Assembly: GCA_903898715.1 (NCBI GenBank)
Contig: CAIUGL010000142.1
Coordinates: 1 to 64,000, forward strand
Direction: 5' to 3'
Length of the DNA: 64,000 bases
Origin: an uncultured Cytophagaceae bacterium
GTDB taxonomy: Bacteria > Bacteroidota > Bacteroidia > Cytophagales > Spirosomataceae
Position 1 is the first letter of the stretch. Every line of letters starts with the position of its first letter. The notes under the pieces are model-generated. The model did not search any database. It worked only from the letters and a program-made list of their open reading frames with translations, and had not been told where the DNA came from. Position numbers and translations under genes: made by a program. Shown here in pieces: positions 1 through 64,000 of this stretch.

Positions 1-509
1 CATTGGGCGTTTCCTTCGGAAAAGATGGCGACGAACGTGCGTTGAACATGGATAAATTGCGTTACCACAAAGTGATCATCATGACCGATGCGGACGTTGA
101 CGGTAGTCACATTCGTACGCTTATTTTAACATTCTTCTTCCGCTACATGCGGGAGTTAGTGGATCGTGGATGTATTTACATCGCGCAGCCGCCGTTGTAT
201 CAGGTGAAAAAAGGCCAACAAGTTCGTTACGTGTGGACGGAGGATCAGCGGACGCTTGCGATTCAAGAATTAGCTGGAGGGGGTAAAGAGGAGAGCGTAG
301 GAGTTCAGCGTTATAAGGGTCTTGGAGAGATGAACGCGGAGCAATTGTGGGAAACTACGATGAATCCAGAGTCGCGCACCTTGAAGCAAGTAACGGTGGA
401 GTCCGCAATCGAAGCAGATTTATTGTTCTCGATGTTGATGGGTGATGAAGTAGCTCCGCGTCGTGACTTTATTGAAAAAAATGCCAAATACGCGAAGGTA
501 GACGTTTAG
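1..509 (+). CDS. gyrB: DNA gyrase subunit B, C-terminal part (5' truncated)
   Basis: The window opens inside this gene; the first in-frame codon (base 3) is not a start. The fragment holds the C-terminal half of the TOPRIM domain, with the metal-binding DADVDGSHI motif at fragment residues 29-37, followed by the conserved QRYKGLGEMN stretch near residue 104 and the usual C-terminal tail ending at a TAG stop. GyrB is the ATPase subunit of gyrase, which introduces negative supercoils into DNA together with GyrA. GyrB is preferred over ParE because the sequence around the TOPRIM motif and the MLMGDEVAPRRDFIE tail follow the GyrB pattern. The next gene starts 4 bases downstream, so it is probably co-transcribed. 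Confidence 0.95.
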   Translation, partial: LGVSFGKDGDERALNMDKLRYHKVIIMTDADVDGSHIRTLILTFFFRYMRELVDRGCIYIAQPPLYQVKKGQQVRYVWTEDQRTLAIQELAGGGKEESVGVQRYKGLGEMNAEQLWETTMNPESRTLKQVTVESAIEADLLFSMLMGDEVAPRRDFIEKNAKYAKVDV

Positions 510-513
510 CCCG

Positions 514-732
514 ATGGAGTTTGATTTCAAATCCTATCATTTGCGTGGCATACACGCGACTACGGAAGCGGAGAAACGATCGATTAATCAAGAGTTAAAA
601 GATCTTTACGATTCCTTAACCGTGGAGGAAAAACGAATATTTAATTTGGAGCTTCAGAAGTTCTTGGCGACAGAAATGGGCCGACTGAGTTCTGATTATG
701 AAGCGATCAAAAACCAAATTCCCCAAGCGTAA
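514..732 (+). CDS. Small conserved-type hypothetical protein (72 aa)
   Basis: A 72-residue soluble, charged protein with no signal peptide, cysteine or membrane segment. It is rich in Glu, Lys and Leu and probably mostly helical. It sits 4 bases after gyrB and 2 bases before ppk1, so the spacing supports a real translated gene in this run. I do not recognise a family and assign no function. Confidence 0.7.
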   Translation: MEFDFKSYHLRGIHATTEAEKRSINQELKDLYDSLTVEEKRIFNLELQKFLATEMGRLSSDYEAIKNQIPQA

Positions 733-734
733 TC

Positions 735-3017
735 ATGAGTGATTCAAGATTAGATAAAATTATCAAAGCGTCAGAAGATTCCCCAAACGGGAATCTTTTG
801 TCGTTCCTGCAGCCTAAAAATTGGAAGGTCAATTTGGTCGCACCACGTGATGCGGCACGGAAATTAGAAAAGTCGGCACAAAAGGCGCAAGACACGATTG
901 CCAAGTCTCGCTATATTTCGCGTGACATTTCGTGGTTGAAGTTTGATGAGCGGGTTTTGGATCAAGCACGTGATACCTCGAAAAGTTTATTCGATCGCCT
1001 GAAATTTTTAGCGATTACAGCCTCTAATTTGGATGAGTTCTTTACCATTCGAATGGGTTCTTTGTACAATTACATTGATTTCGGAAAGGAGCGTACCGAT
1101 TATTGCGGTTTACGTGAAACGCAATTTAAGCAGGCACTAATCACAACGGCCAAAGAATTTAGCGTCGAAAAACACCGCTTATTTATCGAAGAAATTTTGC
1201 CATTGTTCCCGGAGAATGGCTTGTGCCTTGCCTCACTCGAGGATTTGACAGAGGAGGAAATTGCGGATGTGGGCATGTATTTCAATCGGACCATTTACCC
1301 GATGTTGACACCCATGGTCTTTGACCATACACATACGTTCCCCAGTTTGTTGGCAAAAACCCTGATTTTTGGGGTGGTGACGGTGGGGTTTTCCGATAAA
1401 AAAAATACGAAGGGGAAAGCGGAGAAGGATCGTAAGATTTCTTTTGTTCAGATTCCACTAAACTTAACGCGCTTTTATGTGATTGAGCGTGACGACAAGG
1501 TACTTTTCTTGTCGATTGAAAAAATCATCAGACATCATCTGCAGATTTTGTATCGTAACGTTGAAATCGAATCCACCTCCTTATTCCGGATCACACGGAA
1601 TGGTGATTTTGATGTGGTTGAGCATGAAGATGCAGAAACAGATTTCGTGGATGAAATCAAGAAGAAAATCAAAGACCGTCGCTTAGGCCGTGTTACGCGA
1701 GTTGAAGTGGAATCAGAGCATTCTGAATTCCTACTAGGCGAGATGTTGAAGCGCTGGAATTTAGACCAGTCGGACATCTTCGTTAAAAGATCCATCTTGG
1801 ATTTTACCGCCTTTTGGCAAATCTTAAAGTATCCCGATTTTAAATCGAAACTGGCACCTAATCCAGCCGTCGTACCTCCGCTGGGGTTAAAGTCGGTGAA
1901 CATCTCTGACATCTTCGAGACGATGAAGCGGGGTGATATTTTATTACACCATCCTTACAATAATTTTGAGCCAGTTATTCAATTATTGGAGCAGGCTGCT
2001 GAAGATCCACATGTACTAGCGATTAAGATTACGCTATACCGGATTTCAAAAAATTCGCGCATTGCGAGTGCATTGTTGCGTGCGGCTGAACAAGGCAAAC
2101 ACGTTTCCGTGCTCTTTGAAGTGAAGGCGCGATTTGATGAGGAAAACAACATCCGGGAGGCTACTCGGTTGCAAAAAGCAGGCTGTTTTGTGATCTATGG
2201 TATTCCGGGTTTGAAAACGCATACCAAATTATTGCAAGTCATTCGTAATGAAGGAACGCATGTGATGAGTTATGCGCATTTGTCGTCGGGTAATTACAAT
2301 GAGGATACGGCGAAGTTGTACACCGACTTAGGCTTGCTGACAACCGACTCACGTATTACTCAAGATATTTCGGAGTTTTTTAATGTAATCACGGGGCATT
2401 CAATGCCTACCCATTATGAGCATTTAATTACGGCTCCGCGGGATATGCGTAATCGGTTGATCGAAATGATCAATCAAGAAATTGCAAATCACGCACAAGG
2501 ATTGGCTTCGGGAATTTGCTGGAAGATAAATTCATTACAAGATTTAGATACGATTGAGGCATTGTATAAAGCCTCGCAAGCCGGTGTTCCGGTCTTGTTG
2601 ATTATCCGTGGAATTTGCTGTATTCGACCTCAGCGCGCAGGTTTATCGGAAAATATATTCATCAAATCGATCGTAGGAAATTACCTCGAGCATACGCGTC
2701 TCTATTATTTCCACCGTGCTGGAGAACCTAAAGTATATGGTGGCTCAGCGGATGTGATGGTGCGCAGCTTTGACCGACGGATCGAGTCACTTTTCGAATT
2801 AGTGAATCCGCGTGCCAAATATATGGCCATCACCATTTTAGATTGGAACTTGCGAGATACCGTGAATTCGTACGAAATGCAAGAAGATGGGACCTATTGG
2901 AAGGTCGCGAGCGATGAGCCGTTTAACATTCACAAGGAGTTTTATAAAATCAATGAGGAAGATTTGATTGAAGAGATTACATTTGCAAATTACACCAACA
3001 ACCTTACAACAAAATAA
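735..3017 (+). CDS. ppk1: Polyphosphate kinase 1
   Basis: Catalyses reversible transfer of the ATP gamma-phosphate to polyphosphate in the cytoplasm. At 760 aa it is longer than the usual roughly 690 aa. The extra length is a lysine-rich N-terminal segment of about 58 residues before the PPK N-domain, which begins near YISRDISWLKFDERVL (residue 60). The autophosphorylated histidine is H496 in GLKTHTKLL, and the second conserved active-site histidine is H660 in YYFHRAGE, followed by the YGGSADVMVRSFDRRIE phosphate-binding region. SNLDEFF at 97-103 is also typical. The stop is immediately followed by the transporter ATG at 3018. Confidence 0.96.
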   Translation: MSDSRLDKIIKASEDSPNGNLLSFLQPKNWKVNLVAPRDAARKLEKSAQKAQDTIAKSRYISRDISWLKFDERVLDQARDTSKSLFDRLKFLAITASNLDEFFTIRMGSLYNYIDFGKERTDYCGLRETQFKQALITTAKEFSVEKHRLFIEEILPLFPENGLCLASLEDLTEEEIADVGMYFNRTIYPMLTPMVFDHTHTFPSLLAKTLIFGVVTVGFSDKKNTKGKAEKDRKISFVQIPLNLTRFYVIERDDKVLFLSIEKIIRHHLQILYRNVEIESTSLFRITRNGDFDVVEHEDAETDFVDEIKKKIKDRRLGRVTRVEVESEHSEFLLGEMLKRWNLDQSDIFVKRSILDFTAFWQILKYPDFKSKLAPNPAVVPPLGLKSVNISDIFETMKRGDILLHHPYNNFEPVIQLLEQAAEDPHVLAIKITLYRISKNSRIASALLRAAEQGKHVSVLFEVKARFDEENNIREATRLQKAGCFVIYGIPGLKTHTKLLQVIRNEGTHVMSYAHLSSGNYNEDTAKLYTDLGLLTTDSRITQDISEFFNVITGHSMPTHYEHLITAPRDMRNRLIEMINQEIANHAQGLASGICWKINSLQDLDTIEALYKASQAGVPVLLIIRGICCIRPQRAGLSENIFIKSIVGNYLEHTRLYYFHRAGEPKVYGGSADVMVRSFDRRIESLFELVNPRAKYMAITILDWNLRDTVNSYEMQEDGTYWKVASDEPFNIHKEFYKINEEDLIEEITFANYTNNLTTK

Positions 3018-4256
3018 ATGGAGAGATTTACAGGTTTATTAGGTATCGTTCTGATTTTGGGCGTGTCCTTTTTAATGTCAAATAACCGGAAAGCAATTAA
3101 TTACCGGACCGTGGGGGTTGGTTTATTATTACAAGTTGCGCTGGCCGTTTTTATATTAAAAACAGAAACGGGTCAAGCGACTTTTCAATGGTTAGGCGAT
3201 TCGATTAATACCTTATTAGGCCAGGCCGATAAAGGAGCTCAATTTGTTTTTGGTTCTTTAGTTGACCGTAAATTAATGTCCCAAGCTTTCGGTGCGGGTA
3301 ACGATTATATCTTCTTTTTCAAGGTTGTTCCTACCATCATTTTTGTGGCGGTTTTAGTGAATATGTTCTATCACTTGGGTGTATTGCAGCGTGTGGTTTC
3401 GACCATGGGTAAGGGCGTACACTGGTTGATGGGCGTCAGTGGCGCGGAGGCGCTGTCCAACGTGGCATCTACGTTTGTGGGTCAAGTAGAGGCCCAAATC
3501 ATGATTAAGCCATATTTGAAAAACATGACAAATTCGGAGCTGATGGCCTCGATGACGGGATCATTTGCATGTATTGCCGGAGGAGTTATGGCGGTTTACA
3601 TTTCATTAGGCGTGCCTGCGGCGTACTTATTAGCTGCGAGTTTAATGGCTGCTCCAGGTGCCTTGGTGATTTCAAAAATCATGTTTCCAGAAACAGAGAA
3701 GTCTGAAACGCAGGGCATGGTTAAAATGGAAATTACCAAGACCCATGCGAATTTAGTTGACGCAATCGCAGCGGGAGCCAGTGAGGGATTAAAAGTGGGG
3801 ATGAACGTGATCGCGATGTTGATCGGTTTTATTGCCCTAATTGCGTTAGTTGACCTAGGTTTAGGCCAAATAGGTAACTGGATCAACCTACCAGAATTAT
3901 CCATGAATTTAATCTTAGGTAAAGTATTTTCTGTGTTTGCATTTGCGATGGGTGTACCATCTCAAGATGTGGAAGTAGCGGGTGCTTTGATGGGAAAGAA
4001 AATGGTGGTGAATGAATTTGTGGCTTACTTAGATATGGTAAAATTGAAGGATACTTTGGATCCGAAAACCATTGCCATCACCAGCTTTGCGTTATGTGGA
4101 TTTGCTAACTTTTCATCCGTTGCCATTCAGATTGGGGGGATTGGTGAATTAGCACCATCGCGTCGTTCGGACCTGGCGAAATTAGGCTTTAAGGCCTTGA
4201 TTGCGGGGACATTAGCTTCATATTTATCAGCCACCTTAGCCGGATTATTATTGTAA
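3018..4256 (+). CDS. Concentrative nucleoside transporter, NupC/CNT family
   Basis: A 412-aa polytopic inner-membrane protein with the CNT layout: an N-terminal helix pair, a gate domain (VVPTIIFVAVLVNMFYHLGV) and the signature region with GVSGAEALSNVASTFVGQ and later FAMGVPSQDVEVAGALMG, which carry the nucleoside- and cation-binding residues. The C-terminal CGFANFSSVAIQIGGI segment is also characteristic. It imports nucleosides using a sodium or proton gradient; the coupling ion cannot be read from the sequence. The ATG abuts the ppk1 stop and dnaG begins 1 base after the stop, so it lies within the gyrB-to-dnaG run. Confidence 0.93.
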   Translation: MERFTGLLGIVLILGVSFLMSNNRKAINYRTVGVGLLLQVALAVFILKTETGQATFQWLGDSINTLLGQADKGAQFVFGSLVDRKLMSQAFGAGNDYIFFFKVVPTIIFVAVLVNMFYHLGVLQRVVSTMGKGVHWLMGVSGAEALSNVASTFVGQVEAQIMIKPYLKNMTNSELMASMTGSFACIAGGVMAVYISLGVPAAYLLAASLMAAPGALVISKIMFPETEKSETQGMVKMEITKTHANLVDAIAAGASEGLKVGMNVIAMLIGFIALIALVDLGLGQIGNWINLPELSMNLILGKVFSVFAFAMGVPSQDVEVAGALMGKKMVVNEFVAYLDMVKLKDTLDPKTIAITSFALCGFANFSSVAIQIGGIGELAPSRRSDLAKLGFKALIAGTLASYLSATLAGLLL

Positions 4257-4257
4257 T

Positions 4258-6213
4258 ATGCGCATTGATCCCGAAACCGTTGAGCGAATAAAGCAATCGG
4301 CTGCTGTGGCAGACGTGATCGGGGATTATGTGACTGTCAAGAAAAAGGGAGCCAATTATTGGGCTTGTTGCCCGTTTCATGGCGAGAAAACGCCTTCGTT
4401 TTCAATCTCACCGAGCAAGGGAATTTATAAATGTTTTGGTTGTGGTAAGGCCGGTGATTCTGTCCGCTTTATTATGGATATTGAGGGTCTTGGCTATGGT
4501 GAGGCGTTGCGGCATTTAGCCAAAAAATACGGAATCGATATTCAGGAGGAGGAGATGACGGATGATCAGCTTCAGCGTCAAAATGAGCGCGAGAGTTTAT
4601 TGATTATGCTCGAGTTTGCCAAAGAATTTTTCAAAAAACAATTATGGGATTCCGAGGAAGGGCGTTCGATCGCGCTTCCATACTTTAAAGAACGTGGGTT
4701 TTCGGATGCTACGATTCAGGCTTTTGATTTAGGTTATAGTCCGGAGGGATGGGATGTGTTCTTGAAAACAGCCCTAAAACAGGGTTTTAGCCAAGAAATT
4801 ATTGAGAAGGCTGGTTTAGTGACCAACAAAAACGATGAAGGGAAAGTCTATGATCGATTCCGAAATCGGGTCATTTTCCCCATTCACAGTGTGGCAGGAA
4901 AAGTGATTGCCTTTGGTGCGCGTATTCTAAAGTCAGACGCAAAGAACCAAGCGAAATACCTTAATTCACCTGAAACCGAAGTTTATCATAAGTCGGCAGT
5001 TCTCTACGGCATCGCGCAAGCGAAGAATGAGATACGTCAAAAGGATGTCTGTTATCTCGTGGAAGGTTACACCGATGTCATTTCTTTGCATCAGGCGGGC
5101 ATCAAAAATGTGGTTGCTTCTTCTGGAACCTCATTAACCATTGAGCAAATCAAGTTGATTGCGCGGTTTACCAATCACGTAACGGTACTTTATGACGGTG
5201 ATTCTGCGGGAATAAAAGCCGCCTTGCGTGGGATGGATTTAATTCTTGAGGAAGGATTGCAGGTAAATCTGGTGGTCTTCCCAGAAGGACAGGATCCTGA
5301 TTCCTATGTGCGTTCAATCGGTAGTGAGGCATTTATTGAATACATTCAAAAAGAAGCGCGGGATGTGATTTCGTTCCAGGCGAATCTTTTTATGAAGGAA
5401 GCTGGCGACGATCCATTTAAAAAAGCGGAGCTTATTAAAGAGATGGTCCAAAGTATTTCTAAAATACCGGATGCCATCCAGCGGAGTTTATTCATCCAAA
5501 AAACGTCTCAAATGATGCGTTTGGAGGAAGACGTGTTGCTCGCGGAAATGAATAAGATTCATTTGAAGAAGATGAATCAGCGGTCGGCAGGATCTGCGCC
5601 TCAAAGTATATCTCCGCAAAACGAGGTAGATATGAACGCGCTTTTTGCAGCCGAAGAGGAAGCTCCTGCGGAAGTTCAGAGTCTCGCTTTTTACCAAGAA
5701 TCGGAGTGCATTCGTTTGCTGGTGAATTTCGGTCATTTGGAAGTTGACCCCGAAAAAGCACCCGGACACACCTTAATGGAATATTTGTTGCATGAGTTAG
5801 AAGATGTGAAATTTCAGACGCCCTTGTTTATTGAGATTTTGGGGATATGCCAAAAGGAGTTTGCATCGAAGCGTGTGCCAGGTCCTGAATTTTATTTGCA
5901 TCATGGCAATGAGGAGATTCAGCGATTTGCGATTGATGTGTCGTCTGATAAACATACACTTTCTTCTGTTTGGAAAGATAGGCATGAGATTCGCGTGCGG
6001 GAAGACCATGAGATGTTGGAGGATTTAGCCTACAAAAATGTCTTGCGTTTGCGAAAAGTATACAATGATCAGCAGTTACAGGATGTGATGGAGCGCATGG
6101 AAAAGTACGCGGGTGATCGCAATGATATGAATGATTTATTGCTTGAATTCATCACATTGAAGGAAATTCAAAAAAATATTTCCCAGGAATTAGGTACAGT
6201 TATTGAAAAATAG
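4258..6213 (+). CDS. dnaG: DNA primase
   Basis: Synthesises RNA primers at the replication fork together with the DnaB helicase. The N-terminal CHC2 zinc ribbon is visible as C38, H41, C59 and C62 (CPFHGEKTP and KCFGCGKAG). The TOPRIM catalytic domain carries E269 in YLVEGYTDVISL and the acidic pair in LYDGDSAGIKAA. The roughly 220 C-terminal residues are poorly conserved and presumably hold the helicase-binding domain. At 651 aa the length is normal for the phylum. Only one base separates it from the transporter upstream, so it is probably translated from the same message. Confidence 0.96.
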   Translation: MRIDPETVERIKQSAAVADVIGDYVTVKKKGANYWACCPFHGEKTPSFSISPSKGIYKCFGCGKAGDSVRFIMDIEGLGYGEALRHLAKKYGIDIQEEEMTDDQLQRQNERESLLIMLEFAKEFFKKQLWDSEEGRSIALPYFKERGFSDATIQAFDLGYSPEGWDVFLKTALKQGFSQEIIEKAGLVTNKNDEGKVYDRFRNRVIFPIHSVAGKVIAFGARILKSDAKNQAKYLNSPETEVYHKSAVLYGIAQAKNEIRQKDVCYLVEGYTDVISLHQAGIKNVVASSGTSLTIEQIKLIARFTNHVTVLYDGDSAGIKAALRGMDLILEEGLQVNLVVFPEGQDPDSYVRSIGSEAFIEYIQKEARDVISFQANLFMKEAGDDPFKKAELIKEMVQSISKIPDAIQRSLFIQKTSQMMRLEEDVLLAEMNKIHLKKMNQRSAGSAPQSISPQNEVDMNALFAAEEEAPAEVQSLAFYQESECIRLLVNFGHLEVDPEKAPGHTLMEYLLHELEDVKFQTPLFIEILGICQKEFASKRVPGPEFYLHHGNEEIQRFAIDVSSDKHTLSSVWKDRHEIRVREDHEMLEDLAYKNVLRLRKVYNDQQLQDVMERMEKYAGDRNDMNDLLLEFITLKEIQKNISQELGTVIEK

Positions 6214-6233
6214 CCTATTTTTGACAGGTTAAA

Positions 6234-6743
6234 ATGAAAAGAATCCTCTCCATATTGCTATTTTTCGTGCTGCTCTATCAAGCAGGCGGATTTGCATTAA
6301 GCTATTTGGCGAGTGATCAAGATCATTTTGCAGCAGGGGAGACTATTACGGTTGAAATGCCTATTTCATTGCCTTATGCAACGGATTGGGATGTTCCTCA
6401 AGAAGTTTCGGGTGAGATTCAACAAGGAGATAATTTTTATCAGATGAAGGACCAACAGGTCATCGATGGTAAATTGGTTACCACCTTAGTTTCAGATCAA
6501 AGTGCGCGGGATCGATTCTTTGATTTAGCTGCTCAGGTGAATGAGCACATGTCGGACCAACCGGAGAAGGCGCCTGCTAAGTCTAAATTAATCAATACGT
6601 TAGTGAAAGAATATTGTTCTCATGCGTCTGCATGGGTTTTTTATATTATGGAATGGCCTGCAAGTTCTACGGCGCCTTCTCATCTAGTTTTACCTACTTC
6701 AGCAATTTCAGCTGATTTCTTCTCGCCTCCAAGGAAAGCTTAA
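6234..6743 (+). CDS. Small exported hypothetical protein (169 aa)
   Basis: It begins with a hydrophobic signal or anchor (residues 1-22, KRILSILLFFVLLYQAGG), followed by a mostly hydrophilic domain with a VEMPISLPYATDWD stretch and a proline-rich C-terminal tail (SPPRKA). From memory, similar small secreted proteins with an LPVSLPY-like motif and a PPP/PPR tail occur in Cytophagales beside outer-membrane receptors of metal-related loci. I cannot confirm this and no function is assigned. It lies 20 bases after dnaG and ahead of an outer-membrane protein gene, so it may start a separate three-gene unit with the next two genes. Confidence 0.65.
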   Translation: MKRILSILLFFVLLYQAGGFALSYLASDQDHFAAGETITVEMPISLPYATDWDVPQEVSGEIQQGDNFYQMKDQQVIDGKLVTTLVSDQSARDRFFDLAAQVNEHMSDQPEKAPAKSKLINTLVKEYCSHASAWVFYIMEWPASSTAPSHLVLPTSAISADFFSPPRKA

Positions 6744-6817
6744 ATTTTCTCGATACTCTTTATTTACCCTTGATTTTTATCAAAGGGAAACTTACATGTA
6801 TTTAAAAATTAAGCAAG

Positions 6818-7918
6818 ATGAAAAAGTATTTATTTTTGCTCCTTTTTTTAGGAGTTTTACCCTCTATTGCATTTAGTCAAGGTTGTGTTGCTGTTCGAGG
6901 AATGAGTTGTTCGGCAGGAACAGGAACGAATGGACATGCTATGATGCACCCCGGACAGTGGCAAATTTCGATCGGATTTAGAAATCTACATTCTTATAAA
7001 CATTACGTTGGCACTGTATATCAACCACAACGAGAAGCTATAGGAAATAATGTAATTAATGACCAGCAAGCATTTGATTTTGGTGTAAACTATTCGGTTA
7101 CAGATCGATTTTCGATAGCATTTAATTTGCCAGTGACTTTTAATAATCGTACGTCTTTGTATGAACATTATGGGAATGCGGTGGCTGTTAATCCGCAGCA
7201 AAGGCGTTTTGCTACGCAATCGAATGGTATTGGAGATGCTCGAATAACAGCGTCTTATTGGGTATTGGATCCGATTGAACATATGAAAGGTAATTTTTCT
7301 GTTGGTTTAGGTATTAAATTGCCAACAGGAAATTGGAATGTTCAGGACGAATTTCATAGACGCAGAGCAGATGGTACGGACTATACAATTAGCAAGGCTG
7401 TGGATCAATCGATTCAGTTAGGGGATGGTGGAGTAGGGTTTAATTTAGAGGTTCAGGGTTATCAACAACTTTTTACTCGTACTTCATTGTATTACAATGG
7501 GTTTTATATGTTGAATCCGCGGAATGTAAACTCTGCTTCTAACGTTGCTCCTGATCGGGTTGTTACGGATGAAATGGTTCGTTATATGTCTTCCCCAGAT
7601 CAATATGCAGGACGTGTAGGGTTAAATTATGTTGTTTCTGCCAAAGCGGGGATTGGCGCAACATTAGGAGCGCGAATTGAAGGAGTTCCTGCTTATGATT
7701 TAGTGGGAGGAAGTGATGGTTTTCGTAGGCCTGGTTACATTGTGTCTATTGAACCTGGATTGAGCTATTCTTCTTTGAAAAATACCTATTTTGTTTCAGT
7801 TCCAATTGCTACACATCGTAATCGAATTAAGAGTGCAAATGATTGGAAAACTGGACGACATGGGGATGCGGCGTTTGCTGATTATCTTATTTCGGCATCT
7901 GTAACACATCGATTTTAA
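6818..7918 (+). CDS. Outer-membrane beta-barrel protein, transporter/porin-like
   Basis: A 366-aa protein with a clear Sec signal peptide (KKYLFLLLFLGVLPSIAFS, cleavage near residue 20). The mature protein has alternating aromatic and polar strands and ends in a terminal Phe (SVTHRF), as expected for a barrel inserted by the BAM complex. A short Cys-containing N-terminal segment (GCVAVRGMSC) precedes the barrel. The overall layout resembles MetA-pathway/phenol-porin type transporter proteins common in Bacteroidota, but the substrate is unknown. The gene reads more A/T-rich than the housekeeping genes before it, judged by eye. Confidence 0.75.
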   Translation: MKKYLFLLLFLGVLPSIAFSQGCVAVRGMSCSAGTGTNGHAMMHPGQWQISIGFRNLHSYKHYVGTVYQPQREAIGNNVINDQQAFDFGVNYSVTDRFSIAFNLPVTFNNRTSLYEHYGNAVAVNPQQRRFATQSNGIGDARITASYWVLDPIEHMKGNFSVGLGIKLPTGNWNVQDEFHRRRADGTDYTISKAVDQSIQLGDGGVGFNLEVQGYQQLFTRTSLYYNGFYMLNPRNVNSASNVAPDRVVTDEMVRYMSSPDQYAGRVGLNYVVSAKAGIGATLGARIEGVPAYDLVGGSDGFRRPGYIVSIEPGLSYSSLKNTYFVSVPIATHRNRIKSANDWKTGRHGDAAFADYLISASVTHRF

Positions 7919-7981
7919 TAACTAATGTACATCATTTATTAATTTGTGGTTTTTTTAGACTCACCAAAAAATGAAATTATC

Positions 7982-8407
7982 ATGGTAACGATAAGTAAAA
8001 ATAGACTTCATGCGCTAGGCACTGCGTCATGGATGAATCGCGCGATGATCGCGGTAGTGTATATCTGGTTTGGATTATTGAAGGTCATTGGAACTTCTCC
8101 TGCAGAAGGATTGGTGACAAGGTTGTTTGATATTACGTTGGCCCCCTTCATGAGCATCCAACAATTTTTAATGGTTTTGGGAGTTTCTGAATGTTTGATT
8201 GGTTTTTTGTGGTTGTTTCCACGTTTGACAAAAATTGCCTTTTGGGTGATGATTGGTCACTTGTTTACTACTTTTTTGCCGGTTCTGTTTCTGCCAAATG
8301 AGACCTGGCAATCGTTTTTTAGTCTGACGCTGACGGGACAATATATTATCAAGAATGTGGTATTGTTATCAGCGGCTTGGTTTATTTATGTTTTTTCCGA
8401 AAATTAG
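7982..8407 (+). CDS. DoxX-like small integral membrane protein
   Basis: A 141-aa protein with four predicted hydrophobic helices: MNRAMIAVVYIWFGLLKVIG, a second ending near LMVLGVSECLIGFLWLF, a third around KIAFWVMIGHLFTTF and a fourth at IIKNVVLLSAAWFIYVF. The FGLLKVIG and SECLIGFLWL signatures resemble the DoxX/DUF417 group. I chose the ATG at 7982 over an upstream in-frame GTG at 7946, because the 12 residues between are hydrophilic and sit in the intergenic space after the porin gene. It is probably co-transcribed with the outer-membrane protein. Function unknown. Confidence 0.75.
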   Translation: MVTISKNRLHALGTASWMNRAMIAVVYIWFGLLKVIGTSPAEGLVTRLFDITLAPFMSIQQFLMVLGVSECLIGFLWLFPRLTKIAFWVMIGHLFTTFLPVLFLPNETWQSFFSLTLTGQYIIKNVVLLSAAWFIYVFSEN

Positions 8408-8419
8408 GGGTGGGGGTAA

Positions 8420-8452
8420 ACGCTGCCGGGGTCAGAGACCCCGGCAGCGTTA
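8420..8452. repeat. GC-rich perfect hairpin
   Basis: A perfect 15-bp inverted repeat, AACGCTGCCGGGGTC / GACCCCGGCAGCGTT, with a 3-base AGA loop. It starts 12 bases after the DoxX-like stop and is followed by CGGTTTTTT, so it can act as a rho-independent terminator for the plus strand. Its G/C content is far above the surrounding DNA. Confidence 0.8.
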
Positions 8453-8477
8453 CGGTTTTTTCATCATTCAATCAACA

Positions 8478-8511
8478 AAAAAGCCCTTTAGTATTCACTA
8501 AAGGGCTTTTT
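8478..8511. terminator. Bidirectional rho-independent terminator
   Basis: A perfect 14-bp inverted repeat, AAAAAGCCCTTTAG / CTAAAGGGCTTTTT, with a 6-base loop. It carries A- and T-runs at its ends, so it can terminate transcripts arriving from either side. It lies between the convergent genes ending at 8407 (+) and 8541 (-). Confidence 0.85.
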
Positions 8512-8540
8512 ATCAGTTTTGTGGGATATTCAAATTTAGA

Positions 8541-9593
8541 CTATAGGCCTAGAATCTTCTTATTCAGCTCTTCGTCAGCGCCAGTTCCTGCGAAATCATC
8601 GAACACTTTTTCAGTCGCCTTAATGATGTGGCTTGAAATAAATGGTGCTCCTTCCGTCGCTCCTTGAACCGGATCTTTGATGCAGCATTCCCATTCTAAC
8701 ACCGCCCAGCCATCATAACCGTATTGCGTTAATTTTGAGAAGATGCTCTTGAAATCTACTTGGCCATCACCTAATGAACGGAACCGTCCCGCGCGGTTGA
8801 TCCAAGATTGGTATCCTCCATAAACACCTTGCTTACCCGTTGGGTTAAACTCGGCATCCTTTACGTGAAACATTTTGATACGCTCGTGATAGAAATCAAT
8901 GTATTGTTTATAGTCCAATGCCTGCAACACAAAGTGCGATGGATCATATAGTAAGTTGGCACGCTTGTGGCCTTTGACCTCATCTAAAAACATCTCGAAC
9001 GTCACGCCATCATGCAAATCTTCACCTGGGTGAATTTCATAACATAAGTCTACGCCACACTCGTCGAAGGTATTCAAAATTGGTAGCCAACGGCGCCCTA
9101 ATTCTTTAAATCCTTGCTCCACTAATCCCGCAGGACGTTGTGGCCATGGATAAACGGTGTGCCACATCAATGCTCCCGAGAATGTCGCGTGTGCATTTAA
9201 TCCCAAGTTTTGTGAAGCCTTTGCCGCATATTTTAACTGTTGGACCGCCCATTCCGTCCGTGCCTTTGGATTTCCTTTCACAGCATCTGGTGCAAAACCG
9301 TCGAATCCTAAATCGTATGCCGGGTTAACGGCAACTAATTGTCCTTGTAAGTGCGTGGATAATTCCGTGATTTGCAAGCCTTTGGCAGCCAACATCCCCA
9401 CGATTTCATCGCAATAGGTTTTTGACTCTGCCGCTTTTTGCAAATCGATGCAACGTGAATCCCACGAAGGAATTTGTACGCCTTTGTATCCCAAAGACGC
9501 CACCCACGTCGTGATGCTATCTAATGAGTTGAAGGGAGCTTCATCTCCCATAAATTGTGCCAAAAATATCGCTGGCCCTTTGATCGTATTCAT
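8541..9593 (-). CDS. Sugar phosphate isomerase/epimerase (TIM barrel)
   Basis: A 350-aa cytoplasmic xylose-isomerase-like TIM barrel (AP endonuclease 2 family). The usual metal-binding positions are visible in order: Glu in CYEIHPGEDL, Asp and His in LLYDPSHFVL, His in MFHVKDAEF and Glu in VLEWECC. The family includes inosose isomerases and dehydratases and keto-sugar epimerases; the substrate cannot be fixed from sequence. It is the last gene of a minus-strand operon behind two Gfo/Idh/MocA dehydrogenases (12 bases after the nearer one), which points to oxidation of a polyol or glycoside followed by isomerisation of the keto product. Confidence 0.85.
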   Translation of the reverse strand: MNTIKGPAIFLAQFMGDEAPFNSLDSITTWVASLGYKGVQIPSWDSRCIDLQKAAESKTYCDEIVGMLAAKGLQITELSTHLQGQLVAVNPAYDLGFDGFAPDAVKGNPKARTEWAVQQLKYAAKASQNLGLNAHATFSGALMWHTVYPWPQRPAGLVEQGFKELGRRWLPILNTFDECGVDLCYEIHPGEDLHDGVTFEMFLDEVKGHKRANLLYDPSHFVLQALDYKQYIDFYHERIKMFHVKDAEFNPTGKQGVYGGYQSWINRAGRFRSLGDGQVDFKSIFSKLTQYGYDGWAVLEWECCIKDPVQGATEGAPFISSHIIKATEKVFDDFAGTGADEELNKKILGL

Positions 9594-9605
9594 ATTGTTA
9601 AAGGT

Positions 9606-10751
9606 TTAGATTTTAACCCACTTTTGTGAACGTGTTGAATCCAAGATGCGCTCGCAAATCAATAGCTCGCGGTATCCGTCGGCAAACGTCGGGTATTTCG
9701 GATTTTCTGGCTGCTTACCCGCCTCAACAGCCGCGTAAACTTCCTTGAATAATTGCTTCGATGTATCTGAGAATCCTTCATTATGACCTCCTGGGAATGT
9801 CATTAAGGCAGTCGCTTCTGGATATGCCAAAGATGGATCGCGCATCAAGACTTGATTCGCTTGATCGCGGTTACCAATCCAGATTTCATTTGGCGCTTCT
9901 GAGTTAAACGCAAATGTTTTGTTTGATCCGGAGATTTCTAATTTCAATTGGTTTTTACGTCCCGCTGAAACTTGAGATACTGTTACACAACCACGGTTTC
10001 CATTGTCGAAACGCAATAGTACGTTGGCATGATCTTCTGTATTAATTGGCACATCCGCATAATCTTCCGGTTGCAACATTTTGCCTGAATACGTTTCTAC
10101 TGGCTTCAAAGGCTTTTTACGCACCTTGTGAACCGTGTTAAAATCAGCCATAACCTCGACTGTTTTCAAGCCTGTGATGTATTCGATTACATCTAATAAG
10201 TGAGATCCGATGTCGGCAATCGCACGTGAATCACCTGATTTATCGGGTTCTAAACGCCAGTTGTAATCCGTGTTGTAGAATAACCAATCTTGTAAGTAGC
10301 TACCGATGATCGAATAAACTTCGCCCAAATCACCTTTTTCGCGCATGGTTTTCATTTGACGTACCAACGGATAGTAACGTAAGTTGAAGTGAACCGCATT
10401 CACCAAACCTGTTTTCGCTGCTAATTCCACTAACTCCTCAGCTTCGTGTAAATCTTTCGCCAATGGCTTCTCGCAAACTACGTGCTTACCAGCTAATAAA
10501 GCGGCTTTCGATTGCGAATAGTGAAGGAAGTTGGGTGTGCAAATGTGTACACATTGGATATCTTCTTGCTTTAATAAGTCTTCGAACGTATACCAACGGC
10601 CTATGCCTAATTGTTTCGCTTTCGCTTCAGCTAACTCAATCGTTACTTCACATAATGCAGCTACGTCGATGTTGGGTAAGCGGCGAAGCGCTTCGATGTG
10701 TGCGGGTCCGATAAAACCGGTACCTACGATACCTACTTTAATTTTAGTCAT
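9606..10751 (-). CDS. Gfo/Idh/MocA family NAD(P)-dependent oxidoreductase
   Basis: A 381-aa cytoplasmic dehydrogenase. The N-terminal Rossmann fold has G10-x-G12-x-x-G15 (VGIVGTGFIGPAH), and the family EKP motif is at residues 94-96 (VVCEKPLAKDL). The C-terminal alpha/beta domain carries the DIGSH motif at 180-184 with the catalytic His. These enzymes oxidise or reduce hydroxyls of sugars, inositols or glycosides. It starts 6 bases after its paralogue's stop and 12 bases separate it from the isomerase gene, so the three form one operon. The N-terminus is intact and there is no signal peptide, unlike the Tat-exported members of the family. Confidence 0.9.
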   Translation of the reverse strand: MTKIKVGIVGTGFIGPAHIEALRRLPNIDVAALCEVTIELAEAKAKQLGIGRWYTFEDLLKQEDIQCVHICTPNFLHYSQSKAALLAGKHVVCEKPLAKDLHEAEELVELAAKTGLVNAVHFNLRYYPLVRQMKTMREKGDLGEVYSIIGSYLQDWLFYNTDYNWRLEPDKSGDSRAIADIGSHLLDVIEYITGLKTVEVMADFNTVHKVRKKPLKPVETYSGKMLQPEDYADVPINTEDHANVLLRFDNGNRGCVTVSQVSAGRKNQLKLEISGSNKTFAFNSEAPNEIWIGNRDQANQVLMRDPSLAYPEATALMTFPGGHNEGFSDTSKQLFKEVYAAVEAGKQPENPKYPTFADGYRELLICERILDSTRSQKWVKI

Positions 10752-10757
10752 GATCTA

Positions 10758-11954
10758 TTATAGTTCAAATTTTGTCCATTTATTTTGGTTGTCTTTGGCC
10801 GAACGAACCACGTTCTCAATGAATGCCATACCCATAATTCCTTCGTCAATACCTGGGAAATCATACATAGGATCTTGTGGTTTTCCAGCCCAACGTGCTC
10901 TTACTGCGAAGGCAAAGTTGCGGTAGATATTCGCGAACGTTTCTACGTAGCCTTCTGGGTGTCCGGCCGGTTGGCGTGAATGCGCATTTGCCGCTGCCGA
11001 CAAATTGCCCACTGCCGTACGAATCGTACGTGCACCATCGTCACGGGTACGGAAGGTTAATGTATTTGGCTCCATTTGATGCCAAGTAATACCTGCCTTA
11101 CTTCCATAAATACGGAAATTGAAATCATTCTCTTCTCCGTTACAGATTTGTGAGCAATGTAAAACGCCTTTGGCACCGTTATTATAATGAAGCAAAATGT
11201 TGCCATCATCATCTAATAAACGCCCCTCCACGAAAATTGTCAAGTCGGCACAAAGTTCTGTGATATGTAATCCCGTGATGTATTCGATTAAGTTCTCGCA
11301 GTGCGTTCCGATATCTCCGATTGCTCCAGCAGCACCGCAACGTTCTGGGTCTGTACGCCAAGCAGCTTGTTTTTGACCGGTAGCTTCCACTAAATCGATC
11401 AACCAGCCTTGTGGATATTCCACGATAATCTTGCGAATTTCACCTAATTGGCCCGAGTCTACGAGGTGTTTCGCCTCTTTGACCATCGGATAGGCCGTAT
11501 AATTATGTGTTAACGCGAAGATTAACCCCGTTTTTTCAATGATTTTTTTCAGTTCTTTCGCTTCAGCCAAATTCAAAGTTGCTGGCTTATCGCAAACCAC
11601 ATGGAATCCATTTTCTAAGGCGAATTTTGCCGCAGGGAAATGCACGTGGTTAGGAGTAACGATGGAAACAAAGTCCATACGCTCACCTTCTGGTAGCTCT
11701 TTTTCCTTTAGGATCATCTCTTCATACGAAGCGTATACACGGTTTTCAGGAAGATATAATGCTTCACCTGTTGCTTTGGATTTGTCTGGATTGGAGCTGA
11801 ATGCGCCACAAACTAATTCGATTTCACCGTCTAATTGCGCACCTCTGCGGTGCACGGCACCAATAAAGGCCTCGGTGCTTCCACCGATCATGCCCATTTT
11901 TAATTTTCTTCCGCGCCGACTCGCTGCAGTCGTGGATGTTCCACCTTGGATCAT
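10758..11954 (-). CDS. Gfo/Idh/MocA family oxidoreductase, second paralogue
   Basis: A 398-aa dehydrogenase and the first gene of the minus-strand sugar operon. A basic 18-residue leader ([12 protein letters not shown]) precedes the Rossmann strand [17 protein letters not shown], so the classical GxGxxG is replaced by a GGSxxAFIG form seen in one subfamily. The dinucleotide-domain E/DKP motif is CDKP at 121-124, and a DIGTH motif follows in the C-terminal domain ([20 protein letters not shown]). The leader has RR but no hydrophobic stretch after it, so export by Tat is unlikely. The two paralogues differ enough to suggest sequential or different oxidation steps on the same substrate. Confidence 0.88.
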
Positions 11955-12166
11955 ATGTTGATAGATTTAGATAGTCACAAAAATAGGGCTTAATTTGATT
12001 AAATTACCCTTTCTTGGGGGCAGATTTTTGTAAAATTTTCAAAATAAATCGCATTTAACGACGGAATTCAAAAATCTTTTCGTTTTTTTGGTACGATTTT
12101 TCCAATTAAGAATTTAATTTTTTTAAGATTATAATTTCTCTAAACTTTAACTAAAACTAAACTATT
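11955..12166. other. Divergent intergenic region of the sugar cassette
   Basis: This 212-base A/T-rich gap separates the two divergent arms of the sugar cassette, so it should hold promoters for both. On the minus strand 11978-11985 reads TATTTTTG, which matches the TAnnTTTG box, but I do not see a good TTTG box 20 bases farther upstream. No ORF, strong hairpin or clear operator repeat was seen. Confidence 0.5.
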
Positions 12167-13375
12167 ATGAATCAAACTGTTAATGCCAATCGATTATTTC
12201 TGGCGTCCTGTTTTGCCCTCATTACTACATCCATGGCTTTTGGAATTCGTGCTGGGGTACTTACTCAATTAGGCGTAGACTTTAAACTGGACAATGAGCA
12301 ATTAGGATACGTTAACCAAATGGCTTTTTTAGGATTCCCGATTGCCATGATCATCGGTGGTCCCTTGTATAATGTGTTAGGACCAAAGAAAATCATCTGG
12401 GTTGCATTTTTCACACACGTGATTGGTTTAGTGATGACGATTTATGCAGGTGGTTTTTGGTCTTTATTATTGTCAACTTTCTTTGTTGGCTTCGGTAATG
12501 GTACCGTAGAAGCAGCTTGTAATCCAATGATTTCGGATATGTTCGAAGGAAAAGAGAAGACAAAAATGTTGAATCGTTTCCACATGTGGTTCCCAGGAGG
12601 TATCGTAATTGCTACGTTATTGTCTCAATTCATGACGGATGCAAACTTAGGCTGGCAATTACAAATTGCTGCTATTTTAGTTCCAGCTGTAATTTATGCG
12701 TACTTGTTTTATGGACAAGCCTTCCCGGCAACGATTGTTGAGGGTGGTGCTTCGACTGGCGAAAACTTCAAAGCGATGCTTTCGCCTTTGTATTTATTTA
12801 TGTTGGCTTGTATGGCTTTAACAGCCATCTCAGAATTCGGTCCTGAGCAATGGATTGGACCAATCATGGGTCAAGCAGGTGCTAGCCCAATGATCATTTT
12901 GGCTATTGTGACTGGTTTGATGGCTGTAGGTCGTTATTTCGCTGGTCCGATTGTACATAAATTAGATGCTGGTGGAGTTTTATTAGTGTCAGCGATATTG
13001 ACTACGATTGGGGTTTATTTGATGAGCTCTGCGACAGGAAGTATGGTCTATGTTTCAGCGATTATTTTCGCGTTAGGTGTATGTTATTTCTGGCCAACGA
13101 TGATTGGATATGTAGCTGAAAATATTCCGTTAACGGGTGCTTTTGGTCTTTCGATCATGGGTGGTATGGGAATGTTTGCTACGTCAATTTTCCAGCCGAT
13201 CATTGGATCATGGTTAGATTCAAATACGGCTGAAGCGGCTAAAACACAAACAGGCGATGCGATTGCATTAGTTGCAGGTCAGGCAACCATGGCGCAAATG
13301 GTCTTGTTCCCTGCGATCTTAATCGTTGCTTTTGCAGGATTGTATTTCTTCGGAAAGAAAGCAAAGCATGCGTAA
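12167..13375 (+). CDS. MFS permease, probable sugar or polyol uptake
   Basis: A 402-aa major facilitator superfamily protein with about 12 hydrophobic helices. The loop after helix 2 (GGPLYNVLGPKKIIW) fits the MFS motif between helices 2 and 3, and SDMFEGKEKTKMLNRFHMWFPGG lies in the central part of the N-half. It is transcribed divergently from the isomerase and oxidoreductase operon across a 212-base gap, so it is the likely importer of that operon's substrate. A strong terminator follows 24 bases after the stop. The exact substrate is not recognisable. Confidence 0.85.
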   Translation: MNQTVNANRLFLASCFALITTSMAFGIRAGVLTQLGVDFKLDNEQLGYVNQMAFLGFPIAMIIGGPLYNVLGPKKIIWVAFFTHVIGLVMTIYAGGFWSLLLSTFFVGFGNGTVEAACNPMISDMFEGKEKTKMLNRFHMWFPGGIVIATLLSQFMTDANLGWQLQIAAILVPAVIYAYLFYGQAFPATIVEGGASTGENFKAMLSPLYLFMLACMALTAISEFGPEQWIGPIMGQAGASPMIILAIVTGLMAVGRYFAGPIVHKLDAGGVLLVSAILTTIGVYLMSSATGSMVYVSAIIFALGVCYFWPTMIGYVAENIPLTGAFGLSIMGGMGMFATSIFQPIIGSWLDSNTAEAAKTQTGDAIALVAGQATMAQMVLFPAILIVAFAGLYFFGKKAKHA

Positions 13376-13398
13376 TCAGTTTGTAGATAATTTTAAAT

Positions 13399-13422
13399 GG
13401 GAGCCTCGGCTCCCTTTTTTTT
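13399..13422 (+). terminator. Rho-independent terminator of the MFS gene
   Basis: Stem GGGAGCC / GGCTCCC closed by a 2-base loop and followed directly by eight T residues. It begins 24 bases after the MFS stop codon. Confidence 0.85.
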
Positions 13423-13437
13423 GTCCCTTTTTCCCTA

Positions 13438-13472
13438 TAGCTTTGGCAATCCTCCAAGGTTTGCCAAAGCTA
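13438..13472 (+). promoter_or_regulatory. 5' hairpin abutting the cyclophilin start codon
   Basis: A perfect 12-bp inverted repeat TAGCTTTGGCAA / TTGCCAAAGCTA with an 11-base loop that contains CCTCC. The stem ends only 3 bases before the ATG at 13476, so it would bury the ribosome-binding region if it is in the message. There is no T-run after it, which argues against a plus-strand terminator. Confidence 0.55.
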
Positions 13473-13475
13473 GGT

Positions 13476-14045
13476 ATGCGGTTCGTATTTTTGTTACTAT
13501 TAGTAGTTGCTTGTAAGCCTAATTACAACGTTGATCCCTCTCAAGTGGAAAAGGATTTACGCGCCCAATCCTCACAATTTCCAGAAACCAAAATTCAAGG
13601 CGAAACCCGTCTCGGAAATTTCGAAATCACACTGAACGAAGAAACACCACTACATCGCATCAATTTTGTCCGCCTGGTCAAAATGGGTTATTTCACAGAT
13701 CGCTATTTCTATCGCAATGTCTACGAAATAGGCATGCAGGGTGGGGGAGAATTTAAAGATCGTTTAGCCTACTTAGTTCCAGCCGAATATCCAGACCATT
13801 TAAAACCTGTACGCGGAACCATCGCGATGGCGCGATACGATGAAGGAAATCCTAAAAAATCATCGTCGCCCACGGAGTTTTTCATCATTACGAATACCGA
13901 GCAGGCTGCTCGATTCTACAAACAATATGTGGTTTTTGGGAAAATTACGAAAGGTCTTGCGGTCATCGACTCGATGCAAAAACAGCGTTCCTTCGACGAA
14001 AAGCCTGTGATCCCTGTTAAATTCTCGTTGAAACTACCGAATTAA
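13476..14045 (+). CDS. Cyclophilin-type peptidyl-prolyl isomerase lipoprotein
   Basis: A 189-aa protein. I chose the ATG at 13476, not the open frame reaching back to 13326, because it gives a textbook lipoprotein signal (RFVFLLLLVVACKP, lipobox Cys13) and the upstream residues come from the MFS end and its terminator. The mature part is a short cyclophilin domain with GTIAMARYD and the active-site-type SSSPTEFFIITN stretch, so it should catalyse proline isomerisation while anchored in the periplasm. Its stop overlaps the convergent SGNH-like gene by 12 bases. Confidence 0.85.
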   Translation: MRFVFLLLLVVACKPNYNVDPSQVEKDLRAQSSQFPETKIQGETRLGNFEITLNEETPLHRINFVRLVKMGYFTDRYFYRNVYEIGMQGGGEFKDRLAYLVPAEYPDHLKPVRGTIAMARYDEGNPKKSSSPTEFFIITNTEQAARFYKQYVVFGKITKGLAVIDSMQKQRSFDEKPVIPVKFSLKLPN

Positions 14046-14849
14046 TCCGGCCGATTTCCACGGACTCGCAGCTAAAAAATCAAATCGATTTAAGTGGATT
14101 TGATCCGGCAGAAAATTAGTGGAAGCATAGAAATTCCAAGAATCTGCATAGCCTGGGATTGCTTTAAATTCTTCACGCGCAGCAATCACCTGATTTCTAT
14201 ATACCTCATTTATGGGTGGAGATATAATTTGCAATACCACCCCTTTTTGGGTGCATAATAGTTGCAATCGCAACACATATTCCTTCGAAATAGAAGAAAA
14301 TAGCCCTTTTTCGTCCGACACCCCTTCGAAAGATGGGGACCAATTACTGGTTAATACCGGGCGGTATTGGGCTAGGTAATAAAATGGAATCGCCTCCACT
14401 TGCTTGATCACTACAGGTGAAAATAATCCATGATTCTCTTTGGTAAAAAAGGGTTTGACGAAGTAATGAAAGCTCAATGGGCTCGCTAAATTATTTTGAA
14501 AACTGAACGGATGATAGATTAATACTAAGGTGTCCACGGATGGATTTGCTGCCAGCGCCTGAACAGCAATCACATATTGACCCGCCATCGAAATAGCCTG
14601 ATTGGAAGCTAATGAAACTAAAGCTGAATCATTCGCTAATGAATCCAAAACTTGTTTGGCAACGCTATCGCCGATCACCAGCTTTTTCTTTTTGAGCTTG
14701 GATTTACTCGCTGCGAGTACTTCATACACTTCCGTACCTGCCACATCTGTTTGGTACCTCTTGGTCCAATATTGGAACTCGGGGTAAGCGTGGAATAGTA
14801 GGCCAAAAACACCTAAAAACACCATTAAATCACGTAAGAAGTGTTTCAT
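14034..14849 (-). CDS. SGNH-hydrolase-like protein, MBOAT partner
   Basis: A 271-aa protein with an N-terminal signal or anchor (LRDLMVFLGVFGLLFHAYP). A GDS motif sits at 60-62 (LVIGDSVAKQ), and a C-terminal D-x-x-H pair is at D249/H252 (LPDQIHL), which is the catalytic layout of SGNH hydrolases and of AlgJ/AlgX/DltD-type acyl-transfer partners. It lies 5 bases downstream of a membrane-bound O-acyltransferase. The likely role is the extracytoplasmic step of O-acylating a surface polymer. Overall identity to named families is not obvious, so the assignment rests on motif plus neighbour. Confidence 0.7.
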   Translation of the reverse strand: MKHFLRDLMVFLGVFGLLFHAYPEFQYWTKRYQTDVAGTEVYEVLAASKSKLKKKKLVIGDSVAKQVLDSLANDSALVSLASNQAISMAGQYVIAVQALAANPSVDTLVLIYHPFSFQNNLASPLSFHYFVKPFFTKENHGLFSPVVIKQVEAIPFYYLAQYRPVLTSNWSPSFEGVSDEKGLFSSISKEYVLRLQLLCTQKGVVLQIISPPINEVYRNQVIAAREEFKAIPGYADSWNFYASTNFLPDQIHLNRFDFLAASPWKSAGLIR

Positions 14850-14854
14850 TGTCT

Positions 14855-16291
14855 TTAGAATTGAAAGTAAATAAACTGGTCATTCCCCCGGTAGAAATAC
14901 AAGATTAATACCATCAAGCTGTAATAAAATGTCCATTTAACCCAGCGGTTTTTGATGGTATTGATTCGAACCAACGGACTAAGGGTATGTCGGCCTAACC
15001 ACTCAATCCCCATAAATCCGACAATCAGCACACTCAAAATTACCAGATTTTTTCGGCCCGAAATATCGGGTATCCAGCCGCCATGTTGGACCATCCCCGC
15101 CAAATAAGCGAATGCTTCCGAGATGCTTTTGGCTCTAAAAAACACCCAGAATATGGTCACGACACTGAAGGTGATTAACATCCGTAATCCAGAAACGAGT
15201 TTCGTTTGAGACACCCAGGTAAATCGCTTGCTCACCGCTTGAGGCACTAAAAACAAGCCGTTCAAGAATCCCCAAAAAACATAGGTCCAGCTAGCGCCAT
15301 GCCACAAACCACTTACTAAAAATACTGTTAAGGTATTGCCTACCCGGCGAAATTTCGAGACGCGGTTGCCTCCCAACGGGATATATAAATAGTCGCGAAA
15401 CCATGAGGTTAAGGAGATATGCCAACGCTTCCAGAATTCAGCGACGTTTTTAGCGAAATAAGGGAAGTTGAAATTGTTCAGTAATTCAATGCCAAACAGG
15501 CGCGCCGTACCTAATGCAATATCGGAATAGCCCGAAAAGTCCCCATAAATTTGGAACGAAAATAGAACAGCACCTACGATTAAACTAGCTGAATTCAAGG
15601 ATTCTTGTTGGCCAAATATCTGATTCACATACACCGCACAATTATCCGCAATCACAATTTTCTTAAAAAATCCCCACAGCATCTGCTGCAATCCGAAGAT
15701 ACTCTGCGCCCGATTAAACTTCTTTTCCTCCTTCAATTGGGGAATCAGGTGATTGGCTCGCTCGATCGGTCCAGCTACTAATAAAGGGAAGAAGCAGACG
15801 AATAAACCGTAGACCAACATGTCTTTTTCGGGTTTAATTCGGTCCTTGTAAATATCGATCACATAGGATAGCCCGTGAAAGGTATAAAAGGAAATACCCA
15901 CCGGTAAGGTGATTAAGAGCAGCGTGGGCTCCCAACTCCAATCCATTGTTTTTAGTAATTCTGAAATACTTGAAACAATGAAATTGTAATATTTGAAAAA
16001 GCCGAGTAGCGCAAAATTGACACCTATACTCAGCCAAAACCATGTTTTTTTACCCAATCGCCCAGGGTTGTCGGCGACTTTTTGGCCTGAATAAAAATCT
16101 AAACTGGTCGAAAAAATGAGCAGCACAAGAAACCAAACGTTCCAATAGGCATAGAAAAAATAGCTGGCAGAAAGTAAAATCAGATGCTGCCATGTAAGTT
16201 TGTTTTCAATTCCTTTGGCATAATGTACCCCCCAAAACAGCGCATACACGATGGGAAGGAAGACAAGAAAGGAAAATGAATTAAACAGCAT
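14855..16291 (-). CDS. MBOAT-family O-acyltransferase (AlgI-like)
   Basis: A 478-aa polytopic membrane protein. The family's conserved histidine is H331 in SGLWHGASWTYVFWG, and the second conserved block is FWKRWHISLTSWFRDYLYIP (H291). GISFYTFHGLSYVIDIY and LVAGPIERA are also diagnostic for the AlgI branch. These proteins pass an acyl group, usually acetyl, across the membrane to a polysaccharide or other surface acceptor, working with an SGNH or AlgJ/X-like partner. Here the partner follows 5 bases downstream. The start overlaps the symporter's 3' end by 11 bases, implying translational coupling. Confidence 0.92.
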   Translation of the reverse strand: MLFNSFSFLVFLPIVYALFWGVHYAKGIENKLTWQHLILLSASYFFYAYWNVWFLVLLIFSTSLDFYSGQKVADNPGRLGKKTWFWLSIGVNFALLGFFKYYNFIVSSISELLKTMDWSWEPTLLLITLPVGISFYTFHGLSYVIDIYKDRIKPEKDMLVYGLFVCFFPLLVAGPIERANHLIPQLKEEKKFNRAQSIFGLQQMLWGFFKKIVIADNCAVYVNQIFGQQESLNSASLIVGAVLFSFQIYGDFSGYSDIALGTARLFGIELLNNFNFPYFAKNVAEFWKRWHISLTSWFRDYLYIPLGGNRVSKFRRVGNTLTVFLVSGLWHGASWTYVFWGFLNGLFLVPQAVSKRFTWVSQTKLVSGLRMLITFSVVTIFWVFFRAKSISEAFAYLAGMVQHGGWIPDISGRKNLVILSVLIVGFMGIEWLGRHTLSPLVRINTIKNRWVKWTFYYSLMVLILYFYRGNDQFIYFQF

Positions 16292-17969
16292 GCGCCCGCA
16301 ATCGGTCTATTTGTTGCAAAATAATAGAAAAAATCATGACCAATAAGCAGCCGAGTACATTTAACCACAAGAATGCCATTAACTCATAATACCAAGCGAC
16401 GATGACGATGATTTCGGCTAGCAATGCCGACCAGAATACATGTTTGCCTTCGGTTGCCGGTAAATAAAAGGCACATAAGAATATACCAAGTATTGTTCCG
16501 TAAAACCACGAACCAAGTATGTTGACCACTTCAATCAAGCTACCCATGTTGGTTGCAAAATGAGCCACAATTAAACACAAAATTCCCCAGCCTAAAGTCG
16601 TTACTTTTGATGCCCACCAATAATGCTTGTTGCTAGCCTCGGGATTGACAAATCGCTTATACACGTCAACCATACTAGTCGAGGTCAATGAACCAAATGC
16701 GGACGCCATCGATCCCATAGACGATAACAAAATCATCGCAATCAAAAATCCAATGATCCCAATGGGCAAATGATCGATGATGTAGGTTAAGAAAATATAG
16801 TTGGTGTCATTAGGTTCAAAGGAAACGGCCGACTTCTCCATCGAAGAAACCGCGGCTTCGCGTAATTTCATTTGACGCTCATGCAAGGAATTAATCTCAT
16901 TTTTGAGGGGCGCTACTGCAGTCGGGTTGTGGTCAATGGCATTGACTAATGCTATTTCGGCCTTTTTCTTCGCCTCAAATAAAGCCGATTTTTCTTGATT
17001 GATTTGCTTCGCATCGGCCTGCTTCACCCAAACTGCCTCTGTATTTTTATTGAAAAACATCGGTGGCTCGTGAAACTGATAGAAGATAAACACGAAAATA
17101 CCCACCAGTAAAATGAAGAATTGCATCGGGATTTTTAGAAAGCCATTCAGCAACAAGCCTTTTCTACTTTGTGTAGCAGATTGTCCAGAGAGGTAACGGC
17201 CCACTTGGCTTTGGTCCGTACCGAAATAGGAGAGCTGCAAAAAGAAACCACCTATGATTCCTGACCAAATATTATAGCGATTATTCAAATCAAATTTCCA
17301 ATCAATCAAATTGATCTTGCCCATTTTGCCTGCAATTTGCAGGGACTGTTTGACGCCGATTTCCGGTGGTAATTGATAAATGATAAGCACGGCGGCTAAG
17401 ACCATACCGGCTAACACCACCGACATTTGGAGCATTTGAGTATAGGAAATGGCTTTGGAACCGCCCAACATACAATAGGTAGTTACGAGTGCGGCCGTTA
17501 AAGTGTTCGTCCAAGTTAAATCCCAGCCTACTAAAATCGATAAGATAATGGATGGAGCCGCGATGGTTACGCCGGTAGATAGTGCGCGCGGAATTAAAAA
17601 CAGTAAACTGGTTAATACGCGGGTTTTAGCGTCAAATCTTTTTTCTAAAAACTGATAGGCTGTGTACACTTTGAGCCGATAATAATTCGGAATGAACGTA
17701 ACAGATAACACAATCATGGCAATCGGTAAACCCAAATAGAATTGAACGAATCGCATGCCATCTGTATAGGCTTGGCCCGGTGCGGATAAAAATGTAATCG
17801 CTGAAGCCTGCGTCGCCATGACCGAAAGCAACACATGATACCAAGGTAATTCCCGGTCGGCAAGTAAAAATCCCTGCAAAGACTGCTTGGACTGTTGGCC
17901 CCTCCAACTCCCATACGCCACGATTCCGCCGATTGTTAATACTAATATGATCCAGTCGAGTAGGTGCAT
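16281..17969 (-). CDS. Sodium:solute symporter (SSS family)
   Basis: A 562-aa polytopic inner-membrane protein of the SSS/SLC5 fold. Diagnostic stretches are ADRELPWYHVLLSVMATQAS, ITFLSAPGQAY and MLGGSKAISYTQMLQM; TDQSQVGRYLSG is the usual cytoplasmic loop motif. An unusual charged insert of about 80 residues (311-390), rich in Lys, Glu and Ala and likely helical, interrupts the membrane core. It should import an organic solute with sodium; the substrate is unknown. A 38-aa membrane peptide gene lies 3 bases upstream, and its 3' end overlaps the MBOAT gene. Confidence 0.92.
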   Translation of the reverse strand: MHLLDWIILVLTIGGIVAYGSWRGQQSKQSLQGFLLADRELPWYHVLLSVMATQASAITFLSAPGQAYTDGMRFVQFYLGLPIAMIVLSVTFIPNYYRLKVYTAYQFLEKRFDAKTRVLTSLLFLIPRALSTGVTIAAPSIILSILVGWDLTWTNTLTAALVTTYCMLGGSKAISYTQMLQMSVVLAGMVLAAVLIIYQLPPEIGVKQSLQIAGKMGKINLIDWKFDLNNRYNIWSGIIGGFFLQLSYFGTDQSQVGRYLSGQSATQSRKGLLLNGFLKIPMQFFILLVGIFVFIFYQFHEPPMFFNKNTEAVWVKQADAKQINQEKSALFEAKKKAEIALVNAIDHNPTAVAPLKNEINSLHERQMKLREAAVSSMEKSAVSFEPNDTNYIFLTYIIDHLPIGIIGFLIAMILLSSMGSMASAFGSLTSTSMVDVYKRFVNPEASNKHYWWASKVTTLGWGILCLIVAHFATNMGSLIEVVNILGSWFYGTILGIFLCAFYLPATEGKHVFWSALLAEIIVIVAWYYELMAFLWLNVLGCLLVMIFSIILQQIDRLRAHAV

Positions 17970-17972
17970 GGC

Positions 17973-18089
17973 TTAGCTAAAAAGTGCGGAGAAACCGATG
18001 AAAAACAGAATAATGCTCACTAGAAAAGCACCTAAAACGAGGTACCAGGTGCGCCAATTAGGCTGTGATTCTTCTTGCTGAGCAGACAT
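17973..18089 (-). CDS. 38-aa single-span membrane peptide ahead of the symporter
   Basis: Starting at the ATG complementary to 18087-18089, the frame gives a short hydrophilic N-terminus (SAQQEESQPNWRTW), one long hydrophobic segment (YLVLGAFLVSIILFFIGFSA) and TAA at 17973-17975. The stop lies 3 bases before the symporter ATG. The clean signal-anchor layout, tight spacing and same strand support a real gene. It may be a small accessory subunit of the symporter, as seen for other transporters with tiny one-helix partners, but that is inference. Confidence 0.7.
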   Translation of the reverse strand: MSAQQEESQPNWRTWYLVLGAFLVSIILFFIGFSALFS

Positions 18090-18154
18090 AGGTTTTTATT
18101 AAGAAGTCAAAAATAACACAAAATGTTTATTGATTAGATTATTTGCCAAACACC

Positions 18155-18186
18155 TTTGGAATAATAAGTTTTGCTGATTACCTTTG
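18155..18186 (+). promoter_or_regulatory. Bacteroidota-type promoter of tRNA-Leu
   Basis: TTTG at 18155-18158 and TACCTTTG at 18179-18186 are separated by 20 bases, matching the Bacteroidota consensus TTTG-N19-21-TAnnTTTG. Transcription should begin about 7-10 bases downstream, just ahead of the tRNA 5' end at 18200. Confidence 0.75.
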
Positions 18187-18199
18187 CACTCCAAATTAC

Positions 18200-18284
18200 G
18201 CGGGTGTGGTGGAATTGGTAGACATACCAGACTTAGGATCTGGCGCCGCGAGGCATGGGGGTTCGAGTCCCTCCACCCGTACCA
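18200..18284 (+). tRNA. tRNA-Leu (anticodon UAG)
   Basis: An 85-nt class II tRNA. The acceptor stem pairs GCGGGTG with CACCCGT (the first pair is G-U). The anticodon stem CCAGA/TCTGG closes the loop CTTAGGA, so the DNA anticodon is TAG, reading CUA-type leucine codons. A long variable arm follows (CGCCGCGAGGC region), then the GTTCGAGTC T-loop. Discriminator A and a genomically encoded CCA end at 18284. Confidence 0.97.
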
Positions 18285-18288
18285 AGGC

Positions 18289-18327
18289 AAGCCCTCAACA
18301 CCGTTAGGTTTTTGAGGGCTTTTTTTA
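18289..18327 (+). terminator. Rho-independent terminator after tRNA-Leu
   Basis: Arms AAGCCCTCAA and TTGAGGGCTT form a 10-bp stem with a 13-base loop, followed by a T-run (18321-18327). It begins 4 bases after the CCA end, so the tRNA is a monocistronic unit insulated from tig. Confidence 0.85.
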
Positions 18328-18350
18328 ATTGATTAAACAAACAATTCTAT

Positions 18351-19691
18351 ATGAACATTTCACTAAATAAAGCAAGTGATTTACAAGGTCGTTTGACCGT
18401 TGTTGTAACTGAGGCTGATTACAAAGAGAAAGTTGAGGCTAAATTGAAAGACTATCGCAAGAAAGCGTCGATCAAGGGCTTTCGTCCGGGCATGGTTCCG
18501 GCAACTTTGATTAAAAAATTGTATGGTCAGTCGGCATTAGTGGATGAAATTAATCACGAATTAGGCCACGCGGTTAGTGATTACATCAAAGAAAATAAAT
18601 TGAATTTAGTGGGCGAGCCACTTCCAGCTGTAGAAGAAGCAGATTCAATCGATTGGGAAAAAGATACGGAATTTACATTTCATTATGATTTAGGTTTCCA
18701 CTCAGATTTCAAGGTGGATTTGGCTAAGATGAAAGAAATTAAATCGTACGAAATCAAAGCAGATAAGAAGGAGATTGCGGAGACGGTTGAAAACTTAAAG
18801 AAGCAATTCGGCGAGCAGACGCATCCAGATGCAGTTGAAGATCGTGATTTAGTATTTGGAACCTTCACGCAAGGTGATTGGGTTGAGAAATCAGCTATCC
18901 CGATGCACGCGATTCAAGATAAATCAAAGAAAATATTCATCGGCGCGAAAAAAGGAGATACCTTGAAATTTGCGATCGATAAGGTGTTTGTTGACGCAAA
19001 ATCATTAGCCTTAGCAACCGGTAAAAAGGAAGAAGAGGTAGCTGATTTGACAGGTGAAGTTTCATACGTAGTGGAAGATATTACGCGTCAAGCTCCTGCT
19101 GAAATGAATGTTGAATTTTTCGACAAAGTTTTAGGGCCAGGAAAAGCAACAGATGAAAAAACGTTCTTAACTGAAGTTGAGAAAATTGTTTCGGAGAATT
19201 ATGCTCGCGAAGCGAATTACTTATTGCGTATCGATGCGGAAAAAGCGTTGATCGAAAACGTTAAAATTGATCTTCCAGAAGAATTCTTGCGTACGTGGTT
19301 AGTGCGTATCAATGAAGGTAAATTTACGCCAGAGCAAATTGATCAAGATTTTGATAATGTGAAACGTGATATTCGTTGGAACTTAATCAAGAATGAAATC
19401 GCAGCGAAATTTGACGTAAAAGTTGAATATCCTGAGGTGGTTGAGAAAGCGAAAGATATGGTTCGCCAGCAGTTTGGTGGTTATTTATCTTCGGACCAAC
19501 CAGGCATCGAAGAAATGATTGAGAAAATTGCCATGGGTTACTTGAGCGATAAATCGAAAGGTGATAACTTCATGAACTTGTACAATCAGGCATTTGCTGA
19601 TAAAGTATCGAGTGCTATTGTGGAGAATATTCCGCACAAGGTTTCGAAAATCGACGTGGAGAAATTCAAGGAGATTGCAGCAGCGCTGTAA
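18351..19691 (+). CDS. tig: Trigger factor
   Basis: The 446-aa ribosome-associated chaperone. The N-terminal ribosome-docking domain carries the family loop KGFRPGMVPATLIKKLYG (about residues 43-60, the GFRxGxxP signature). A central region corresponds to the PPIase domain, here divergent from the FKBP consensus, and the acidic/basic helical C-terminal arms follow. It precedes clpP and clpX in the order tig-clpP-clpX common in bacteria, although a terminator and about 130 bases separate it from clpP here. Confidence 0.95.
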   Translation: MNISLNKASDLQGRLTVVVTEADYKEKVEAKLKDYRKKASIKGFRPGMVPATLIKKLYGQSALVDEINHELGHAVSDYIKENKLNLVGEPLPAVEEADSIDWEKDTEFTFHYDLGFHSDFKVDLAKMKEIKSYEIKADKKEIAETVENLKKQFGEQTHPDAVEDRDLVFGTFTQGDWVEKSAIPMHAIQDKSKKIFIGAKKGDTLKFAIDKVFVDAKSLALATGKKEEEVADLTGEVSYVVEDITRQAPAEMNVEFFDKVLGPGKATDEKTFLTEVEKIVSENYAREANYLLRIDAEKALIENVKIDLPEEFLRTWLVRINEGKFTPEQIDQDFDNVKRDIRWNLIKNEIAAKFDVKVEYPEVVEKAKDMVRQQFGGYLSSDQPGIEEMIEKIAMGYLSDKSKGDNFMNLYNQAFADKVSSAIVENIPHKVSKIDVEKFKEIAAAL

Positions 19692-19718
19692 TTTAGCCGA
19701 TTTATAATTTAGAGTGAG

Positions 19719-19743
19719 AGCCCCGTAAATTACGGGGTTTTCT
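19719..19743 (+). terminator. Terminator after tig
   Basis: CCCCGTAA pairs with TTACGGGG around a minimal A/T loop, followed by a short T-run (TTTTCTG). It lies about 30 bases after the tig stop and separates it from the clpP unit. Confidence 0.75.
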
Positions 19744-19820
19744 GTGAACAAGATAATCCGTTTTGGTGTTTAGCTTTAGACGTGAAAATATTTTAAATTT
19801 GATTTTAAAACTATCCAGAT

Positions 19821-20528
19821 ATGTACCCAAAAGAATTGACTGGCGAAGAGTTTCGTAAATATGCTGTCCATCACCGTGGCTTAAACGGTTTGGCAGTGGA
19901 TCAATATATGAATAGCATTGGTAGCCGACCGATGCATCAAATCGATGACATGACCCAATACATCATTGAGGAGCGCCCCATGCGTTTCGCTCAAATCGAT
20001 GTATTTTCTCGTTTAATCATGGACCGTATCATTTTTATGGGAGTACCCGTAGATGATTATATGGCCAATATCATCGTAGCACAATTGTTATTTATGGAAT
20101 CTACAGATGCCAAAAAAGACATTGTCATGTACATTAATAGCCCTGGTGGATCTGTGTACGCAGGATTGGGGATTTACGATACCATGAACTACATCCGTCC
20201 GGAGGTAGCTACGGTTTGTACGTCACTAGCAGCTTCCATGGGTGCGGTTTTATTAGCCGGTGGTGCAGCTGGAAAGCGTTCTGCGTTAGAGCATGCGCGT
20301 GTGATGATTCACCAGCCATCTGGTGGAGCACAAGGTCAATCACGTGATATCGAAATCACGGCACGTGAAATCGTCAAAATTCGTCAGGAATTATATGACA
20401 TTTTAGCCAAGCATTCGGGTAAATCATTTGAAGAAATCGAGCGCGATTCGGATCGTGACTACTGGATGAAAGCAGCTGAAGCCAAAGAATATGGCTTGAT
20501 TGACGAGATTTTAACGCGTACTGTGTAA
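19821..20528 (+). CDS. clpP: ATP-dependent Clp protease proteolytic subunit
   Basis: A serine protease that forms the tetradecameric chamber fed by ClpX. The catalytic triad is visible: S139 in [12 protein letters not shown]164 in [10 protein letters not shown] and D209 in [18 protein letters not shown] gives the oxyanion glycine region. At 235 aa it is longer than the roughly 195-aa typical subunit because of an N-terminal segment of about 30 residues ([18 protein letters not shown]). This may be a propeptide removed on assembly, or the start may be further in. It lies 6 bases upstream of clpX. Confidence 0.95.
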
Positions 20529-20534
20529 TTAAAG

Positions 20535-21776
20535 ATGGCTAAGAAAGCAAGTTGTTCCTTTTGTGGACGGGCAAAAAATGAGGTAGGCATTCTTCTTTCG
20601 GGAATCGATGGCCACATCTGTGATACCTGTTTGCAACAAGGATATGAAGTAATCAAAGACGAAATGGGTGCGGCTGCGAAGGCGCATAAACCAGGGAGCC
20701 AACAGTTTGAATTGGTCAAACCAAAGGATTTGAAAGCTTATTTAGATGAATATGTGATTGGTCAAGAGGAAGCCAAACGCCACTTATCCGTGGCCGTTTA
20801 TAATCACTACAAGCGTCTGATGCAGACGCCTGCTGCAGATGATGTGAAGATTGAGAAATCGAACATCCTGATGGTAGGTGAGACTGGAACTGGAAAAACC
20901 TATCTGGCTCGTACACTTGCGCAGAAATTACAAGTTCCTTTTTGCATTGCAGATGCGACCGTCATTACGGAAGCGGGTTACGTAGGAGAAGATGTCGAAA
21001 CGATTTTAACTCGCCTATTGCAAGCCGCAAATTACGATGTTGAAAAGGCCGAATGCGGCATTGTGTTCATTGACGAGATTGACAAGATCGCGCGTAAGTC
21101 GGACAATCCTTCGATCACGCGGGATGTGTCTGGGGAAGGGGTCCAACAAGCCTTATTGAAATTATTGGAAGGTTCGATTGTAAATGTGCCGCCGCAAGGA
21201 GGACGTAAGCATCCGGATCAAAAGATGATTGCCGTAAATACGGAGAATATCTTGTTTATCTGTGGTGGTGCTTTTGATGGGATTGATCGTCATATTGCGA
21301 AGCGTTTAAACTCGCGCCCCATTGGTTTTTCAGGCGACGATACGTTCCATGAATCGTTTGAGAAAGATCAGATTATGAAGTATGTATCTGCGCAGGATTT
21401 AAAATCGTTTGGGTTGATTCCTGAATTGCTAGGACGTCTGCCGGTAGTTACTTTCTTAAATCCATTGGATGAGAAAGCCTTACTTTCCATTTTGACAGAA
21501 CCTAAAAATGCGCTTATCAAGCAATATGAGAAACTTTTTGACATGGAAAATGTGTCATTATCTTTCTCAAAAGATGCCTTAGTTTATATCGTTGAACAAG
21601 CCATGCAATTTAAATTAGGAGCACGTGGTTTGCGGTCCATCATGGAAGCCATCATGACAGATGCCATGTTTGAAATCCCTTCTCAAACTGATTTGAAGGA
21701 TTTTAAAGTCGATTTAGCTTATGCCAAATCGAAATTTGAACGTACCGTTTTTCATCAAATGAAAGTTGTCGCTTAA
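20535..21776 (+). CDS. clpX: ATP-dependent Clp protease ATPase subunit
   Basis: A 413-aa AAA+ unfoldase that delivers substrates to ClpP. The N-terminal zinc-binding domain has C7, C10, C29 and C32 (SCSFCGRAK and HICDTC). Walker A is GETGTGKT at 115-122, Walker B IVFIDEID at 175-182, the pore loop GYVG at 148-151, and an IGF loop (RPIGFSGDD) for ClpP docking. The GETGTGKT form differs slightly from the more usual GPTGSGKT but keeps the key Lys and Thr. Tight linkage to clpP fits a joint operon. Confidence 0.96.
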
Positions 21777-21781
21777 ACCTT

Positions 21782-22147
21782 ATGAAAGCCTTTATTCTTG
21801 TGGCTATGTTAGCCATCTCTAGTTCGTTTGTTTCAGAAAATCAGCCTACTGGCGCATTGCAAGTAGCTACACCTGAAGTCACAACTCCCACCGTTGTCGC
21901 ACCTGCTCAAGAGGTAAAGCACACGAAGCGAGTTTCCAGCGTTAAAAAAGAAATTAGACAAGCACGAAAAGCACTCAAAGCAGATGTCCGCGATGAGGTT
22001 CATCGGATGGATTCCAAATTGAAAATTGGTCTATTTTTGTTGGCTATCGGCGCCGTGCTCAGTATCGTAGGTATCAGTGTCGTAGGTGGAATCGCCGCGC
22101 TCATTGGCCTCGGATTCACGATCGTCGGCCTGCTGCATACCTACTAA
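21782..22147 (+). CDS. Small exported/membrane hypothetical protein (121 aa)
   Basis: It starts 5 bases after clpX. An N-terminal hydrophobic signal (KAFILVAMLAISSSFVS) leads into a Thr/Pro/Val-rich linker, then a basic helical stretch (KRVSSVKKEIRQARKALKAD) and a glycine-rich hydrophobic C-terminus of two short spans (IGLFLLAIGAVLSIVGISVV and GGIAALIGLGFTIVGLLHTY). Proteins of this layout are widespread in Bacteroidota without an assigned function. It is probably co-transcribed with clpP-clpX and the hydrolase 4 bases downstream. Confidence 0.7.
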   Translation: MKAFILVAMLAISSSFVSENQPTGALQVATPEVTTPTVVAPAQEVKHTKRVSSVKKEIRQARKALKADVRDEVHRMDSKLKIGLFLLAIGAVLSIVGISVVGGIAALIGLGFTIVGLLHTY

Positions 22148-22151
22148 GCAT

Positions 22152-22856
22152 ATGTCGGCCCAGCTCGTATTTTTACATGGTTTTGGGGAAGATGCCCGTA
22201 TTTGGGATGATTTTATTCCTTCATTCACCTGGGCTGAAAAACCAATTGTTCCTTCTTTTGCGCATTGGACTTCTGCGAAATCGATCGCCGATTATGCTCG
22301 AGAGATTCTTGTCTCATTACCTCAAGATCGAAAATTTACCTTTGTGGGACATTCCATGGGTGGGTACATTGCCCTCGAAATGGCGAAGCTATTTCCTGAA
22401 CGTATCGAAAAGGTCGTATTATTACATTCTACCGCGCTTCCAGACACCGCAGAGAAGCAAATCAATCGAGATCGCACCATCGAATTTCTAGCGAAGCACG
22501 GTGCTTCCGTATTCATTAAATCCTTTGTTGCGAATCTGTTTGCCCCTGATTTTGTGGCCAACAATCGTGAATTGATGGATCAGTTAATTGCGCGCTACCA
22601 AGATTTGTCGGTCGATGGACTTATTGCGGCTTCAAGGGCCATGCGTGATCGGGCCGATTTCACCGCATTTTTACGCGATACGCACATTCCATTTTTGTTA
22701 ATTCATGGGGACGCAGATCCCTTAATCAGCACAGATAGCATTTTAGCTATAAAAGCACATCATAAATGTGTAATTTTGCCGGGAGTAGGGCATCAAGGTG
22801 TTTACGAAGCACCTCTGGCTTGCTATGATGCGATTCATTCTTTTATTGCCGACTAA
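22152..22856 (+). CDS. Alpha/beta-fold hydrolase
   Basis: A 234-aa cytoplasmic protein. I chose the ATG at 22152 over the open frame from 22086, because 22086-22147 belongs to the preceding gene. The fold is shown by the HG oxyanion motif (LVFLHGFGEDARIWD), the nucleophile elbow GHSMGG with S68, an acid in LIHGDADPLIS and the terminal GVGHQGVYE histidine. The substrate cannot be told from sequence. Its stop codon overlaps the cmk ATG by one base (TAATG). Confidence 0.88.
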   Translation: MSAQLVFLHGFGEDARIWDDFIPSFTWAEKPIVPSFAHWTSAKSIADYAREILVSLPQDRKFTFVGHSMGGYIALEMAKLFPERIEKVVLLHSTALPDTAEKQINRDRTIEFLAKHGASVFIKSFVANLFAPDFVANNRELMDQLIARYQDLSVDGLIAASRAMRDRADFTAFLRDTHIPFLLIHGDADPLISTDSILAIKAHHKCVILPGVGHQGVYEAPLACYDAIHSFIAD

Positions 22857-23542
22857 TGTCCAAAATTATTGTAGCCTTAGATGGCTTTTCTTCCTGTGGT
22901 AAAAGTACAACCGCGAAACGTGTAGCTGCGACGTTGCATTATGCCTTTATAGATACAGGTGCTATGTACCGAGCGGTTGCGCTATATTTTCATCGCCATG
23001 CCGTGGAAGTTTCTGATGCCGCGGCGGTGGAATATGCGCTGAAGCACATTGAGATTACGTTTGCGTTTAATGTAGGCCGACAAGCCTCTGATACTATTTT
23101 GAATGGGGAGAATGTGGAGCAGGAAATTCGGAAAATGTTTATTTCGGAGATTGTGAGCCAAGTAGCTGCTATTCCAGCGGTCCGACATGCAATGGTTGCG
23201 CAGCAGCAAAAAATGGGGGAGAAAAAAGGGATTGTGATGGATGGCCGGGACATCGGTACGGTTGTATTTCCCCAAGCAGAATTAAAAATATTCATGACGG
23301 CTCAGCCGAATATTCGTGCCCAGCGACGTAAACTTGAGCTTTTACAAAAAGGCGAAGATCTTCCACTCGAAGAAATTGTAGAGAACCTGCGCATGCGTGA
23401 TGAAATAGATTCGAATCGTACGGAAGGTCCTTTGAAACGTGCCGACGATGCGATTGATTTAGATACTTCTTTCCGAAGTATGGATGAACAGGTCAATTTT
23501 GTGTTAGATCATGTACGTCGGGTTCAACGTGAAAAAAAATAA
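22856..23542 (+). CDS. cmk: Cytidylate kinase
   Basis: Phosphorylates CMP and dCMP. A P-loop is at residues 10-17 (DGFSSCGKST), followed by the ATMY-type acceptor site DTGAMYRAVALYF and the conserved DGRDIGTVVFP segment. The LID-like region has KRRADD-type content (GPLKRADDAIDLDTS). At 228 aa it matches the family. The start overlaps the hydrolase stop by one base, and its 3' end overlaps the FAD-dependent oxidoreductase gene. Confidence 0.95.
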   Translation: MSKIIVALDGFSSCGKSTTAKRVAATLHYAFIDTGAMYRAVALYFHRHAVEVSDAAAVEYALKHIEITFAFNVGRQASDTILNGENVEQEIRKMFISEIVSQVAAIPAVRHAMVAQQQKMGEKKGIVMDGRDIGTVVFPQAELKIFMTAQPNIRAQRRKLELLQKGEDLPLEEIVENLRMRDEIDSNRTEGPLKRADDAIDLDTSFRSMDEQVNFVLDHVRRVQREKK

Positions 23543-24515
23543 ACCATTTTTGATTGTTGGCCAAGGTCTAGCCGGCACCATCTTAGCACATCATTTTCTA
23601 TCCGCAAGGATTCCATTTGAGATTTGGGATGCTCCCGCTGTTTATTTCAATTCTTCTCAGGCAGCAGGGGGTATTTATAATCCTGTCACCGGCCGGAAAT
23701 TAGAAAAGACTTGGCTTGCGGAAGAACTATTTACCTATTTGCCAGATTTTTACACGCGTCTAGAGGCAACATTGCAAGCATCTTTTTTCCACCCAATACC
23801 CTTGTTTCGGCCTTTTGCCAATGTAGACATGCGAACGTGGTTAGAGGAGCGTAAACCGCAAATTGATCATCATTATCTGGACTGGACGCCTGAGGGAGTT
23901 TGGGTCAGCGAAACGGGTTGGGTGGATGTAGCTGAACTTGTACGCGTTTCGCGTATGCATTTCCAAGCATTAGGCCTGTTTCAAGAACGCGCTTATTCCG
24001 CTACTGATGCCTTTGAGGGCGTGATTTTTTGTGAAGGATTTCATGGACAAAAAAACCCGATATGGTCCAAATTACCTTTTTTACCCGCCAAAGGGGAGTT
24101 GATGATTTTTGAATCAGATCAGCCAGCGAAGGATTACATATTGAGTAAAAATGGATTCGTTCTACCCTTGACAGGCAATCAATTTAAAGTAGGTGCCACG
24201 TACCGTTGGGATGAATTTTCATCTGCAGAGACAGCAGATGCGCAGGATGAGTTACACCAAAAACTGCTTTCCATGGGGGTGGACTCCTACACGCGACTAA
24301 GTACCCGCGTGGGTGTGCGCCCTGCGACACAAGACCGACGCCCATTTATTGGTATTCACCCGCATGAACCCGTGGGTATTTTTAATGGTTTTGGCTCCAA
24401 AGGTGTTTCGTTGATTCCTTATTTTGCACGTGCATTTGTGGACGAGCTACAAGGAATAAAAGAACTGCCTTTTGAGGTTTCAATTCGACGATTTTCGCAT
24501 TTATTTTCATCATAA
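23511..24515 (+). CDS. FAD-dependent oxidoreductase (DAO type)
   Basis: A 334-aa protein whose N-terminus is a dinucleotide-binding fold, LIVGQGLAGTILAHHF (GxGxxG). It ends with the DAO-type motif FNGFGSKGVSLIPYFA. These features fit the D-amino-acid oxidase/glycine oxidase superfamily, but the substrate is unknown. The ATG at 23511 overlaps cmk by 32 bases; a GTG at 23529 would reduce the overlap to 14 and still leave the Rossmann fold complete. The gap to the next gene is 16 bases. Confidence 0.8.
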   Translation: MYVGFNVKKNKPFLIVGQGLAGTILAHHFLSARIPFEIWDAPAVYFNSSQAAGGIYNPVTGRKLEKTWLAEELFTYLPDFYTRLEATLQASFFHPIPLFRPFANVDMRTWLEERKPQIDHHYLDWTPEGVWVSETGWVDVAELVRVSRMHFQALGLFQERAYSATDAFEGVIFCEGFHGQKNPIWSKLPFLPAKGELMIFESDQPAKDYILSKNGFVLPLTGNQFKVGATYRWDEFSSAETADAQDELHQKLLSMGVDSYTRLSTRVGVRPATQDRRPFIGIHPHEPVGIFNGFGSKGVSLIPYFARAFVDELQGIKELPFEVSIRRFSHLFSS

Positions 24516-24531
24516 TTAATTACATTTGAGG

Positions 24532-27500
24532 ATGCGGTTTTTTCAAAATCTGTTCTTGATCGTTGCTTGCCTGCTTTCAGTATATGAAATGCAGGGACAA
24601 GACTTTTATCCAAGCCAACGGGACTGGGAGAGAACGCGTATTCAACACAAGCGGATTCGTTGGTCCTATATAACAGATCAAAATTTTGAAGTTTATTACT
24701 ATGGCAAACAAGATGCCTTAGCCCGTTCTACGATTCAATTTTTGGATGGGGAGTTGCCGCGAATTACCCGTATTTTAGGCTACACGCCGTATCAAAAAGC
24801 AAAAATATTTCTATATCCATCACCGGCTGACCTACTAGAGTCAAATAGTGGCATTAGTTTCCAAAATCTAAAGAAGGCTCAAGAGGAAAATCAAGATAAG
24901 TTTAAGATTGAGATTGCGTTTAAGTCTGATTTAGGTGATTTACATACACGTTTGGTTGAGGAACTTACACGAGTTTATGTACATGATATACTGTATGGGG
25001 GCACGATTAGAGATGCCTTGCAAAGTTCTTTACTGTTAACTGTTCCCGAGTGGTTTTCTTCAGGTATTGTTGCCTATGTGGCACATGGTGATTCGCCAGA
25101 AATGAATCAATACATGTATCAAATCGTGGCGGCTAATAAGGTTCGGAAGCCAGCTTTGGCACGGGGAAAAGAAGCTGAATTAATCGGACAATCCATTTGG
25201 TCCTATATTGCCAAAAATTATGGCATTCAACCTATTGGTAACATTCTTAATCTGACGCGCATTATTCGTAATGACCAATCCAGCATTGCCAGTACCTTAC
25301 GCACGTCGATCTCTCGCTTTTTGAAAGAATGGTTTAATTTTTATTTGTCGGAATCGAAGCAATTTGACGTTAATTCGACTGCATTTTCAGGTGCGGAGAA
25401 TTTAATTGCCCGTGATCGCTTGGAGGGAGAGCAATTAGCGGATTTCCGGATTAGTCCCAATGGAAAGTGGATGGCTTACACACTCGAAGATGCTGGTCAG
25501 TATCGCGTGATGATTCAAAATTTACAGACTAAAAAACGGTTTTATTTATTCCAAACGGGTTTGAAAGATCCATTGCGCGAGTCTGTTAGTAATTCGCCCC
25601 GCATGCATTGGACAGCGAATAATTCGTTTTCGATTATCTATGCCAAAGACGGAAAATCCTGGTTGAATCAGTATGCGCCCATCACGGGCTTGTCGGCAAA
25701 ACTAGTGAGCAAAACCGACCTGAAAGATTGGAATTTCACTGATTTTGAGATGCATGAAAGTGGCCAACGGATGTTAGTGAGAGCCTTGCGAAATGGTCAA
25801 ATGGACGTGGGGATCTATGATTTCCGACGGAATAGATTCACACCTATCACCCAAAATGCCCAAGATGAATTTGAGGCACATTGGTTCAATAAGCAAGGGG
25901 ATGTCATTTATTTGACGGACCATTATGTGGATTCAACGCAGAAAGTGATTAAAGCCAAAGGGCTGTCGGTGCTCATGCACTGGCGTGCAGAGGAGCCAAG
26001 TAATCCGCGCGTATTGCTGACACATTCGGGTAAAATTCATTCACTCCAAGTTCAGTCAGATACGCTCATTTACTTCTTGCACAAGCAAAATACGGGGGAG
26101 GAATTGGTTTCATTGGATTTAAGCCAAGGGAAATTAATGCAAAACCGGGTTCGGTCAGGTACCTGGACCTATTTTCAATGGTCGGGCGATAAATTATATT
26201 ACCGTGATCGAGATTTCTTAGAAGATCGAATTCAGCGGATATCTGCCCAATCGATTTTAGATATACCTGCCTACCAATGGTATCCGATGAGTGCAGATAG
26301 TACGTCTAATTTCCTGACGGACGTTTCAGCAGAGCCTAAGCGCGATAGTTTGGATGTGCGCGAAAAGGCGAAACGCAGTCGGCTTGAGCGCCAACAATTG
26401 TTACGTGCCCGTAAAGAAACAGCCAAACTTGCCGGACCATTTGCTTACCACAATTCATTTGTGGTGAATGGTTCAGAAGGAAATTTTAGAATTGATCCCA
26501 TCCGTGGAATCGGATATGCATTTGATCTAAAAATGAATGATTTAATGGAAAATCATTTAATCAGGACAGGTGTTTTGCTGAACGCTAATTTTAAGAACTC
26601 CGATTTATGGGGCGAGTATGCCTATTTACCGAACAAAGTAGACTGGGTTTTTCGTGTCGACAGGAAGTTGTATAGCCAGGAATCAGACGCCTTTTTGAAT
26701 AAAATACGCTATAACCGGGCATCTTTGACGGGAATTTATCCCATTAATTTGACGAGTAAATTGAGTTTCTCTGGGATGTTTACTTCCAATAGATCGTTCG
26801 ATCAGGTGAATTTGTCGGTGCCAGAAAATTTGTCGACCTATGCAGGTACTTCTGTCTCCTATACCTTAGATAATACGGTGCATTGGGAAGATAATTTGCC
26901 GATTGGTACGCGTGTGTTAGCTACGCTGGAACACCAACAAGCCCTCAGGACGTCATTGAGTTTCTCGCGTGTTCGATTGGATGTACGGAAATATGTCAAA
27001 CTGTCGAATAGCATTTTAGTAGCCGGTCGTCTATCTGCTTCGCATGCCTTTGGGCCAGCTGCACCACAAACAATGTTGGGTGGTATGGATAATTGGGTGT
27101 TTATAGACCGCGAAGTACGAACAAAGGAAAATCCGTTAGGTGTTGCTGGTCCGGCTAATCGGGATGTGTTTATGAGTGATTTTGCGACTTCATTGCGCGG
27201 TTTCAAGATGAATAAATTAGCGGGGAATAGTCATTTATTAGTTAATCTGGAGGTGCGCTTGCCAGTAAAACATTTGATAAGTTTGGAATCTAATAAGTCA
27301 AGTTTTATGAATTCGTTGCAGATTGTTGGCTTTACCGATGTCGGATCTGCATGGACGGGTGCGAATCCGTTCAGCCGGACGAATGGCTTTAATACCAATG
27401 TCATTGGTGGTGGAACAAATCCATTTCAAGCGACAGTTACTGACTTCCGAAATCCGTTTTTGTTTGGTTTTGGGGTAGGAGCTCGGGCTAATTTATTTGG

Positions 27501-27591
27501 TTATTTTGTGAAGGTGGATTATGCGTATGGCATGGAAACCAATGAAATCAAATCACCTGCTACCTACGTGACGTTAGGTCATGATTTTTAA
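24532..27591 (+). CDS. Large exported beta-propeller/outer-membrane barrel protein
   Basis: A 1019-aa protein. The ATG at 24532 is preferred to an in-frame TTG two codons earlier, giving a signal peptide RFFQNLFLIVACLLSVYEMQG. Residues of about 30-280 resemble a peptidase-MA-like region, but the expected HExxH is degenerate (VEELTRVYVHD), so it is probably not a working metalloprotease. A TolB/PD40-like beta-propeller follows (about 290-600), then a C-terminal surface-antigen barrel (about 650-1019) ending in an aromatic (LGHDF). The architecture is typical of Cytophagales surface proteins of unknown function. Confidence 0.75.
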   Translation: MRFFQNLFLIVACLLSVYEMQGQDFYPSQRDWERTRIQHKRIRWSYITDQNFEVYYYGKQDALARSTIQFLDGELPRITRILGYTPYQKAKIFLYPSPADLLESNSGISFQNLKKAQEENQDKFKIEIAFKSDLGDLHTRLVEELTRVYVHDILYGGTIRDALQSSLLLTVPEWFSSGIVAYVAHGDSPEMNQYMYQIVAANKVRKPALARGKEAELIGQSIWSYIAKNYGIQPIGNILNLTRIIRNDQSSIASTLRTSISRFLKEWFNFYLSESKQFDVNSTAFSGAENLIARDRLEGEQLADFRISPNGKWMAYTLEDAGQYRVMIQNLQTKKRFYLFQTGLKDPLRESVSNSPRMHWTANNSFSIIYAKDGKSWLNQYAPITGLSAKLVSKTDLKDWNFTDFEMHESGQRMLVRALRNGQMDVGIYDFRRNRFTPITQNAQDEFEAHWFNKQGDVIYLTDHYVDSTQKVIKAKGLSVLMHWRAEEPSNPRVLLTHSGKIHSLQVQSDTLIYFLHKQNTGEELVSLDLSQGKLMQNRVRSGTWTYFQWSGDKLYYRDRDFLEDRIQRISAQSILDIPAYQWYPMSADSTSNFLTDVSAEPKRDSLDVREKAKRSRLERQQLLRARKETAKLAGPFAYHNSFVVNGSEGNFRIDPIRGIGYAFDLKMNDLMENHLIRTGVLLNANFKNSDLWGEYAYLPNKVDWVFRVDRKLYSQESDAFLNKIRYNRASLTGIYPINLTSKLSFSGMFTSNRSFDQVNLSVPENLSTYAGTSVSYTLDNTVHWEDNLPIGTRVLATLEHQQALRTSLSFSRVRLDVRKYVKLSNSILVAGRLSASHAFGPAAPQTMLGGMDNWVFIDREVRTKENPLGVAGPANRDVFMSDFATSLRGFKMNKLAGNSHLLVNLEVRLPVKHLISLESNKSSFMNSLQIVGFTDVGSAWTGANPFSRTNGFNTNVIGGGTNPFQATVTDFRNPFLFGFGVGARANLFGYFVKVDYAYGMETNEIKSPATYVTLGHDF

Positions 27592-27595
27592 TTAT

Positions 27596-28855
27596 ATGTC
27601 GACGCACCTAACTGATATCACCCCATTATTAGCCGCCACGCGCAAATCCGCTGCCGCTTTAGCCTTGTCGGCAGATGCCGTCAAGCTCGCTGTCCTTGCC
27701 GATTTAGCTACTCTTTTAGAAGCTAATGTTGCTGCGATTATTTCGGCGAATGAAAAAGATCTGGCTGTTTACGATCCGCAAAATCCCATGCGCGATCGAC
27801 TTTTGTTGACAGAGGAACGAATCCTGGCCTTAGCCGCGAGTTTGCATGATGTGGCCAAATTACCTAATCCATCAGGCCAAGTTTTAGTAGCTAAAACGTT
27901 AGCCAATGGACTTCACTTGGAAAAGAAATCAGTCCCTTTAGGGGTTGTTGGCGTTATTTATGAGTCCCGTCCCAACGTGACAATCGATGTGGCTGCCTTA
28001 TGTATTCGCTCCGGTAACGCGGCTGTATTACGTGGTGGCACGGATGCATGGCATACCAATGCTATGTTAGTTTCGTTGATTCATGCGTCGTTAACAGTTG
28101 CAGGATTATCTACGGATGTTGTTCGGTTGTTGCCTACAGATCGTGCGCATGTGTCAACTTTGCTTACGGCAGTTAAGTACGTTGACGTGATTATTCCACG
28201 TGGTTCGGATGCGTTAATTCAGCGGGTTCGCAAAGAGTCGCTCGTGCCTACGATTGAAACAGGCGCTGGTGTCTGCCATACGTATGTGGCAGAATCGGCT
28301 GATGTGGATATGGCTGTGCGCATTGTGGTTAATGCCAAAGTTTCTCGTCCTTCTGTGTGTAATTCCTTGGATACCATATTGGTTCATGCGGCTATTGCAC
28401 CACAGTTTTTAAGTCAATTGGCTCCGAAACTTGCGGAGTATCAGGTGCATATTTGTGCTGATCCTTCCGCATTAACTATTTTGCAGGGTATGCAATATCC
28501 ACATGTTCAGGCTGCTGTAGAGGCTGATTTCGGTCGGGAATTTTTGGATTTTGCCTGTTCTATCAAAGTAGTTCAGGATACAGCTGAAGCATTAAATCAC
28601 ATCGATAGCTACTCTTCGCGTCATTCTGAAGCGATTGTAAGTTCGGATGAATCGGAAGCTGAGTTGTTTTTACAAGCGGTAGATGCAGCTGCAGTTTTTT
28701 GGAACGCTTCGACACGCTTTACAGATGGCGGAGTTTTTGATTTGGGTGCAGAGATAGGTATTTCCACTCAAAAATTACATGCCCGTGGACCGTTTGCTTT
28801 GGAAAAATTAGTCACTGAAAAATGGGTGTTGAAAGGAAGCGGGCAAATCAGGTAA
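27596..28855 (+). CDS. proA: Gamma-glutamyl phosphate reductase
   Basis: The second step of proline synthesis: NADPH-dependent reduction of gamma-glutamyl phosphate to the semialdehyde. The 419-aa product contains the ProA signatures PLGVVGVIYESRPNVTIDVA and RGGTDAWHTN, and the catalytic thiol C255 in VSRPSVCNSLDT, in a block close to the family consensus. I used the ATG at 27596; the ATG at 27581 overlaps the previous gene by 11 bases and adds MIFNY. No proB (glutamate 5-kinase) is adjacent. The convergent dnaX gene ends one base away. Confidence 0.94.
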   Translation: MSTHLTDITPLLAATRKSAAALALSADAVKLAVLADLATLLEANVAAIISANEKDLAVYDPQNPMRDRLLLTEERILALAASLHDVAKLPNPSGQVLVAKTLANGLHLEKKSVPLGVVGVIYESRPNVTIDVAALCIRSGNAAVLRGGTDAWHTNAMLVSLIHASLTVAGLSTDVVRLLPTDRAHVSTLLTAVKYVDVIIPRGSDALIQRVRKESLVPTIETGAGVCHTYVAESADVDMAVRIVVNAKVSRPSVCNSLDTILVHAAIAPQFLSQLAPKLAEYQVHICADPSALTILQGMQYPHVQAAVEADFGREFLDFACSIKVVQDTAEALNHIDSYSSRHSEAIVSSDESEAELFLQAVDAAAVFWNASTRFTDGGVFDLGAEIGISTQKLHARGPFALEKLVTEKWVLKGSGQIR

Positions 28856-28856
28856 A

Positions 28857-30632
28857 CTAATATTCGTGATCTAGGCCGAGTTTTTGTTTCATTTCGCTCA
28901 GCAGCGGATATTTGTTGGCCAAGAATTCATACTTATCAGACTGCGTATACAGCATTTTTTTGTCGCTTTTCTCCGTCACCAGTACGTCCAACGCAATGTC
29001 AATGCTATAATTTTGTAGGCGTTCACGAATTTTTCCCAATACCTCCAAGCGTACATTTTCATTGAACTGCTGGACTTGTACTTCATTCTCTACTTTCATG
29101 TGGATGATTGACCCGATCAGTTCGATTGGCCGATTCATCATCACATATTTATTGATCAAATTCGCTGACTGGAATTCAGCTGCCAGTTGGTTCCATACCG
29201 TCGTCAGCTCTTCTATCGTAAAGGTCTTTGAATTTGCTGGATCATTGCTTAGACCAGCCAATACTTCTTCCGCTGTTTGTTCAGTCGCTTTTGCGTCAAC
29301 AACCTTTTTAGCTGAGCGTAATCCGGATACCGGATTAGGTTTCGCTTGCGGTGTTGGAACATCCACAGGAATGGTCGTTTCCATCACTGGTTCCTCTTTG
29401 ACTGCAGGGGGTGTCGGCTCTAAAACAGGTGTTTTATGCGTTATTGGGGCTTGTGTTTCGGTAGTTTTGGCCCCAGCGGCTTTCGCCTGGGGCTCAGCCT
29501 TTTTTCCATCACCGCCCTCCGTGGCAGGTTGGAATACCGAAGGCAAATAATTAATCTTCAGTAGGCAAAGTTCGAGATGTAGTCGTGGGTTTTTGGCCGA
29601 CTTATAATTGGTCTCACATTGAGCGCAAATATTCATGGCAGATAGCAAGAAAGACGTACTTGTCTTTTCTGCTTGTTGCTTAAATTTCGCTTTCGATTCG
29701 TCGCTGATTTCCATCAACGCTAGGGTTTGGGGATCTTTGGCAAAAAGTAAATTCCGCAAATGCTCCATAAATCCAGCAATGAATTGTTGGCCATCAAATC
29801 CCTTCCGCATGATTTCATCTAGCAATACTAGGGCTCCCACATGATTTTGTGTGGTCATGTGATCTGTAATTTGCAAGTAGTAATCGCTGTCGAGAATATG
29901 CAAATTCTCCAACACATCCTTATGACGGAGGGTATTGTCGGTTGAAAATGTGACGTTTAAGTCGAACATCGACAAGGCATCACGCAAACCACCATCTGCT
30001 TTAATGGAAATCAATTCCAATGCCGCAGGTTCCGCTTGAATATTTTCTTTGGTTGCAATGGAAGCCAAATGGCTCGCCATATCTTTCCACTGTATCCGGT
30101 TAAAATCGAAAATCTGACAACGGGATAAAATGGTAGGTAAAATTTTATGTTTTTCCGTCGTTGCCAAGATAAAAATGGCATAGGACGGCGGTTCTTCCAA
30201 TGTTTTCAAGAACGCGTTAAATGCCGCGGAAGACAACATGTGCACCTCATCTATGATGTAAATTTTGTAGCGTCCGCGTTGTGGAGGATAACGTACTTGA
30301 TCGATGAGGTTACGAATATCTTCCACCGAGTTATTCGATGCGGCATCTAATTCATGTATGGTTAGGGAGGTACTTTCTTGAAATGAGGTACAAGATGGAC
30401 ATGTTCCACATGCCTCGCCATCAGCCCCAATGTTTTCGCAATTTATCGTTTTCGCCAAGATACGTGCGCAGGTTGTTTTTCCTACGCCACGTGGTCCACA
30501 GAATAAAAATGCTTGCGCCAAATGATTGGACTTGATTGCATTTTTAAGGGTGGTGGTAATGTGGCTTTGGCCAACCACCGAGTCGAACTGGGTGGGTCTA
30601 TATTTTCTGGCTGAAACGATAAAATTTTCCAT
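28857..30632 (-). CDS. dnaX: DNA polymerase III tau subunit (with probable gamma product)
   Basis: The clamp-loader ATPase. Walker A is GPRGVGKT at 46-53, the zinc module has C65, C75, C78 and C81, DEVHMLS is the Walker B region, and LSRCQIFDF is the SRC sensor. Domains I-III end near residue 365; a Pro/Ala/Lys-rich linker and a C-terminal domain V bring the full-length tau to 591 aa. At codons 377-378 the message reads A AAA AAG in phase with an upstream GGAGGG, an immediate -1 frame TGA and a downstream stem-loop, so a 379-aa gamma-like protein is expected by programmed frameshift. Confidence 0.95.
   Translation of the reverse strand: MENFIVSARKYRPTQFDSVVGQSHITTTLKNAIKSNHLAQAFLFCGPRGVGKTTCARILAKTINCENIGADGEACGTCPSCTSFQESTSLTIHELDAASNNSVEDIRNLIDQVRYPPQRGRYKIYIIDEVHMLSSAAFNAFLKTLEEPPSYAIFILATTEKHKILPTILSRCQIFDFNRIQWKDMASHLASIATKENIQAEPAALELISIKADGGLRDALSMFDLNVTFSTDNTLRHKDVLENLHILDSDYYLQITDHMTTQNHVGALVLLDEIMRKGFDGQQFIAGFMEHLRNLLFAKDPQTLALMEISDESKAKFKQQAEKTSTSFLLSAMNICAQCETNYKSAKNPRLHLELCLLKINYLPSVFQPATEGGDGKKAEPQAKAAGAKTTETQAPITHKTPVLEPTPPAVKEEPVMETTIPVDVPTPQAKPNPVSGLRSAKKVVDAKATEQTAEEVLAGLSNDPANSKTFTIEELTTVWNQLAAEFQSANLINKYVMMNRPIELIGSIIHMKVENEVQVQQFNENVRLEVLGKIRERLQNYSIDIALDVLVTEKSDKKMLYTQSDKYEFLANKYPLLSEMKQKLGLDHEY
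29470..29520 (-). promoter_or_regulatory. Predicted programmed -1 ribosomal frameshift signal in dnaX
   Basis: Reading 5' to 3' on the minus strand: a Shine-Dalgarno-like GGAGGG (29520-29515); nine bases later the slippery heptamer AAAAAAG (29505-29499) in the zero frame as GGA AAA AAG; after a -1 slip the next codons are GGC and TGA (stop at 29496-29494). Five bases past the heptamer lies a stem-loop (29493-29470): GCCCCA pairs with TGGGGC, then a 2-base bulge, then GGC-GAAA-GCC with a GNRA loop. Element order, spacing and immediate stop match the known Escherichia coli dnaX frameshift site. Confidence 0.75.
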
Positions 30633-30673
30633 ACGGCAAGTTAACTTTTACGGCATCAATTTCCAAAGATGCA

Positions 30674-32092
30674 TTAAGGCAATTCAACAACCGCGCTGAC
30701 CGGAAAATGATCCGTCGGATATCGGTTTTCCCACGTTTCTGAATGGGTGGCATGTTGGTTTACACGCACCCCATTTTTAACAAATATATAGTCAATGTGA
30801 CGGCCTTCTTGTTCTTTCTTGAACCCATTAAATGAGCTATATGGTCCATAGTGGCCATTTTTGCTTATTTTTTCTGCGTCAGTTAGTTTGTTGGGATTTG
30901 TTGGGTCTACCAAAATTTGAATCGGCTCATCATCTGGGGTAGCGTTAAAGTCACCCGTAATAACGGCTGGAGATTTGCCGGCGATTTCCGCTACTTTACG
31001 TAGGACTAATTTAGCACTTTCGCGGCGAGCGATTTTACCTAAATGGTCAAAATGGGTATTAAATACATAGAATTTTTTACCTGTTTTGATCTCTTGAAAT
31101 TGACCCCATGTCATGACTCTGCGGCAGGCAGCATCCCAGCCAAAACCTACTTTTTCACATGAATCAGAAAGCCAAAATGTACTTTCTTTGAGTAATTTAA
31201 ATTTACCGGCATGGTAAAATAGGGGAGAGAATTCACCTTCCTCTTTGCCATCATCACGTCCTTTACCAAACCACTTGTAACCGGGTAATTCCTTGGCAAA
31301 ATCCTTGATTTGATGTACAAATGCCTCTTGCATGCCGATGATATCAGCCTCGTGGTATTTAATTAATTCAGCACAATGTTTGGCGCGGTATTTCCATTGA
31401 TCCTGACCATCTGAATCTGTATCGAGTCGGATATTGAAGGTCATGGTTTTGATTTGTCCAAAGCTGCTTAAGCTGATTAAGAGTAGTAGCATAACGCCAC
31501 CTAGACTTTTGTAAATGTGTTCAATTTGTGGCCAAATACGTGTTTTTTGGCTGTTTTCAATAATGAATTCGGCGCCTTTCATATAGCTTGTAGGTTTAGG
31601 TTGAATATCAATGATCTGCATGGTTTGCATGTAGTTCATGTGTTTTCTTTTTTGAATGTTGCTGATTCGTTCTTCCAGCGGACAAGATACAGCAATAAGC
31701 TGATCCAAGTGTTCTGGCTTGTTTTTGGGTGTTATCAGCGCGGATTCGTATAGATAAAAGGGGGCAAGAGGTGCAGTTTCCAGCCAAGCCGTAGCTGCTT
31801 TGCGCACCGCTGGATGAATGATCTGATTAAGTACTTCGATATCCTGAGGGTATTTTTGCAAGATTTTTTTGATGCCTTCGCGATTGTAAGTTCCATCAGC
31901 TAAATACGCCTGAGGACCAAATTCCTCCGTGATGGCGGATTTAACGTCTGGATCAGAATCACATAGATTTCTGGCTGCTAGATCAGCCTCAAATACGGGA
32001 ATTCCCAGCATAGAAAAAATCCGACAAATCATCGATTTGCCGGATCCTATTCCGCCTGTAATGCCGATAAAGGGTTTCAGGCTTGTAGACAT
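30674..32092 (-). CDS. Dephospho-CoA kinase fused to secreted endonuclease/exonuclease/phosphatase
   Basis: A 472-aa open frame made of two complete proteins. Residues 1-197 are CoaE: P-loop GITGGIGSGKS, the EADLAA block and IIHPAVR. Residues 201-472 are an EEP-family hydrolase with its own signal peptide (MLLLLISLSSFGQ) and motifs MQEAF, NTHFDHLG, GDFNATPDD and YPTDHFPV. The internal ATG is at 31492-31490 with AGGTGG four bases upstream. Removing one A from the AAAA run (plus-strand 31507-31510) gives IYKV-stop, a CoaE of the normal 196 aa. Either the genes fused through a frameshift, both products are made separately, or the base is an assembly error. Confidence 0.9.
   Translation of the reverse strand: MSTSLKPFIGITGGIGSGKSMICRIFSMLGIPVFEADLAARNLCDSDPDVKSAITEEFGPQAYLADGTYNREGIKKILQKYPQDIEVLNQIIHPAVRKAATAWLETAPLAPFYLYESALITPKNKPEHLDQLIAVSCPLEERISNIQKRKHMNYMQTMQIIDIQPKPTSYMKGAEFIIENSQKTRIWPQIEHIYKSLGGVMLLLLISLSSFGQIKTMTFNIRLDTDSDGQDQWKYRAKHCAELIKYHEADIIGMQEAFVHQIKDFAKELPGYKWFGKGRDDGKEEGEFSPLFYHAGKFKLLKESTFWLSDSCEKVGFGWDAACRRVMTWGQFQEIKTGKKFYVFNTHFDHLGKIARRESAKLVLRKVAEIAGKSPAVITGDFNATPDDEPIQILVDPTNPNKLTDAEKISKNGHYGPYSSFNGFKKEQEGRHIDYIFVKNGVRVNQHATHSETWENRYPTDHFPVSAVVELP
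31490..31502 (-). promoter_or_regulatory. Internal ribosome-binding site and start inside the coaE fusion
   Basis: On the minus strand AGGTGG (31502-31497) is followed four bases later by ATG (31492-31490), which opens directly into a signal peptide. The +1-frame TAG at 31503-31501 overlaps the AGGTGG. This arrangement would let the secreted EEP protein be translated on its own, independent of the CoaE part. Confidence 0.55.
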
Positions 32093-32095
32093 TTT

Positions 32096-32398
32096 TTATT
32101 CTTCTGTTAAACGTGAAGAAGCATCTTTGGAAATCGCAGTTTTTTCAAAAACCATGCGAACACCTTTGTTGGCATCTACCTCCACAACAATCGTTTTTTC
32201 ACGAATTGAAATGACTGTTCCATGTGCTCCGCCGATGGTCACGACCTTGTCGCCTGTTTTCAATTCTTCAATAAATTGTTTCGCTTCTTTCGCCTTTTTT
32301 TGTTGTGGACGAATCATGAAAAAATAAAATACCACAAAAATACCTCCGAAAAGGACGATTTGCATGATTTGTGGATTAGCTGCTTGTAAGGTGATCAT
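32096..32398 (-). CDS. yajC: Preprotein translocase subunit YajC
   Basis: A 100-aa, single-span membrane protein accessory to SecDF. It has the N-terminal helix (MQIVLFGGIFVVFYFFMIRP) followed by QQKKAKEAKQFIEELKTGDK and VVTIGGAHGTV, the YajC core. It lies 3 bases upstream of coaE and 7 bases after the DUF1573 stop in the minus-strand nusB-to-coaE run. Confidence 0.95.
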   Translation of the reverse strand: MITLQAANPQIMQIVLFGGIFVVFYFFMIRPQQKKAKEAKQFIEELKTGDKVVTIGGAHGTVISIREKTIVVEVDANKGVRMVFEKTAISKDASSRLTEE

Positions 32399-32405
32399 GT
32401 TTGGT

Positions 32406-32849
32406 TTATTTGGTATTAGGTAAAACTTCTATTTTAAATGCCACTTGATTGTCGGCAGGCAACGTATTTGCATACACGGTAACTGTTTTCTGTAACTTTC
32501 CTTCTTTTCCTTTCGAATCAAAAGTCACTTTAATGAATCCTTTCTTGTCTGGTTGGACTAATTCTTTACTCCATTTGGGTGTAGTGCATCCGCAGGATGC
32601 GTTCACCGACAAGATTTGCAGGGGCATGTTGCCTTTGTTCTTGAAATGGAAAGTATATGAAATTTGTTCCCCTTCCTTGATTCTGCCAAGATATACGAGC
32701 GGCTGGTCAAAGACCATTTTTGCTTGTTTCTCTGGGCTCGGGCGTAATGCAAGTGGAATGGTATTTTCGGACGAACTTGCCGCCTCCTTTTGCTTGTTGA
32801 CACAAGCGAAAAAAGAGATAGCCACCAAAAAAAATCCGAATATCCGCAT
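32406..32849 (-). CDS. DUF1573-family lipoprotein
   Basis: A 147-aa protein. The lipoprotein signal RIFGFFLVAISFFACVN puts the lipidated Cys at residue 16. The mature part is an immunoglobulin-like fold with the DUF1573 hallmarks YTFHFKNKGNMPLQI, the SCGCTTPKW loop and VTFDSKGKEGK. These small lipoproteins are extremely common in Bacteroidota and their role is unknown. Its ATG overlaps the YtxH-like stop by one base, implying translational coupling. Confidence 0.85.
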   Translation of the reverse strand: MRIFGFFLVAISFFACVNKQKEAASSSENTIPLALRPSPEKQAKMVFDQPLVYLGRIKEGEQISYTFHFKNKGNMPLQILSVNASCGCTTPKWSKELVQPDKKGFIKVTFDSKGKEGKLQKTVTVYANTLPADNQVAFKIEVLPNTK

Positions 32850-33145
32850 TACTTAGCTTTGATTTGGCTCATCATTTTTTCCACATCTTCCAACAGTCTT
32901 TCTGCTTTTAGCTTCGTGTCTTGAACGACTTTTTTGCCTTCAGATTTGGCTAATGTTTCTGGAATTTCTTTTCCATCTACGATATCGTTAATCAATTGCT
33001 TCAATTGGTCACGGTATTTATTTAACTGGAAATATAATCTTCCACGTGTATTTTCTCCTTTGTCCGGAGCATATAAAATGCCCAAAGCGGCTCCTGCTGC
33101 GGCACCTACGACGAATGCCCAAAATGATTTAGATGATCTGCTCAT
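32849..33145 (-). CDS. YtxH-domain small membrane-associated protein
   Basis: A 98-aa protein with the YtxH signature: a short hydrophobic glycine-rich N-terminus (FWAFVVGAAAGAALGILYAPDKG) and then a long amphipathic helical region with many Lys and Glu. The domain is also found in gas-vesicle-like and stress proteins of Firmicutes; its role here is unknown. It sits one base after nusB and overlaps the DUF1573 gene by one base. Confidence 0.85.
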   Translation of the reverse strand: MSRSSKSFWAFVVGAAAGAALGILYAPDKGENTRGRLYFQLNKYRDQLKQLINDIVDGKEIPETLAKSEGKKVVQDTKLKAERLLEDVEKMMSQIKAK

Positions 33146-33146
33146 A

Positions 33147-34310
33147 TTATTTACTAGCTATGTCGATTAATCCTCGACCTGATTTTTGTATAATTTTTTC
33201 ACTTATCAAACGAATGGAAATGACATCAAGTATACCATTGATAAAAGATCCCGATTTCGGTGTGGAGTAGTTTTTCGCTACTTCAATGAATTCGTTGATA
33301 CTTACTTTAACAGGTATACTTGGGAATTGAATCATTTCTGCAACCGCCATTTTTAAAATGATTAAATCGGTGGTGGCTAAACGCTCCGTATCCCAGTTTT
33401 TCGTTTGATCATTCACCCATTGCGTTAATTGAAGGTCTTCCTTCACACAATAATCGAATAAGTCTTCGAAGAATTTTTTGTCATCTTCCCACTGTAAACC
33501 AAGGGGTTGAATTTGTAAATCTTCGAGTGCTTCGACCTTGAATGTTTTCGTCGCTAAACTTTTTACGACGTCTTTATTTAGGTGCCAATTTAAATCTTTT
33601 TCCTCGAAATATTCGGCCATGATCGGATGTTTTAACAGATAATTTTTCAAAATGTATTTAATCATTTCGATATCTGCTATGACATCTTTTCCAGCGGTAG
33701 GGAGGTACGAGACGAAGGCCTCATCCGGAAGGATGCCTTCGATGAAGACTTTCTTGAGCATGTTTTCCTCATCTTCCGACCAGCCAATGTTGTAATCCGC
33801 AAAGGCTTGTTGCAAATCACGCCATTTCGGCATGATCGCTAAGACTTTATTTTTGCTGATTACGGAGGTTTTGATTGGGTTTTCTAATAGTCTTCGTTGC
33901 TCATCCCATTGCCCAATCATCGGTAGTGCTTGGATGAAATAAAGCATTTTCAAGTATTGCTTGAAAATGGATTCAACCTCCACGACCATGGATGACTTTA
34001 ATTCCTTGGCAATTTTAGCGACATTATTTTGATAGATGCGATGCACGGATTTAGCCGCTTCAAGCGCTTCTGCAGGGATTGTTTCTTCGGTGGGTACTCC
34101 TTGGAAAAATTCTGTTAATTGGATTTCGGCTAATTTGCGAAGACCTTCCAAACGAGGAGTTTGGTCTTCTTTGGCAATCATTAGTGATAAGTCAGGCTGA
34201 AAAATGGCTGTTAATCCATCAAATGCCAATTGATATTGGGCACGTTCTTGTGTCCAGTAAGCATACATTTGTTGAAATGCTTTGACACGAAGTAGTCTTC
34301 TGTTTACCAT
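33147..34310 (-). CDS. nusB: Transcription antitermination factor NusB (long form)
   Basis: Part of the rRNA antitermination complex. The NusB fold is in the C-terminal third (DLIILKMAVAEMIQFPSIPV, INEFIEVAKNYSTPKSGSFI, VSIRLIS region), preceded by about 240 residues not present in the roughly 140-aa E. coli protein. An N-terminal RRLLRVKAFQQMYAYW gives the usual NusB-like start. A long N-terminal extension is common among Bacteroidota NusB proteins, so the extra length is not odd for the phylum. It is the first gene of the nusB-ytxH-DUF1573-yajC-coaE run, divergent from the ABC exporter. Confidence 0.88.
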   Translation of the reverse strand: MVNRRLLRVKAFQQMYAYWTQERAQYQLAFDGLTAIFQPDLSLMIAKEDQTPRLEGLRKLAEIQLTEFFQGVPTEETIPAEALEAAKSVHRIYQNNVAKIAKELKSSMVVEVESIFKQYLKMLYFIQALPMIGQWDEQRRLLENPIKTSVISKNKVLAIMPKWRDLQQAFADYNIGWSEDEENMLKKVFIEGILPDEAFVSYLPTAGKDVIADIEMIKYILKNYLLKHPIMAEYFEEKDLNWHLNKDVVKSLATKTFKVEALEDLQIQPLGLQWEDDKKFFEDLFDYCVKEDLQLTQWVNDQTKNWDTERLATTDLIILKMAVAEMIQFPSIPVKVSINEFIEVAKNYSTPKSGSFINGILDVISIRLISEKIIQKSGRGLIDIASK

Positions 34311-34399
34311 CCGAAATTAAAGAGCGTTCTGTTTTTGAAAAGACAAAATTAACTATTTTAATTTGAAAAAGGGGCTATCTTTGTTTGATTAATATTTTC

Positions 34400-36184
34400 A
34401 TGGGCGCATTAGGTCATCTCAACTCATTTTTTTGGCGATATAAGTGGTTACTTTTTTTAGGAATCATCTTTACATTTGGATCTAATTTCTTTGGTGTTGT
34501 TCCTGCCCAACTCGTGCGTTTTGCGCTCGATCTCGTGACCGAAACGATTGATATTTATTTTCTTTTTAAGGGATTTGGTATGCAGTCGGCCTTTTACGAG
34601 GTTTTTGCTAGTACCTTATTTTATTATGGCGTGTTGATTGTCCTGATGGCTTTCATCAAAGGCGTTTTCTTGTTTTTGGTTCGCCAAACCCTGATTGTCA
34701 TGTCCCGTCATATTGAATATGATATGAAGCAGGAGATTTATGCCCATTATCAGACTTTGCCATTGTCGTTTTATCGCCAACAAAACACCGGGGATTTGAT
34801 GGCGCGGATTTCAGAGGATGTGAGCAAAGTCCGGATGTACGTTGGCCCTAGCGTCATGTATGGACTCAATTTGATTTCCGTTTTCACGTTGGTTATCTAT
34901 TACATGTGGCATGTAAGTCCTACGCTGATGTGGTATGTGTTGCTTCCTCTGCCGATTCTTTCGTTTAGCATTTATTATGTCAACTCGCTGATCATTCGCA
35001 AGTCGGAGGAGATTCAGGCGGGTTTATCGTCAATTTCTACCTTTGCACAAGAGGCTTTTTCTGGCATTCGTGTGTTGAAATCGTTTGTCCGCGAAAAGCA
35101 ATCCGTGGACTCTTTTGCTGCGGCATCAGCAAACTACCGAAGCAAGTCATTGGATTTAGTTCGGATTGATTCCTTGTTTACACCGCTCATTTCATTGTTA
35201 GTTGGTTTTTCTACCTTACTCGTCGTATACGTGGGTTCCAGAGAAGTCATGGCAGGCCGCATGAGTATCGGTAACATTACCGAATTCATCATGTACGTGT
35301 TTATGTTGACCTGGCCAGTAACCGCGCTCGGTTGGACTTCCTCCCAAATTCAGCGTGCTGCCGCATCCCAAAAGCGGATCAATGAGTTTTTGAATATCCA
35401 GTCGGAGCTTGTTCCCGGCAAACAAATTGCACAAACGATACTAGGGAGGTGGACGTTCAAAAACGTGCATTTTACATATCCTGGATCAGATCGAGCTGTT
35501 CTGCACGATATAAATTTAGAGATTATGCCGGGTGAAGCCGTAGCTTTACTGGGGACGACCGGATCCGGAAAAAGTACGATTGCGTTATTAATGGCGCGTT
35601 TTTATGACCCGTCGGCTGGAGAGATTTTGTTAGATGGAATTTCTTTGAGGGACTGGGATATTCAGCATGTGCGTAAACATCTTGGATTTGTTCCGCAGGA
35701 TGTATTTTTATTTTCGACGTCGATTGCGGAAAATATTCGTTTTGGTCAGGATGATTTAACATCGGATGAAATGCATCAAGCAGCACGTTTTGCGGATGTG
35801 CATGACAATATCATGGAATTTCCGGATCAGTATGAAACCTTATTGGGCGAACGTGGTGTGACACTTTCTGGTGGACAAAAGCAACGCGTTTCGCTGGCGC
35901 GCGCACTAGCAAAACGTCCTACGATGTTAATTTTGGATGATTGTCTTTCTGCGGTGGATACGCATACGGAGCATAAAATTTTGGAACATTTGCGTTCCAT
36001 TATGGCCGACAAAACAAGCTTAATTATATCCCATCGTGTTTCTTCAGCGAAATTAGCGAGCCGTATTTTTGTTTTACAGGATGGTCAATTACTGGAGGAA
36101 GGAACGCACAAGCAATTGATGAAGAACAAGCAATTGTACTACGAATTATACCAGCAACAGTTGAACGAGGAGCAGGGGTTATAA
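34400..36184 (+). CDS. ABC transporter, fused membrane and ATPase domains
   Basis: A 594-aa half-transporter of the MsbA/exporter type. About 310 residues of membrane domain with six helices are followed by the nucleotide-binding domain with Walker A GTTGSGKST (385-393), signature LSGGQKQR, Walker B MLILDDCLSAVD and the H-loop IISHRVSS. The ATG at 34400 is used because the extra N-terminal residues of the longer frame would start at a TTG. It probably exports a lipid, peptide or drug; the substrate is unknown. It overlaps the convergent TolC-like gene by 6 bases at TTATAA. Confidence 0.93.
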   Translation: MGALGHLNSFFWRYKWLLFLGIIFTFGSNFFGVVPAQLVRFALDLVTETIDIYFLFKGFGMQSAFYEVFASTLFYYGVLIVLMAFIKGVFLFLVRQTLIVMSRHIEYDMKQEIYAHYQTLPLSFYRQQNTGDLMARISEDVSKVRMYVGPSVMYGLNLISVFTLVIYYMWHVSPTLMWYVLLPLPILSFSIYYVNSLIIRKSEEIQAGLSSISTFAQEAFSGIRVLKSFVREKQSVDSFAAASANYRSKSLDLVRIDSLFTPLISLLVGFSTLLVVYVGSREVMAGRMSIGNITEFIMYVFMLTWPVTALGWTSSQIQRAAASQKRINEFLNIQSELVPGKQIAQTILGRWTFKNVHFTYPGSDRAVLHDINLEIMPGEAVALLGTTGSGKSTIALLMARFYDPSAGEILLDGISLRDWDIQHVRKHLGFVPQDVFLFSTSIAENIRFGQDDLTSDEMHQAARFADVHDNIMEFPDQYETLLGERGVTLSGGQKQRVSLARALAKRPTMLILDDCLSAVDTHTEHKILEHLRSIMADKTSLIISHRVSSAKLASRIFVLQDGQLLEEGTHKQLMKNKQLYYELYQQQLNEEQGL

Positions 36185-37501
36185 AATTCCACCGCTTAAG
36201 CGAATCAACTCAATCTCCGCTGATTTAGCCGCAAATTTTGCTTCGATTAAACGTGTTTCAGCTGCGACTGCATTGCGTTGTACCTCACGTAGTTCATACG
36301 ATGTGGCAATTCCTACTTTAAATCGATCGAAAGCAATATCAATGTTTTGCTTAGCGATGGTGTAATTTTCAGATTCTAAGTTGATTAAATTCAATGCATT
36401 TTCATACGTGACATAGGCGCGCTCCAGGGATGCGTTGAGGGAATTTTTAAGATCGTCTACTTGCAATTGCGCGATTTCAGCATTGATTTTGGCATTTTGA
36501 ACGCGGCGTTTTTGGTTGTATCCATCGAAGATATTGATGGTTGCACGTAATCCATAGTTCAAGGCATTACTAGTTCCTCTTTGCACACCGAAACCAGCCC
36601 CATTTTCTACTTGGTTCATATTATATCCGGCAAGTAAATCTATTTGCGGCATTTGTAAGCTTTGCGTGTTCTTGATATCTAAATCTGAAATACGCTTACT
36701 TACGATGGCTGCTAGGAGTGTAGGGTTCTGTTTCATCGCCAAATCACGCAATTCAGTCAATGATAATTTCGGCAATAAATCAATCACTGAAAGTACCTTG
36801 AATTCTGTTTGCATCGCACGCACCAACAGGGCATTGAAACTAATTTTAGTATTCAAAAAAGATTGTTCTTGAGCGAGTAACAAAGCTTTATCTTCGTTAT
36901 AATCAACTTGAGCTGAGTAATAATCTACTTTGGATCCTTGGCCTACTTCATAGCGATCTTTCGCTAATTTGAGGCGGTCATTTGAGATTTCGAGTCCCTT
37001 TTTGAAGTTATTAACCCGTAATTCTTGACGGATGATATCGTAGTAGGTATTGCTAATCAAAGCAATTAGATTCTCAATAGAAGTTTCGGTTTGTTGGGCC
37101 CCCAACTGCTGTAATTCAGCAAATCGATCTTTTAAAATAAACATGCCTTTTCCATCATATAATGTCCAAGCCATGGTTACCCCTGCATTTCCCGAATTCG
37201 AGCGAACGCCACTTTGGTTCAATGGGGCACGCAATCCACCAAAAAACTCTTGATTCAACCCTGATACCGCATAATTTTTTGTGGTCGTACCGTTGATGGT
37301 TGGCAAAAATCCTGCATTACCCAACGTATTATCATTTTCTGCAATTTTTTCGCGCTTTTTAGCGATTTGAATGGAGAATTGATTTTGTAAGCCTTGCTGT
37401 ATCGCATCTTCCAATCGTAACGTTTCTTGGGCATCAGCGGAAGAAGATACGCCTAGGGATAAAATGAATAGGAGGGAAAGGGGTAAGCCAACTAGTTTCA
37501 T
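36179..37501 (-). CDS. TolC-family outer-membrane efflux protein
   Basis: A 440-aa protein with a signal peptide (KLVGLPLSLLFILSLGVSSSADA) and the two OEP repeats of long coiled helices, seen as repeated heptad-like stretches such as YEVGQGSKVDYYSAQVDYNE and FKVGIATSYELREVQRNAVA. It should form the outer-membrane exit channel for tripartite export. No membrane-fusion protein or RND pump is adjacent on this strand; the neighbour is a convergent ABC exporter, so the two may not belong to one system. Confidence 0.88.
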   Translation of the reverse strand: MKLVGLPLSLLFILSLGVSSSADAQETLRLEDAIQQGLQNQFSIQIAKKREKIAENDNTLGNAGFLPTINGTTTKNYAVSGLNQEFFGGLRAPLNQSGVRSNSGNAGVTMAWTLYDGKGMFILKDRFAELQQLGAQQTETSIENLIALISNTYYDIIRQELRVNNFKKGLEISNDRLKLAKDRYEVGQGSKVDYYSAQVDYNEDKALLLAQEQSFLNTKISFNALLVRAMQTEFKVLSVIDLLPKLSLTELRDLAMKQNPTLLAAIVSKRISDLDIKNTQSLQMPQIDLLAGYNMNQVENGAGFGVQRGTSNALNYGLRATINIFDGYNQKRRVQNAKINAEIAQLQVDDLKNSLNASLERAYVTYENALNLINLESENYTIAKQNIDIAFDRFKVGIATSYELREVQRNAVAAETRLIEAKFAAKSAEIELIRLSGGIL

Positions 37502-37619
37502 AGGTTAATATTAAGAGGCAAAGAACAAACATAGCACTTTTGATTCAGAATTCGAAGGAACTAGCCTACAAGTCGTGATAGTGATTTTATTTCTGAAATT
37601 GCTAATTTGCATGATGTCT

Positions 37620-38438
37620 ATGCCAGTGATATCCCAATTAATCATTTTCCCTATTAAATCGCTCGGTCCTGTTGCGTTGCAGCAGGCTGAGGTGGATGCT
37701 TTGGGATTGGTTGGAGACCGCCGGTTCATGTTGGTGTCAGACTCGGGTCAATTTATCACCCAGCGGACACGTCCAGATTTGACGCGATTTGCGTTGAAAT
37801 TATATGGGTCGGATTATTTGATCATGGACCAAGTAACTAAAAATCATCGTGTTTTAGCTGTAAATCCAGCATTGGGTGATTGGGTAGATGTGACTTTATG
37901 GGATGATGCTATTCGTGTTCGTGAAGTGGCTGATGGCATTTCTGCCTGGTTTTCTGAGTTGCTGCATGAGTCCGTTCGACTGGTTCAGATTCAATCGGAG
38001 GCGCCGCGCGAAATTCAAGCTAAATACCAAACCCAAGGATCGCAACAAAGTTCTTTCGCAGATTCTCTGCCTATTTTAGTTGCTTCCGAAGCATCGTATC
38101 AAACTGTGGAACGCCAATTGGGTTCTTCATTTGACTGGATGCGTTTTCGAGCCAATATCATTATTTCTGGTGTCGAAGCATTTGAAGAAGATACGTGGTC
38201 CGAGTTTACGCTGGGACCTGTCCGATTGATGGGAGCGAAACCGTGTGCACGATGCCAACTGGTCAATGTGGAACCGTCGACGGGGGAGGTAGATACTTCC
38301 ATGCTGGCGGCGTTGAGTACGTTTCGAAAAGTGGAAAATAAGGTGTATTTCGGCCAACAAGCTGTTCCGGTAGTGCTGGGGAGATTGTCCGTAGGAGATG
38401 AAATTCACGTCGAGAAAAGCAAGGATGCGCTTTTTTAG
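37620..38438 (+). CDS. MOSC-domain protein
   Basis: A 272-aa protein with the MOSC N-terminal barrel (SQLIIFPIKSLGPVALQQAE) and the C-terminal MOSC core including MRFRANIIISG and the conserved cysteine region KPCARCQLVNVEPSTG. Such proteins bind molybdenum cofactor and act in sulfur transfer or N-hydroxylated substrate reduction (YcbX/mARC type). The start is uncertain: ATGs at 37611, 37614 and 37620 are in frame, and a GTG at 37575 adds a hydrophobic stretch. I chose the last because it fits the family best. The end overlaps the next gene by 14 bases. Confidence 0.75.
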   Translation: MPVISQLIIFPIKSLGPVALQQAEVDALGLVGDRRFMLVSDSGQFITQRTRPDLTRFALKLYGSDYLIMDQVTKNHRVLAVNPALGDWVDVTLWDDAIRVREVADGISAWFSELLHESVRLVQIQSEAPREIQAKYQTQGSQQSSFADSLPILVASEASYQTVERQLGSSFDWMRFRANIIISGVEAFEEDTWSEFTLGPVRLMGAKPCARCQLVNVEPSTGEVDTSMLAALSTFRKVENKVYFGQQAVPVVLGRLSVGDEIHVEKSKDALF

Positions 38439-39168
38439 GATATTACATATCAGTAGTTTGGATGTTGTTTTTGGCGCTGTAGCCATGCAGGCGATGCTTT
38501 GGAATGTGCTGGTGGGAAGTATCCAGCCCTGGTCTGAGCAAGTGGTCTTGGGCGTTTCTGTTTGGATTTTTTATTTAGCTGATCGGCAATTAGACAATAT
38601 AGTACACCGGCCAACCGATGCAATTCATTTGTTTCACGATCGTTATCCGTTGTTTATTCGTGGACTTATTGGGGTATTGCTTGGTTGCTTAGGGTATTTG
38701 TTGGCCTTTCTTTCGGCCGATTTAATTCGTTTAGGTATTTGCCTAACTATAGGCATGGTGCTATATGGTTCCGTTCTGAAATATTGGGATCACATCTGGT
38801 TACCAAAGGAATTATTTACTTCGCTACTTTATGCAGTAGGTTTATTTTTGCCGAGTTATGCGGCAGGCAAGTTTAGTGGGCTTTTGTTCATCCATGTGGT
38901 ATTGTTGGCCCTCATGAACTTATCTTTATTTACCTGGCTAGAGGGTCATGTGAAATTTCGCAAATTATTCATAGGACTTCAATGGGCTTTGCTGGCTATT
39001 TTGCCTAGTATTTTGTGGTTTTTTGGATGGGAACTCGCCTTATGTCTTGTGATAATTCAGGGGATTCATGTGGGGATTTATTATTTTAGTCCCAATTTGC
39101 AGTATCGGTGGGTGGGTGAACTTGCCTTTTTAAGTCCCGTATTATATTTCGTTTATGAGCTTTTTTAA
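38425..39168 (+). CDS. Polytopic membrane protein of unknown function
   Basis: About 247 aa with seven to eight hydrophobic segments, starting at the ATG at 38425, which overlaps the MOSC stop by 14 bases; an upstream in-frame ATG at 38398 overlaps it by 41. An FYLADRQLDNI stretch recalls, weakly, the aspartate-rich loops of UbiA-type prenyltransferases, but a second such motif is not obvious, so I leave the function open. Tight overlap with both neighbours suggests one transcript with the MOSC and MFS genes. Confidence 0.7.
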   Translation: MRFFRILHISSLDVVFGAVAMQAMLWNVLVGSIQPWSEQVVLGVSVWIFYLADRQLDNIVHRPTDAIHLFHDRYPLFIRGLIGVLLGCLGYLLAFLSADLIRLGICLTIGMVLYGSVLKYWDHIWLPKELFTSLLYAVGLFLPSYAAGKFSGLLFIHVVLLALMNLSLFTWLEGHVKFRKLFIGLQWALLAILPSILWFFGWELALCLVIIQGIHVGIYYFSPNLQYRWVGELAFLSPVLYFVYELF

Positions 39169-40411
39169 AAATAAGGATGCCTATCAGGCCTTGCGTTTCC
39201 CGGAATTTAGGGCTTATGTAACGGGAAATACATTTTTCACGATTGCCTTATTAATGCAAGAGGTGATTTTAGCGTACGAAATTTACCATTTGACACATAA
39301 TCCGCTGGCTTTGGGTTTAATTGGCCTAGCTGAAGCGGTTCCATATATATCTTTGGTGTTGTTTGGAGGGCATTTTGCCGACAATCGGGATAAGAAGAAA
39401 ATCATGCAAAATTCATTGTTGGTGATTATTCTGGGTTCTTGTTTGTTATTGTATTCTGCCTTGCAATTGGATTCGCAGGATGCAAATTTTCATATTTATG
39501 CCATTTATTTTGTCATCTTTTTGATCGGTTTAGCGAAGGGATTTTTCAGTCCTGCAGCATCGTCATTGAATCCATTTTTAGTTCCTAAGGAAGTGTTTGC
39601 GAATGCCGCTACGTGGAATAGTTCGTTTTGGCAATTGGGTTCGATTTTAGGACCGGGTGCTGCTGGATTTTTGTATGCCTATGCAGGTTTAGCGGGCTCG
39701 TTGATAACGGTAATTGTGTTTTTGTTGATCGTGATGGCTTGCTTGTTTTTTATAGATAGCCGGCCTATCCCTCCTAAAAACACGCAGCATGATTCAATTT
39801 GGCTGAGTTTACGTGAAGGGATTACATATGTATTTAAGACTAAAATCATCTTATATGCGATTTCACTCGATTTGTTTTCGGTGTTATTTGGTGGAGTTAT
39901 TGCGATTTTACCGGTGTATGCGGAAGATATTTTACATGTAGGAGCGGAGGGTTTGGGGGTACTGCGTGCAGCACCATCAGTGGGAGCCGTGTTGACCATG
40001 TTGATGATGCTTTATTTTCCACCGCTCAAGCATGCGTGGCGAAATTTATTATTGGCCATCGCTGGATTTGGGTTGGCTACATTTGTTTTTGGCTTTTCAA
40101 CTAATTTCTGGATTTCGGTCGTTGCCCTGTTTTTTACGGGAGCCTTTGATTCGATCAGTGTAGTGATTCGCCAAACGGTCTTGCGTGTATTCACGCCAGA
40201 TGAGATGCGGGGACGCGTGTCATCGGTCAATGGCGTTTTTGTGAGTACCTCGAATGAGATGGGTGCTTTTGAATCGGGGGTTGCCGCTAAGTTTTTTGGC
40301 ACGGTTCCCTCCGTGATTTTGGGCGCTTGTGCGACGCTCGTCTTAGTCTCAATTGTGGCGTATAAATCCAAGGATTTGTTGGATTTAGATGTTCAAAAAG
40401 AGATGGAATAA
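39155..40411 (+). CDS. MFS transporter (EntS/MFS_3-like)
   Basis: A 418-aa major facilitator protein with about 12 helices. DNRDKKKIM is the cytoplasmic loop after helix 2, and FTPDEMRGRVSSVNG is characteristic of the drug/siderophore-exporter branch (MFS_3, EntS). It probably exports a small molecule. Its start overlaps the preceding membrane-protein gene by 14 bases, consistent with co-translation. Confidence 0.88.
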   Translation: MSFFKNKDAYQALRFPEFRAYVTGNTFFTIALLMQEVILAYEIYHLTHNPLALGLIGLAEAVPYISLVLFGGHFADNRDKKKIMQNSLLVIILGSCLLLYSALQLDSQDANFHIYAIYFVIFLIGLAKGFFSPAASSLNPFLVPKEVFANAATWNSSFWQLGSILGPGAAGFLYAYAGLAGSLITVIVFLLIVMACLFFIDSRPIPPKNTQHDSIWLSLREGITYVFKTKIILYAISLDLFSVLFGGVIAILPVYAEDILHVGAEGLGVLRAAPSVGAVLTMLMMLYFPPLKHAWRNLLLAIAGFGLATFVFGFSTNFWISVVALFFTGAFDSISVVIRQTVLRVFTPDEMRGRVSSVNGVFVSTSNEMGAFESGVAAKFFGTVPSVILGACATLVLVSIVAYKSKDLLDLDVQKEME

Positions 40412-40909
40412 TTAGGCCTCTATAGCCGTTCCCCAAGCAGTTAATGTCTCGATAATTGCCTTTTTTGAGGTGTGAGCTGTCGTTATTTCAGTCACATTTT
40501 GAATGGGTGCTGTGTTTTCGCCTAGTAAAGCGGGCATCAATTTAAAGTAATGCGACTTTATTTTTTTGTTTCCTTTTTTGTCCACGGAAATACATTCAAC
40601 GACGTCTACATGCGTGATGCCCACTAATCCGTCAGACGTTTTATCTTCTCGGAATGAAATGGATTCAATTAGATTTTTAGGGATACTGGTTGACTCGAGG
40701 ATACTCGAACCTTGGGTATGGATTTTTTTGATTTCATGTGCCCCAATCGCCATGAAAGAAATACGTTGTTTCCCTGATTTTTCCGCAAAATAATCACCTA
40801 TTGATTGAAAGAAATTGCGCGGCGGTAATTGAATTACGCCTAGGCCGATAAAATCAGATGGAATTTCTGAAGCAAGAAATGAAAATGATGGGGCAAGTTG
40901 AGCGCACAT
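40412..40909 (-). CDS. Hypothetical protein (165 aa)
   Basis: A soluble protein without signal peptide or membrane segment, with no domain I recognise. It contains a central basic patch (DKKGNKKIKSHYFK) and a C-terminal helix. Its stop abuts the convergent MFS gene. TATTTTTG (minus strand, 40935-40928) lies about 20 bases upstream of the ATG and could be a -7 box, but no matching -33 element is visible. Function unknown. Confidence 0.65.
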   Translation of the reverse strand: MCAQLAPSFSFLASEIPSDFIGLGVIQLPPRNFFQSIGDYFAEKSGKQRISFMAIGAHEIKKIHTQGSSILESTSIPKNLIESISFREDKTSDGLVGITHVDVVECISVDKKGNKKIKSHYFKLMPALLGENTAPIQNVTEITTAHTSKKAIIETLTAWGTAIEA

Positions 40910-40946
40910 ACGTATCTATATTTTGGGCAAAAATACCGTTTTTATT

Positions 40947-41234
40947 TTATAATCTGATTTTTGGTTTAGGGAATTCAAAGTGGGTGGCAAAGCCTTGAAA
41001 CCAGTGATGAATTTGGGCAAATCCCTCTTTATTTAGTGAATAAAGGATGAATTGGCCTTTTTTCTCAGCTAAAATCAATGAAGCTTGTTTGAGTAAATCC
41101 AAATGATGCGATATGCTGGGCTTCGTCATTTGAAATTGCTTAGCAATTTCACCTGCGTTGCGCGGGCCTTCCACCAATAATTGTAAAATCTCTCGCCTCG
41201 TTTGGTCATTTATGGCTTTGAATGCTGCTTCCAT
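40947..41234 (-). CDS. ArsR-family transcriptional regulator
   Basis: A 95-aa winged-helix repressor type. The sequence follows the ArsR/SdpR pattern: AAFKAINDQTRREILQLL, then AGEIAKQFQMTKPSISHHL for the recognition helix and LILAEKKGQFILYSL for the wing. No metal-binding cysteines of the ELCVCDL type are present, so it is probably not a metal sensor but an SdpR-like autorepressor. It is monocistronic, and its target is unknown. Confidence 0.85.
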   Translation of the reverse strand: MEAAFKAINDQTRREILQLLVEGPRNAGEIAKQFQMTKPSISHHLDLLKQASLILAEKKGQFILYSLNKEGFAQIHHWFQGFATHFEFPKPKIRL

Positions 41235-41279
41235 GGGAGTTTATTAAATAATTAGGCTAATATCTAAATAAAATCTGAT

Positions 41280-42182
41280 TTAGACAAGGTCCGCCTTGCG
41301 GTAAGCCTCAATTAATTTTAATTCGCCCTCTTTTCCCGGATGAAAATTACCATGTTCCATACCTAATACGCCTTGAAATCCTTTTGTTTTCAAATGCTTA
41401 AAGATGTTTTGATAATTAACCTCGCCGGTTCCTGGTTCTTTACGCCCTGGGTTATCGCCAATTTGGATGTAGGCAATTTCGTCCCAACACCGATTCATAT
41501 TCGCGATTAAATTACCCTCATTGCGTTGCATGTGGTAAATGTCAAATAAGATTTTGCATGATGGGCTTCCTACGCCCTTACAAATACTATACGTTTGATC
41601 TGAATAGCGTAAAAATAAATCTGGATTATCACTCAGTGGTTCTAACACCATGGTCAAGCGATGGGGTTCTAAGATTTCAGCACCTCGCTTAAGTACTTCG
41701 ATGACATTGCCCGTTTGAATGCCCATGGGTAATTGCCGACTGAAATTGCCGGGAACCACCGTTGCCCATTTGGCATTAACGCGCTTAGCGGTTTCAACAG
41801 CTTTGTGGCAGGCCTGAATAAACGTATCTGTCCATGCTTTGTCACCCGTTGTCATGTGTGATTTATCGAAAAATCCATCAAATTTGATCACAAATACACC
41901 CATATCCATACCGAGGCGTGCTAGGGTTTCGCCAATTTTTACTTGCGTTTCAACTGGCCGGCCCATCATGTCATTATCTTCCAGCGCCCGAAAGCCCATA
42001 TCATACATGAATTTTAACTGGTCAATTTCATCCTTTCCAGCGTGCTGCTGAAACATGCCAAAATGTGGGGCATATTTTAAGTTAAATGGCGCTTGTCCTG
42101 CCGACTGTGCCTTTGTGGATGTTTGAATGCCAGCTGTAAATAGCCCAGCACTCACTAGTTGTGAAAATGTTCTGCGATCCAT
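41280..42182 (-). CDS. Tat-exported hydroxypyruvate-isomerase-like TIM barrel
   Basis: A 300-aa xylose-isomerase-like barrel. The N-terminus MDRRTFSQLVSAGLFTAG has the twin-arginine motif before a hydrophobic stretch, so it is probably exported to the periplasm. Metal-ligand positions follow the family: Glu in MVLEPLSDN, Asp and His in LFDIYHMQ, His and the acid in IQIGDNPGR and GMEHGNFHPG. It resembles hydroxypyruvate isomerase, but the substrate is unproven. The gene lies 1 base after the stop of the large PVC-type protein on the same strand, so the two are coupled. Confidence 0.85.
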   Translation of the reverse strand: MDRRTFSQLVSAGLFTAGIQTSTKAQSAGQAPFNLKYAPHFGMFQQHAGKDEIDQLKFMYDMGFRALEDNDMMGRPVETQVKIGETLARLGMDMGVFVIKFDGFFDKSHMTTGDKAWTDTFIQACHKAVETAKRVNAKWATVVPGNFSRQLPMGIQTGNVIEVLKRGAEILEPHRLTMVLEPLSDNPDLFLRYSDQTYSICKGVGSPSCKILFDIYHMQRNEGNLIANMNRCWDEIAYIQIGDNPGRKEPGTGEVNYQNIFKHLKTKGFQGVLGMEHGNFHPGKEGELKLIEAYRKADLV

Positions 42183-42183
42183 C

Positions 42184-45180
42184 TTATTTTTTCTTTAGTG
42201 TGTTTAAGTATTCCATGAGGTCAACTAACTCTTGCGTAGCCATACCATCTGCCAAGCCTTCTGGCATCATGGAATTAGGTAATTGCTTAACTGATTTTAA
42301 TGCCGACGTTTTAAAGCTTTGTGAAATACCTCCCGGTAGTCGCATGATAATGTCTGTCTCATTTCGAGAGACAATAATCCCTTGATACGTATCTCCCTTT
42401 TTAGTGATCAGTTCAAATGTTTCGTAGCCAAAACCAATTCCGGCATTCGGGTGAAGCACCGACATATACATGCCTTCACGGGATAATTTTGAGCCTATTT
42501 CAGATAATTTAGGGCCAAAATCGATGCCTTCATTATCAACCTGGTGACACATTGAACACTGATCAACAAACACCTTTTTCCCCGAGGCAATCACGCCTCT
42601 TTTGGTCAATAAATCATTTAATGGGGGGTGTTTTGTTTTTGTTTGTGCGAGTGATCCGGTTAAATATCCGTTTGCCTCCAAGCGTACACCTTTTCGCCAC
42701 GCCTTACTCACGGACTCAACCACCGAAGGAATCAAATCCTGTGGTATTTCTTTGTTTTTCAACGATTTCAAAACTAAGTCTTCTCCATTCGGATAGGAAT
42801 TACCTAATCCACGTGCCGCATCCCGACGGACTGAAAGCTCATAGCTAGGTTGCTTCACCACGCTAAAAAGTAGGTTAAGACTTTCCTTGTTTCCTTGCCA
42901 TCTTATTCCATCAATGATCGCTCGTTTTTGCGCATTGGTTCCTGTCGCAAATTGTTTTTGTATCAAATCGCCACCGTTTAAGGCATAGATGACTTTAGCG
43001 GTAGACCGGCTATTTTTCCCTGCCAAAAGGTCTTTGAGTAGGCTAGGAGCCATTTCAGTTAAATTGTATTTTTCAATCAATTCCAAATATTCATTTCCTT
43101 CTACCTTTGCCAACATGCCAATGACGGTCTTACGTGCAGCGGGATTTTGTTGGATGTATTCAGCTGAAATATGCCGTAAAGCAACCATCGCTAGTGCAGG
43201 TTCCTTTTGCATGGACTCATTGATCAGCTGCATCAATTGTATTGATTTTTCATTTCCCGGTACAAAATCAAAGGCTCGGAAATGGCGTAATTTTTCAGTT
43301 AAAGGTTTCGCTTCACGCACATAAGCGATTAAGTGGGGCACAGATTTCGTGGTGCGGGCACGCCAAACGACATCCCGATTTAATTGGTTAGCAGCAGCAT
43401 AGGCATTGAACCGTTGGTCCCAATTTCCATCTGCTCCAATACCTAAAGCCTCCAAATACCAGCGGTCACCGGCCTCATATTGCAAGGCCAAATTGGTCCA
43501 AAGTGCATCCGCTTCGGGTGCTGAAATGTGACGTAAGGCAATAGCTAATTCGCGTCTTACTTGTGGATTAGCGTCATTTTGTAGTTTTTGTGCATGTGCC
43601 AACCACCCTGAGAAGGGCATCCGTTTCATCGCACGAATACCTAACATGCGGAAGTCGGGATTTGAATCCTGAATAGCTTTTTCAAGATAGCTTGCACCTT
43701 TTGGGCCTTGAATCAACAACCAGAGCGCACGCGCTTTCAAGCGAGGATTTTGTTCAGTCGCGTATGCTTCTTCCAAACCAGCTAAACCTAATTGCTTTAA
43801 TTTTTGGTAGCCAAGATAACGTGTAGCTAAATTGGGACTGTTCAATGCCGCCAATGCTCCAGCTGGTGTCGTTAAATCTAGTTTGGGTACGCGATATGCG
43901 TGTCCTTTGGGTGCAATGCGGTAAATTCTTCCTTTCGTTTGGTCCCCTGCCTGATGTCCGCCTACGCCTGGATCATACCAATCTGCGACAAAAATGGACC
44001 CATCCGGAGCTACGGTTACGTCGGCTGGACGAAACCATTGATCTTTCGAACCATCAATCAGGTTAACTATACTAGCTTCAAATCCAGCCCCTTTCGGTTT
44101 GACAGGATAGGCGCGAACGACATTGGGTCCTGCGTCCGCATGAAGCATTTGGCCTTGAAATACTGGGGGCATTAAATTGCCTTCATAGATGAGCATTCCA
44201 GTAGGTGATCCTGATCCAGTTTGTAATAAATTAGGCATAGCCCCCGGGTCATTTAAATGCCAGTGGCGTAAAGGAATTTCAGATTCGATATTGGTCCGGT
44301 TTGCCGACCACCCTGCTCCGGTCAGTTCATCCGTATAGCCATAGTTTCCATGCTCGAATACGGCATTTATACGTACTCCTTTGTTGCCGTCATCATCATT
44401 GTCGGATTGCCAAAGCGCTCCATAGGAGTCAACAGCCACTTCAAAGTTATTTCTAAAATTGTGTCCTAGGCATTCGACTTGCGATCCGTCCAGGTTACAA
44501 CGAAACACCATACCTTGCTTGTACTTCGCGGGTCCGATGGCATCTCCATCTTGATCAAGGACGGGTTTGCCTTTGGCATCTAGTAATTGCTTTCCCTCAT
44601 TACCAAAGTTGAAATACAATTTACCATCAGGTCCAAAGGTGAAGGCATGTGCCCCATGATCGTGCTGTTCGCCACCAATGCCTTGAAATAGTATTTCTTT
44701 GCGGTCGGCAACTCCATCACGATTATCATCAAACATTTTCCACATGTATGGACTCTGTGACACAATCACCATGGAATCAAGCACTGCGATGCCCAGAGGA
44801 GCATTTAGCTCGGGTGATTGATAAAATATTTTCTGAGAATCTGCTACACCATCGCCATTGGTGTCTTCTAAAATTAAGATACGATCACCTTTGGGGTTTG
44901 TGGGATTGCCGCTAATGGCTGGTCGGTAATTATAGGCTTCTGTAATCCAAACCCTTCCCTTGGAATCGATGTCCATATTGGTGGGGTTCTTCAGCATCGG
45001 CTCGGTGGCAAATGTCGTGATTTGAACGTCGGGATGTACGACTAAGCCAGCGTGAAATTGGTTCAGTGAGTCTAGGTGGCTTTTCGCTGCAGTTGGCGTT
45101 TTATTTACTTGGAATGCACTAATGCCCAGCATGCCTATGCAGGAAACCGCGATCAGCTGTCGCGTTAATTTTAGTTTCAT
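42184..45180 (-). CDS. PVC-type heme-binding CxxCH protein (propeller, HEAT repeats, cytochrome c)
   Basis: A 998-aa exported protein with a signal peptide (LTRQLIAVSCIGMLGISAFQ). The first 400 residues form a sorbosone/glucose-dehydrogenase-like propeller (GIAVLDSMVIVSQSPYMWKM, YGALWQSDNDDDG), a middle region of about 300 residues has HEAT-like repeats (RYLGYQKLKQLG, RELAIALRHI), and the C-terminal cytochrome c domain has C875-x-x-C878-H879 (DQCSMCHQVDNEG). It is likely a periplasmic sugar or lactone oxidoreductase passing electrons to heme. The downstream Tat-exported isomerase supports a periplasmic sugar-oxidation role. Confidence 0.85.
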   Translation of the reverse strand: MKLKLTRQLIAVSCIGMLGISAFQVNKTPTAAKSHLDSLNQFHAGLVVHPDVQITTFATEPMLKNPTNMDIDSKGRVWITEAYNYRPAISGNPTNPKGDRILILEDTNGDGVADSQKIFYQSPELNAPLGIAVLDSMVIVSQSPYMWKMFDDNRDGVADRKEILFQGIGGEQHDHGAHAFTFGPDGKLYFNFGNEGKQLLDAKGKPVLDQDGDAIGPAKYKQGMVFRCNLDGSQVECLGHNFRNNFEVAVDSYGALWQSDNDDDGNKGVRINAVFEHGNYGYTDELTGAGWSANRTNIESEIPLRHWHLNDPGAMPNLLQTGSGSPTGMLIYEGNLMPPVFQGQMLHADAGPNVVRAYPVKPKGAGFEASIVNLIDGSKDQWFRPADVTVAPDGSIFVADWYDPGVGGHQAGDQTKGRIYRIAPKGHAYRVPKLDLTTPAGALAALNSPNLATRYLGYQKLKQLGLAGLEEAYATEQNPRLKARALWLLIQGPKGASYLEKAIQDSNPDFRMLGIRAMKRMPFSGWLAHAQKLQNDANPQVRRELAIALRHISAPEADALWTNLALQYEAGDRWYLEALGIGADGNWDQRFNAYAAANQLNRDVVWRARTTKSVPHLIAYVREAKPLTEKLRHFRAFDFVPGNEKSIQLMQLINESMQKEPALAMVALRHISAEYIQQNPAARKTVIGMLAKVEGNEYLELIEKYNLTEMAPSLLKDLLAGKNSRSTAKVIYALNGGDLIQKQFATGTNAQKRAIIDGIRWQGNKESLNLLFSVVKQPSYELSVRRDAARGLGNSYPNGEDLVLKSLKNKEIPQDLIPSVVESVSKAWRKGVRLEANGYLTGSLAQTKTKHPPLNDLLTKRGVIASGKKVFVDQCSMCHQVDNEGIDFGPKLSEIGSKLSREGMYMSVLHPNAGIGFGYETFELITKKGDTYQGIIVSRNETDIIMRLPGGISQSFKTSALKSVKQLPNSMMPEGLADGMATQELVDLMEYLNTLKKK

Positions 45181-45259
45181 AGAGAAAAGGTTTTAGCTAA
45201 GAGCTATGCACTAAAATTGCTTTTTTTTGTGCAAAATTCCAAATAGGAGATGGGCCAAC

Positions 45260-46288
45260 TTATTTTCTAAGTAGCCGGTTTATTTTGCTTCGGAATTCGA
45301 GGTATGACAAGGTTGCGTCTGTTGTAAACAGGTTGTCTCTAACCAGCCATTTGAATTTTCTAAAACTTAGTTCATTGAACATAAAAAAGGCTACAAAAAG
45401 ATGATAGACTTTTGTCCAAGGAGCTGATTTATTTTCAGAACAATTGATCAATAAAAGATGGTACGCTCCCAAAATTTTACGAATCAGTTCATTGTATTTA
45501 AACTGGGTGTATTCATTGATTTTTGAATACATAAAGATTCGATTGTCAATGAATGCTTTCGATTGCGTATTGTCGGTGAAGCTTTGTCCTCCTAAATTTT
45601 TGCGGTAAACCGACATACATTTGTCGATGTAGCCGATGGGGCCTTGTTCGGCTAAAATAAAGTATAATGGAATGTCTCCACTTTTACAGTCTACAAACCA
45701 ATCAGGTAATGTTGAAACATATTTTCTCCGCATCATGACGCTCGCTGTTGCCATGAACCATGTTTCTTTTTCGACTAAAAAGTCTGTGGTATTCGTCCAA
45801 AGTGCTTGATTCGAATCATTTACATATTCACTTGCCCGACCACTTCCATCATCATACAAAATTTCAGCATTATGAAAACAAGCTGAAGCTATTGGATTAG
45901 TATCGAGAAATTCAATTTGTGTTTGAAGCTTGTTGTTGTCGTTCCAATAGTCGTCACCCTCTATTAAAATGATATACTCCCCTTTACATTGAAGAAAACA
46001 ATGTAGTGAGTTTGCCTTTGCACCTACGTTTTTTGAACGTATAAATGCTTTAATCTTGTCAGGGTATTTTAATGCATATTCTGCAATGATTTCACCAGTC
46101 GTATCTGGGGAACAATCTTCTCCAATCAATATTTCATACTCACAACTAACTACTTGGCTTAGAATATTGTCTAGAGTATTTCGAATATAATCCGCGTGCT
46201 TATACGTAATTAAACAAATACTTAATTTGGGTTTATCTGGGGTATTTGGTTTGCCAAAAAGGTCTTTGTCTAGGTAGCTGTAATCCAT
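45260..46288 (-). CDS. Family 2 glycosyltransferase
   Basis: A 342-aa GT-A fold enzyme. The start at ATG 46288 is preferred over an upstream TTG at 46336, because the extra 16 residues come from a 28-bp palindrome. Motifs: LSICLITYKHADYIRNTL (nucleotide-sugar fold), IGEDCSPDTT, and the DxD-type GDDYWN at IIIEGDDYW. It transfers a sugar to an unknown acceptor, likely a cell-surface glycan. It is downstream of, but separated from, the NIPSNAP gene, and no other polysaccharide gene is nearby. Confidence 0.82.
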   Translation of the reverse strand: MDYSYLDKDLFGKPNTPDKPKLSICLITYKHADYIRNTLDNILSQVVSCEYEILIGEDCSPDTTGEIIAEYALKYPDKIKAFIRSKNVGAKANSLHCFLQCKGEYIILIEGDDYWNDNNKLQTQIEFLDTNPIASACFHNAEILYDDGSGRASEYVNDSNQALWTNTTDFLVEKETWFMATASVMMRRKYVSTLPDWFVDCKSGDIPLYFILAEQGPIGYIDKCMSVYRKNLGGQSFTDNTQSKAFIDNRIFMYSKINEYTQFKYNELIRKILGAYHLLLINCSENKSAPWTKVYHLFVAFFMFNELSFRKFKWLVRDNLFTTDATLSYLEFRSKINRLLRK

Positions 46289-46310
46289 TCTTACGATATA
46301 ATCTTTAATT

Positions 46311-46338
46311 CTTTGCGCAGAATTAATTCTGCGCAAAG
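46311..46338. repeat. Perfect 28-bp palindrome
   Basis: A perfect inverted repeat without spacer; the half-site is CTTTGCGCAGAATT. It lies between the NIPSNAP stop (46347) and the glycosyltransferase ATG (46288). As RNA it forms a stem without T-run, so it is not a classical terminator. It could be a protein-binding site or a transcript-stabilising hairpin. Confidence 0.8.
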
Positions 46339-46346
46339 ATAGGATT

Positions 46347-47090
46347 TTATCGTATAGTTGAGAAATTCGTCGGGCTCATGTAGATAGATTCTACCTTCTC
46401 GACAATTTTCCCTTCTTTTTCAGAAGCATCGCGCACTTGAATCCAATTCGGGTCTAAACGAAAGGCATCGAAGCTAGCTTTTCCGGCAGCCTCACTCTTG
46501 TGGGCTAAGAAATACAACAATTTGCTTGGAGATCCGTCCTTTGGAATTGTGGTAAAGTAAGCAATGTTCTCCATGCCGTGTTTTTTGAAAAGCTTCAGTG
46601 TGTGATTACGGAAGCGTGCCAATAAATTGGGTAATTTATCCGGCATAGCGGTATAGGTACGCATTTCAAATGTCCGATCTGCGGCACCTTTCGAAGGCTT
46701 GATTTTTGGGCTAAAATCAGTCGCTTGCATGAAAATACTTGTCACTTTGGCCACAATCTTTCCGCTTTCTTCTGATTTCTTAGCGACTTCTTTCCATTCC
46801 GGATCACGTCCAAACTGCTTCCAAGAAGAGTCACGTGCTACTTGACTTGGGTAAGAAAGGATGTAGTATAATGCGTTTTCAGTATTGTTATTTGGGATCC
46901 AATACCCCACATTGGTCATGCCGTGTTTTTCGAAAATTTTGGTGGTGTGGTTGGTAAACCGACTAATCAACGCGTCCAAACGGCCAGGATGGCAATAATA
47001 AATACGCATTTCGTAGTAACGGGAATCTGGTTTTTTAGCTAACGTGCCAAAGGAAACAGCGAGCATCAGTAATAGAGTTAGTTTTTTCAT
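46347..47090 (-). CDS. Exported NIPSNAP-family protein, two tandem domains
   Basis: A 247-aa protein with a signal peptide (KKLTLLLMLAVSFGTLA). The mature part is two copies of the dimeric alpha/beta-barrel NIPSNAP domain: the first starts RYYEMRIYYCHPGRLDAL, the second RTFEMRTYTAMPDKLPNL, each followed by a KHGM-x-N-x-xY block. NIPSNAP domains are usually single or cytoplasmic in described proteins, and their role in bacteria is unclear. It lies in the same minus-strand region as the PVC-type protein but is not tightly linked. Confidence 0.82.
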   Translation of the reverse strand: MKKLTLLLMLAVSFGTLAKKPDSRYYEMRIYYCHPGRLDALISRFTNHTTKIFEKHGMTNVGYWIPNNNTENALYYILSYPSQVARDSSWKQFGRDPEWKEVAKKSEESGKIVAKVTSIFMQATDFSPKIKPSKGAADRTFEMRTYTAMPDKLPNLLARFRNHTLKLFKKHGMENIAYFTTIPKDGSPSKLLYFLAHKSEAAGKASFDAFRLDPNWIQVRDASEKEGKIVEKVESIYMSPTNFSTIR

Positions 47091-47159
47091 AGGTTGTTAA
47101 AAGCTTGAATTCCCAAGTTAGGATTTGATTAGTAAATTATTGTCCTGAAGATCACAATT

Positions 47160-47846
47160 TTAGTTTAACCGACGCGCTAAAATATGTTGGACTCCCGCAA
47201 AAAGCACCTCCGGTTTCAATGTGCGCCATTGGGGTACGTTTAAATTTCCTCCAAAATTTATGTAATAATCTACGTGGTATTTTTTCCATTCCTCCTCCAC
47301 AAAGGGTGCAAATTGTAAGGCCGCAATCCAACCATCCTCTACCTGCTCAAACCATTCTGCATAATAGTCATCCTCAAAACTGCCATGAAAGTTGAATACA
47401 TTTTCGCCCAATAAGATAAAATACTTGATGCCGGCGGCGAGCAAATGATCAATCACTTGGCGTTTGAACAGCATAATGTCATTGTGTAGAGTGTCATTCC
47501 ATTCACCAAACATCTCAATGATGCTGAATTGCATTTGGTAATCGCTATACAGAATCTTGCAATACAGTGTCTCAGAATCTATTTCATCCCATAAAGGATG
47601 AATGTAGTACCCATAGATGTCATGCTCATATTCCGTTTGTGAATAGCAACGCCCATAAAATGGCGATTTTTTATCATGTGCCGCATTGTATATGGATTCC
47701 CATTGAAAGGAAGGCTCGATCTCTTGCATAAGCCTCAAAATAAGTTTAAAAGGCGCACATCCGCAAGATTTTTCGCAAGGAACAAGCATGCAACCATTCA
47801 GGAGGTTCATGCATCTAGCTTGCCGATTTAAAAAATAATTCAACAT
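47160..47846 (-). CDS. Hypothetical protein with an N-terminal cysteine cluster
   Basis: A 228-aa protein. I start it at the ATG at 47846 rather than at an upstream in-frame TTG (47924), which would run through the promoter of the small plus-strand gene. Near the N-terminus a cysteine-rich stretch CMNLLNGCMLVPCEKSCGC could bind a metal. The rest is rich in aromatic and acidic residues, with no signal peptide or membrane span. I do not recognise a family. An internal ATG at 47810 is an alternative start that would remove the first 12 residues. Confidence 0.6.
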   Translation of the reverse strand: MLNYFLNRQARCMNLLNGCMLVPCEKSCGCAPFKLILRLMQEIEPSFQWESIYNAAHDKKSPFYGRCYSQTEYEHDIYGYYIHPLWDEIDSETLYCKILYSDYQMQFSIIEMFGEWNDTLHNDIMLFKRQVIDHLLAAGIKYFILLGENVFNFHGSFEDDYYAEWFEQVEDGWIAALQFAPFVEEEWKKYHVDYYINFGGNLNVPQWRTLKPEVLFAGVQHILARRLN

Positions 47847-47861
47847 ACACAGTACCTTGTA

Positions 47862-47892
47862 TTGCAAAGTACTATAATTTTTTATAGTTTTG
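47862..47892 (+). promoter_or_regulatory. Promoter of the 47-aa secreted peptide gene
   Basis: ATTG at 47861-47864 and TAGTTTTG at 47885-47892 are 20 bases apart, matching the -33/-7 spacing of the Bacteroidota consensus, with one base off in the first box. The region is also an imperfect inverted repeat (TGCAAA..ACTATA / TATAGTTTTGCA). Confidence 0.55.
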
Positions 47893-47913
47893 CATTCGTA
47901 ATTATCAACAGCT

Positions 47914-48057
47914 ATGAAAGTCAAAGCATTACTTCTTGTCGTTACCTTTTTCTTACTCAGTCAATCTGTCCTGGCCTTAGGATTGCCCACTCGCTTATAT
48001 CCAGCCAAAGTCATTAAAAAGACAATTCAGGTAATCGTTAAAAAAGTAGGGCACTAA
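47914..48057 (+). CDS. Small secreted peptide (47 aa)
   Basis: An ATG at 47914 opens a 47-codon frame with a textbook signal peptide (KVKALLLVVTFFLLSQSVLA) and a short basic mature part (RLYPAKVIKKTIQVIVKKVG) that would be about 26 residues. Its promoter-like -33/-7 elements are at the expected distance upstream. The frame is too short to be certain, but the clean signal, the promoter and the absence of overlapping genes support it. Function unknown; a cationic, amphipathic secreted peptide is possible. Confidence 0.55.
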   Translation: MKVKALLLVVTFFLLSQSVLALGLPTRLYPAKVIKKTIQVIVKKVGH

Positions 48058-48101
48058 ATCCTAAATTTTCCGTTAATTTTGAGCGTCTAAACCAAACGTT
48101 C

Positions 48102-48941
48102 ATGTTGTTTGCATCTATTTATTGGAGTCCCGATCCTACCATAATCGATTTATTTGGTTTCCAAGTTCGCTGGTATGGATTGTTTTTTGCTACTGCCTTT
48201 TTAGCCGGATTCCAAATTGTCAGCTACATGTTTAAACAGGAGGGTAGATCGACCGAACAGGCAGATCAATTACTCATGTATACCATGATTGCCACGATCG
48301 TAGGTGCGCGCGCAGGACATTATTTTTTCTATGAATTTCCCTTGTTGCAAGCTGACCCCGTTCGCTTTTTTGTGCAAATGATTACTCCGCCATTTTCAGG
48401 TTTGGCCTCGCACGGCGCAGGAATTGGTTTATTTACCGCCTTTTATATATATGCCCGAAAACATCAAGGGATGTCTTATTTATACATCACAGATCGAATG
48501 GTACCAGCCGTCGCTTTTGCTGGCTTCTGTATTCGGATGGGAAATCTGATGAATTCGGAGATTATCGGTAAACCCACCGAAATGCCTTGGGGATTTAAAT
48601 TTTTAAAAGATACCGAGTTTAATCCGTACGGAGACCCCAGTCTGGTGTTAGCTCGCCATCCATCGCAGCTTTATGAGGCGCTTTCCTGCCTCGTTATTTT
48701 CTTCGTTTTGATGTGGTTTTGGTCGAAAAAGAAGCAAGCGACGCAAGACGGACTGATGACCGGCTATTTCATGATTGTACTCTTTACGCTCCGTTTTTTT
48801 TACGAGTTCCTGAAAGAAAATCAAAGCACTTTTGAAAATAATTTGACGCTAAATATGGGCCAAATTCTTTCCGTTCCCGCCGTGCTTTTTGGCGTCCTCG
48901 TGTTAACTTATTCGTATAAAAAGGCTAATCAACAAACGTGA
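48102..48941 (+). CDS. lgt: Prolipoprotein diacylglyceryl transferase
   Basis: Transfers diacylglycerol from phosphatidylglycerol to the lipobox cysteine of prolipoproteins, in the inner membrane. The 279-aa product has about seven spans and the family blocks VGARAGHYFFYE, SHGAGIGLF and RMGNLMNSEIIGKPT (Lgt signature). It serves the several lipoproteins seen in this window, such as the cyclophilin and the DUF1573 protein. The downstream serine hydrolase is convergent and ends 1 base away. Confidence 0.95.
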   Translation: MLFASIYWSPDPTIIDLFGFQVRWYGLFFATAFLAGFQIVSYMFKQEGRSTEQADQLLMYTMIATIVGARAGHYFFYEFPLLQADPVRFFVQMITPPFSGLASHGAGIGLFTAFYIYARKHQGMSYLYITDRMVPAVAFAGFCIRMGNLMNSEIIGKPTEMPWGFKFLKDTEFNPYGDPSLVLARHPSQLYEALSCLVIFFVLMWFWSKKKQATQDGLMTGYFMIVLFTLRFFYEFLKENQSTFENNLTLNMGQILSVPAVLFGVLVLTYSYKKANQQT

Positions 48942-48942
48942 T

Positions 48943-50190
48943 TTAATCGGAATACGTAAATTTTAGATAATCTAGGTTCGGCAGATTTGCTTTAGGCCGA
49001 TTTAACTCATGTTGGTAAATCACCTCTCCCAGGTGTTTAAAGAACGGAAATCCGACAGAATCATATTCGTATTTATCATCATTCAATATTTCATCTTCAT
49101 TGCAATAGATGGTGGCCGTGACCATAAATTCTACCTTATGCTTGAAATCTACGAAATAGGCATTGTCCAATAAGAATCCATAGGCATCACCCACTTTATT
49201 GAAAATGCGCACATCCGGATTAAGCTGTGCATGTTTATCCCCACCATATAAAATAAACTTGCAATAGGCCGGTCCGATGGTACTGTCGGCTGAATATGAT
49301 GGCTTTTTGGATTCTGTGGGGTATTCCGACATATATCGATACAGGAAGCGATAATCTTCGTCATTTAATTCGAATCGATCTTTTGCAGCGAAGGACCCAG
49401 GGAACATTAATCGTTTCAAGAAATCATGTTGGGCCTGTAAGGGGAACGCATTTTTAAACCCAAACGTAACCGGATGCATCATTACCCGACCAGAATCATT
49501 CATCACACCTTTTCCTATACTGGTTTGCATTGGATTAGGCGCTTGAATTTGCTGCTTGTTAAACTGTTCTTTTTGTCGCCAAATAACCTTTCCTTGATCA
49601 TTCACAAATTGCACCGGATTCGTGTATTGATTTTCTAGTAAGGGAATAGATGTCTGTAAACGATGTGTGAATCGAACGCCTTCAAAACCTTTGGAGGCCA
49701 TCGTTTTATTGAAATTCTTTTGCCCCAAAAATTCATACAAGCGATTGTATGCTTCGTTATCGGAAACCAATAAAATCTTTTTAATGTATTGTTCGATGCT
49801 CGGCAACCCATTTGCCGCACTTGTGTCGCGTAAAACTTCTAGCTGCGTTGGTCGGTTTTTCAGCGTTTGAAACGTCGTCGCTTTGTCGATTTTTAGTTTG
49901 TTTATTTTCTCTAATGCCAGCACACTTGCAGCTAATTTCACGGTACTCGCTGGATAGAAATACTCATTCGCATCTACCCGATACGCATGCGTCGTAAATG
50001 TTGCCTGATTGGACGCATCTCGGTCAATTTGTGTGTATAAAATCTGTAACCGGTATTTAGAAGGATTATCTGTCAACTTTTTGAAATAGGTTGGATTTGC
50101 CTTCAACAACTGTTCAATAACCCGGTCTTGCGCCTGAATGCATGTACTAGAAAGTAGAGTCATTAGCAGGAGTCCTTTAAGCGTTTTCAT
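48943..50190 (-). CDS. Periplasmic serine hydrolase (beta-lactamase-related)
   Basis: A 415-aa protein with a signal peptide (KTLKGLLLMTLLSSTCIQA). The catalytic S82-x-x-K85 lies in FYPASTVKLAASVL, S143-D-N is in LLVSDNEAYN, and an NKVGDAYGF sequence takes the place of the KTG triad. This is the class A beta-lactamase/PBP fold. It overlaps the PLP-enzyme gene by 14 bases, in an operon with a dipeptide epimerase, so a peptidoglycan peptide-processing role is more likely than drug resistance. Confidence 0.8.
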   Translation of the reverse strand: MKTLKGLLLMTLLSSTCIQAQDRVIEQLLKANPTYFKKLTDNPSKYRLQILYTQIDRDASNQATFTTHAYRVDANEYFYPASTVKLAASVLALEKINKLKIDKATTFQTLKNRPTQLEVLRDTSAANGLPSIEQYIKKILLVSDNEAYNRLYEFLGQKNFNKTMASKGFEGVRFTHRLQTSIPLLENQYTNPVQFVNDQGKVIWRQKEQFNKQQIQAPNPMQTSIGKGVMNDSGRVMMHPVTFGFKNAFPLQAQHDFLKRLMFPGSFAAKDRFELNDEDYRFLYRYMSEYPTESKKPSYSADSTIGPAYCKFILYGGDKHAQLNPDVRIFNKVGDAYGFLLDNAYFVDFKHKVEFMVTATIYCNEDEILNDDKYEYDSVGFPFFKHLGEVIYQHELNRPKANLPNLDYLKFTYSD

Positions 50191-51172
50191 AGGTGCTGAG
50201 GGCTTGAGTTAGTTCGTCAATATCCTGCATATTCAAACATGAAGGCAGTATGGCTCGACATAGGGGCGCCGACTTGGGATCTGGATATGCGAACTGATTG
50301 CACAAAAATCCATGTGATTTTAAATGGTCAAAAAGTGCTGGTTCATCGGAACTGAATGCAGGATAATTGTGCACAAAATGTACATGGGAAGCATTTTTGG
50401 TAAATGCTTTCGCTAGTTCACTTGATTGAATCATTCGTTCATCGTATGCTTCCTGGGCATGTAAACAGGCATACACATAAGCAGGATTTGCTGGCGATGC
50501 CCCAATCCAAAAAGGGTCTTGTTTGATGGCTTCAATATCCTTGCTTTTTCCCAAAATGATTCCTGCTGGTATGCCAAAAGCCTTGGATAATGAGCTAGTT
50601 TGAATCAATTGAGCCGGTGTTTGTATTTGTATGGGAACAATTCCTAGTCGGTGCGTTTCATCCACAATCAAGGTCTGGCTTGCCAACAAGTTTTCTTCAA
50701 ATCCCGTTAAAAATTCTTCCACCCACGGTGAACCTATACCATCCATACCGAGTATTTGCGACTCTTTTTCCCAATCAGAAAAGGCAACTGACGAAGGCAT
50801 AAGTGGATGGCGCCACAAAGCAGGATGTGTTTTGGGGGCTAATGAAATACCTGCATTGGGATGTTTTTGCATGATGTATTGCATGGCTGTTTGACCGGCC
50901 AATAAGCCTGAGCTACACAGCGCAGCGGCCTCGACCTTAAAGCGTTTGGCTAACACCTCTTCTAAATTTTGCCACACATCCATGCGGTAATTATTCAGTC
51001 GAGAGCTACCCCAATTTTGACTGAAAATTCGAATCCCTTCATGTAATTTTTCTTGAAATAGGGTATGGGTGCCGATGTTTAGGTAGTTTGTGCCTCCAAG
51101 CCAACGGTATTCCTTCCCATCTAAAGAAACGAGGCGCTCCGGTATGTGATTTTCGTGGATTTGGTAGGACAT
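50177..51172 (-). CDS. PLP-dependent aminotransferase (KBL/AONS-like fold)
   Basis: A 331-aa protein of the fold-type I aminotransferase group. The Schiff-base lysine is K197 in TSSLSKAFGIPAG, and the cofactor-positioning D171 is in LIVDETHRLG. Its first residues suggest a cytoplasmic enzyme of the 8-amino-7-oxononanoate synthase/2-amino-3-ketobutyrate ligase branch, but it is shorter than those (about 390 aa). The substrate is unknown. The ATG overlaps the stop of the epimerase gene by one base, and its end overlaps the serine hydrolase gene. Confidence 0.75.
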   Translation of the reverse strand: MSYQIHENHIPERLVSLDGKEYRWLGGTNYLNIGTHTLFQEKLHEGIRIFSQNWGSSRLNNYRMDVWQNLEEVLAKRFKVEAAALCSSGLLAGQTAMQYIMQKHPNAGISLAPKTHPALWRHPLMPSSVAFSDWEKESQILGMDGIGSPWVEEFLTGFEENLLASQTLIVDETHRLGIVPIQIQTPAQLIQTSSLSKAFGIPAGIILGKSKDIEAIKQDPFWIGASPANPAYVYACLHAQEAYDERMIQSSELAKAFTKNASHVHFVHNYPAFSSDEPALFDHLKSHGFLCNQFAYPDPKSAPLCRAILPSCLNMQDIDELTQALSTYENA

Positions 51173-52191
51173 TACTTTCGGATTAATTCAGCACCCGTTC
51201 CAGCTGCCTTTGCGTAGCTAACCGTTCCGTAATCTATGGTGATGCCGCGGGAGATTTGATCGTCCACTAACAAACATCCGTCGAGGTCAACATAGTCCAA
51301 TAAGGGCAATAAGTGCGCAATGGCGGAGCAACCGATCGTTGATTCAGTCATGCAACCCACCATCACCTTAAGTCCGAGGCTTTTGGCTTCTTTGATCATG
51401 CGCAATGCTGGGGTTAAACCACCACATTTCATGAGTTTGATATTTACCCCATGGAAAAATCCGGCACATTTGGCTACATCTTCTTCCAAAATGCAAGACT
51501 CATCCGCAATGATTGGCAAAACGGATTCCTTGAAAACTTTCCTCATTCCCTCCCAATTGTCTGCTTTCAAGGGTTGTTCAATAAATTCAACACCTAATTT
51601 CTCTAATTCTGGCGCAAAATAAATGGTTTGCTCGGGCGTCCAAGCCGTATTAGCATCAACTCGAAAAACAGCATCCGTTTCTTTTCGTAAGGCCTCGACA
51701 ATCTCTAAATCATCGTCCGTGCCTAACTTGACTTTATACAGTGGGAATGGCATTTCACGCATTTTGGCAATCATTTTTTCCACCGTATCCATACCAATGG
51801 TATAGTCGGTGATTGGATTTTTTGAGATGTCCAATCCCCAAATTTCATACAATGGTTTATCATGCGTTTTACCCCATAAATCCCAATAGGCTACGTCTAA
51901 GGCACATAATGCAAAGGGGTGATCGTCCAATAAGGTTTTAGATAGCATCTTCCAAAAATCGGTTGGATGCGGGAGAATATCATGCGGCAAAAGGTGTCGA
52001 ATACTTTCCACCTGCGCCACCATTTTTTCCATGGTGACCCCGTAGTAGGGTGTTTCTGTTGCTTCACCAAATCCACTTTTGCCATGCCAGGTCAACTCCA
52101 CAATGAGGGTAGGCTGGACGTCACGAGATTCATGTGTAATCGTGAACGTATGTTTAAGCGGCAAGTCGAATTGATGAAGCTTCAGTTCCAT
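51172..52191 (-). CDS. L-Ala-D/L-Glu epimerase (enolase superfamily)
   Basis: A 339-aa cytoplasmic enzyme. The acid-base lysines sit in YKVKLGTDDD and VNIKLMKCGG; the metal-binding acids are in RVDANTAW, EFIEQPL and IADESC, in the order of the MR/MLE dipeptide epimerase branch. It epimerises L-Ala-D-Glu dipeptides from murein turnover so that the amino acids can be recycled. The next two genes, the PLP enzyme and the serine hydrolase, are overlapped, and moeA is 6 bases upstream in the same operon. Confidence 0.88.
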   Translation of the reverse strand: MELKLHQFDLPLKHTFTITHESRDVQPTLIVELTWHGKSGFGEATETPYYGVTMEKMVAQVESIRHLLPHDILPHPTDFWKMLSKTLLDDHPFALCALDVAYWDLWGKTHDKPLYEIWGLDISKNPITDYTIGMDTVEKMIAKMREMPFPLYKVKLGTDDDLEIVEALRKETDAVFRVDANTAWTPEQTIYFAPELEKLGVEFIEQPLKADNWEGMRKVFKESVLPIIADESCILEEDVAKCAGFFHGVNIKLMKCGGLTPALRMIKEAKSLGLKVMVGCMTESTIGCSAIAHLLPLLDYVDLDGCLLVDDQISRGITIDYGTVSYAKAAGTGAELIRK

Positions 52192-52197
52192 ATGCGT

Positions 52198-53334
52198 TTA
52201 TTTTAGTGGAATAAAGGGCAGTTTGGTTTCTTTTTGTCCTGCTTTTTGCCAAACTAAGCCATCTGCTTTAGACCAGTTGATCAAGTCACCGGAACCATTA
52301 TGCGCTAACGTCTCACCGTTTTCCACCGGAATCCATTGGTCTAATTCAGCAGAAGGTTTCGGTAAGAATTTAATCTCTTTTTCTGCGTACTCAGGAAAAT
52401 CACCTGATACCCAAGGTAAAAAATAGACCCAAAAACACGTCAATGTTGAAATCGGGTTGCCCGGAAATGCAAAGACCACTTTGCCGTCTGGGCGGGTGGC
52501 CACCAACATCGGTCTGCCTGGTTTCTGTGCAATTTTATGAAAAATTGTTTCAAATCCAGCCTCAGTTAAAACCTCGGGGATAAAATCTTTTTTGCCTGCG
52601 GAAACACCACCCGATAATAAAATGATGTCATTCGATTCTAAAACCTTGTCAAGGTTGGCCTTAATTTTTTCTGCCGAATCCGGTAAATGACTAGAGTTAG
52701 CCTTAAACCCTTTCGATAACAAGACTGACTTCATCATCATGACATTCGAGCTACGAATTTGATGCACAGCAGGGGTTTCATGTAGGCCTACAATCTCATC
52801 TCCTGTGGAGAAAATATGTACATGGGGTTTCGATTCTACTTCAATATGTGCTTTGCCTACGGTTGCAGCGATGGCAATTTCGATAGGGCCAATTTTCGTC
52901 CGTTTTTTGACCAAAATCGTGCCTTCTTTCGCGTCCATACCTTGTGTATGAATGAATTGACCTTTGGTTAATGGCGTTTTGCCAATGTAGGTAGCTATTT
53001 TTTTCTCGATGCTCAGATCCTCAATTTTAATGATCGCCTCGGTTCCCTTAGGGGCCGTTGCGCCGGTCATAATTTCTAAGGCACCATCTATTTTTTTAAT
53101 TGCTTTAACTGGTTCACCCGCAAACAGAATACCTTCTATTTTCCAGGTTGGCGCCGTAATATCTTTTACTGCGATACCATCCATCATCACGCGGTCAAAG
53201 GGTGGAAAATCACGGTCAGCCACAATTTTTTCAGCTAAGTTCATGCCCAAGGTTTTCGCTAAGGGTAATTTTTCTGTTCGGAAAGGGATGGTGATGTTTT
53301 TTAAAAGGGCAATCGCTTCAATTGGGCTAATCAT
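52198..53334 (-). CDS. moeA: Molybdopterin molybdenumtransferase
   Basis: Inserts molybdenum into molybdopterin-AMP. The start at ATG 53334 gives a 378-aa protein beginning ISPIEAIALLKN, the usual MoeA N-terminus, rather than a 15-residue longer form. Conserved blocks are FPPFDRVMMDGIAV, GATAPKGTEAIIKIED, STGDEIVGLHE, RSSNVMM, LLSGGVSAGKKDFIPEVL and VFAFPGNPIS. It sits 6 bases upstream of the dipeptide epimerase and is divergent from moaC, so its regulation may be shared with the murein genes, which is unusual. Confidence 0.94.
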   Translation of the reverse strand: MISPIEAIALLKNITIPFRTEKLPLAKTLGMNLAEKIVADRDFPPFDRVMMDGIAVKDITAPTWKIEGILFAGEPVKAIKKIDGALEIMTGATAPKGTEAIIKIEDLSIEKKIATYIGKTPLTKGQFIHTQGMDAKEGTILVKKRTKIGPIEIAIAATVGKAHIEVESKPHVHIFSTGDEIVGLHETPAVHQIRSSNVMMMKSVLLSKGFKANSSHLPDSAEKIKANLDKVLESNDIILLSGGVSAGKKDFIPEVLTEAGFETIFHKIAQKPGRPMLVATRPDGKVVFAFPGNPISTLTCFWVYFLPWVSGDFPEYAEKEIKFLPKPSAELDQWIPVENGETLAHNGSGDLINWSKADGLVWQKAGQKETKLPFIPLK

Positions 53335-53416
53335 GTTTGTTGGTTTACGTATTTGATAAATTTCGCTAAAAATTGCCAAATCTCCCGTATTTTCGTAGGC
53401 TAAATTTGAAATGTAT

Positions 53417-53890
53417 ATGTCAAACGATTTTTCTCACTTACAAGCGGATGGCACCCCAGGCATGGTGGATGTTAGTGCAAAAAATGAAACGGTACGTGAA
53501 GCCAAAGCTCAATCCATTGTGTATTTAGGTGCGGAAATTGTCCAACATTTCGAAGCGGCCGGTTGGCAAAATAAAAAAGGTAGCATCCTTCAAACGGCCA
53601 TAATTGCCGGTACCATGGCGGCAAAAAAGACCTCTGATTTAATTCCATTATGCCATCCACTCGGATTGGATTCTTGTAAATTCGAAACGGAAGTTCAGGC
53701 AGACCAAATCATTATCACATGTATTTGTCGGCTTGAGGCTAAAACCGGTGTTGAAATGGAAGCGCTTGTTGGCGCCTCAGTCGCCGCCTTAACAGTATAC
53801 GACATGTGCAAATCTGTTTCCAAAGGCATCGTCATTAAAGAAACCAAATTGATTTCTAAGTCGGGTGGTAAGTCCGATTTCAACGCCTAA
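53417..53890 (+). CDS. moaC: Cyclic pyranopterin monophosphate synthase
   Basis: Makes cPMP, the first stable intermediate of molybdenum cofactor. The 157-aa product has the family blocks GTPGMVDVSAKNET, KTSDLIPLCHPLGLDS, TGVEMEALVGASVAALTVYD and KGIVIKETKLISKSGGKS. I start it at the ATG at 53417 (MSNDFSHLQA), as in other MoaC proteins, not at the ATG six bases upstream. moaA and the other moa genes are not in the window. Confidence 0.94.
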   Translation: MSNDFSHLQADGTPGMVDVSAKNETVREAKAQSIVYLGAEIVQHFEAAGWQNKKGSILQTAIIAGTMAAKKTSDLIPLCHPLGLDSCKFETEVQADQIIITCICRLEAKTGVEMEALVGASVAALTVYDMCKSVSKGIVIKETKLISKSGGKSDFNA

Positions 53891-53891
53891 T

Positions 53892-54545
53892 ATGTCGTCA
53901 CATCATATCATTCGCGATAAACAAGAACCTGCGCTGATCATTGCGAATGGGGAGGCGTGTTCGATGGATATATTGGAGCAGTTGCTTGAGTGGTCCCCCA
54001 CGGTTATTGTATTAGATGGCGCATTGGAACGAGTGATTTCGTTAGGTATCAAAGTGGATGTGTGGTTGGGTGATTTTGACCACGCGAACACCGAATATTT
54101 CAGTCATTATCCGTTGAAAAAGGTACATACGCCGGATCAAATTTTAACAGATTTAGAGAAGGCATTTGAATATTTATTGGCCGAAGGCTATCCGGCGGTT
54201 AATGTGGTTTGGGCATCTGGAAAACGGATGGATCATACGTTGAATAATTTTCATTCCATGGTTCGGTACGGTCGGCAATTGAAGATTGTCTTCTTCGATG
54301 ATTATTCGACATCCTATTTATTACCACCCACATTTGAGAAGTGGTATCCGGCAAAAACGCCCATTTCACTTATTCCCTATGGGGAGGCACATCAAGTAAC
54401 ATCTACTGGACTTTTATACGATTTGAATCATCCTTTGTTAAGTTTAGGGACGCAAACAAGTTCAAGTAATGAAACTAAGCAAGATGGAATCGTTAAGATT
54501 TCGTACGCAAGTGGATCACTTATTTTGATGGAGTGCCACGATTAA
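53892..54545 (+). CDS. Thiamine pyrophosphokinase
   Basis: Converts thiamine to thiamine diphosphate using ATP. The 217-aa product begins at ATG 53892, which follows the moaC stop by one base; the longer frame from 53865 overlaps moaC. Motifs are IVLDGALERVISLGIKVDVW, WLGDFD, the DxxxD pair (PDQILTDLEKAFEYL) and GKRMDHTLNNF for nucleotide and thiamine binding. Its 3' end overlaps the convergent rarA by 26 bases. Confidence 0.86.
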   Translation: MSSHHIIRDKQEPALIIANGEACSMDILEQLLEWSPTVIVLDGALERVISLGIKVDVWLGDFDHANTEYFSHYPLKKVHTPDQILTDLEKAFEYLLAEGYPAVNVVWASGKRMDHTLNNFHSMVRYGRQLKIVFFDDYSTSYLLPPTFEKWYPAKTPISLIPYGEAHQVTSTGLLYDLNHPLLSLGTQTSSSNETKQDGIVKISYASGSLILMECHD

Positions 54546-55764
54546 TTTTATCCTGTTCGGACGGATTGTAAAACACGGGTCTCGACGGGACCTCTGGGAA
54601 GTAATTCTGTTCCACCCAATGTCCCGGAAAATCATGTGGATATTTGTAATCAGCACCATAATTTAAATCCTTCATCATACGCGTAGGCGCATTGCGCAAA
54701 TGCAATGGTACGGGTAAATTTCCCGTCTGTTCCACATAGGCCATTGCTTGATTGATGGCATTGTACGCCGAATTACTTTTAGGAGAGGTGGCTAAATAGA
54801 TGACCGTTTGTGAAAGAATGATCCGCGATTCAGGGTTACCGATGACGCGGATGGAATCGAAGCAAGATTGTGCTAATAATAGCGCATTGGGATTGGCTAG
54901 GCCAATGTCCTCGGAGGCAAGGATTAATAAGCGCCGACCGATAAACTCAAGCGATTCGCCGCCGGCTAGCATGCGTGCCAACCAGTATACGGAAGCATCT
55001 GGATCGGAACCTCGGATCGATTTTATGAATGCAGAAATGATATCGTAATGTTGTTCGCCGTCTTTGTCGTATTGCGCGAGGTTTTTTTGCAATCGTTCGG
55101 TCACGAGGGAATTAGTGACATCTAGCGTATTTCCACCTTCGGTGGTCACGAGCAGTTCAAACAGATTCAAAAGCTTACGTCCATCTCCACCTGAGAAATG
55201 AAATAAAGCATCCGTTTCGGTGAGCGTGATGGATTTGTTCGAAAATAATTTATCCGTACTAATTGCCTTGTCGATGAGTTGGCGTAAATGCACATCATTC
55301 AATGCCTCCAAAACATACACTTGACAACGAGACAAAAGGGCCGAAATGACCTCAAAGGATGGGTTTTCTGTGGTTGCGCCCACTAAGGTGACGATGCCTT
55401 TTTCGACCGCGTTCAATAAAGAATCTTGTTGGGACTTCGAAAAACGGTGAATCTCATCGATAAATAGAATCGGTGATTGCGCTTCAAACATTCTATTCTT
55501 TTTCGCTAACTCCAATGTTTCGCGGACATCCTTGACACCTGATGATACGGCCGAAAGGGTGTAAATGGTGCGTTTTAGGGCGCTGGCTAGTAAGGTTGCC
55601 AGCGTTGTTTTGCCTACTCCGGGAGGACCCCAAAGAATGCAAGAGGGAAGATGACCTGCCTCAATGGCTTTTCGTAAAGGTGCTTGTGCCCCAATGACCT
55701 TTTCTTGGCCAATGTAATCATCCAATGTAGTGGGGCGCATGCGCTCTGCGAGTGGTTGCATCAT
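54520..55764 (-). CDS. rarA: Replication-associated recombination protein A (AAA+ ATPase)
   Basis: A clamp-loader-like ATPase that acts at stalled forks. The 414-aa sequence opens with the family start RMRPTTLDDYIGQEKVIG. Walker A is GPPGVGKTT (46-54), Walker B ILFIDEIHRF, then ATTENPSFEV for the sensor region and the C-terminal LPVPLHLRNAPTRMMKDLNYGADYKYPHDF block, shortened here to the middle, that separates RarA from RuvB. It is monocistronic and convergent with the thiamine kinase. Confidence 0.93.
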   Translation of the reverse strand: MMQPLAERMRPTTLDDYIGQEKVIGAQAPLRKAIEAGHLPSCILWGPPGVGKTTLATLLASALKRTIYTLSAVSSGVKDVRETLELAKKNRMFEAQSPILFIDEIHRFSKSQQDSLLNAVEKGIVTLVGATTENPSFEVISALLSRCQVYVLEALNDVHLRQLIDKAISTDKLFSNKSITLTETDALFHFSGGDGRKLLNLFELLVTTEGGNTLDVTNSLVTERLQKNLAQYDKDGEQHYDIISAFIKSIRGSDPDASVYWLARMLAGGESLEFIGRRLLILASEDIGLANPNALLLAQSCFDSIRVIGNPESRIILSQTVIYLATSPKSNSAYNAINQAMAYVEQTGNLPVPLHLRNAPTRMMKDLNYGADYKYPHDFPGHWVEQNYFPEVPSRPVFYNPSEQDKINRGTPSK

Positions 55765-55839
55765 GTTTCGAAGTTACTTGATTTTTGTAAAATAGAAATA
55801 GATTGAGTAGCTTGGAGTTCAAAATAAACCTATCATTTT

Positions 55840-56763
55840 ATGAATACATCTAGACGTTCCTTTTTGCGCAATTCAGCCTTTGGGCTTGGTGCAATGGCCT
55901 TTGCCTCTCCCGTATTGCAAAGTTTAGCCGCAGTAAAATACAAGAAATTAGTAGGTGTTCAATTGTTTTCTGTGCGTGACGACATGCGTAAGGATCCACA
56001 AGGCACGCTAAATGCGTTAGCTGAAATGGGCTACAAATATGTAGAACATGCGAATTACATCAACCGTAAGTTTTACGGTTGGGAAGCCAAAGAATTCAAA
56101 AAGCGCCTGGACGATTTAGGTATCAAAATGCCTTCAGGTCACACGGTCATGGGTAAGGCCCATTGGGATAATGCCAAAAATGATTTTACCGATTTATGGA
56201 AATACACGGTTGAAGATGCAGCTATCATGGGCCAAGAATTGGTCATTAGCCCATCGATCGACATGGGTATTCGTAAGGATAAAAATCTTTTGTTGAAATA
56301 CATGGAGATTTTCAATAAGTCGGGTGAATTATGCCAAAAATCAGGAATGCGTTTTGGCTATCATAACCATGATTTCGAATTCTCTGAGAAATTGGATGGT
56401 GAGTTACTATACGATATCATGTTGAATAACACGGATCCTACGTTAGTGGCCCAACAATTAGACATAGGTAATATGATTAACGGTGGTGGTGTACCATCTG
56501 AAGTAATGAAAAAGTTCCCGGGTCGTTTTGTGTCGATGCACGTGAAGGATGAAGTTCCATCAGCTGCGGGACATGAAAAATTCGAATCAACCGTTTTAGG
56601 AAAAGGTTCAGGCCAAATCGATGTAAAAGCATTAGTGAAGTTGGGCGATAAAGAAGGAGGCACCAAGCATTTTATCATCGAGCAAGAATCATACCAAGGA
56701 TTAAAGCCATTGGATTGCATGAAGGAAAATATTGGCATCATGCGTGGCTGGGGGTATAAATAG
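55840..56763 (+). CDS. Tat-exported sugar phosphate isomerase/epimerase
   Basis: A 307-aa TIM barrel with a Tat signal (TSRRSFLRNSAFGLGAMAFA), so it works outside the cytoplasm. Metal ligands in order are Glu/His (YHNHDFEF region), Asp and the gate (QQLDIGNMINGG), His in MHVKDE and the final Glu in FIIEQESYQG. It is a periplasmic relative of xylose-isomerase-like enzymes. The substrate is unknown. It starts the forward run that leads into the amidohydrolase and the rhamnose genes. Confidence 0.85.
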   Translation: MNTSRRSFLRNSAFGLGAMAFASPVLQSLAAVKYKKLVGVQLFSVRDDMRKDPQGTLNALAEMGYKYVEHANYINRKFYGWEAKEFKKRLDDLGIKMPSGHTVMGKAHWDNAKNDFTDLWKYTVEDAAIMGQELVISPSIDMGIRKDKNLLLKYMEIFNKSGELCQKSGMRFGYHNHDFEFSEKLDGELLYDIMLNNTDPTLVAQQLDIGNMINGGGVPSEVMKKFPGRFVSMHVKDEVPSAAGHEKFESTVLGKGSGQIDVKALVKLGDKEGGTKHFIIEQESYQGLKPLDCMKENIGIMRGWGYK

Positions 56764-56788
56764 GTCGATTTTGGGCGTTTTCCCAAGT

Positions 56789-56881
56789 CCTCAGACTGAA
56801 GCCTGAGGTTAAAAAATACCCTAGGCTAAAGCCTAGGGTATTTAAGTGAAATTAATAACCCCAGGCTTTAGCCTGGGGGTT
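56789..56881. repeat. Three successive hairpins after the Tat isomerase gene
   Basis: Arms CCTCAG / CTGAGG (56789-56808), a perfect 14-bp AAATACCCTAGGCT / AGCCTAGGGTATTT with a 2-base loop (56814-56843), and AACCCCAGGCT / AGCCTGGGGGTT with one bulged G (56857-56881). The second and third share AGGCT/AGCCT cores. They fill most of the space before the amidohydrolase gene. Confidence 0.75.
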
Positions 56882-56903
56882 TTAAAAAAAAGAAAGATTA
56901 CGA

Positions 56904-58226
56904 ATGAAAAAACTAATCCTCATCGCCTTATTGGCAGCACCATTTTTTGCCTCAGCACAATCCGCATTAAAACCAATTATTGCTCAAAAAGCGGATGCCT
57001 TGAAAGACAAGGTAATCGCTTGGCGTCGGGACTTTCACGAACATCCAGAATTGGGTAATCAAGAAGTACGTACGGCAGGCATTGTGGCAGCGCATTTACG
57101 TTCTTTGGGTATTGAAGTGCAAGAAAAGGTTGCTTACACGGGAGTGGTTGGTGTTTTAAAAGGCGGAAAGCCTGGTCCAGTCGTTGCTTTACGCGCTGAT
57201 ATGGATGGATTGCCAGTTACAGAGCGTGGCGATTTACCGTTCAAGTCTAAGGTTACAGCGGAATTCAATGGCCAAAAAACAGGTGTGATGCATGCCTGTG
57301 GGCACGATTCGCACGTGGCTATTTTGATGGCCGTAGCTGAAATTTTAGCTTCCGAGAAAGCTAATTTAGCTGGAACGGTTAAGTTTATTTTCCAGCCAGC
57401 TGAGGAAGGCGTGTACAATGACAAAGGGGAAATGATTCTTTCGGGTGCTGAGTTGATGGTGAAAGAAGGTGTATTGGAGAATCCCAAGGTAGATGTCATT
57501 TTTGGATTACATGTAACGGCTACTTCCGACAATGGAGTTATTGAATACAAGCCAGGGGCAACCATGGCAGCTGTAGACCAATTGGACATTAAAGTCAAAG
57601 GCAAGCAAGCGCATGGCGCAAGTCCTTGGACGGGAATTGACCCGATTGTCATTTCTTCTCAAATCGTGATGGGATTGCAAACCATTGTTTCGCGTTCCGT
57701 AAATATCACAGAAGATCCTGCCATTGTAACGGTCGGAGCTATTCACAGTGGTATTCGCCAAAATATCATACCCGAATCATCCCATATGATTGGAACGATT
57801 CGGACGTTTGGGGTGGAGCAACGTAAGTTAGTGCACCAACGAATCAATGACATTGCAACAAACATTGCGGAAAGTGGTGGGGGAAAGGCAGATGTGACGA
57901 TCGGGACAGGATATCCGGTGACCTACAACAATCCCGAATTAGTTGAAAAAATGTTACCCACCTTACAAGGAGTAAATGGAAAAGATCGCGTACGTGTTAT
58001 TCCGGCTCATACGGGTGCAGAAGATTTCTCATTCTTCCAACAAAAAGTTCCTGGAATATTCTTCTTTTTGGGAACACGTCCCGATAACAAAAAATTCAAT
58101 GAAGTTGCGGGCCATCATACACCTGATTTTTATTTAGATGAAGGCCATTTCCAAGTTGGCGTGAAAGCCCTGAGTAGCTTGGTCGTGGACTATATGGATA
58201 TGGCTCAGCCGAAGAAAAAGAAATAG
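56904..58226 (+). CDS. Exported M20-family amidohydrolase
   Basis: A 440-aa zinc peptidase of the hippurate-hydrolase/N-acyl-amino-acid amidohydrolase branch, with a signal peptide (KKLILIALLAAPFFASA). Metal and catalytic residues are visible as RADMDGLPV, HACGHDSHV (C132/H134), the PAEEG glutamates, and the terminal AGHHTPDFY histidines. It removes an acyl group from an amino-acid-type substrate in the periplasm. Nucleotide hairpins flank the gene at both ends. A functional link to the rhamnose genes is not obvious. Confidence 0.9.
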   Translation: MKKLILIALLAAPFFASAQSALKPIIAQKADALKDKVIAWRRDFHEHPELGNQEVRTAGIVAAHLRSLGIEVQEKVAYTGVVGVLKGGKPGPVVALRADMDGLPVTERGDLPFKSKVTAEFNGQKTGVMHACGHDSHVAILMAVAEILASEKANLAGTVKFIFQPAEEGVYNDKGEMILSGAELMVKEGVLENPKVDVIFGLHVTATSDNGVIEYKPGATMAAVDQLDIKVKGKQAHGASPWTGIDPIVISSQIVMGLQTIVSRSVNITEDPAIVTVGAIHSGIRQNIIPESSHMIGTIRTFGVEQRKLVHQRINDIATNIAESGGGKADVTIGTGYPVTYNNPELVEKMLPTLQGVNGKDRVRVIPAHTGAEDFSFFQQKVPGIFFFLGTRPDNKKFNEVAGHHTPDFYLDEGHFQVGVKALSSLVVDYMDMAQPKKKK

Positions 58227-58234
58227 TCTATACT

Positions 58235-58292
58235 CCCCAGGTTAAAACCTGGGGTTATTAAAATTTATAACCCCGGGCTTAAGTCTGGGGTT
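58235..58292. repeat. Paired hairpins after the M20 gene
   Basis: A perfect 9-bp CCCCAGGTT / AACCTGGGG with a 2-base loop (58235-58254), and a spacer-free 12-bp AACCCCGGGCTT / AAGTCTGGGGTT (58269-58292) that closes with two G-U pairs as RNA. The CCCCAGG and CCTGGGG cores resemble those before the gene. Confidence 0.75.
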
Positions 58293-58313
58293 TATTATGT
58301 AAAAGGTAAACCT

Positions 58314-60647
58314 ATGAAAAAACTCATCCTATTCCTCCTTCTTCTGGCAGGCCCTTTGGCCAACGCCCAAAATATCAAACCTGAGCTTTGGAATAAACCT
58401 TGGAAGGCTTCATGGATTACGTTTGCAGAAAATGCCAACAGTGTTTATTCGCTGCAAGGCTTAAAAGACTACGGCGTATTTAAATTTCAGAAATCGGTTT
58501 CACTGTCTGAAAAACCTGCGAAATGTCTCATTCACGTTTCCGGAGATAATCGGTATAAATTGTATATCAATGGCACCTGGGTATCCGCAGGCCCGGCTCG
58601 TGGTGATTTGTACTTCTGGAATTTTGAGACACTTGACATTGCACCTTTTTTGAAGGCGGGAGAAAATACGATTGAAGCCTTGGTTTGGAATGAAGGAAAA
58701 GGGAAGTCGGAAGCCCAAATCTCCTATGCCACGGGATTTATTCTGCAGGCCGATGAGGCAAGCCAAGCCGTTTTTAATACGAGCATGGATTGGAAGGTCG
58801 CTAAAAATATGGGCGTGAGTCCACTAGCCGTTCGTGTTCCAGGTTATTATGTGGCTGGGGCAGGCGAATTACAGGAATATGCCAAAGGTTGGTCGCCATT
58901 CATCTCCGCAAAATCATTAGGACCAGGTTTGACGAAAGGTGCTTCTATCGATGCCCGTGGTTGGATGTTGTATCCATCTGCCATTCCTGCGATGGAATTA
59001 ACCACGCAACGATTTGCTTCCATCCGCAAAGGGGAAGGCGATTTGATTCATGGTAAATCGATGACGGTTGCTGCCAATAGCTCCGTAGATCTTTGGATTG
59101 ATCAAGGGGTTTTAACTAATGCGTATCCGCAATTAACATTTACCGGAGGAAAGGACGCCAAAATTGGATTGACTTATGCCGAAGGACTTTACGAAATGAA
59201 GCCTTTGAGTACAACGACTAAAAATAGTAACCACAAGGGTAATCGAAATGATATCGAAAATAAATATTGGCTAGGGCGCAAGGACAGTTTGATTGCCGAC
59301 GGCGCTGCGCATACCTTTGAAACGATGACCTATCGCACGTTTCGTTATGTGCGTTTGACCGTGAAGACGGAGGCGGAGGCATTGACCTTGCAGGATTTCA
59401 AAAGCGTATTTACGGGATTCCCTTTTCAGGCGACGGCATCTTTGAAAACGGATAATCCCTTAATTCCTCAATTGCTCGATGTGGGTTTCCGTACCGCGCG
59501 TCTGTGTGCGATGGAAACCTATATGGATTGTCCTTATTACGAACAATTGCAGTACATCGGCGATGCACGGATTCAAGCACTTGTAAGTATGTATTACGCG
59601 GGAGATGAGCGATTGGTACGTCAAGCTTTGGATCACATGGATCACTCACGCATTGCGGAAGGGATTACGTTGAGTCGCTACCCGACGGATTTGCACCAAC
59701 AAATTCCTACGTTTTCTTTATGGTACATCGGGATGTTGCATGATTATTTACGCTATGGAAAAGATCCTCAATTCTTGAAAAACAAGTTGGCCGGCATGCG
59801 TGGTATCCTCGATTATTTTGCTCGTTTCGAAGGCGCGGATGGAACCTTGCAGAAAATTCCGTACTGGACGTTCTCGGATTGGGTGAATGCGTGGCCGAGG
59901 GGAATCGCACCGGTGGGACCTACGGGTCGTTCAGCTGTGATTGATTTTCAATATATCTGGGTCTTGCAAAATGCGGCAGAATTAGAACGCTATTTTGGCT
60001 ATCCGGAGATGGCTGCTAAATACGAGGCGAAAGTAAAGGCCTTGAAACCTGTTTTACGCGCCTTATATTGGGATGCCTCGCGAGGCTTGTATGCAGATAC
60101 CGAGGTGCACGATAAGTATTCGCAGCATGCTAATTCCTTGGCGATTTTGGCGGGGATGCCCGCTTCTGGTGTAGCGGATAAATTGATAGCCGATAAAAAT
60201 ATGGCGGAGACGACCATCTATTTTAAGTATTACTTGCATTTAGCTTTGGCCAAAGCAGGGAAAGGAAACGACTATCTGAAATGGCTATCTATTTGGAAAG
60301 AAAACATCGACATGGGATTGACGACATGGGCAGAAACATCTGATGTTTCCACTTCTCGCTCCGATTGCCATGCCTGGGGCTCCAGTCCGAATATTGAATT
60401 CTTCCGTATCGTATTGGGAGTGGATTCGGATGCGCCTGCTTTTGCCAAAGTAAAAATTGAACCTCATTTAGGGGAACTCCAGCAAATAGAGGGTATTGTG
60501 CCACATCCGCAGGGTGAAATACAAGTTGTTTACAAACCGGGTAGCGCATCGATTACCTTACCGGGAACGGTGAGTGGAAGCTTTGTTTGGCAAGGAAAGA
60601 AATACCCATTAAAACCTGGAAAAAATAATATAACAACCAAAAAATAA
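58314..60647 (+). CDS. Exported alpha-L-rhamnosidase (GH78)
   Basis: A 777-aa enzyme with a signal peptide (KKLILFLLLLAGPLANA) that cleaves terminal alpha-linked L-rhamnose. N-terminal beta domains (GDNRYKLYINGTWVSAGPARGD) precede the (alpha/alpha)6 catalytic barrel. The GH78 active-site block MDCPYYEQLQYIGDARIQ begins at M404, with the Glu, Asp and Arg positions of the family. WAETSDVSTSRSDCHAWG is the substrate-site block. A rhamnulose aldolase gene begins 72 bases later, so extracellular rhamnose release feeds the catabolic genes. Confidence 0.91.
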   Translation: MKKLILFLLLLAGPLANAQNIKPELWNKPWKASWITFAENANSVYSLQGLKDYGVFKFQKSVSLSEKPAKCLIHVSGDNRYKLYINGTWVSAGPARGDLYFWNFETLDIAPFLKAGENTIEALVWNEGKGKSEAQISYATGFILQADEASQAVFNTSMDWKVAKNMGVSPLAVRVPGYYVAGAGELQEYAKGWSPFISAKSLGPGLTKGASIDARGWMLYPSAIPAMELTTQRFASIRKGEGDLIHGKSMTVAANSSVDLWIDQGVLTNAYPQLTFTGGKDAKIGLTYAEGLYEMKPLSTTTKNSNHKGNRNDIENKYWLGRKDSLIADGAAHTFETMTYRTFRYVRLTVKTEAEALTLQDFKSVFTGFPFQATASLKTDNPLIPQLLDVGFRTARLCAMETYMDCPYYEQLQYIGDARIQALVSMYYAGDERLVRQALDHMDHSRIAEGITLSRYPTDLHQQIPTFSLWYIGMLHDYLRYGKDPQFLKNKLAGMRGILDYFARFEGADGTLQKIPYWTFSDWVNAWPRGIAPVGPTGRSAVIDFQYIWVLQNAAELERYFGYPEMAAKYEAKVKALKPVLRALYWDASRGLYADTEVHDKYSQHANSLAILAGMPASGVADKLIADKNMAETTIYFKYYLHLALAKAGKGNDYLKWLSIWKENIDMGLTTWAETSDVSTSRSDCHAWGSSPNIEFFRIVLGVDSDAPAFAKVKIEPHLGELQQIEGIVPHPQGEIQVVYKPGSASITLPGTVSGSFVWQGKKYPLKPGKNNITTKK

Positions 60648-60657
60648 TTTGACTATC

Positions 60658-60672
60658 CCTATCACGGATAGG
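60658..60672. promoter_or_regulatory. Small dyad in the rhamnose intergenic region
   Basis: CCTATC / GATAGG, six bases per arm with an ACG spacer, lies 48 bases before the ATG of the aldolase fusion. It could be an operator for a rhamnose regulator or a weak hairpin; nothing else in the gap looks like a promoter. Confidence 0.3.
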
Positions 60673-60719
60673 ACGGTTAGGCGCTTTTACCTCTGTAGTT
60701 TTAAGAAAAATTAATAACC

Positions 60720-62798
60720 ATGTACAAACACGTATCTTATCTCTGGGATGATGCCAAAGCGGCTGCACTCGCAGGGAATGAAGTTGACCTATTCATCTAC
60801 CGTTCCAATATTTTAGGCGCGGATTTACGCATTACGAATTATGGCGGAGGCAATACCTCAGTCAAACTGCAGGATAAAGATCCTTTAACAGGTTCTGAAA
60901 CGGAAGTGATGTGGATCAAAGGTTCCGGTGGAGACATTGGCACCTTGAAAAAGTCAGGCTGCGCGGCATTGTACGTGGATCGTTTACGATCATTAACGAA
61001 TGTCTATCGCGGATTGGAACACGAAGATGAGATGGTGGAATTGTTCAACCATTGCATTTTTGATTTGTCGTCCAAAGCGCCTTCGATTGATACGCCTTTA
61101 CACGGCTTCTTGCCTTTCAAACATATTGACCATTTACATCCCGATGCGGCGATTGCGATTGCTGCCTCAAAGGATGGGGAGCAAATAACCAAAGATCTTT
61201 TCGGCGGATTAATCGGCTGGGTAGGCTGGCAACGCCCCGGCTTCGATTTAGGCTTGCAATTAAAAGCCTGCTTAGACGAAGCAGCTTCACGCGGTGTGCA
61301 ATTACGCGGCATCATGTTGGGCTCGCATGGATTATTTACCTGGGGTGATACGTCATACGAATGTTACGTGAATACCCTAGAGGTCATTGAAAAGTGTGCA
61401 GAATACATTGAATCGAAAACGGCTACGGTTTTTGGCGGATCACGGATGTCTTCGTTTGCTGCGGAGGAACGCGCTGCAAAAGCCGCTGCATTAGCACCTG
61501 TTTTACGCGGATTTTGTTCATCACATGTGCAGATGGTCGGTCATTTCTCCGACGATGAGCGCGTGTTGCAATTCATTAATTCGAATGATTTAGATCGTTT
61601 GGCACCATTAGGGACCTCTTGTCCGGATCACTTCTTGCGGACGAAAATCTCGCCATTGGTTTTGGGATCGGATGTTTCCGTGGAGGCCTTGACCCCTTTG
61701 TTCGAAGATTACCGTCAGATGTATGGATCATACTATGATTCGTGCAAGCACGCGAATTCTCCGGCGATGCGTGACCCGAATCCGGTCGTGATTTTATACC
61801 CAGGTGTGGGGATGTTTACCTTTGCCAAAGACAAACAAACCGCTCGCGTGGCTGCTGAGTTTTATACCAATGCCATCAATGTGATGCGTGGTGCGGAGGC
61901 GATTTCATCCTATACTTCTTTGCCTCGTCAGGAGGCTTTTGATATTGAATACTGGTTGTTGGAAGAAGCTAAACTCCAACGTATGCCGAAACCAAAAGCC
62001 TTATCTGGCCGTGTCGCATTTGTGACTGGATCAGGTGGGGGAATCGGAAAGGCGATTGCCAAAAAGATGGCCCAGGAAGGCGCTTGCGTGATTTTGAATG
62101 ACGTAAACGCGGATCGTCTAGCGGAGGCGAAAGCAGAGTTTATTGGCTTATTCGGGAAAGATGTCGTTTCTACCGTGATAGCCGATGTGACGAATCAAGA
62201 ATCTATCGAGGCGGCGATGAAGCAGGCTTGCTTGGATTTTGGCGGGGTGGATTTGATTGTGAATAATGCAGGGATTTCAATCTCGAAAGGGATTTTGGAA
62301 CATACTCAAGCAGATTGGGATAAGTTGTATGACATTTTAGTGAAGGGGCAATACTTGGTTTCGCAAGCGGCGATTGCCGTGATGCGCAAGCAGGGATTGG
62401 GTGGAGACATTGTTAATATTGTGTCGAAAAATGCGTTTGTGGCTGGACCGAATAATGTCGGTTACGGCAGTGCAAAAGCAGCGCAGGCACACATGACCCG
62501 TTTGTTGGCCGCCGAATTAGGACCGGATCACATTCGCGTGAATACGGTGAATCCAGACGCGGTCATCGCTGATTCCAATATCTGGGCAGGCGGCTGGGCC
62601 GAAGGCCGCGCCAAAGCATACGGAATCACGGTGGCTGAATTGCCAGCGTATTATGCGAAACGTACCCTATTAAATGAATCTATTTTGCCGGATGATATTG
62701 CCAACGCATGTTTTGCATTCGTAGGAGGCTTATTAAATAAGTCAACGGGAAATGCCTTGAACGTGGATGGTGGTGTTGCTGCAGGATTTTTAAGATAA
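60720..62798 (+). CDS. Bifunctional rhamnulose-1-phosphate aldolase/lactaldehyde dehydrogenase
   Basis: A 692-aa two-domain cytoplasmic enzyme. The N-terminal 420 residues are a class II aldolase with metal-binding His in THLHGFLPFKHIDHLHPDA and MLGSHGLFTWGD. The C-terminal part is a short-chain dehydrogenase: AFVTGSGGGIGKAIA for the cofactor fold and Y582-x-x-x-K586 in GYGSAKAAQ. This is the RhaEW-type fusion known from Bacillus and Chloroflexus, which splits rhamnulose-1-phosphate to dihydroxyacetone phosphate and lactaldehyde and oxidises the latter. The isomerase gene starts 5 bases after the stop. Confidence 0.93.
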   Translation: MYKHVSYLWDDAKAAALAGNEVDLFIYRSNILGADLRITNYGGGNTSVKLQDKDPLTGSETEVMWIKGSGGDIGTLKKSGCAALYVDRLRSLTNVYRGLEHEDEMVELFNHCIFDLSSKAPSIDTPLHGFLPFKHIDHLHPDAAIAIAASKDGEQITKDLFGGLIGWVGWQRPGFDLGLQLKACLDEAASRGVQLRGIMLGSHGLFTWGDTSYECYVNTLEVIEKCAEYIESKTATVFGGSRMSSFAAEERAAKAAALAPVLRGFCSSHVQMVGHFSDDERVLQFINSNDLDRLAPLGTSCPDHFLRTKISPLVLGSDVSVEALTPLFEDYRQMYGSYYDSCKHANSPAMRDPNPVVILYPGVGMFTFAKDKQTARVAAEFYTNAINVMRGAEAISSYTSLPRQEAFDIEYWLLEEAKLQRMPKPKALSGRVAFVTGSGGGIGKAIAKKMAQEGACVILNDVNADRLAEAKAEFIGLFGKDVVSTVIADVTNQESIEAAMKQACLDFGGVDLIVNNAGISISKGILEHTQADWDKLYDILVKGQYLVSQAAIAVMRKQGLGGDIVNIVSKNAFVAGPNNVGYGSAKAAQAHMTRLLAAELGPDHIRVNTVNPDAVIADSNIWAGGWAEGRAKAYGITVAELPAYYAKRTLLNESILPDDIANACFAFVGGLLNKSTGNALNVDGGVAAGFLR

Positions 62799-62803
62799 GA
62801 ACC

Positions 62804-64000
62804 ATGAATATTTCGAACCACAACGATGCTTTATTGGCTGGTCACAATCGCCGCTTAGATTTTTTAAAATCCGAGGTGAATTTGCCAGCCGGGATTTTAC
62901 AGAAGTTAAAGGACTTTCAAATCGCGATTCCTTCTTGGGCCCTAGGCACAGGTGGTACTCGTTTCGGCCGTTTTTCCGGAGGAGGCGAACCGCGTAATCT
63001 GGAAGAAAAAATCGCGGATGTGGGTTTATTGCATGCCCTGAATCAGTCATCCGGTGCCATTTCTTTACATATTCCTTGGGATATCCCTACGGATCCTGCG
63101 GCGATTCGTACGCTCGCAGCTCAACACGGTTTGGCTTTCGACGCGGTGAATTCAAATACCTTTCAAGATCAAGCGGATCAAGCGCATTCCTATAAGTTTG
63201 GATCTTTGCAACACGTTTCTGCGGCAACTCGGAAACAGGCGGTTGATCATAATATTGAGGTGATTAAGCATGGAGTGGAGCTTGGGTCAAAGGCCTTAAC
63301 TGTCTGGTTGTCAGATGGTTCTTGTTTTCCAGGCCAACTGAACTTCCGTCATGCTTATGAGCGTACGGTGGATAGTTTGCGGGAGATTTATGCGGCGTTG
63401 CCGGCCGACTGGTCTTTGTATTTGGAATACAAAGCCTATGAGCCCAACTTCTATTCGACGACCGTGGGTGACTGGGGTGCGTCGTATTCGATGGTGAATA
63501 AATTGGGACCGCAGGCGAAAACCTTGGTGGATTTAGGGCATCATTTACCTAATGCCAACATTGAGCAAATCGTTTCGATTCTTTTGATGGAAGGTAAATT
63601 AGGTGGTTTCCATTTCAACGATTCCAAATATGGCGATGATGATTTGACAGCTGGGTCAATCAAACCATACCAATTGTTTTTGATCTTTAATGAATTAGTA
63701 GACGGAATGGACGCGAAGGGAATGAATCATGCCAAAGATTTAGGTTGGATGATCGACGCCTCGCACAATGTAAAAGATCCCTTAGAAGATTTATTGCAAT
63801 CTGTGGAGGCAATTCAAATTGCTTATGCGCAAGCTTTATTAGTCGATCGAAAAGCGTTAGAGGCAGCCCGTGAAGCGAATGATGTGGTGCGTTGTCAAGA
63901 GATTTTACAAGCGGTATTCCGTACGGATGTGCGTGCTTTAGTGGCGCAGGCACGCTTGGAATTAGGCGGCGCGTTGGATCCGATTGCTTTGTTCCGCCAG
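62804..64000 (+). CDS. L-rhamnose isomerase, RhaI type (3' end outside window)
   Basis: From ATG 62804 the frame stays open for 399 codons to the window edge; the usual length is about 420-430, so only a short tail is missing. The sequence shows the xylose-isomerase-type barrel: FQIAIPSWALGTGGTRFGRF, ISLHIPWDIP, YLEYKAYEPNFYST, LVDLGHHLPNANIEQI and the metal site GFHFNDSKYGDDDL. The enzyme interconverts L-rhamnose and L-rhamnulose. Its position 5 bases after the aldolase/dehydrogenase fusion completes two adjacent steps of the rhamnose pathway. The kinase is not in view. Confidence 0.92.
   Translation, partial: MNISNHNDALLAGHNRRLDFLKSEVNLPAGILQKLKDFQIAIPSWALGTGGTRFGRFSGGGEPRNLEEKIADVGLLHALNQSSGAISLHIPWDIPTDPAAIRTLAAQHGLAFDAVNSNTFQDQADQAHSYKFGSLQHVSAATRKQAVDHNIEVIKHGVELGSKALTVWLSDGSCFPGQLNFRHAYERTVDSLREIYAALPADWSLYLEYKAYEPNFYSTTVGDWGASYSMVNKLGPQAKTLVDLGHHLPNANIEQIVSILLMEGKLGGFHFNDSKYGDDDLTAGSIKPYQLFLIFNELVDGMDAKGMNHAKDLGWMIDASHNVKDPLEDLLQSVEAIQIAYAQALLVDRKALEAAREANDVVRCQEILQAVFRTDVRALVAQARLELGGALDPIALFRQ

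Follow-up and report, generated by a model that had tools for sequence, protein, structure and literature searches.

The window analysed here, a 64,000 nucleotide stretch of DNA from an uncultured member of the Cytophagaceae, carries the dnaX gene on its minus strand (28857..30632). The full zero-frame ORF of 591 codons encodes a tau protein of 591 aa and 66.0 kDa that matches TIGR02397 with 429 bits. Within DnaX, Pfam identifies the clamp-loader ATPase, the lid, and domain III, the last of which spans residues 240–370. A second reading path (29494..30632, minus strand) follows the zero frame to Lys378 and would then continue in the -1 frame with Gly379 and a TGA. The predicted shift product is a gamma protein of 379 aa and 42.3 kDa with a GGDGKKG carboxy terminus. 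Since domain III ends at residue 370, gamma would be cut just past the clamp-loader core; the reading path thereby agrees with the earlier note, which had proposed a gamma-like product of 379 aa retaining domains I–III. The tau-only part, made up of a linker and the tau C-terminus, is read in the zero frame past the heptamer (28860..29498, minus strand), and residues 441–591 are matched in the -1 frame in relatives.

Elements of the predicted frameshift site

Read along the minus strand, the site is ordered as GGAGGG CGGTGATGG A_AAA_AAG GC TGA followed by the hairpin GCCCCAGGC-GAAA-GCC-GC-TGGGGC. GGAGGG, a Shine-Dalgarno-like (SD-like) candidate stimulator, occupies 29515..29520 and is separated by the nine-base spacer CGGTGATGG (29506..29514) from the slippery heptamer AAAAAAG (29499..29505), which is in the zero-frame phase A_AAA_AAG over codons 377–378. 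Past the slip the -1 frame reads GGC TGA, and its second codon, the TGA at 29494..29496, would end gamma. The putative downstream stimulator is a hairpin (29470..29493) that begins five bases past the heptamer and consists of nine pairs, a GAAA loop, and a two-base bulge on the 3' arm. An in-phase heptamer, a GGAGGG nine bases 5' to it, a TGA as the second -1 codon, and a GAAA-capped stem of nine pairs were what the earlier note had claimed, and each of them was recovered. Taken together, the features of an E. coli-type signal are all present, namely an in-phase A_AAA_AAG after domain III, an SD-like element upstream, a stem-loop downstream, and a nearby -1 stop. Rfam contains a dnaX frameshift element family; a cmscan of 28800–30700 with E-values up to 5 matched no dnaX frameshift element.

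The window has 50 mechanical ORFs that reach 150 aa or more, 19,694 codons in total. In-phase A_AAA_AAG occurs three times in them, and dnaX alone among the three has GGAGG 6–20 nt upstream. The pattern GGAGG-N9-GAAAAAAG-NN-TGA was found in two of 395 sampled class genomes, a sample in which the source genome is the sole representative of its genus. One occurrence is this dnaX; the other is a single place on contig 2 of genome G284 that has no DnaX match around it, the dnaX of G284 being on contig 3. Use of the GGAGGG for an internal translation start in another frame (GGAGGG-CGGTG-ATG) was also considered. The spacer ATG is present in 7 of 52 heptamer loci and in only one of the 34 genus loci, the window's own, and due to this rarity the internal start was rejected.

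Elsewhere in the window, a single ORF (30674..32092, minus strand) joins a dephospho-CoA kinase (PF01121) to an Exo_endo_phos domain (PF03372), with an apparent signal peptide between the domains as judged by eye. This fusion is one open frame in 25 of the 29 genus loci that have enough flank, the exceptions being L024, L026, L036, and L037.

Conservation within the genus

The genus set comprised 37 genomes (36 relatives and the source genome), of which 34 gave a readable dnaX. Only weak dnaX matches were obtained from G010, G013, and G029 (best E-values of 1e-11 to 1e-13), and these were taken as other proteins. In all 34 readable genes, GGAGG, an interval of 10 nt, A_AAA_AAG, two bases, and TGA are present at codon 375–380. 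The comparison at codons 377–379 for which the earlier note had called was therefore favorable within the genus for the heptamer, the -1 stop, and GGAGG (34/34), but not for the hairpin, which is not universal.

Synonymous change was compared over 32 genes (496 pairs), with L030 and L041 left out as incomplete. The lowest value among 541 eleven-codon windows was that of codons 376–386 at 0.25 of expected; the lowest window outside this region reached 0.58 and lies near the gene start. Codons 372, 376, 377, and 378 show zero synonymous change. Codon 379 may be TCT, CTT, GCT, CCT, or TAT, representing five amino acids, with a third base that is always T, so that together with the following GA the TGA is preserved. 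Codon 371 is ACG, GTG, GCG, or AAG, and the invariant G at its end opens the GGAGG motif. With third bases fixed at codons 371 and 379 while the amino acids vary, protein constraint is an inadequate explanation. The same is seen on a wider scale, where each of the 52 heptamer loci has NNG as the codon preceding GAG, with six different amino acids represented. This comparison supports a dnaX frameshift in the genus that is programmed.

The downstream hairpin

Folding was assessed on 42 nt starting 3 nt past the heptamer, with the energy ranked against windows of the same gene. For the dnaX analysed here, this 42-nt segment has an energy of -16.7 kcal/mol, below every sampled window of the gene. 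A 61-nt fold starting in the heptamer gave another best structure (-20.1 kcal/mol, z -2.75), where a second GCCCCA, located farther downstream, is the partner of the 3' arm and where bases that the ribosome would cover are paired.

A strong fold, defined as the lowest 5 percent, is present in 26 of 34 genus loci, and 28 fall within the lowest 10 percent. In 19 of these 26 strongly folded loci, the largest helix begins no more than 9 nt past the heptamer. The main stem begins 20–25 nt past the heptamer in L015, L022, L023, L024, L026, and L028, and L029 has its largest helix at 20–25 nt plus a second helix at 5 nt. Six genus members have no strong fold (L013, L016, L019, L021, L025, and L027); their genomes are 2.9–3.2 Mb with 37–38 percent GC, and the GC of the genus dnaX loci is near 38 and 43 percent. 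In a comparison of 18 genus loci, both bases of outer pairs 2 and 6 have changed from one subgroup to another (C-G to T-A and A-T to C-G), these paired changes representing few events. Outside the genus, a strong fold is present in 5 of 18 heptamer loci and in none of the nine g57 loci, where SD and heptamer thus seem to be nearly alone. The hairpin probably helps slippage in many members. As judged from these loci, the downstream fold is lineage-specific and stands outside a constant core to which GGAGG belongs.

Signal types across relatives

A set of 196 dnaX loci was classified, consisting of 34 genus, 60 other family, 22 order, and 80 named class loci. The family loci were drawn from 59 of 128 matched non-genus genomes, with at least one for each matched genus (30 genera) and with every sampled member of genera where the heptamer occurred; five of the 150 genomes searched for this sample had no dnaX match. 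As this sampling was non-random, the family tallies are not frequencies, and the named class loci are the best-scoring 80 of 593, so that their tally leans to close relatives.

SD plus heptamer was found at 52 of the 196 loci (36 A_AAA_AAG and 16 G_GGA_AAG). A run of at least eight A is present at 115 loci, that is, 115 of the 144 without SD-heptamer, and 29 loci have neither signal. There is a sharp length preference for runs of exactly 10 A (91/115), at about codon 350–415. GGAGG occurs in the 24 nt upstream of 52 of 52 heptamer loci versus 6 of 115 A-run loci, and every heptamer locus has a GGAGG at 10 nt, two carrying a second at 3 nt. Mixed signals are seen in L099 and L081, which have an A9 run with GGAGG 6–7 nt upstream; L099 adjoins one SD-heptamer group in the DnaX tree and is perhaps an intermediate.

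In the Bacteroidia dnaX genes sampled, a run of about 10 A is the most frequent state. At the site itself, most sampled relatives have A9–A11, and other family members have G_GGA_AAG. The A-run loci place tau in the zero frame in 76 cases and in the -1 frame in 35, with 4 not classed, and where tau is in the zero frame the -1 frame is closed at the first or second codon in 58 of 76. Slippage probably occurs on these runs. A two-ORF dnaX type with A10 was reported in 2013 for nine genes, according to the available text (Antonov et al. 2013, PMC3711429), and A-runs of about this length past domain III are common in the sampled Bacteroidia too. The earlier note had named relatives lacking the elements as a result that would count against its claim. 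Such relatives exist outside the family and the signal is not Cytophagales-wide; however, another likely frame-change signal is usually there.

With an identical SD spacing, G_GGA_AAG was found in the sampled members of g23, g31, g49, and g57 (16 loci), and the sampled g27 member has A_AAA_AAG. The heptamer classes were chosen by letters, so that the preceding G is partly built in, and GGA AAG pairs were counted independently. At codons 366–394 of all 196 loci there are 17 in-phase GGA AAG pairs, 16 of which follow G and have GGAGG upstream; the remaining pair, from the order sample, follows A and has no SD. This G ahead of GGA AAG is contributed by GTG, GCG, GGG, TTG, or ATG as their final base, and these codons specify five different amino acids. 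No text on measured slippage at G_GGA_AAG was found in the available part of PMC4066793.

In L071, from the one genome of the closest sister genus, GGAGG and A_AAA_AAG are accompanied by a TAA in the zero frame and a nine-pair hairpin, and the tau C-terminus is in the -1 frame (E-value 3e-51). Eight of the nine g57 loci carry TAG as the zero-frame codon directly past the heptamer. Seven of these have tau in the -1 frame and the eighth, L120, ends at a contig end; the ninth g57 locus, L079, has tau in the zero frame. The zero frame stops right after the heptamer in nine relatives in all, and tau is in the -1 frame in all eight that are readable. Thus, frameshifting would make tau in these relatives.

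Another arrangement was observed in three named Bacteroidales or Bacteroidetes records. An in-frame TAG is located directly after domain III in L163 (codon 367), L190 (codon 367), and L184 (codon 368), and the tau C-terminus continues in frame past it (HMM E-values of 5e-22, 1e-20, and 1e-9, respectively). Common to the three are the 12 bases TAGATTGC[AT]AGG, followed by linkers that are little alike, and their DnaX N-termini are 73–83 percent identical. TAG also terminates other mechanical ORFs in these loci. Among the matches listed for a 256-genome class sample, none had a stop inside the DnaX match. It is possible that UAG readthrough operates here, with gamma made by termination and tau by readthrough.

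Evolutionary history

A tree was calculated from 100 DnaX N-termini, for which 12 rows were taken from the 34 of the genus, together with the complete set of 60 from the family, 22 from the order, and 6 named ones. The SD-heptamer rows form two groups within the family, with support of 100 and 96 and a poorly resolved backbone between them. Constraining the tree to one SD-heptamer clade improves the score over that of the free tree by 12.4 log units, and this topology is not rejected (p-AU 0.705); a single switch from A10 to SD-heptamer is thus the simplest history. In this family, then, the SD-heptamer probably took the place of an A10 signal that is common in the class, most simply once. The tau reading frame changed at least 15 times on the free tree. 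L134 (Dyadobacter sp. CY343) groups with g53.

Ribosome context

In Bacteroidia, bS21, bS18, and bS6 form a pocket that hides the anti-SD, and Tyr54 of bS21 stacks on the tail; in Flavobacterium, this Tyr54 helps to occlude the anti-SD, as described in the available text of PMC9976891. The source genome encodes a bS21 of 64 aa with a Tyr at position 54 (rpsU, L113, G000:C77). The earlier note had found an SD stimulator notable in Bacteroidota, which rarely use SD pairing to initiate; both the published occlusion and this Tyr54 weigh against the mechanism proposed below. Only one of the 50 mechanical ORFs of the window has an SD core before its first ATG. The rpsU gene itself is without an extended SD upstream, unlike the report for many Flavobacteriales.

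The source genome also retains, in prfB (L111, G000:C57:5000-6700), a canonical SD-type +1 frameshift signal, AGGAGGTATCTTTGAC. From the available text of PMC8710568, this frameshift is kept in 72 percent (523/726) of surveyed Bacteroidia, and long pausing is proposed to free the 16S tail at prfB; in Flavobacterium johnsoniae, prfB frameshifting is reported to be inefficient (PMC12421855, in part). The Bacteroidia prfB resembles dnaX in that an SD-dependent frameshift signal is kept without SD initiation (PMC8710568). The two differ in that the prfB shift is +1, takes place on a stop codon, and has a short spacer, whereas dnaX would shift by -1 and has an interval of 10 nt.

In E. coli, slippage on AAG is conditional on there being a sole tRNA-Lys, according to the available text of PMC5009743. 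In the single-contig genus genome G006, the 30 of 34 tRNA loci that were read include one tRNA-Lys with anticodon UUU and no tRNA-Lys(CUU). The other four loci are 82, 83, 84, and 61 nt in length and thus unlikely to be tRNA-Lys. Searches for the 16S 3' end yielded only a partial 16S in the source genome and none in six relatives, and a 16S 3'-end pattern had no match in 44 genomes. As a result, the anti-SD sequence of the genus rests on the literature.

Proposed mechanism and alternatives

The dnaX gene is predicted, with a probability of roughly 0.88, to yield tau (591 aa) when it is decoded in the standard way and gamma (379 aa) when ribosomes undergo a programmed -1 frameshift that is aided by the SD and the hairpin. 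At the slip, the ribosome would hold both Lys codons of A_AAA_AAG. The upstream GGAGG may pair with the 3' tail of 16S rRNA and so favor tRNA-Lys slipping by one base, and the hairpin ahead of the ribosome would favor this slippage as well. One more codon would then be read before TGA ends the chain past domain III to give gamma. We infer the slippage and its rate, the action of GGAGG by anti-SD pairing, and the use of gamma from sequence.

The SD-like element of E. coli dnaX is about 10 nt from the heptamer. E. coli dnaX is described as having the same elements as the site here, with A_AAA_AAG, an upstream SD-like element, a hairpin, and a stop after the shift, and the trio that the earlier note had named for making gamma from the tau message is found in the available text (PMC5009743, PMC6787027). 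Both also have gamma, here a predicted product, from the tau frame and, as far as the tRNA loci were read, a sole tRNA-Lys. In contrast to E. coli, the host phylum here has an occluded anti-SD, GGAGG is constant while the hairpin is variable, and among the relatives G_GGA_AAG occurs, as does a tau encoded in the -1 frame. The dnaX of Thermus thermophilus, which uses transcriptional slippage on A9, is the same gene with the same product pair. Compared with it and with the two-ORF dnaX genes with 10 A, the site here has six A with SD and hairpin and is probably ribosomal. The dnaX of Chlorobium phaeobacteroides, a reversed candidate described as unpublished in the available text of PMC5009743, would make tau by a -1 shift and gamma by a zero-frame stop; the same reversed scheme is proposed for L071 and seven G_GGA_AAG loci. 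C. phaeobacteroides differs in that it is from another class and has seven A (PMC3711429, in part), and the reversed dnaX genes here are found in a sister genus and in a further genus with several loci.

Of the alternatives, the one that survives best, while still unlikely, is that the frameshift is real and GGAGG is a relic that stimulates little, leaving the work to the heptamer and hairpin. This would be in keeping with the occluded anti-SD of Bacteroidia (PMC9976891, in part); however, GGAGG is the most constant stimulator (52/52) and it is the hairpin that is weak, distant, or absent in many loci. It is considerably less likely that the frameshift serves as a sink or as an mRNA control step with a short product that is functionless. 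While we know of no test of gamma in this group, the cut falls just past domain III, as in a working clamp-loader subunit, and in the reversed relatives the frameshift product would be tau itself.

Very little weight is given to two mRNA populations arising by Thermus-like transcriptional slippage on the A6, with no ribosomal slippage. To our knowledge, slippage by RNA polymerase does not involve an SD located upstream. The A9–A11 at the site in most sampled relatives are of a type for which slippage has been proposed (PMC3711429, in part), but the run here is only 6 A, compared with the 8–9 or more A of the Thermus type, and the G_GGA_AAG loci have the same SD spacing with no A run at the site. 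Just as improbable is that the stretch is conserved only for its protein, an EGG..GKK.E linker with no programmed frameshift. The genus does conserve Glu and Gly-Lys-Lys, but its codons 371 and 379, and in the G_GGA_AAG loci the codon preceding GGA AAG, have a constant third base even though the encoded amino acid changes. Moreover, nine relatives have a zero-frame stop directly past the heptamer, and for eight of these tau was shown to lie in the -1 frame.

Significance

With programmed ribosomal frameshifting as the preferred reading, comparison of the loci gives good support to an E. coli-like anatomy in a lineage where the SD part is not expected to work. No report of an SD-heptamer signal in a Bacteroidota dnaX was recognised in the literature searched, although 5 of the 17 genes of PMC3711429, which the available part does not describe, could include such a signal. 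What appears to be new among the relatives is a different slippery heptamer, G_GGA_AAG, and the reversal of the products. A single family would then offer a natural series of A10, SD with A_AAA_AAG, and SD with G_GGA_AAG, seemingly for the same two proteins, within which the frameshift product is either tau or gamma. Beside prfB, dnaX would be a second gene in Bacteroidota that apparently needs SD/anti-SD pairing during elongation. At stake is the question of when a hidden anti-SD becomes available, which may be addressed with a reporter.

A doubtful extension is that the gamma:tau ratio is tied to the state of the ribosome. Since bS21, bS18, and bS6 normally hide the anti-SD, GGAGG might be recognised chiefly on ribosomes without bS21 or on ones whose pause is sufficiently long for the tail to come free. 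If this were true, the make-up of the clamp loader would follow ribosome assembly or growth state, and the family would have swapped a growth-blind transcriptional signal (A10) for one that senses the ribosome.
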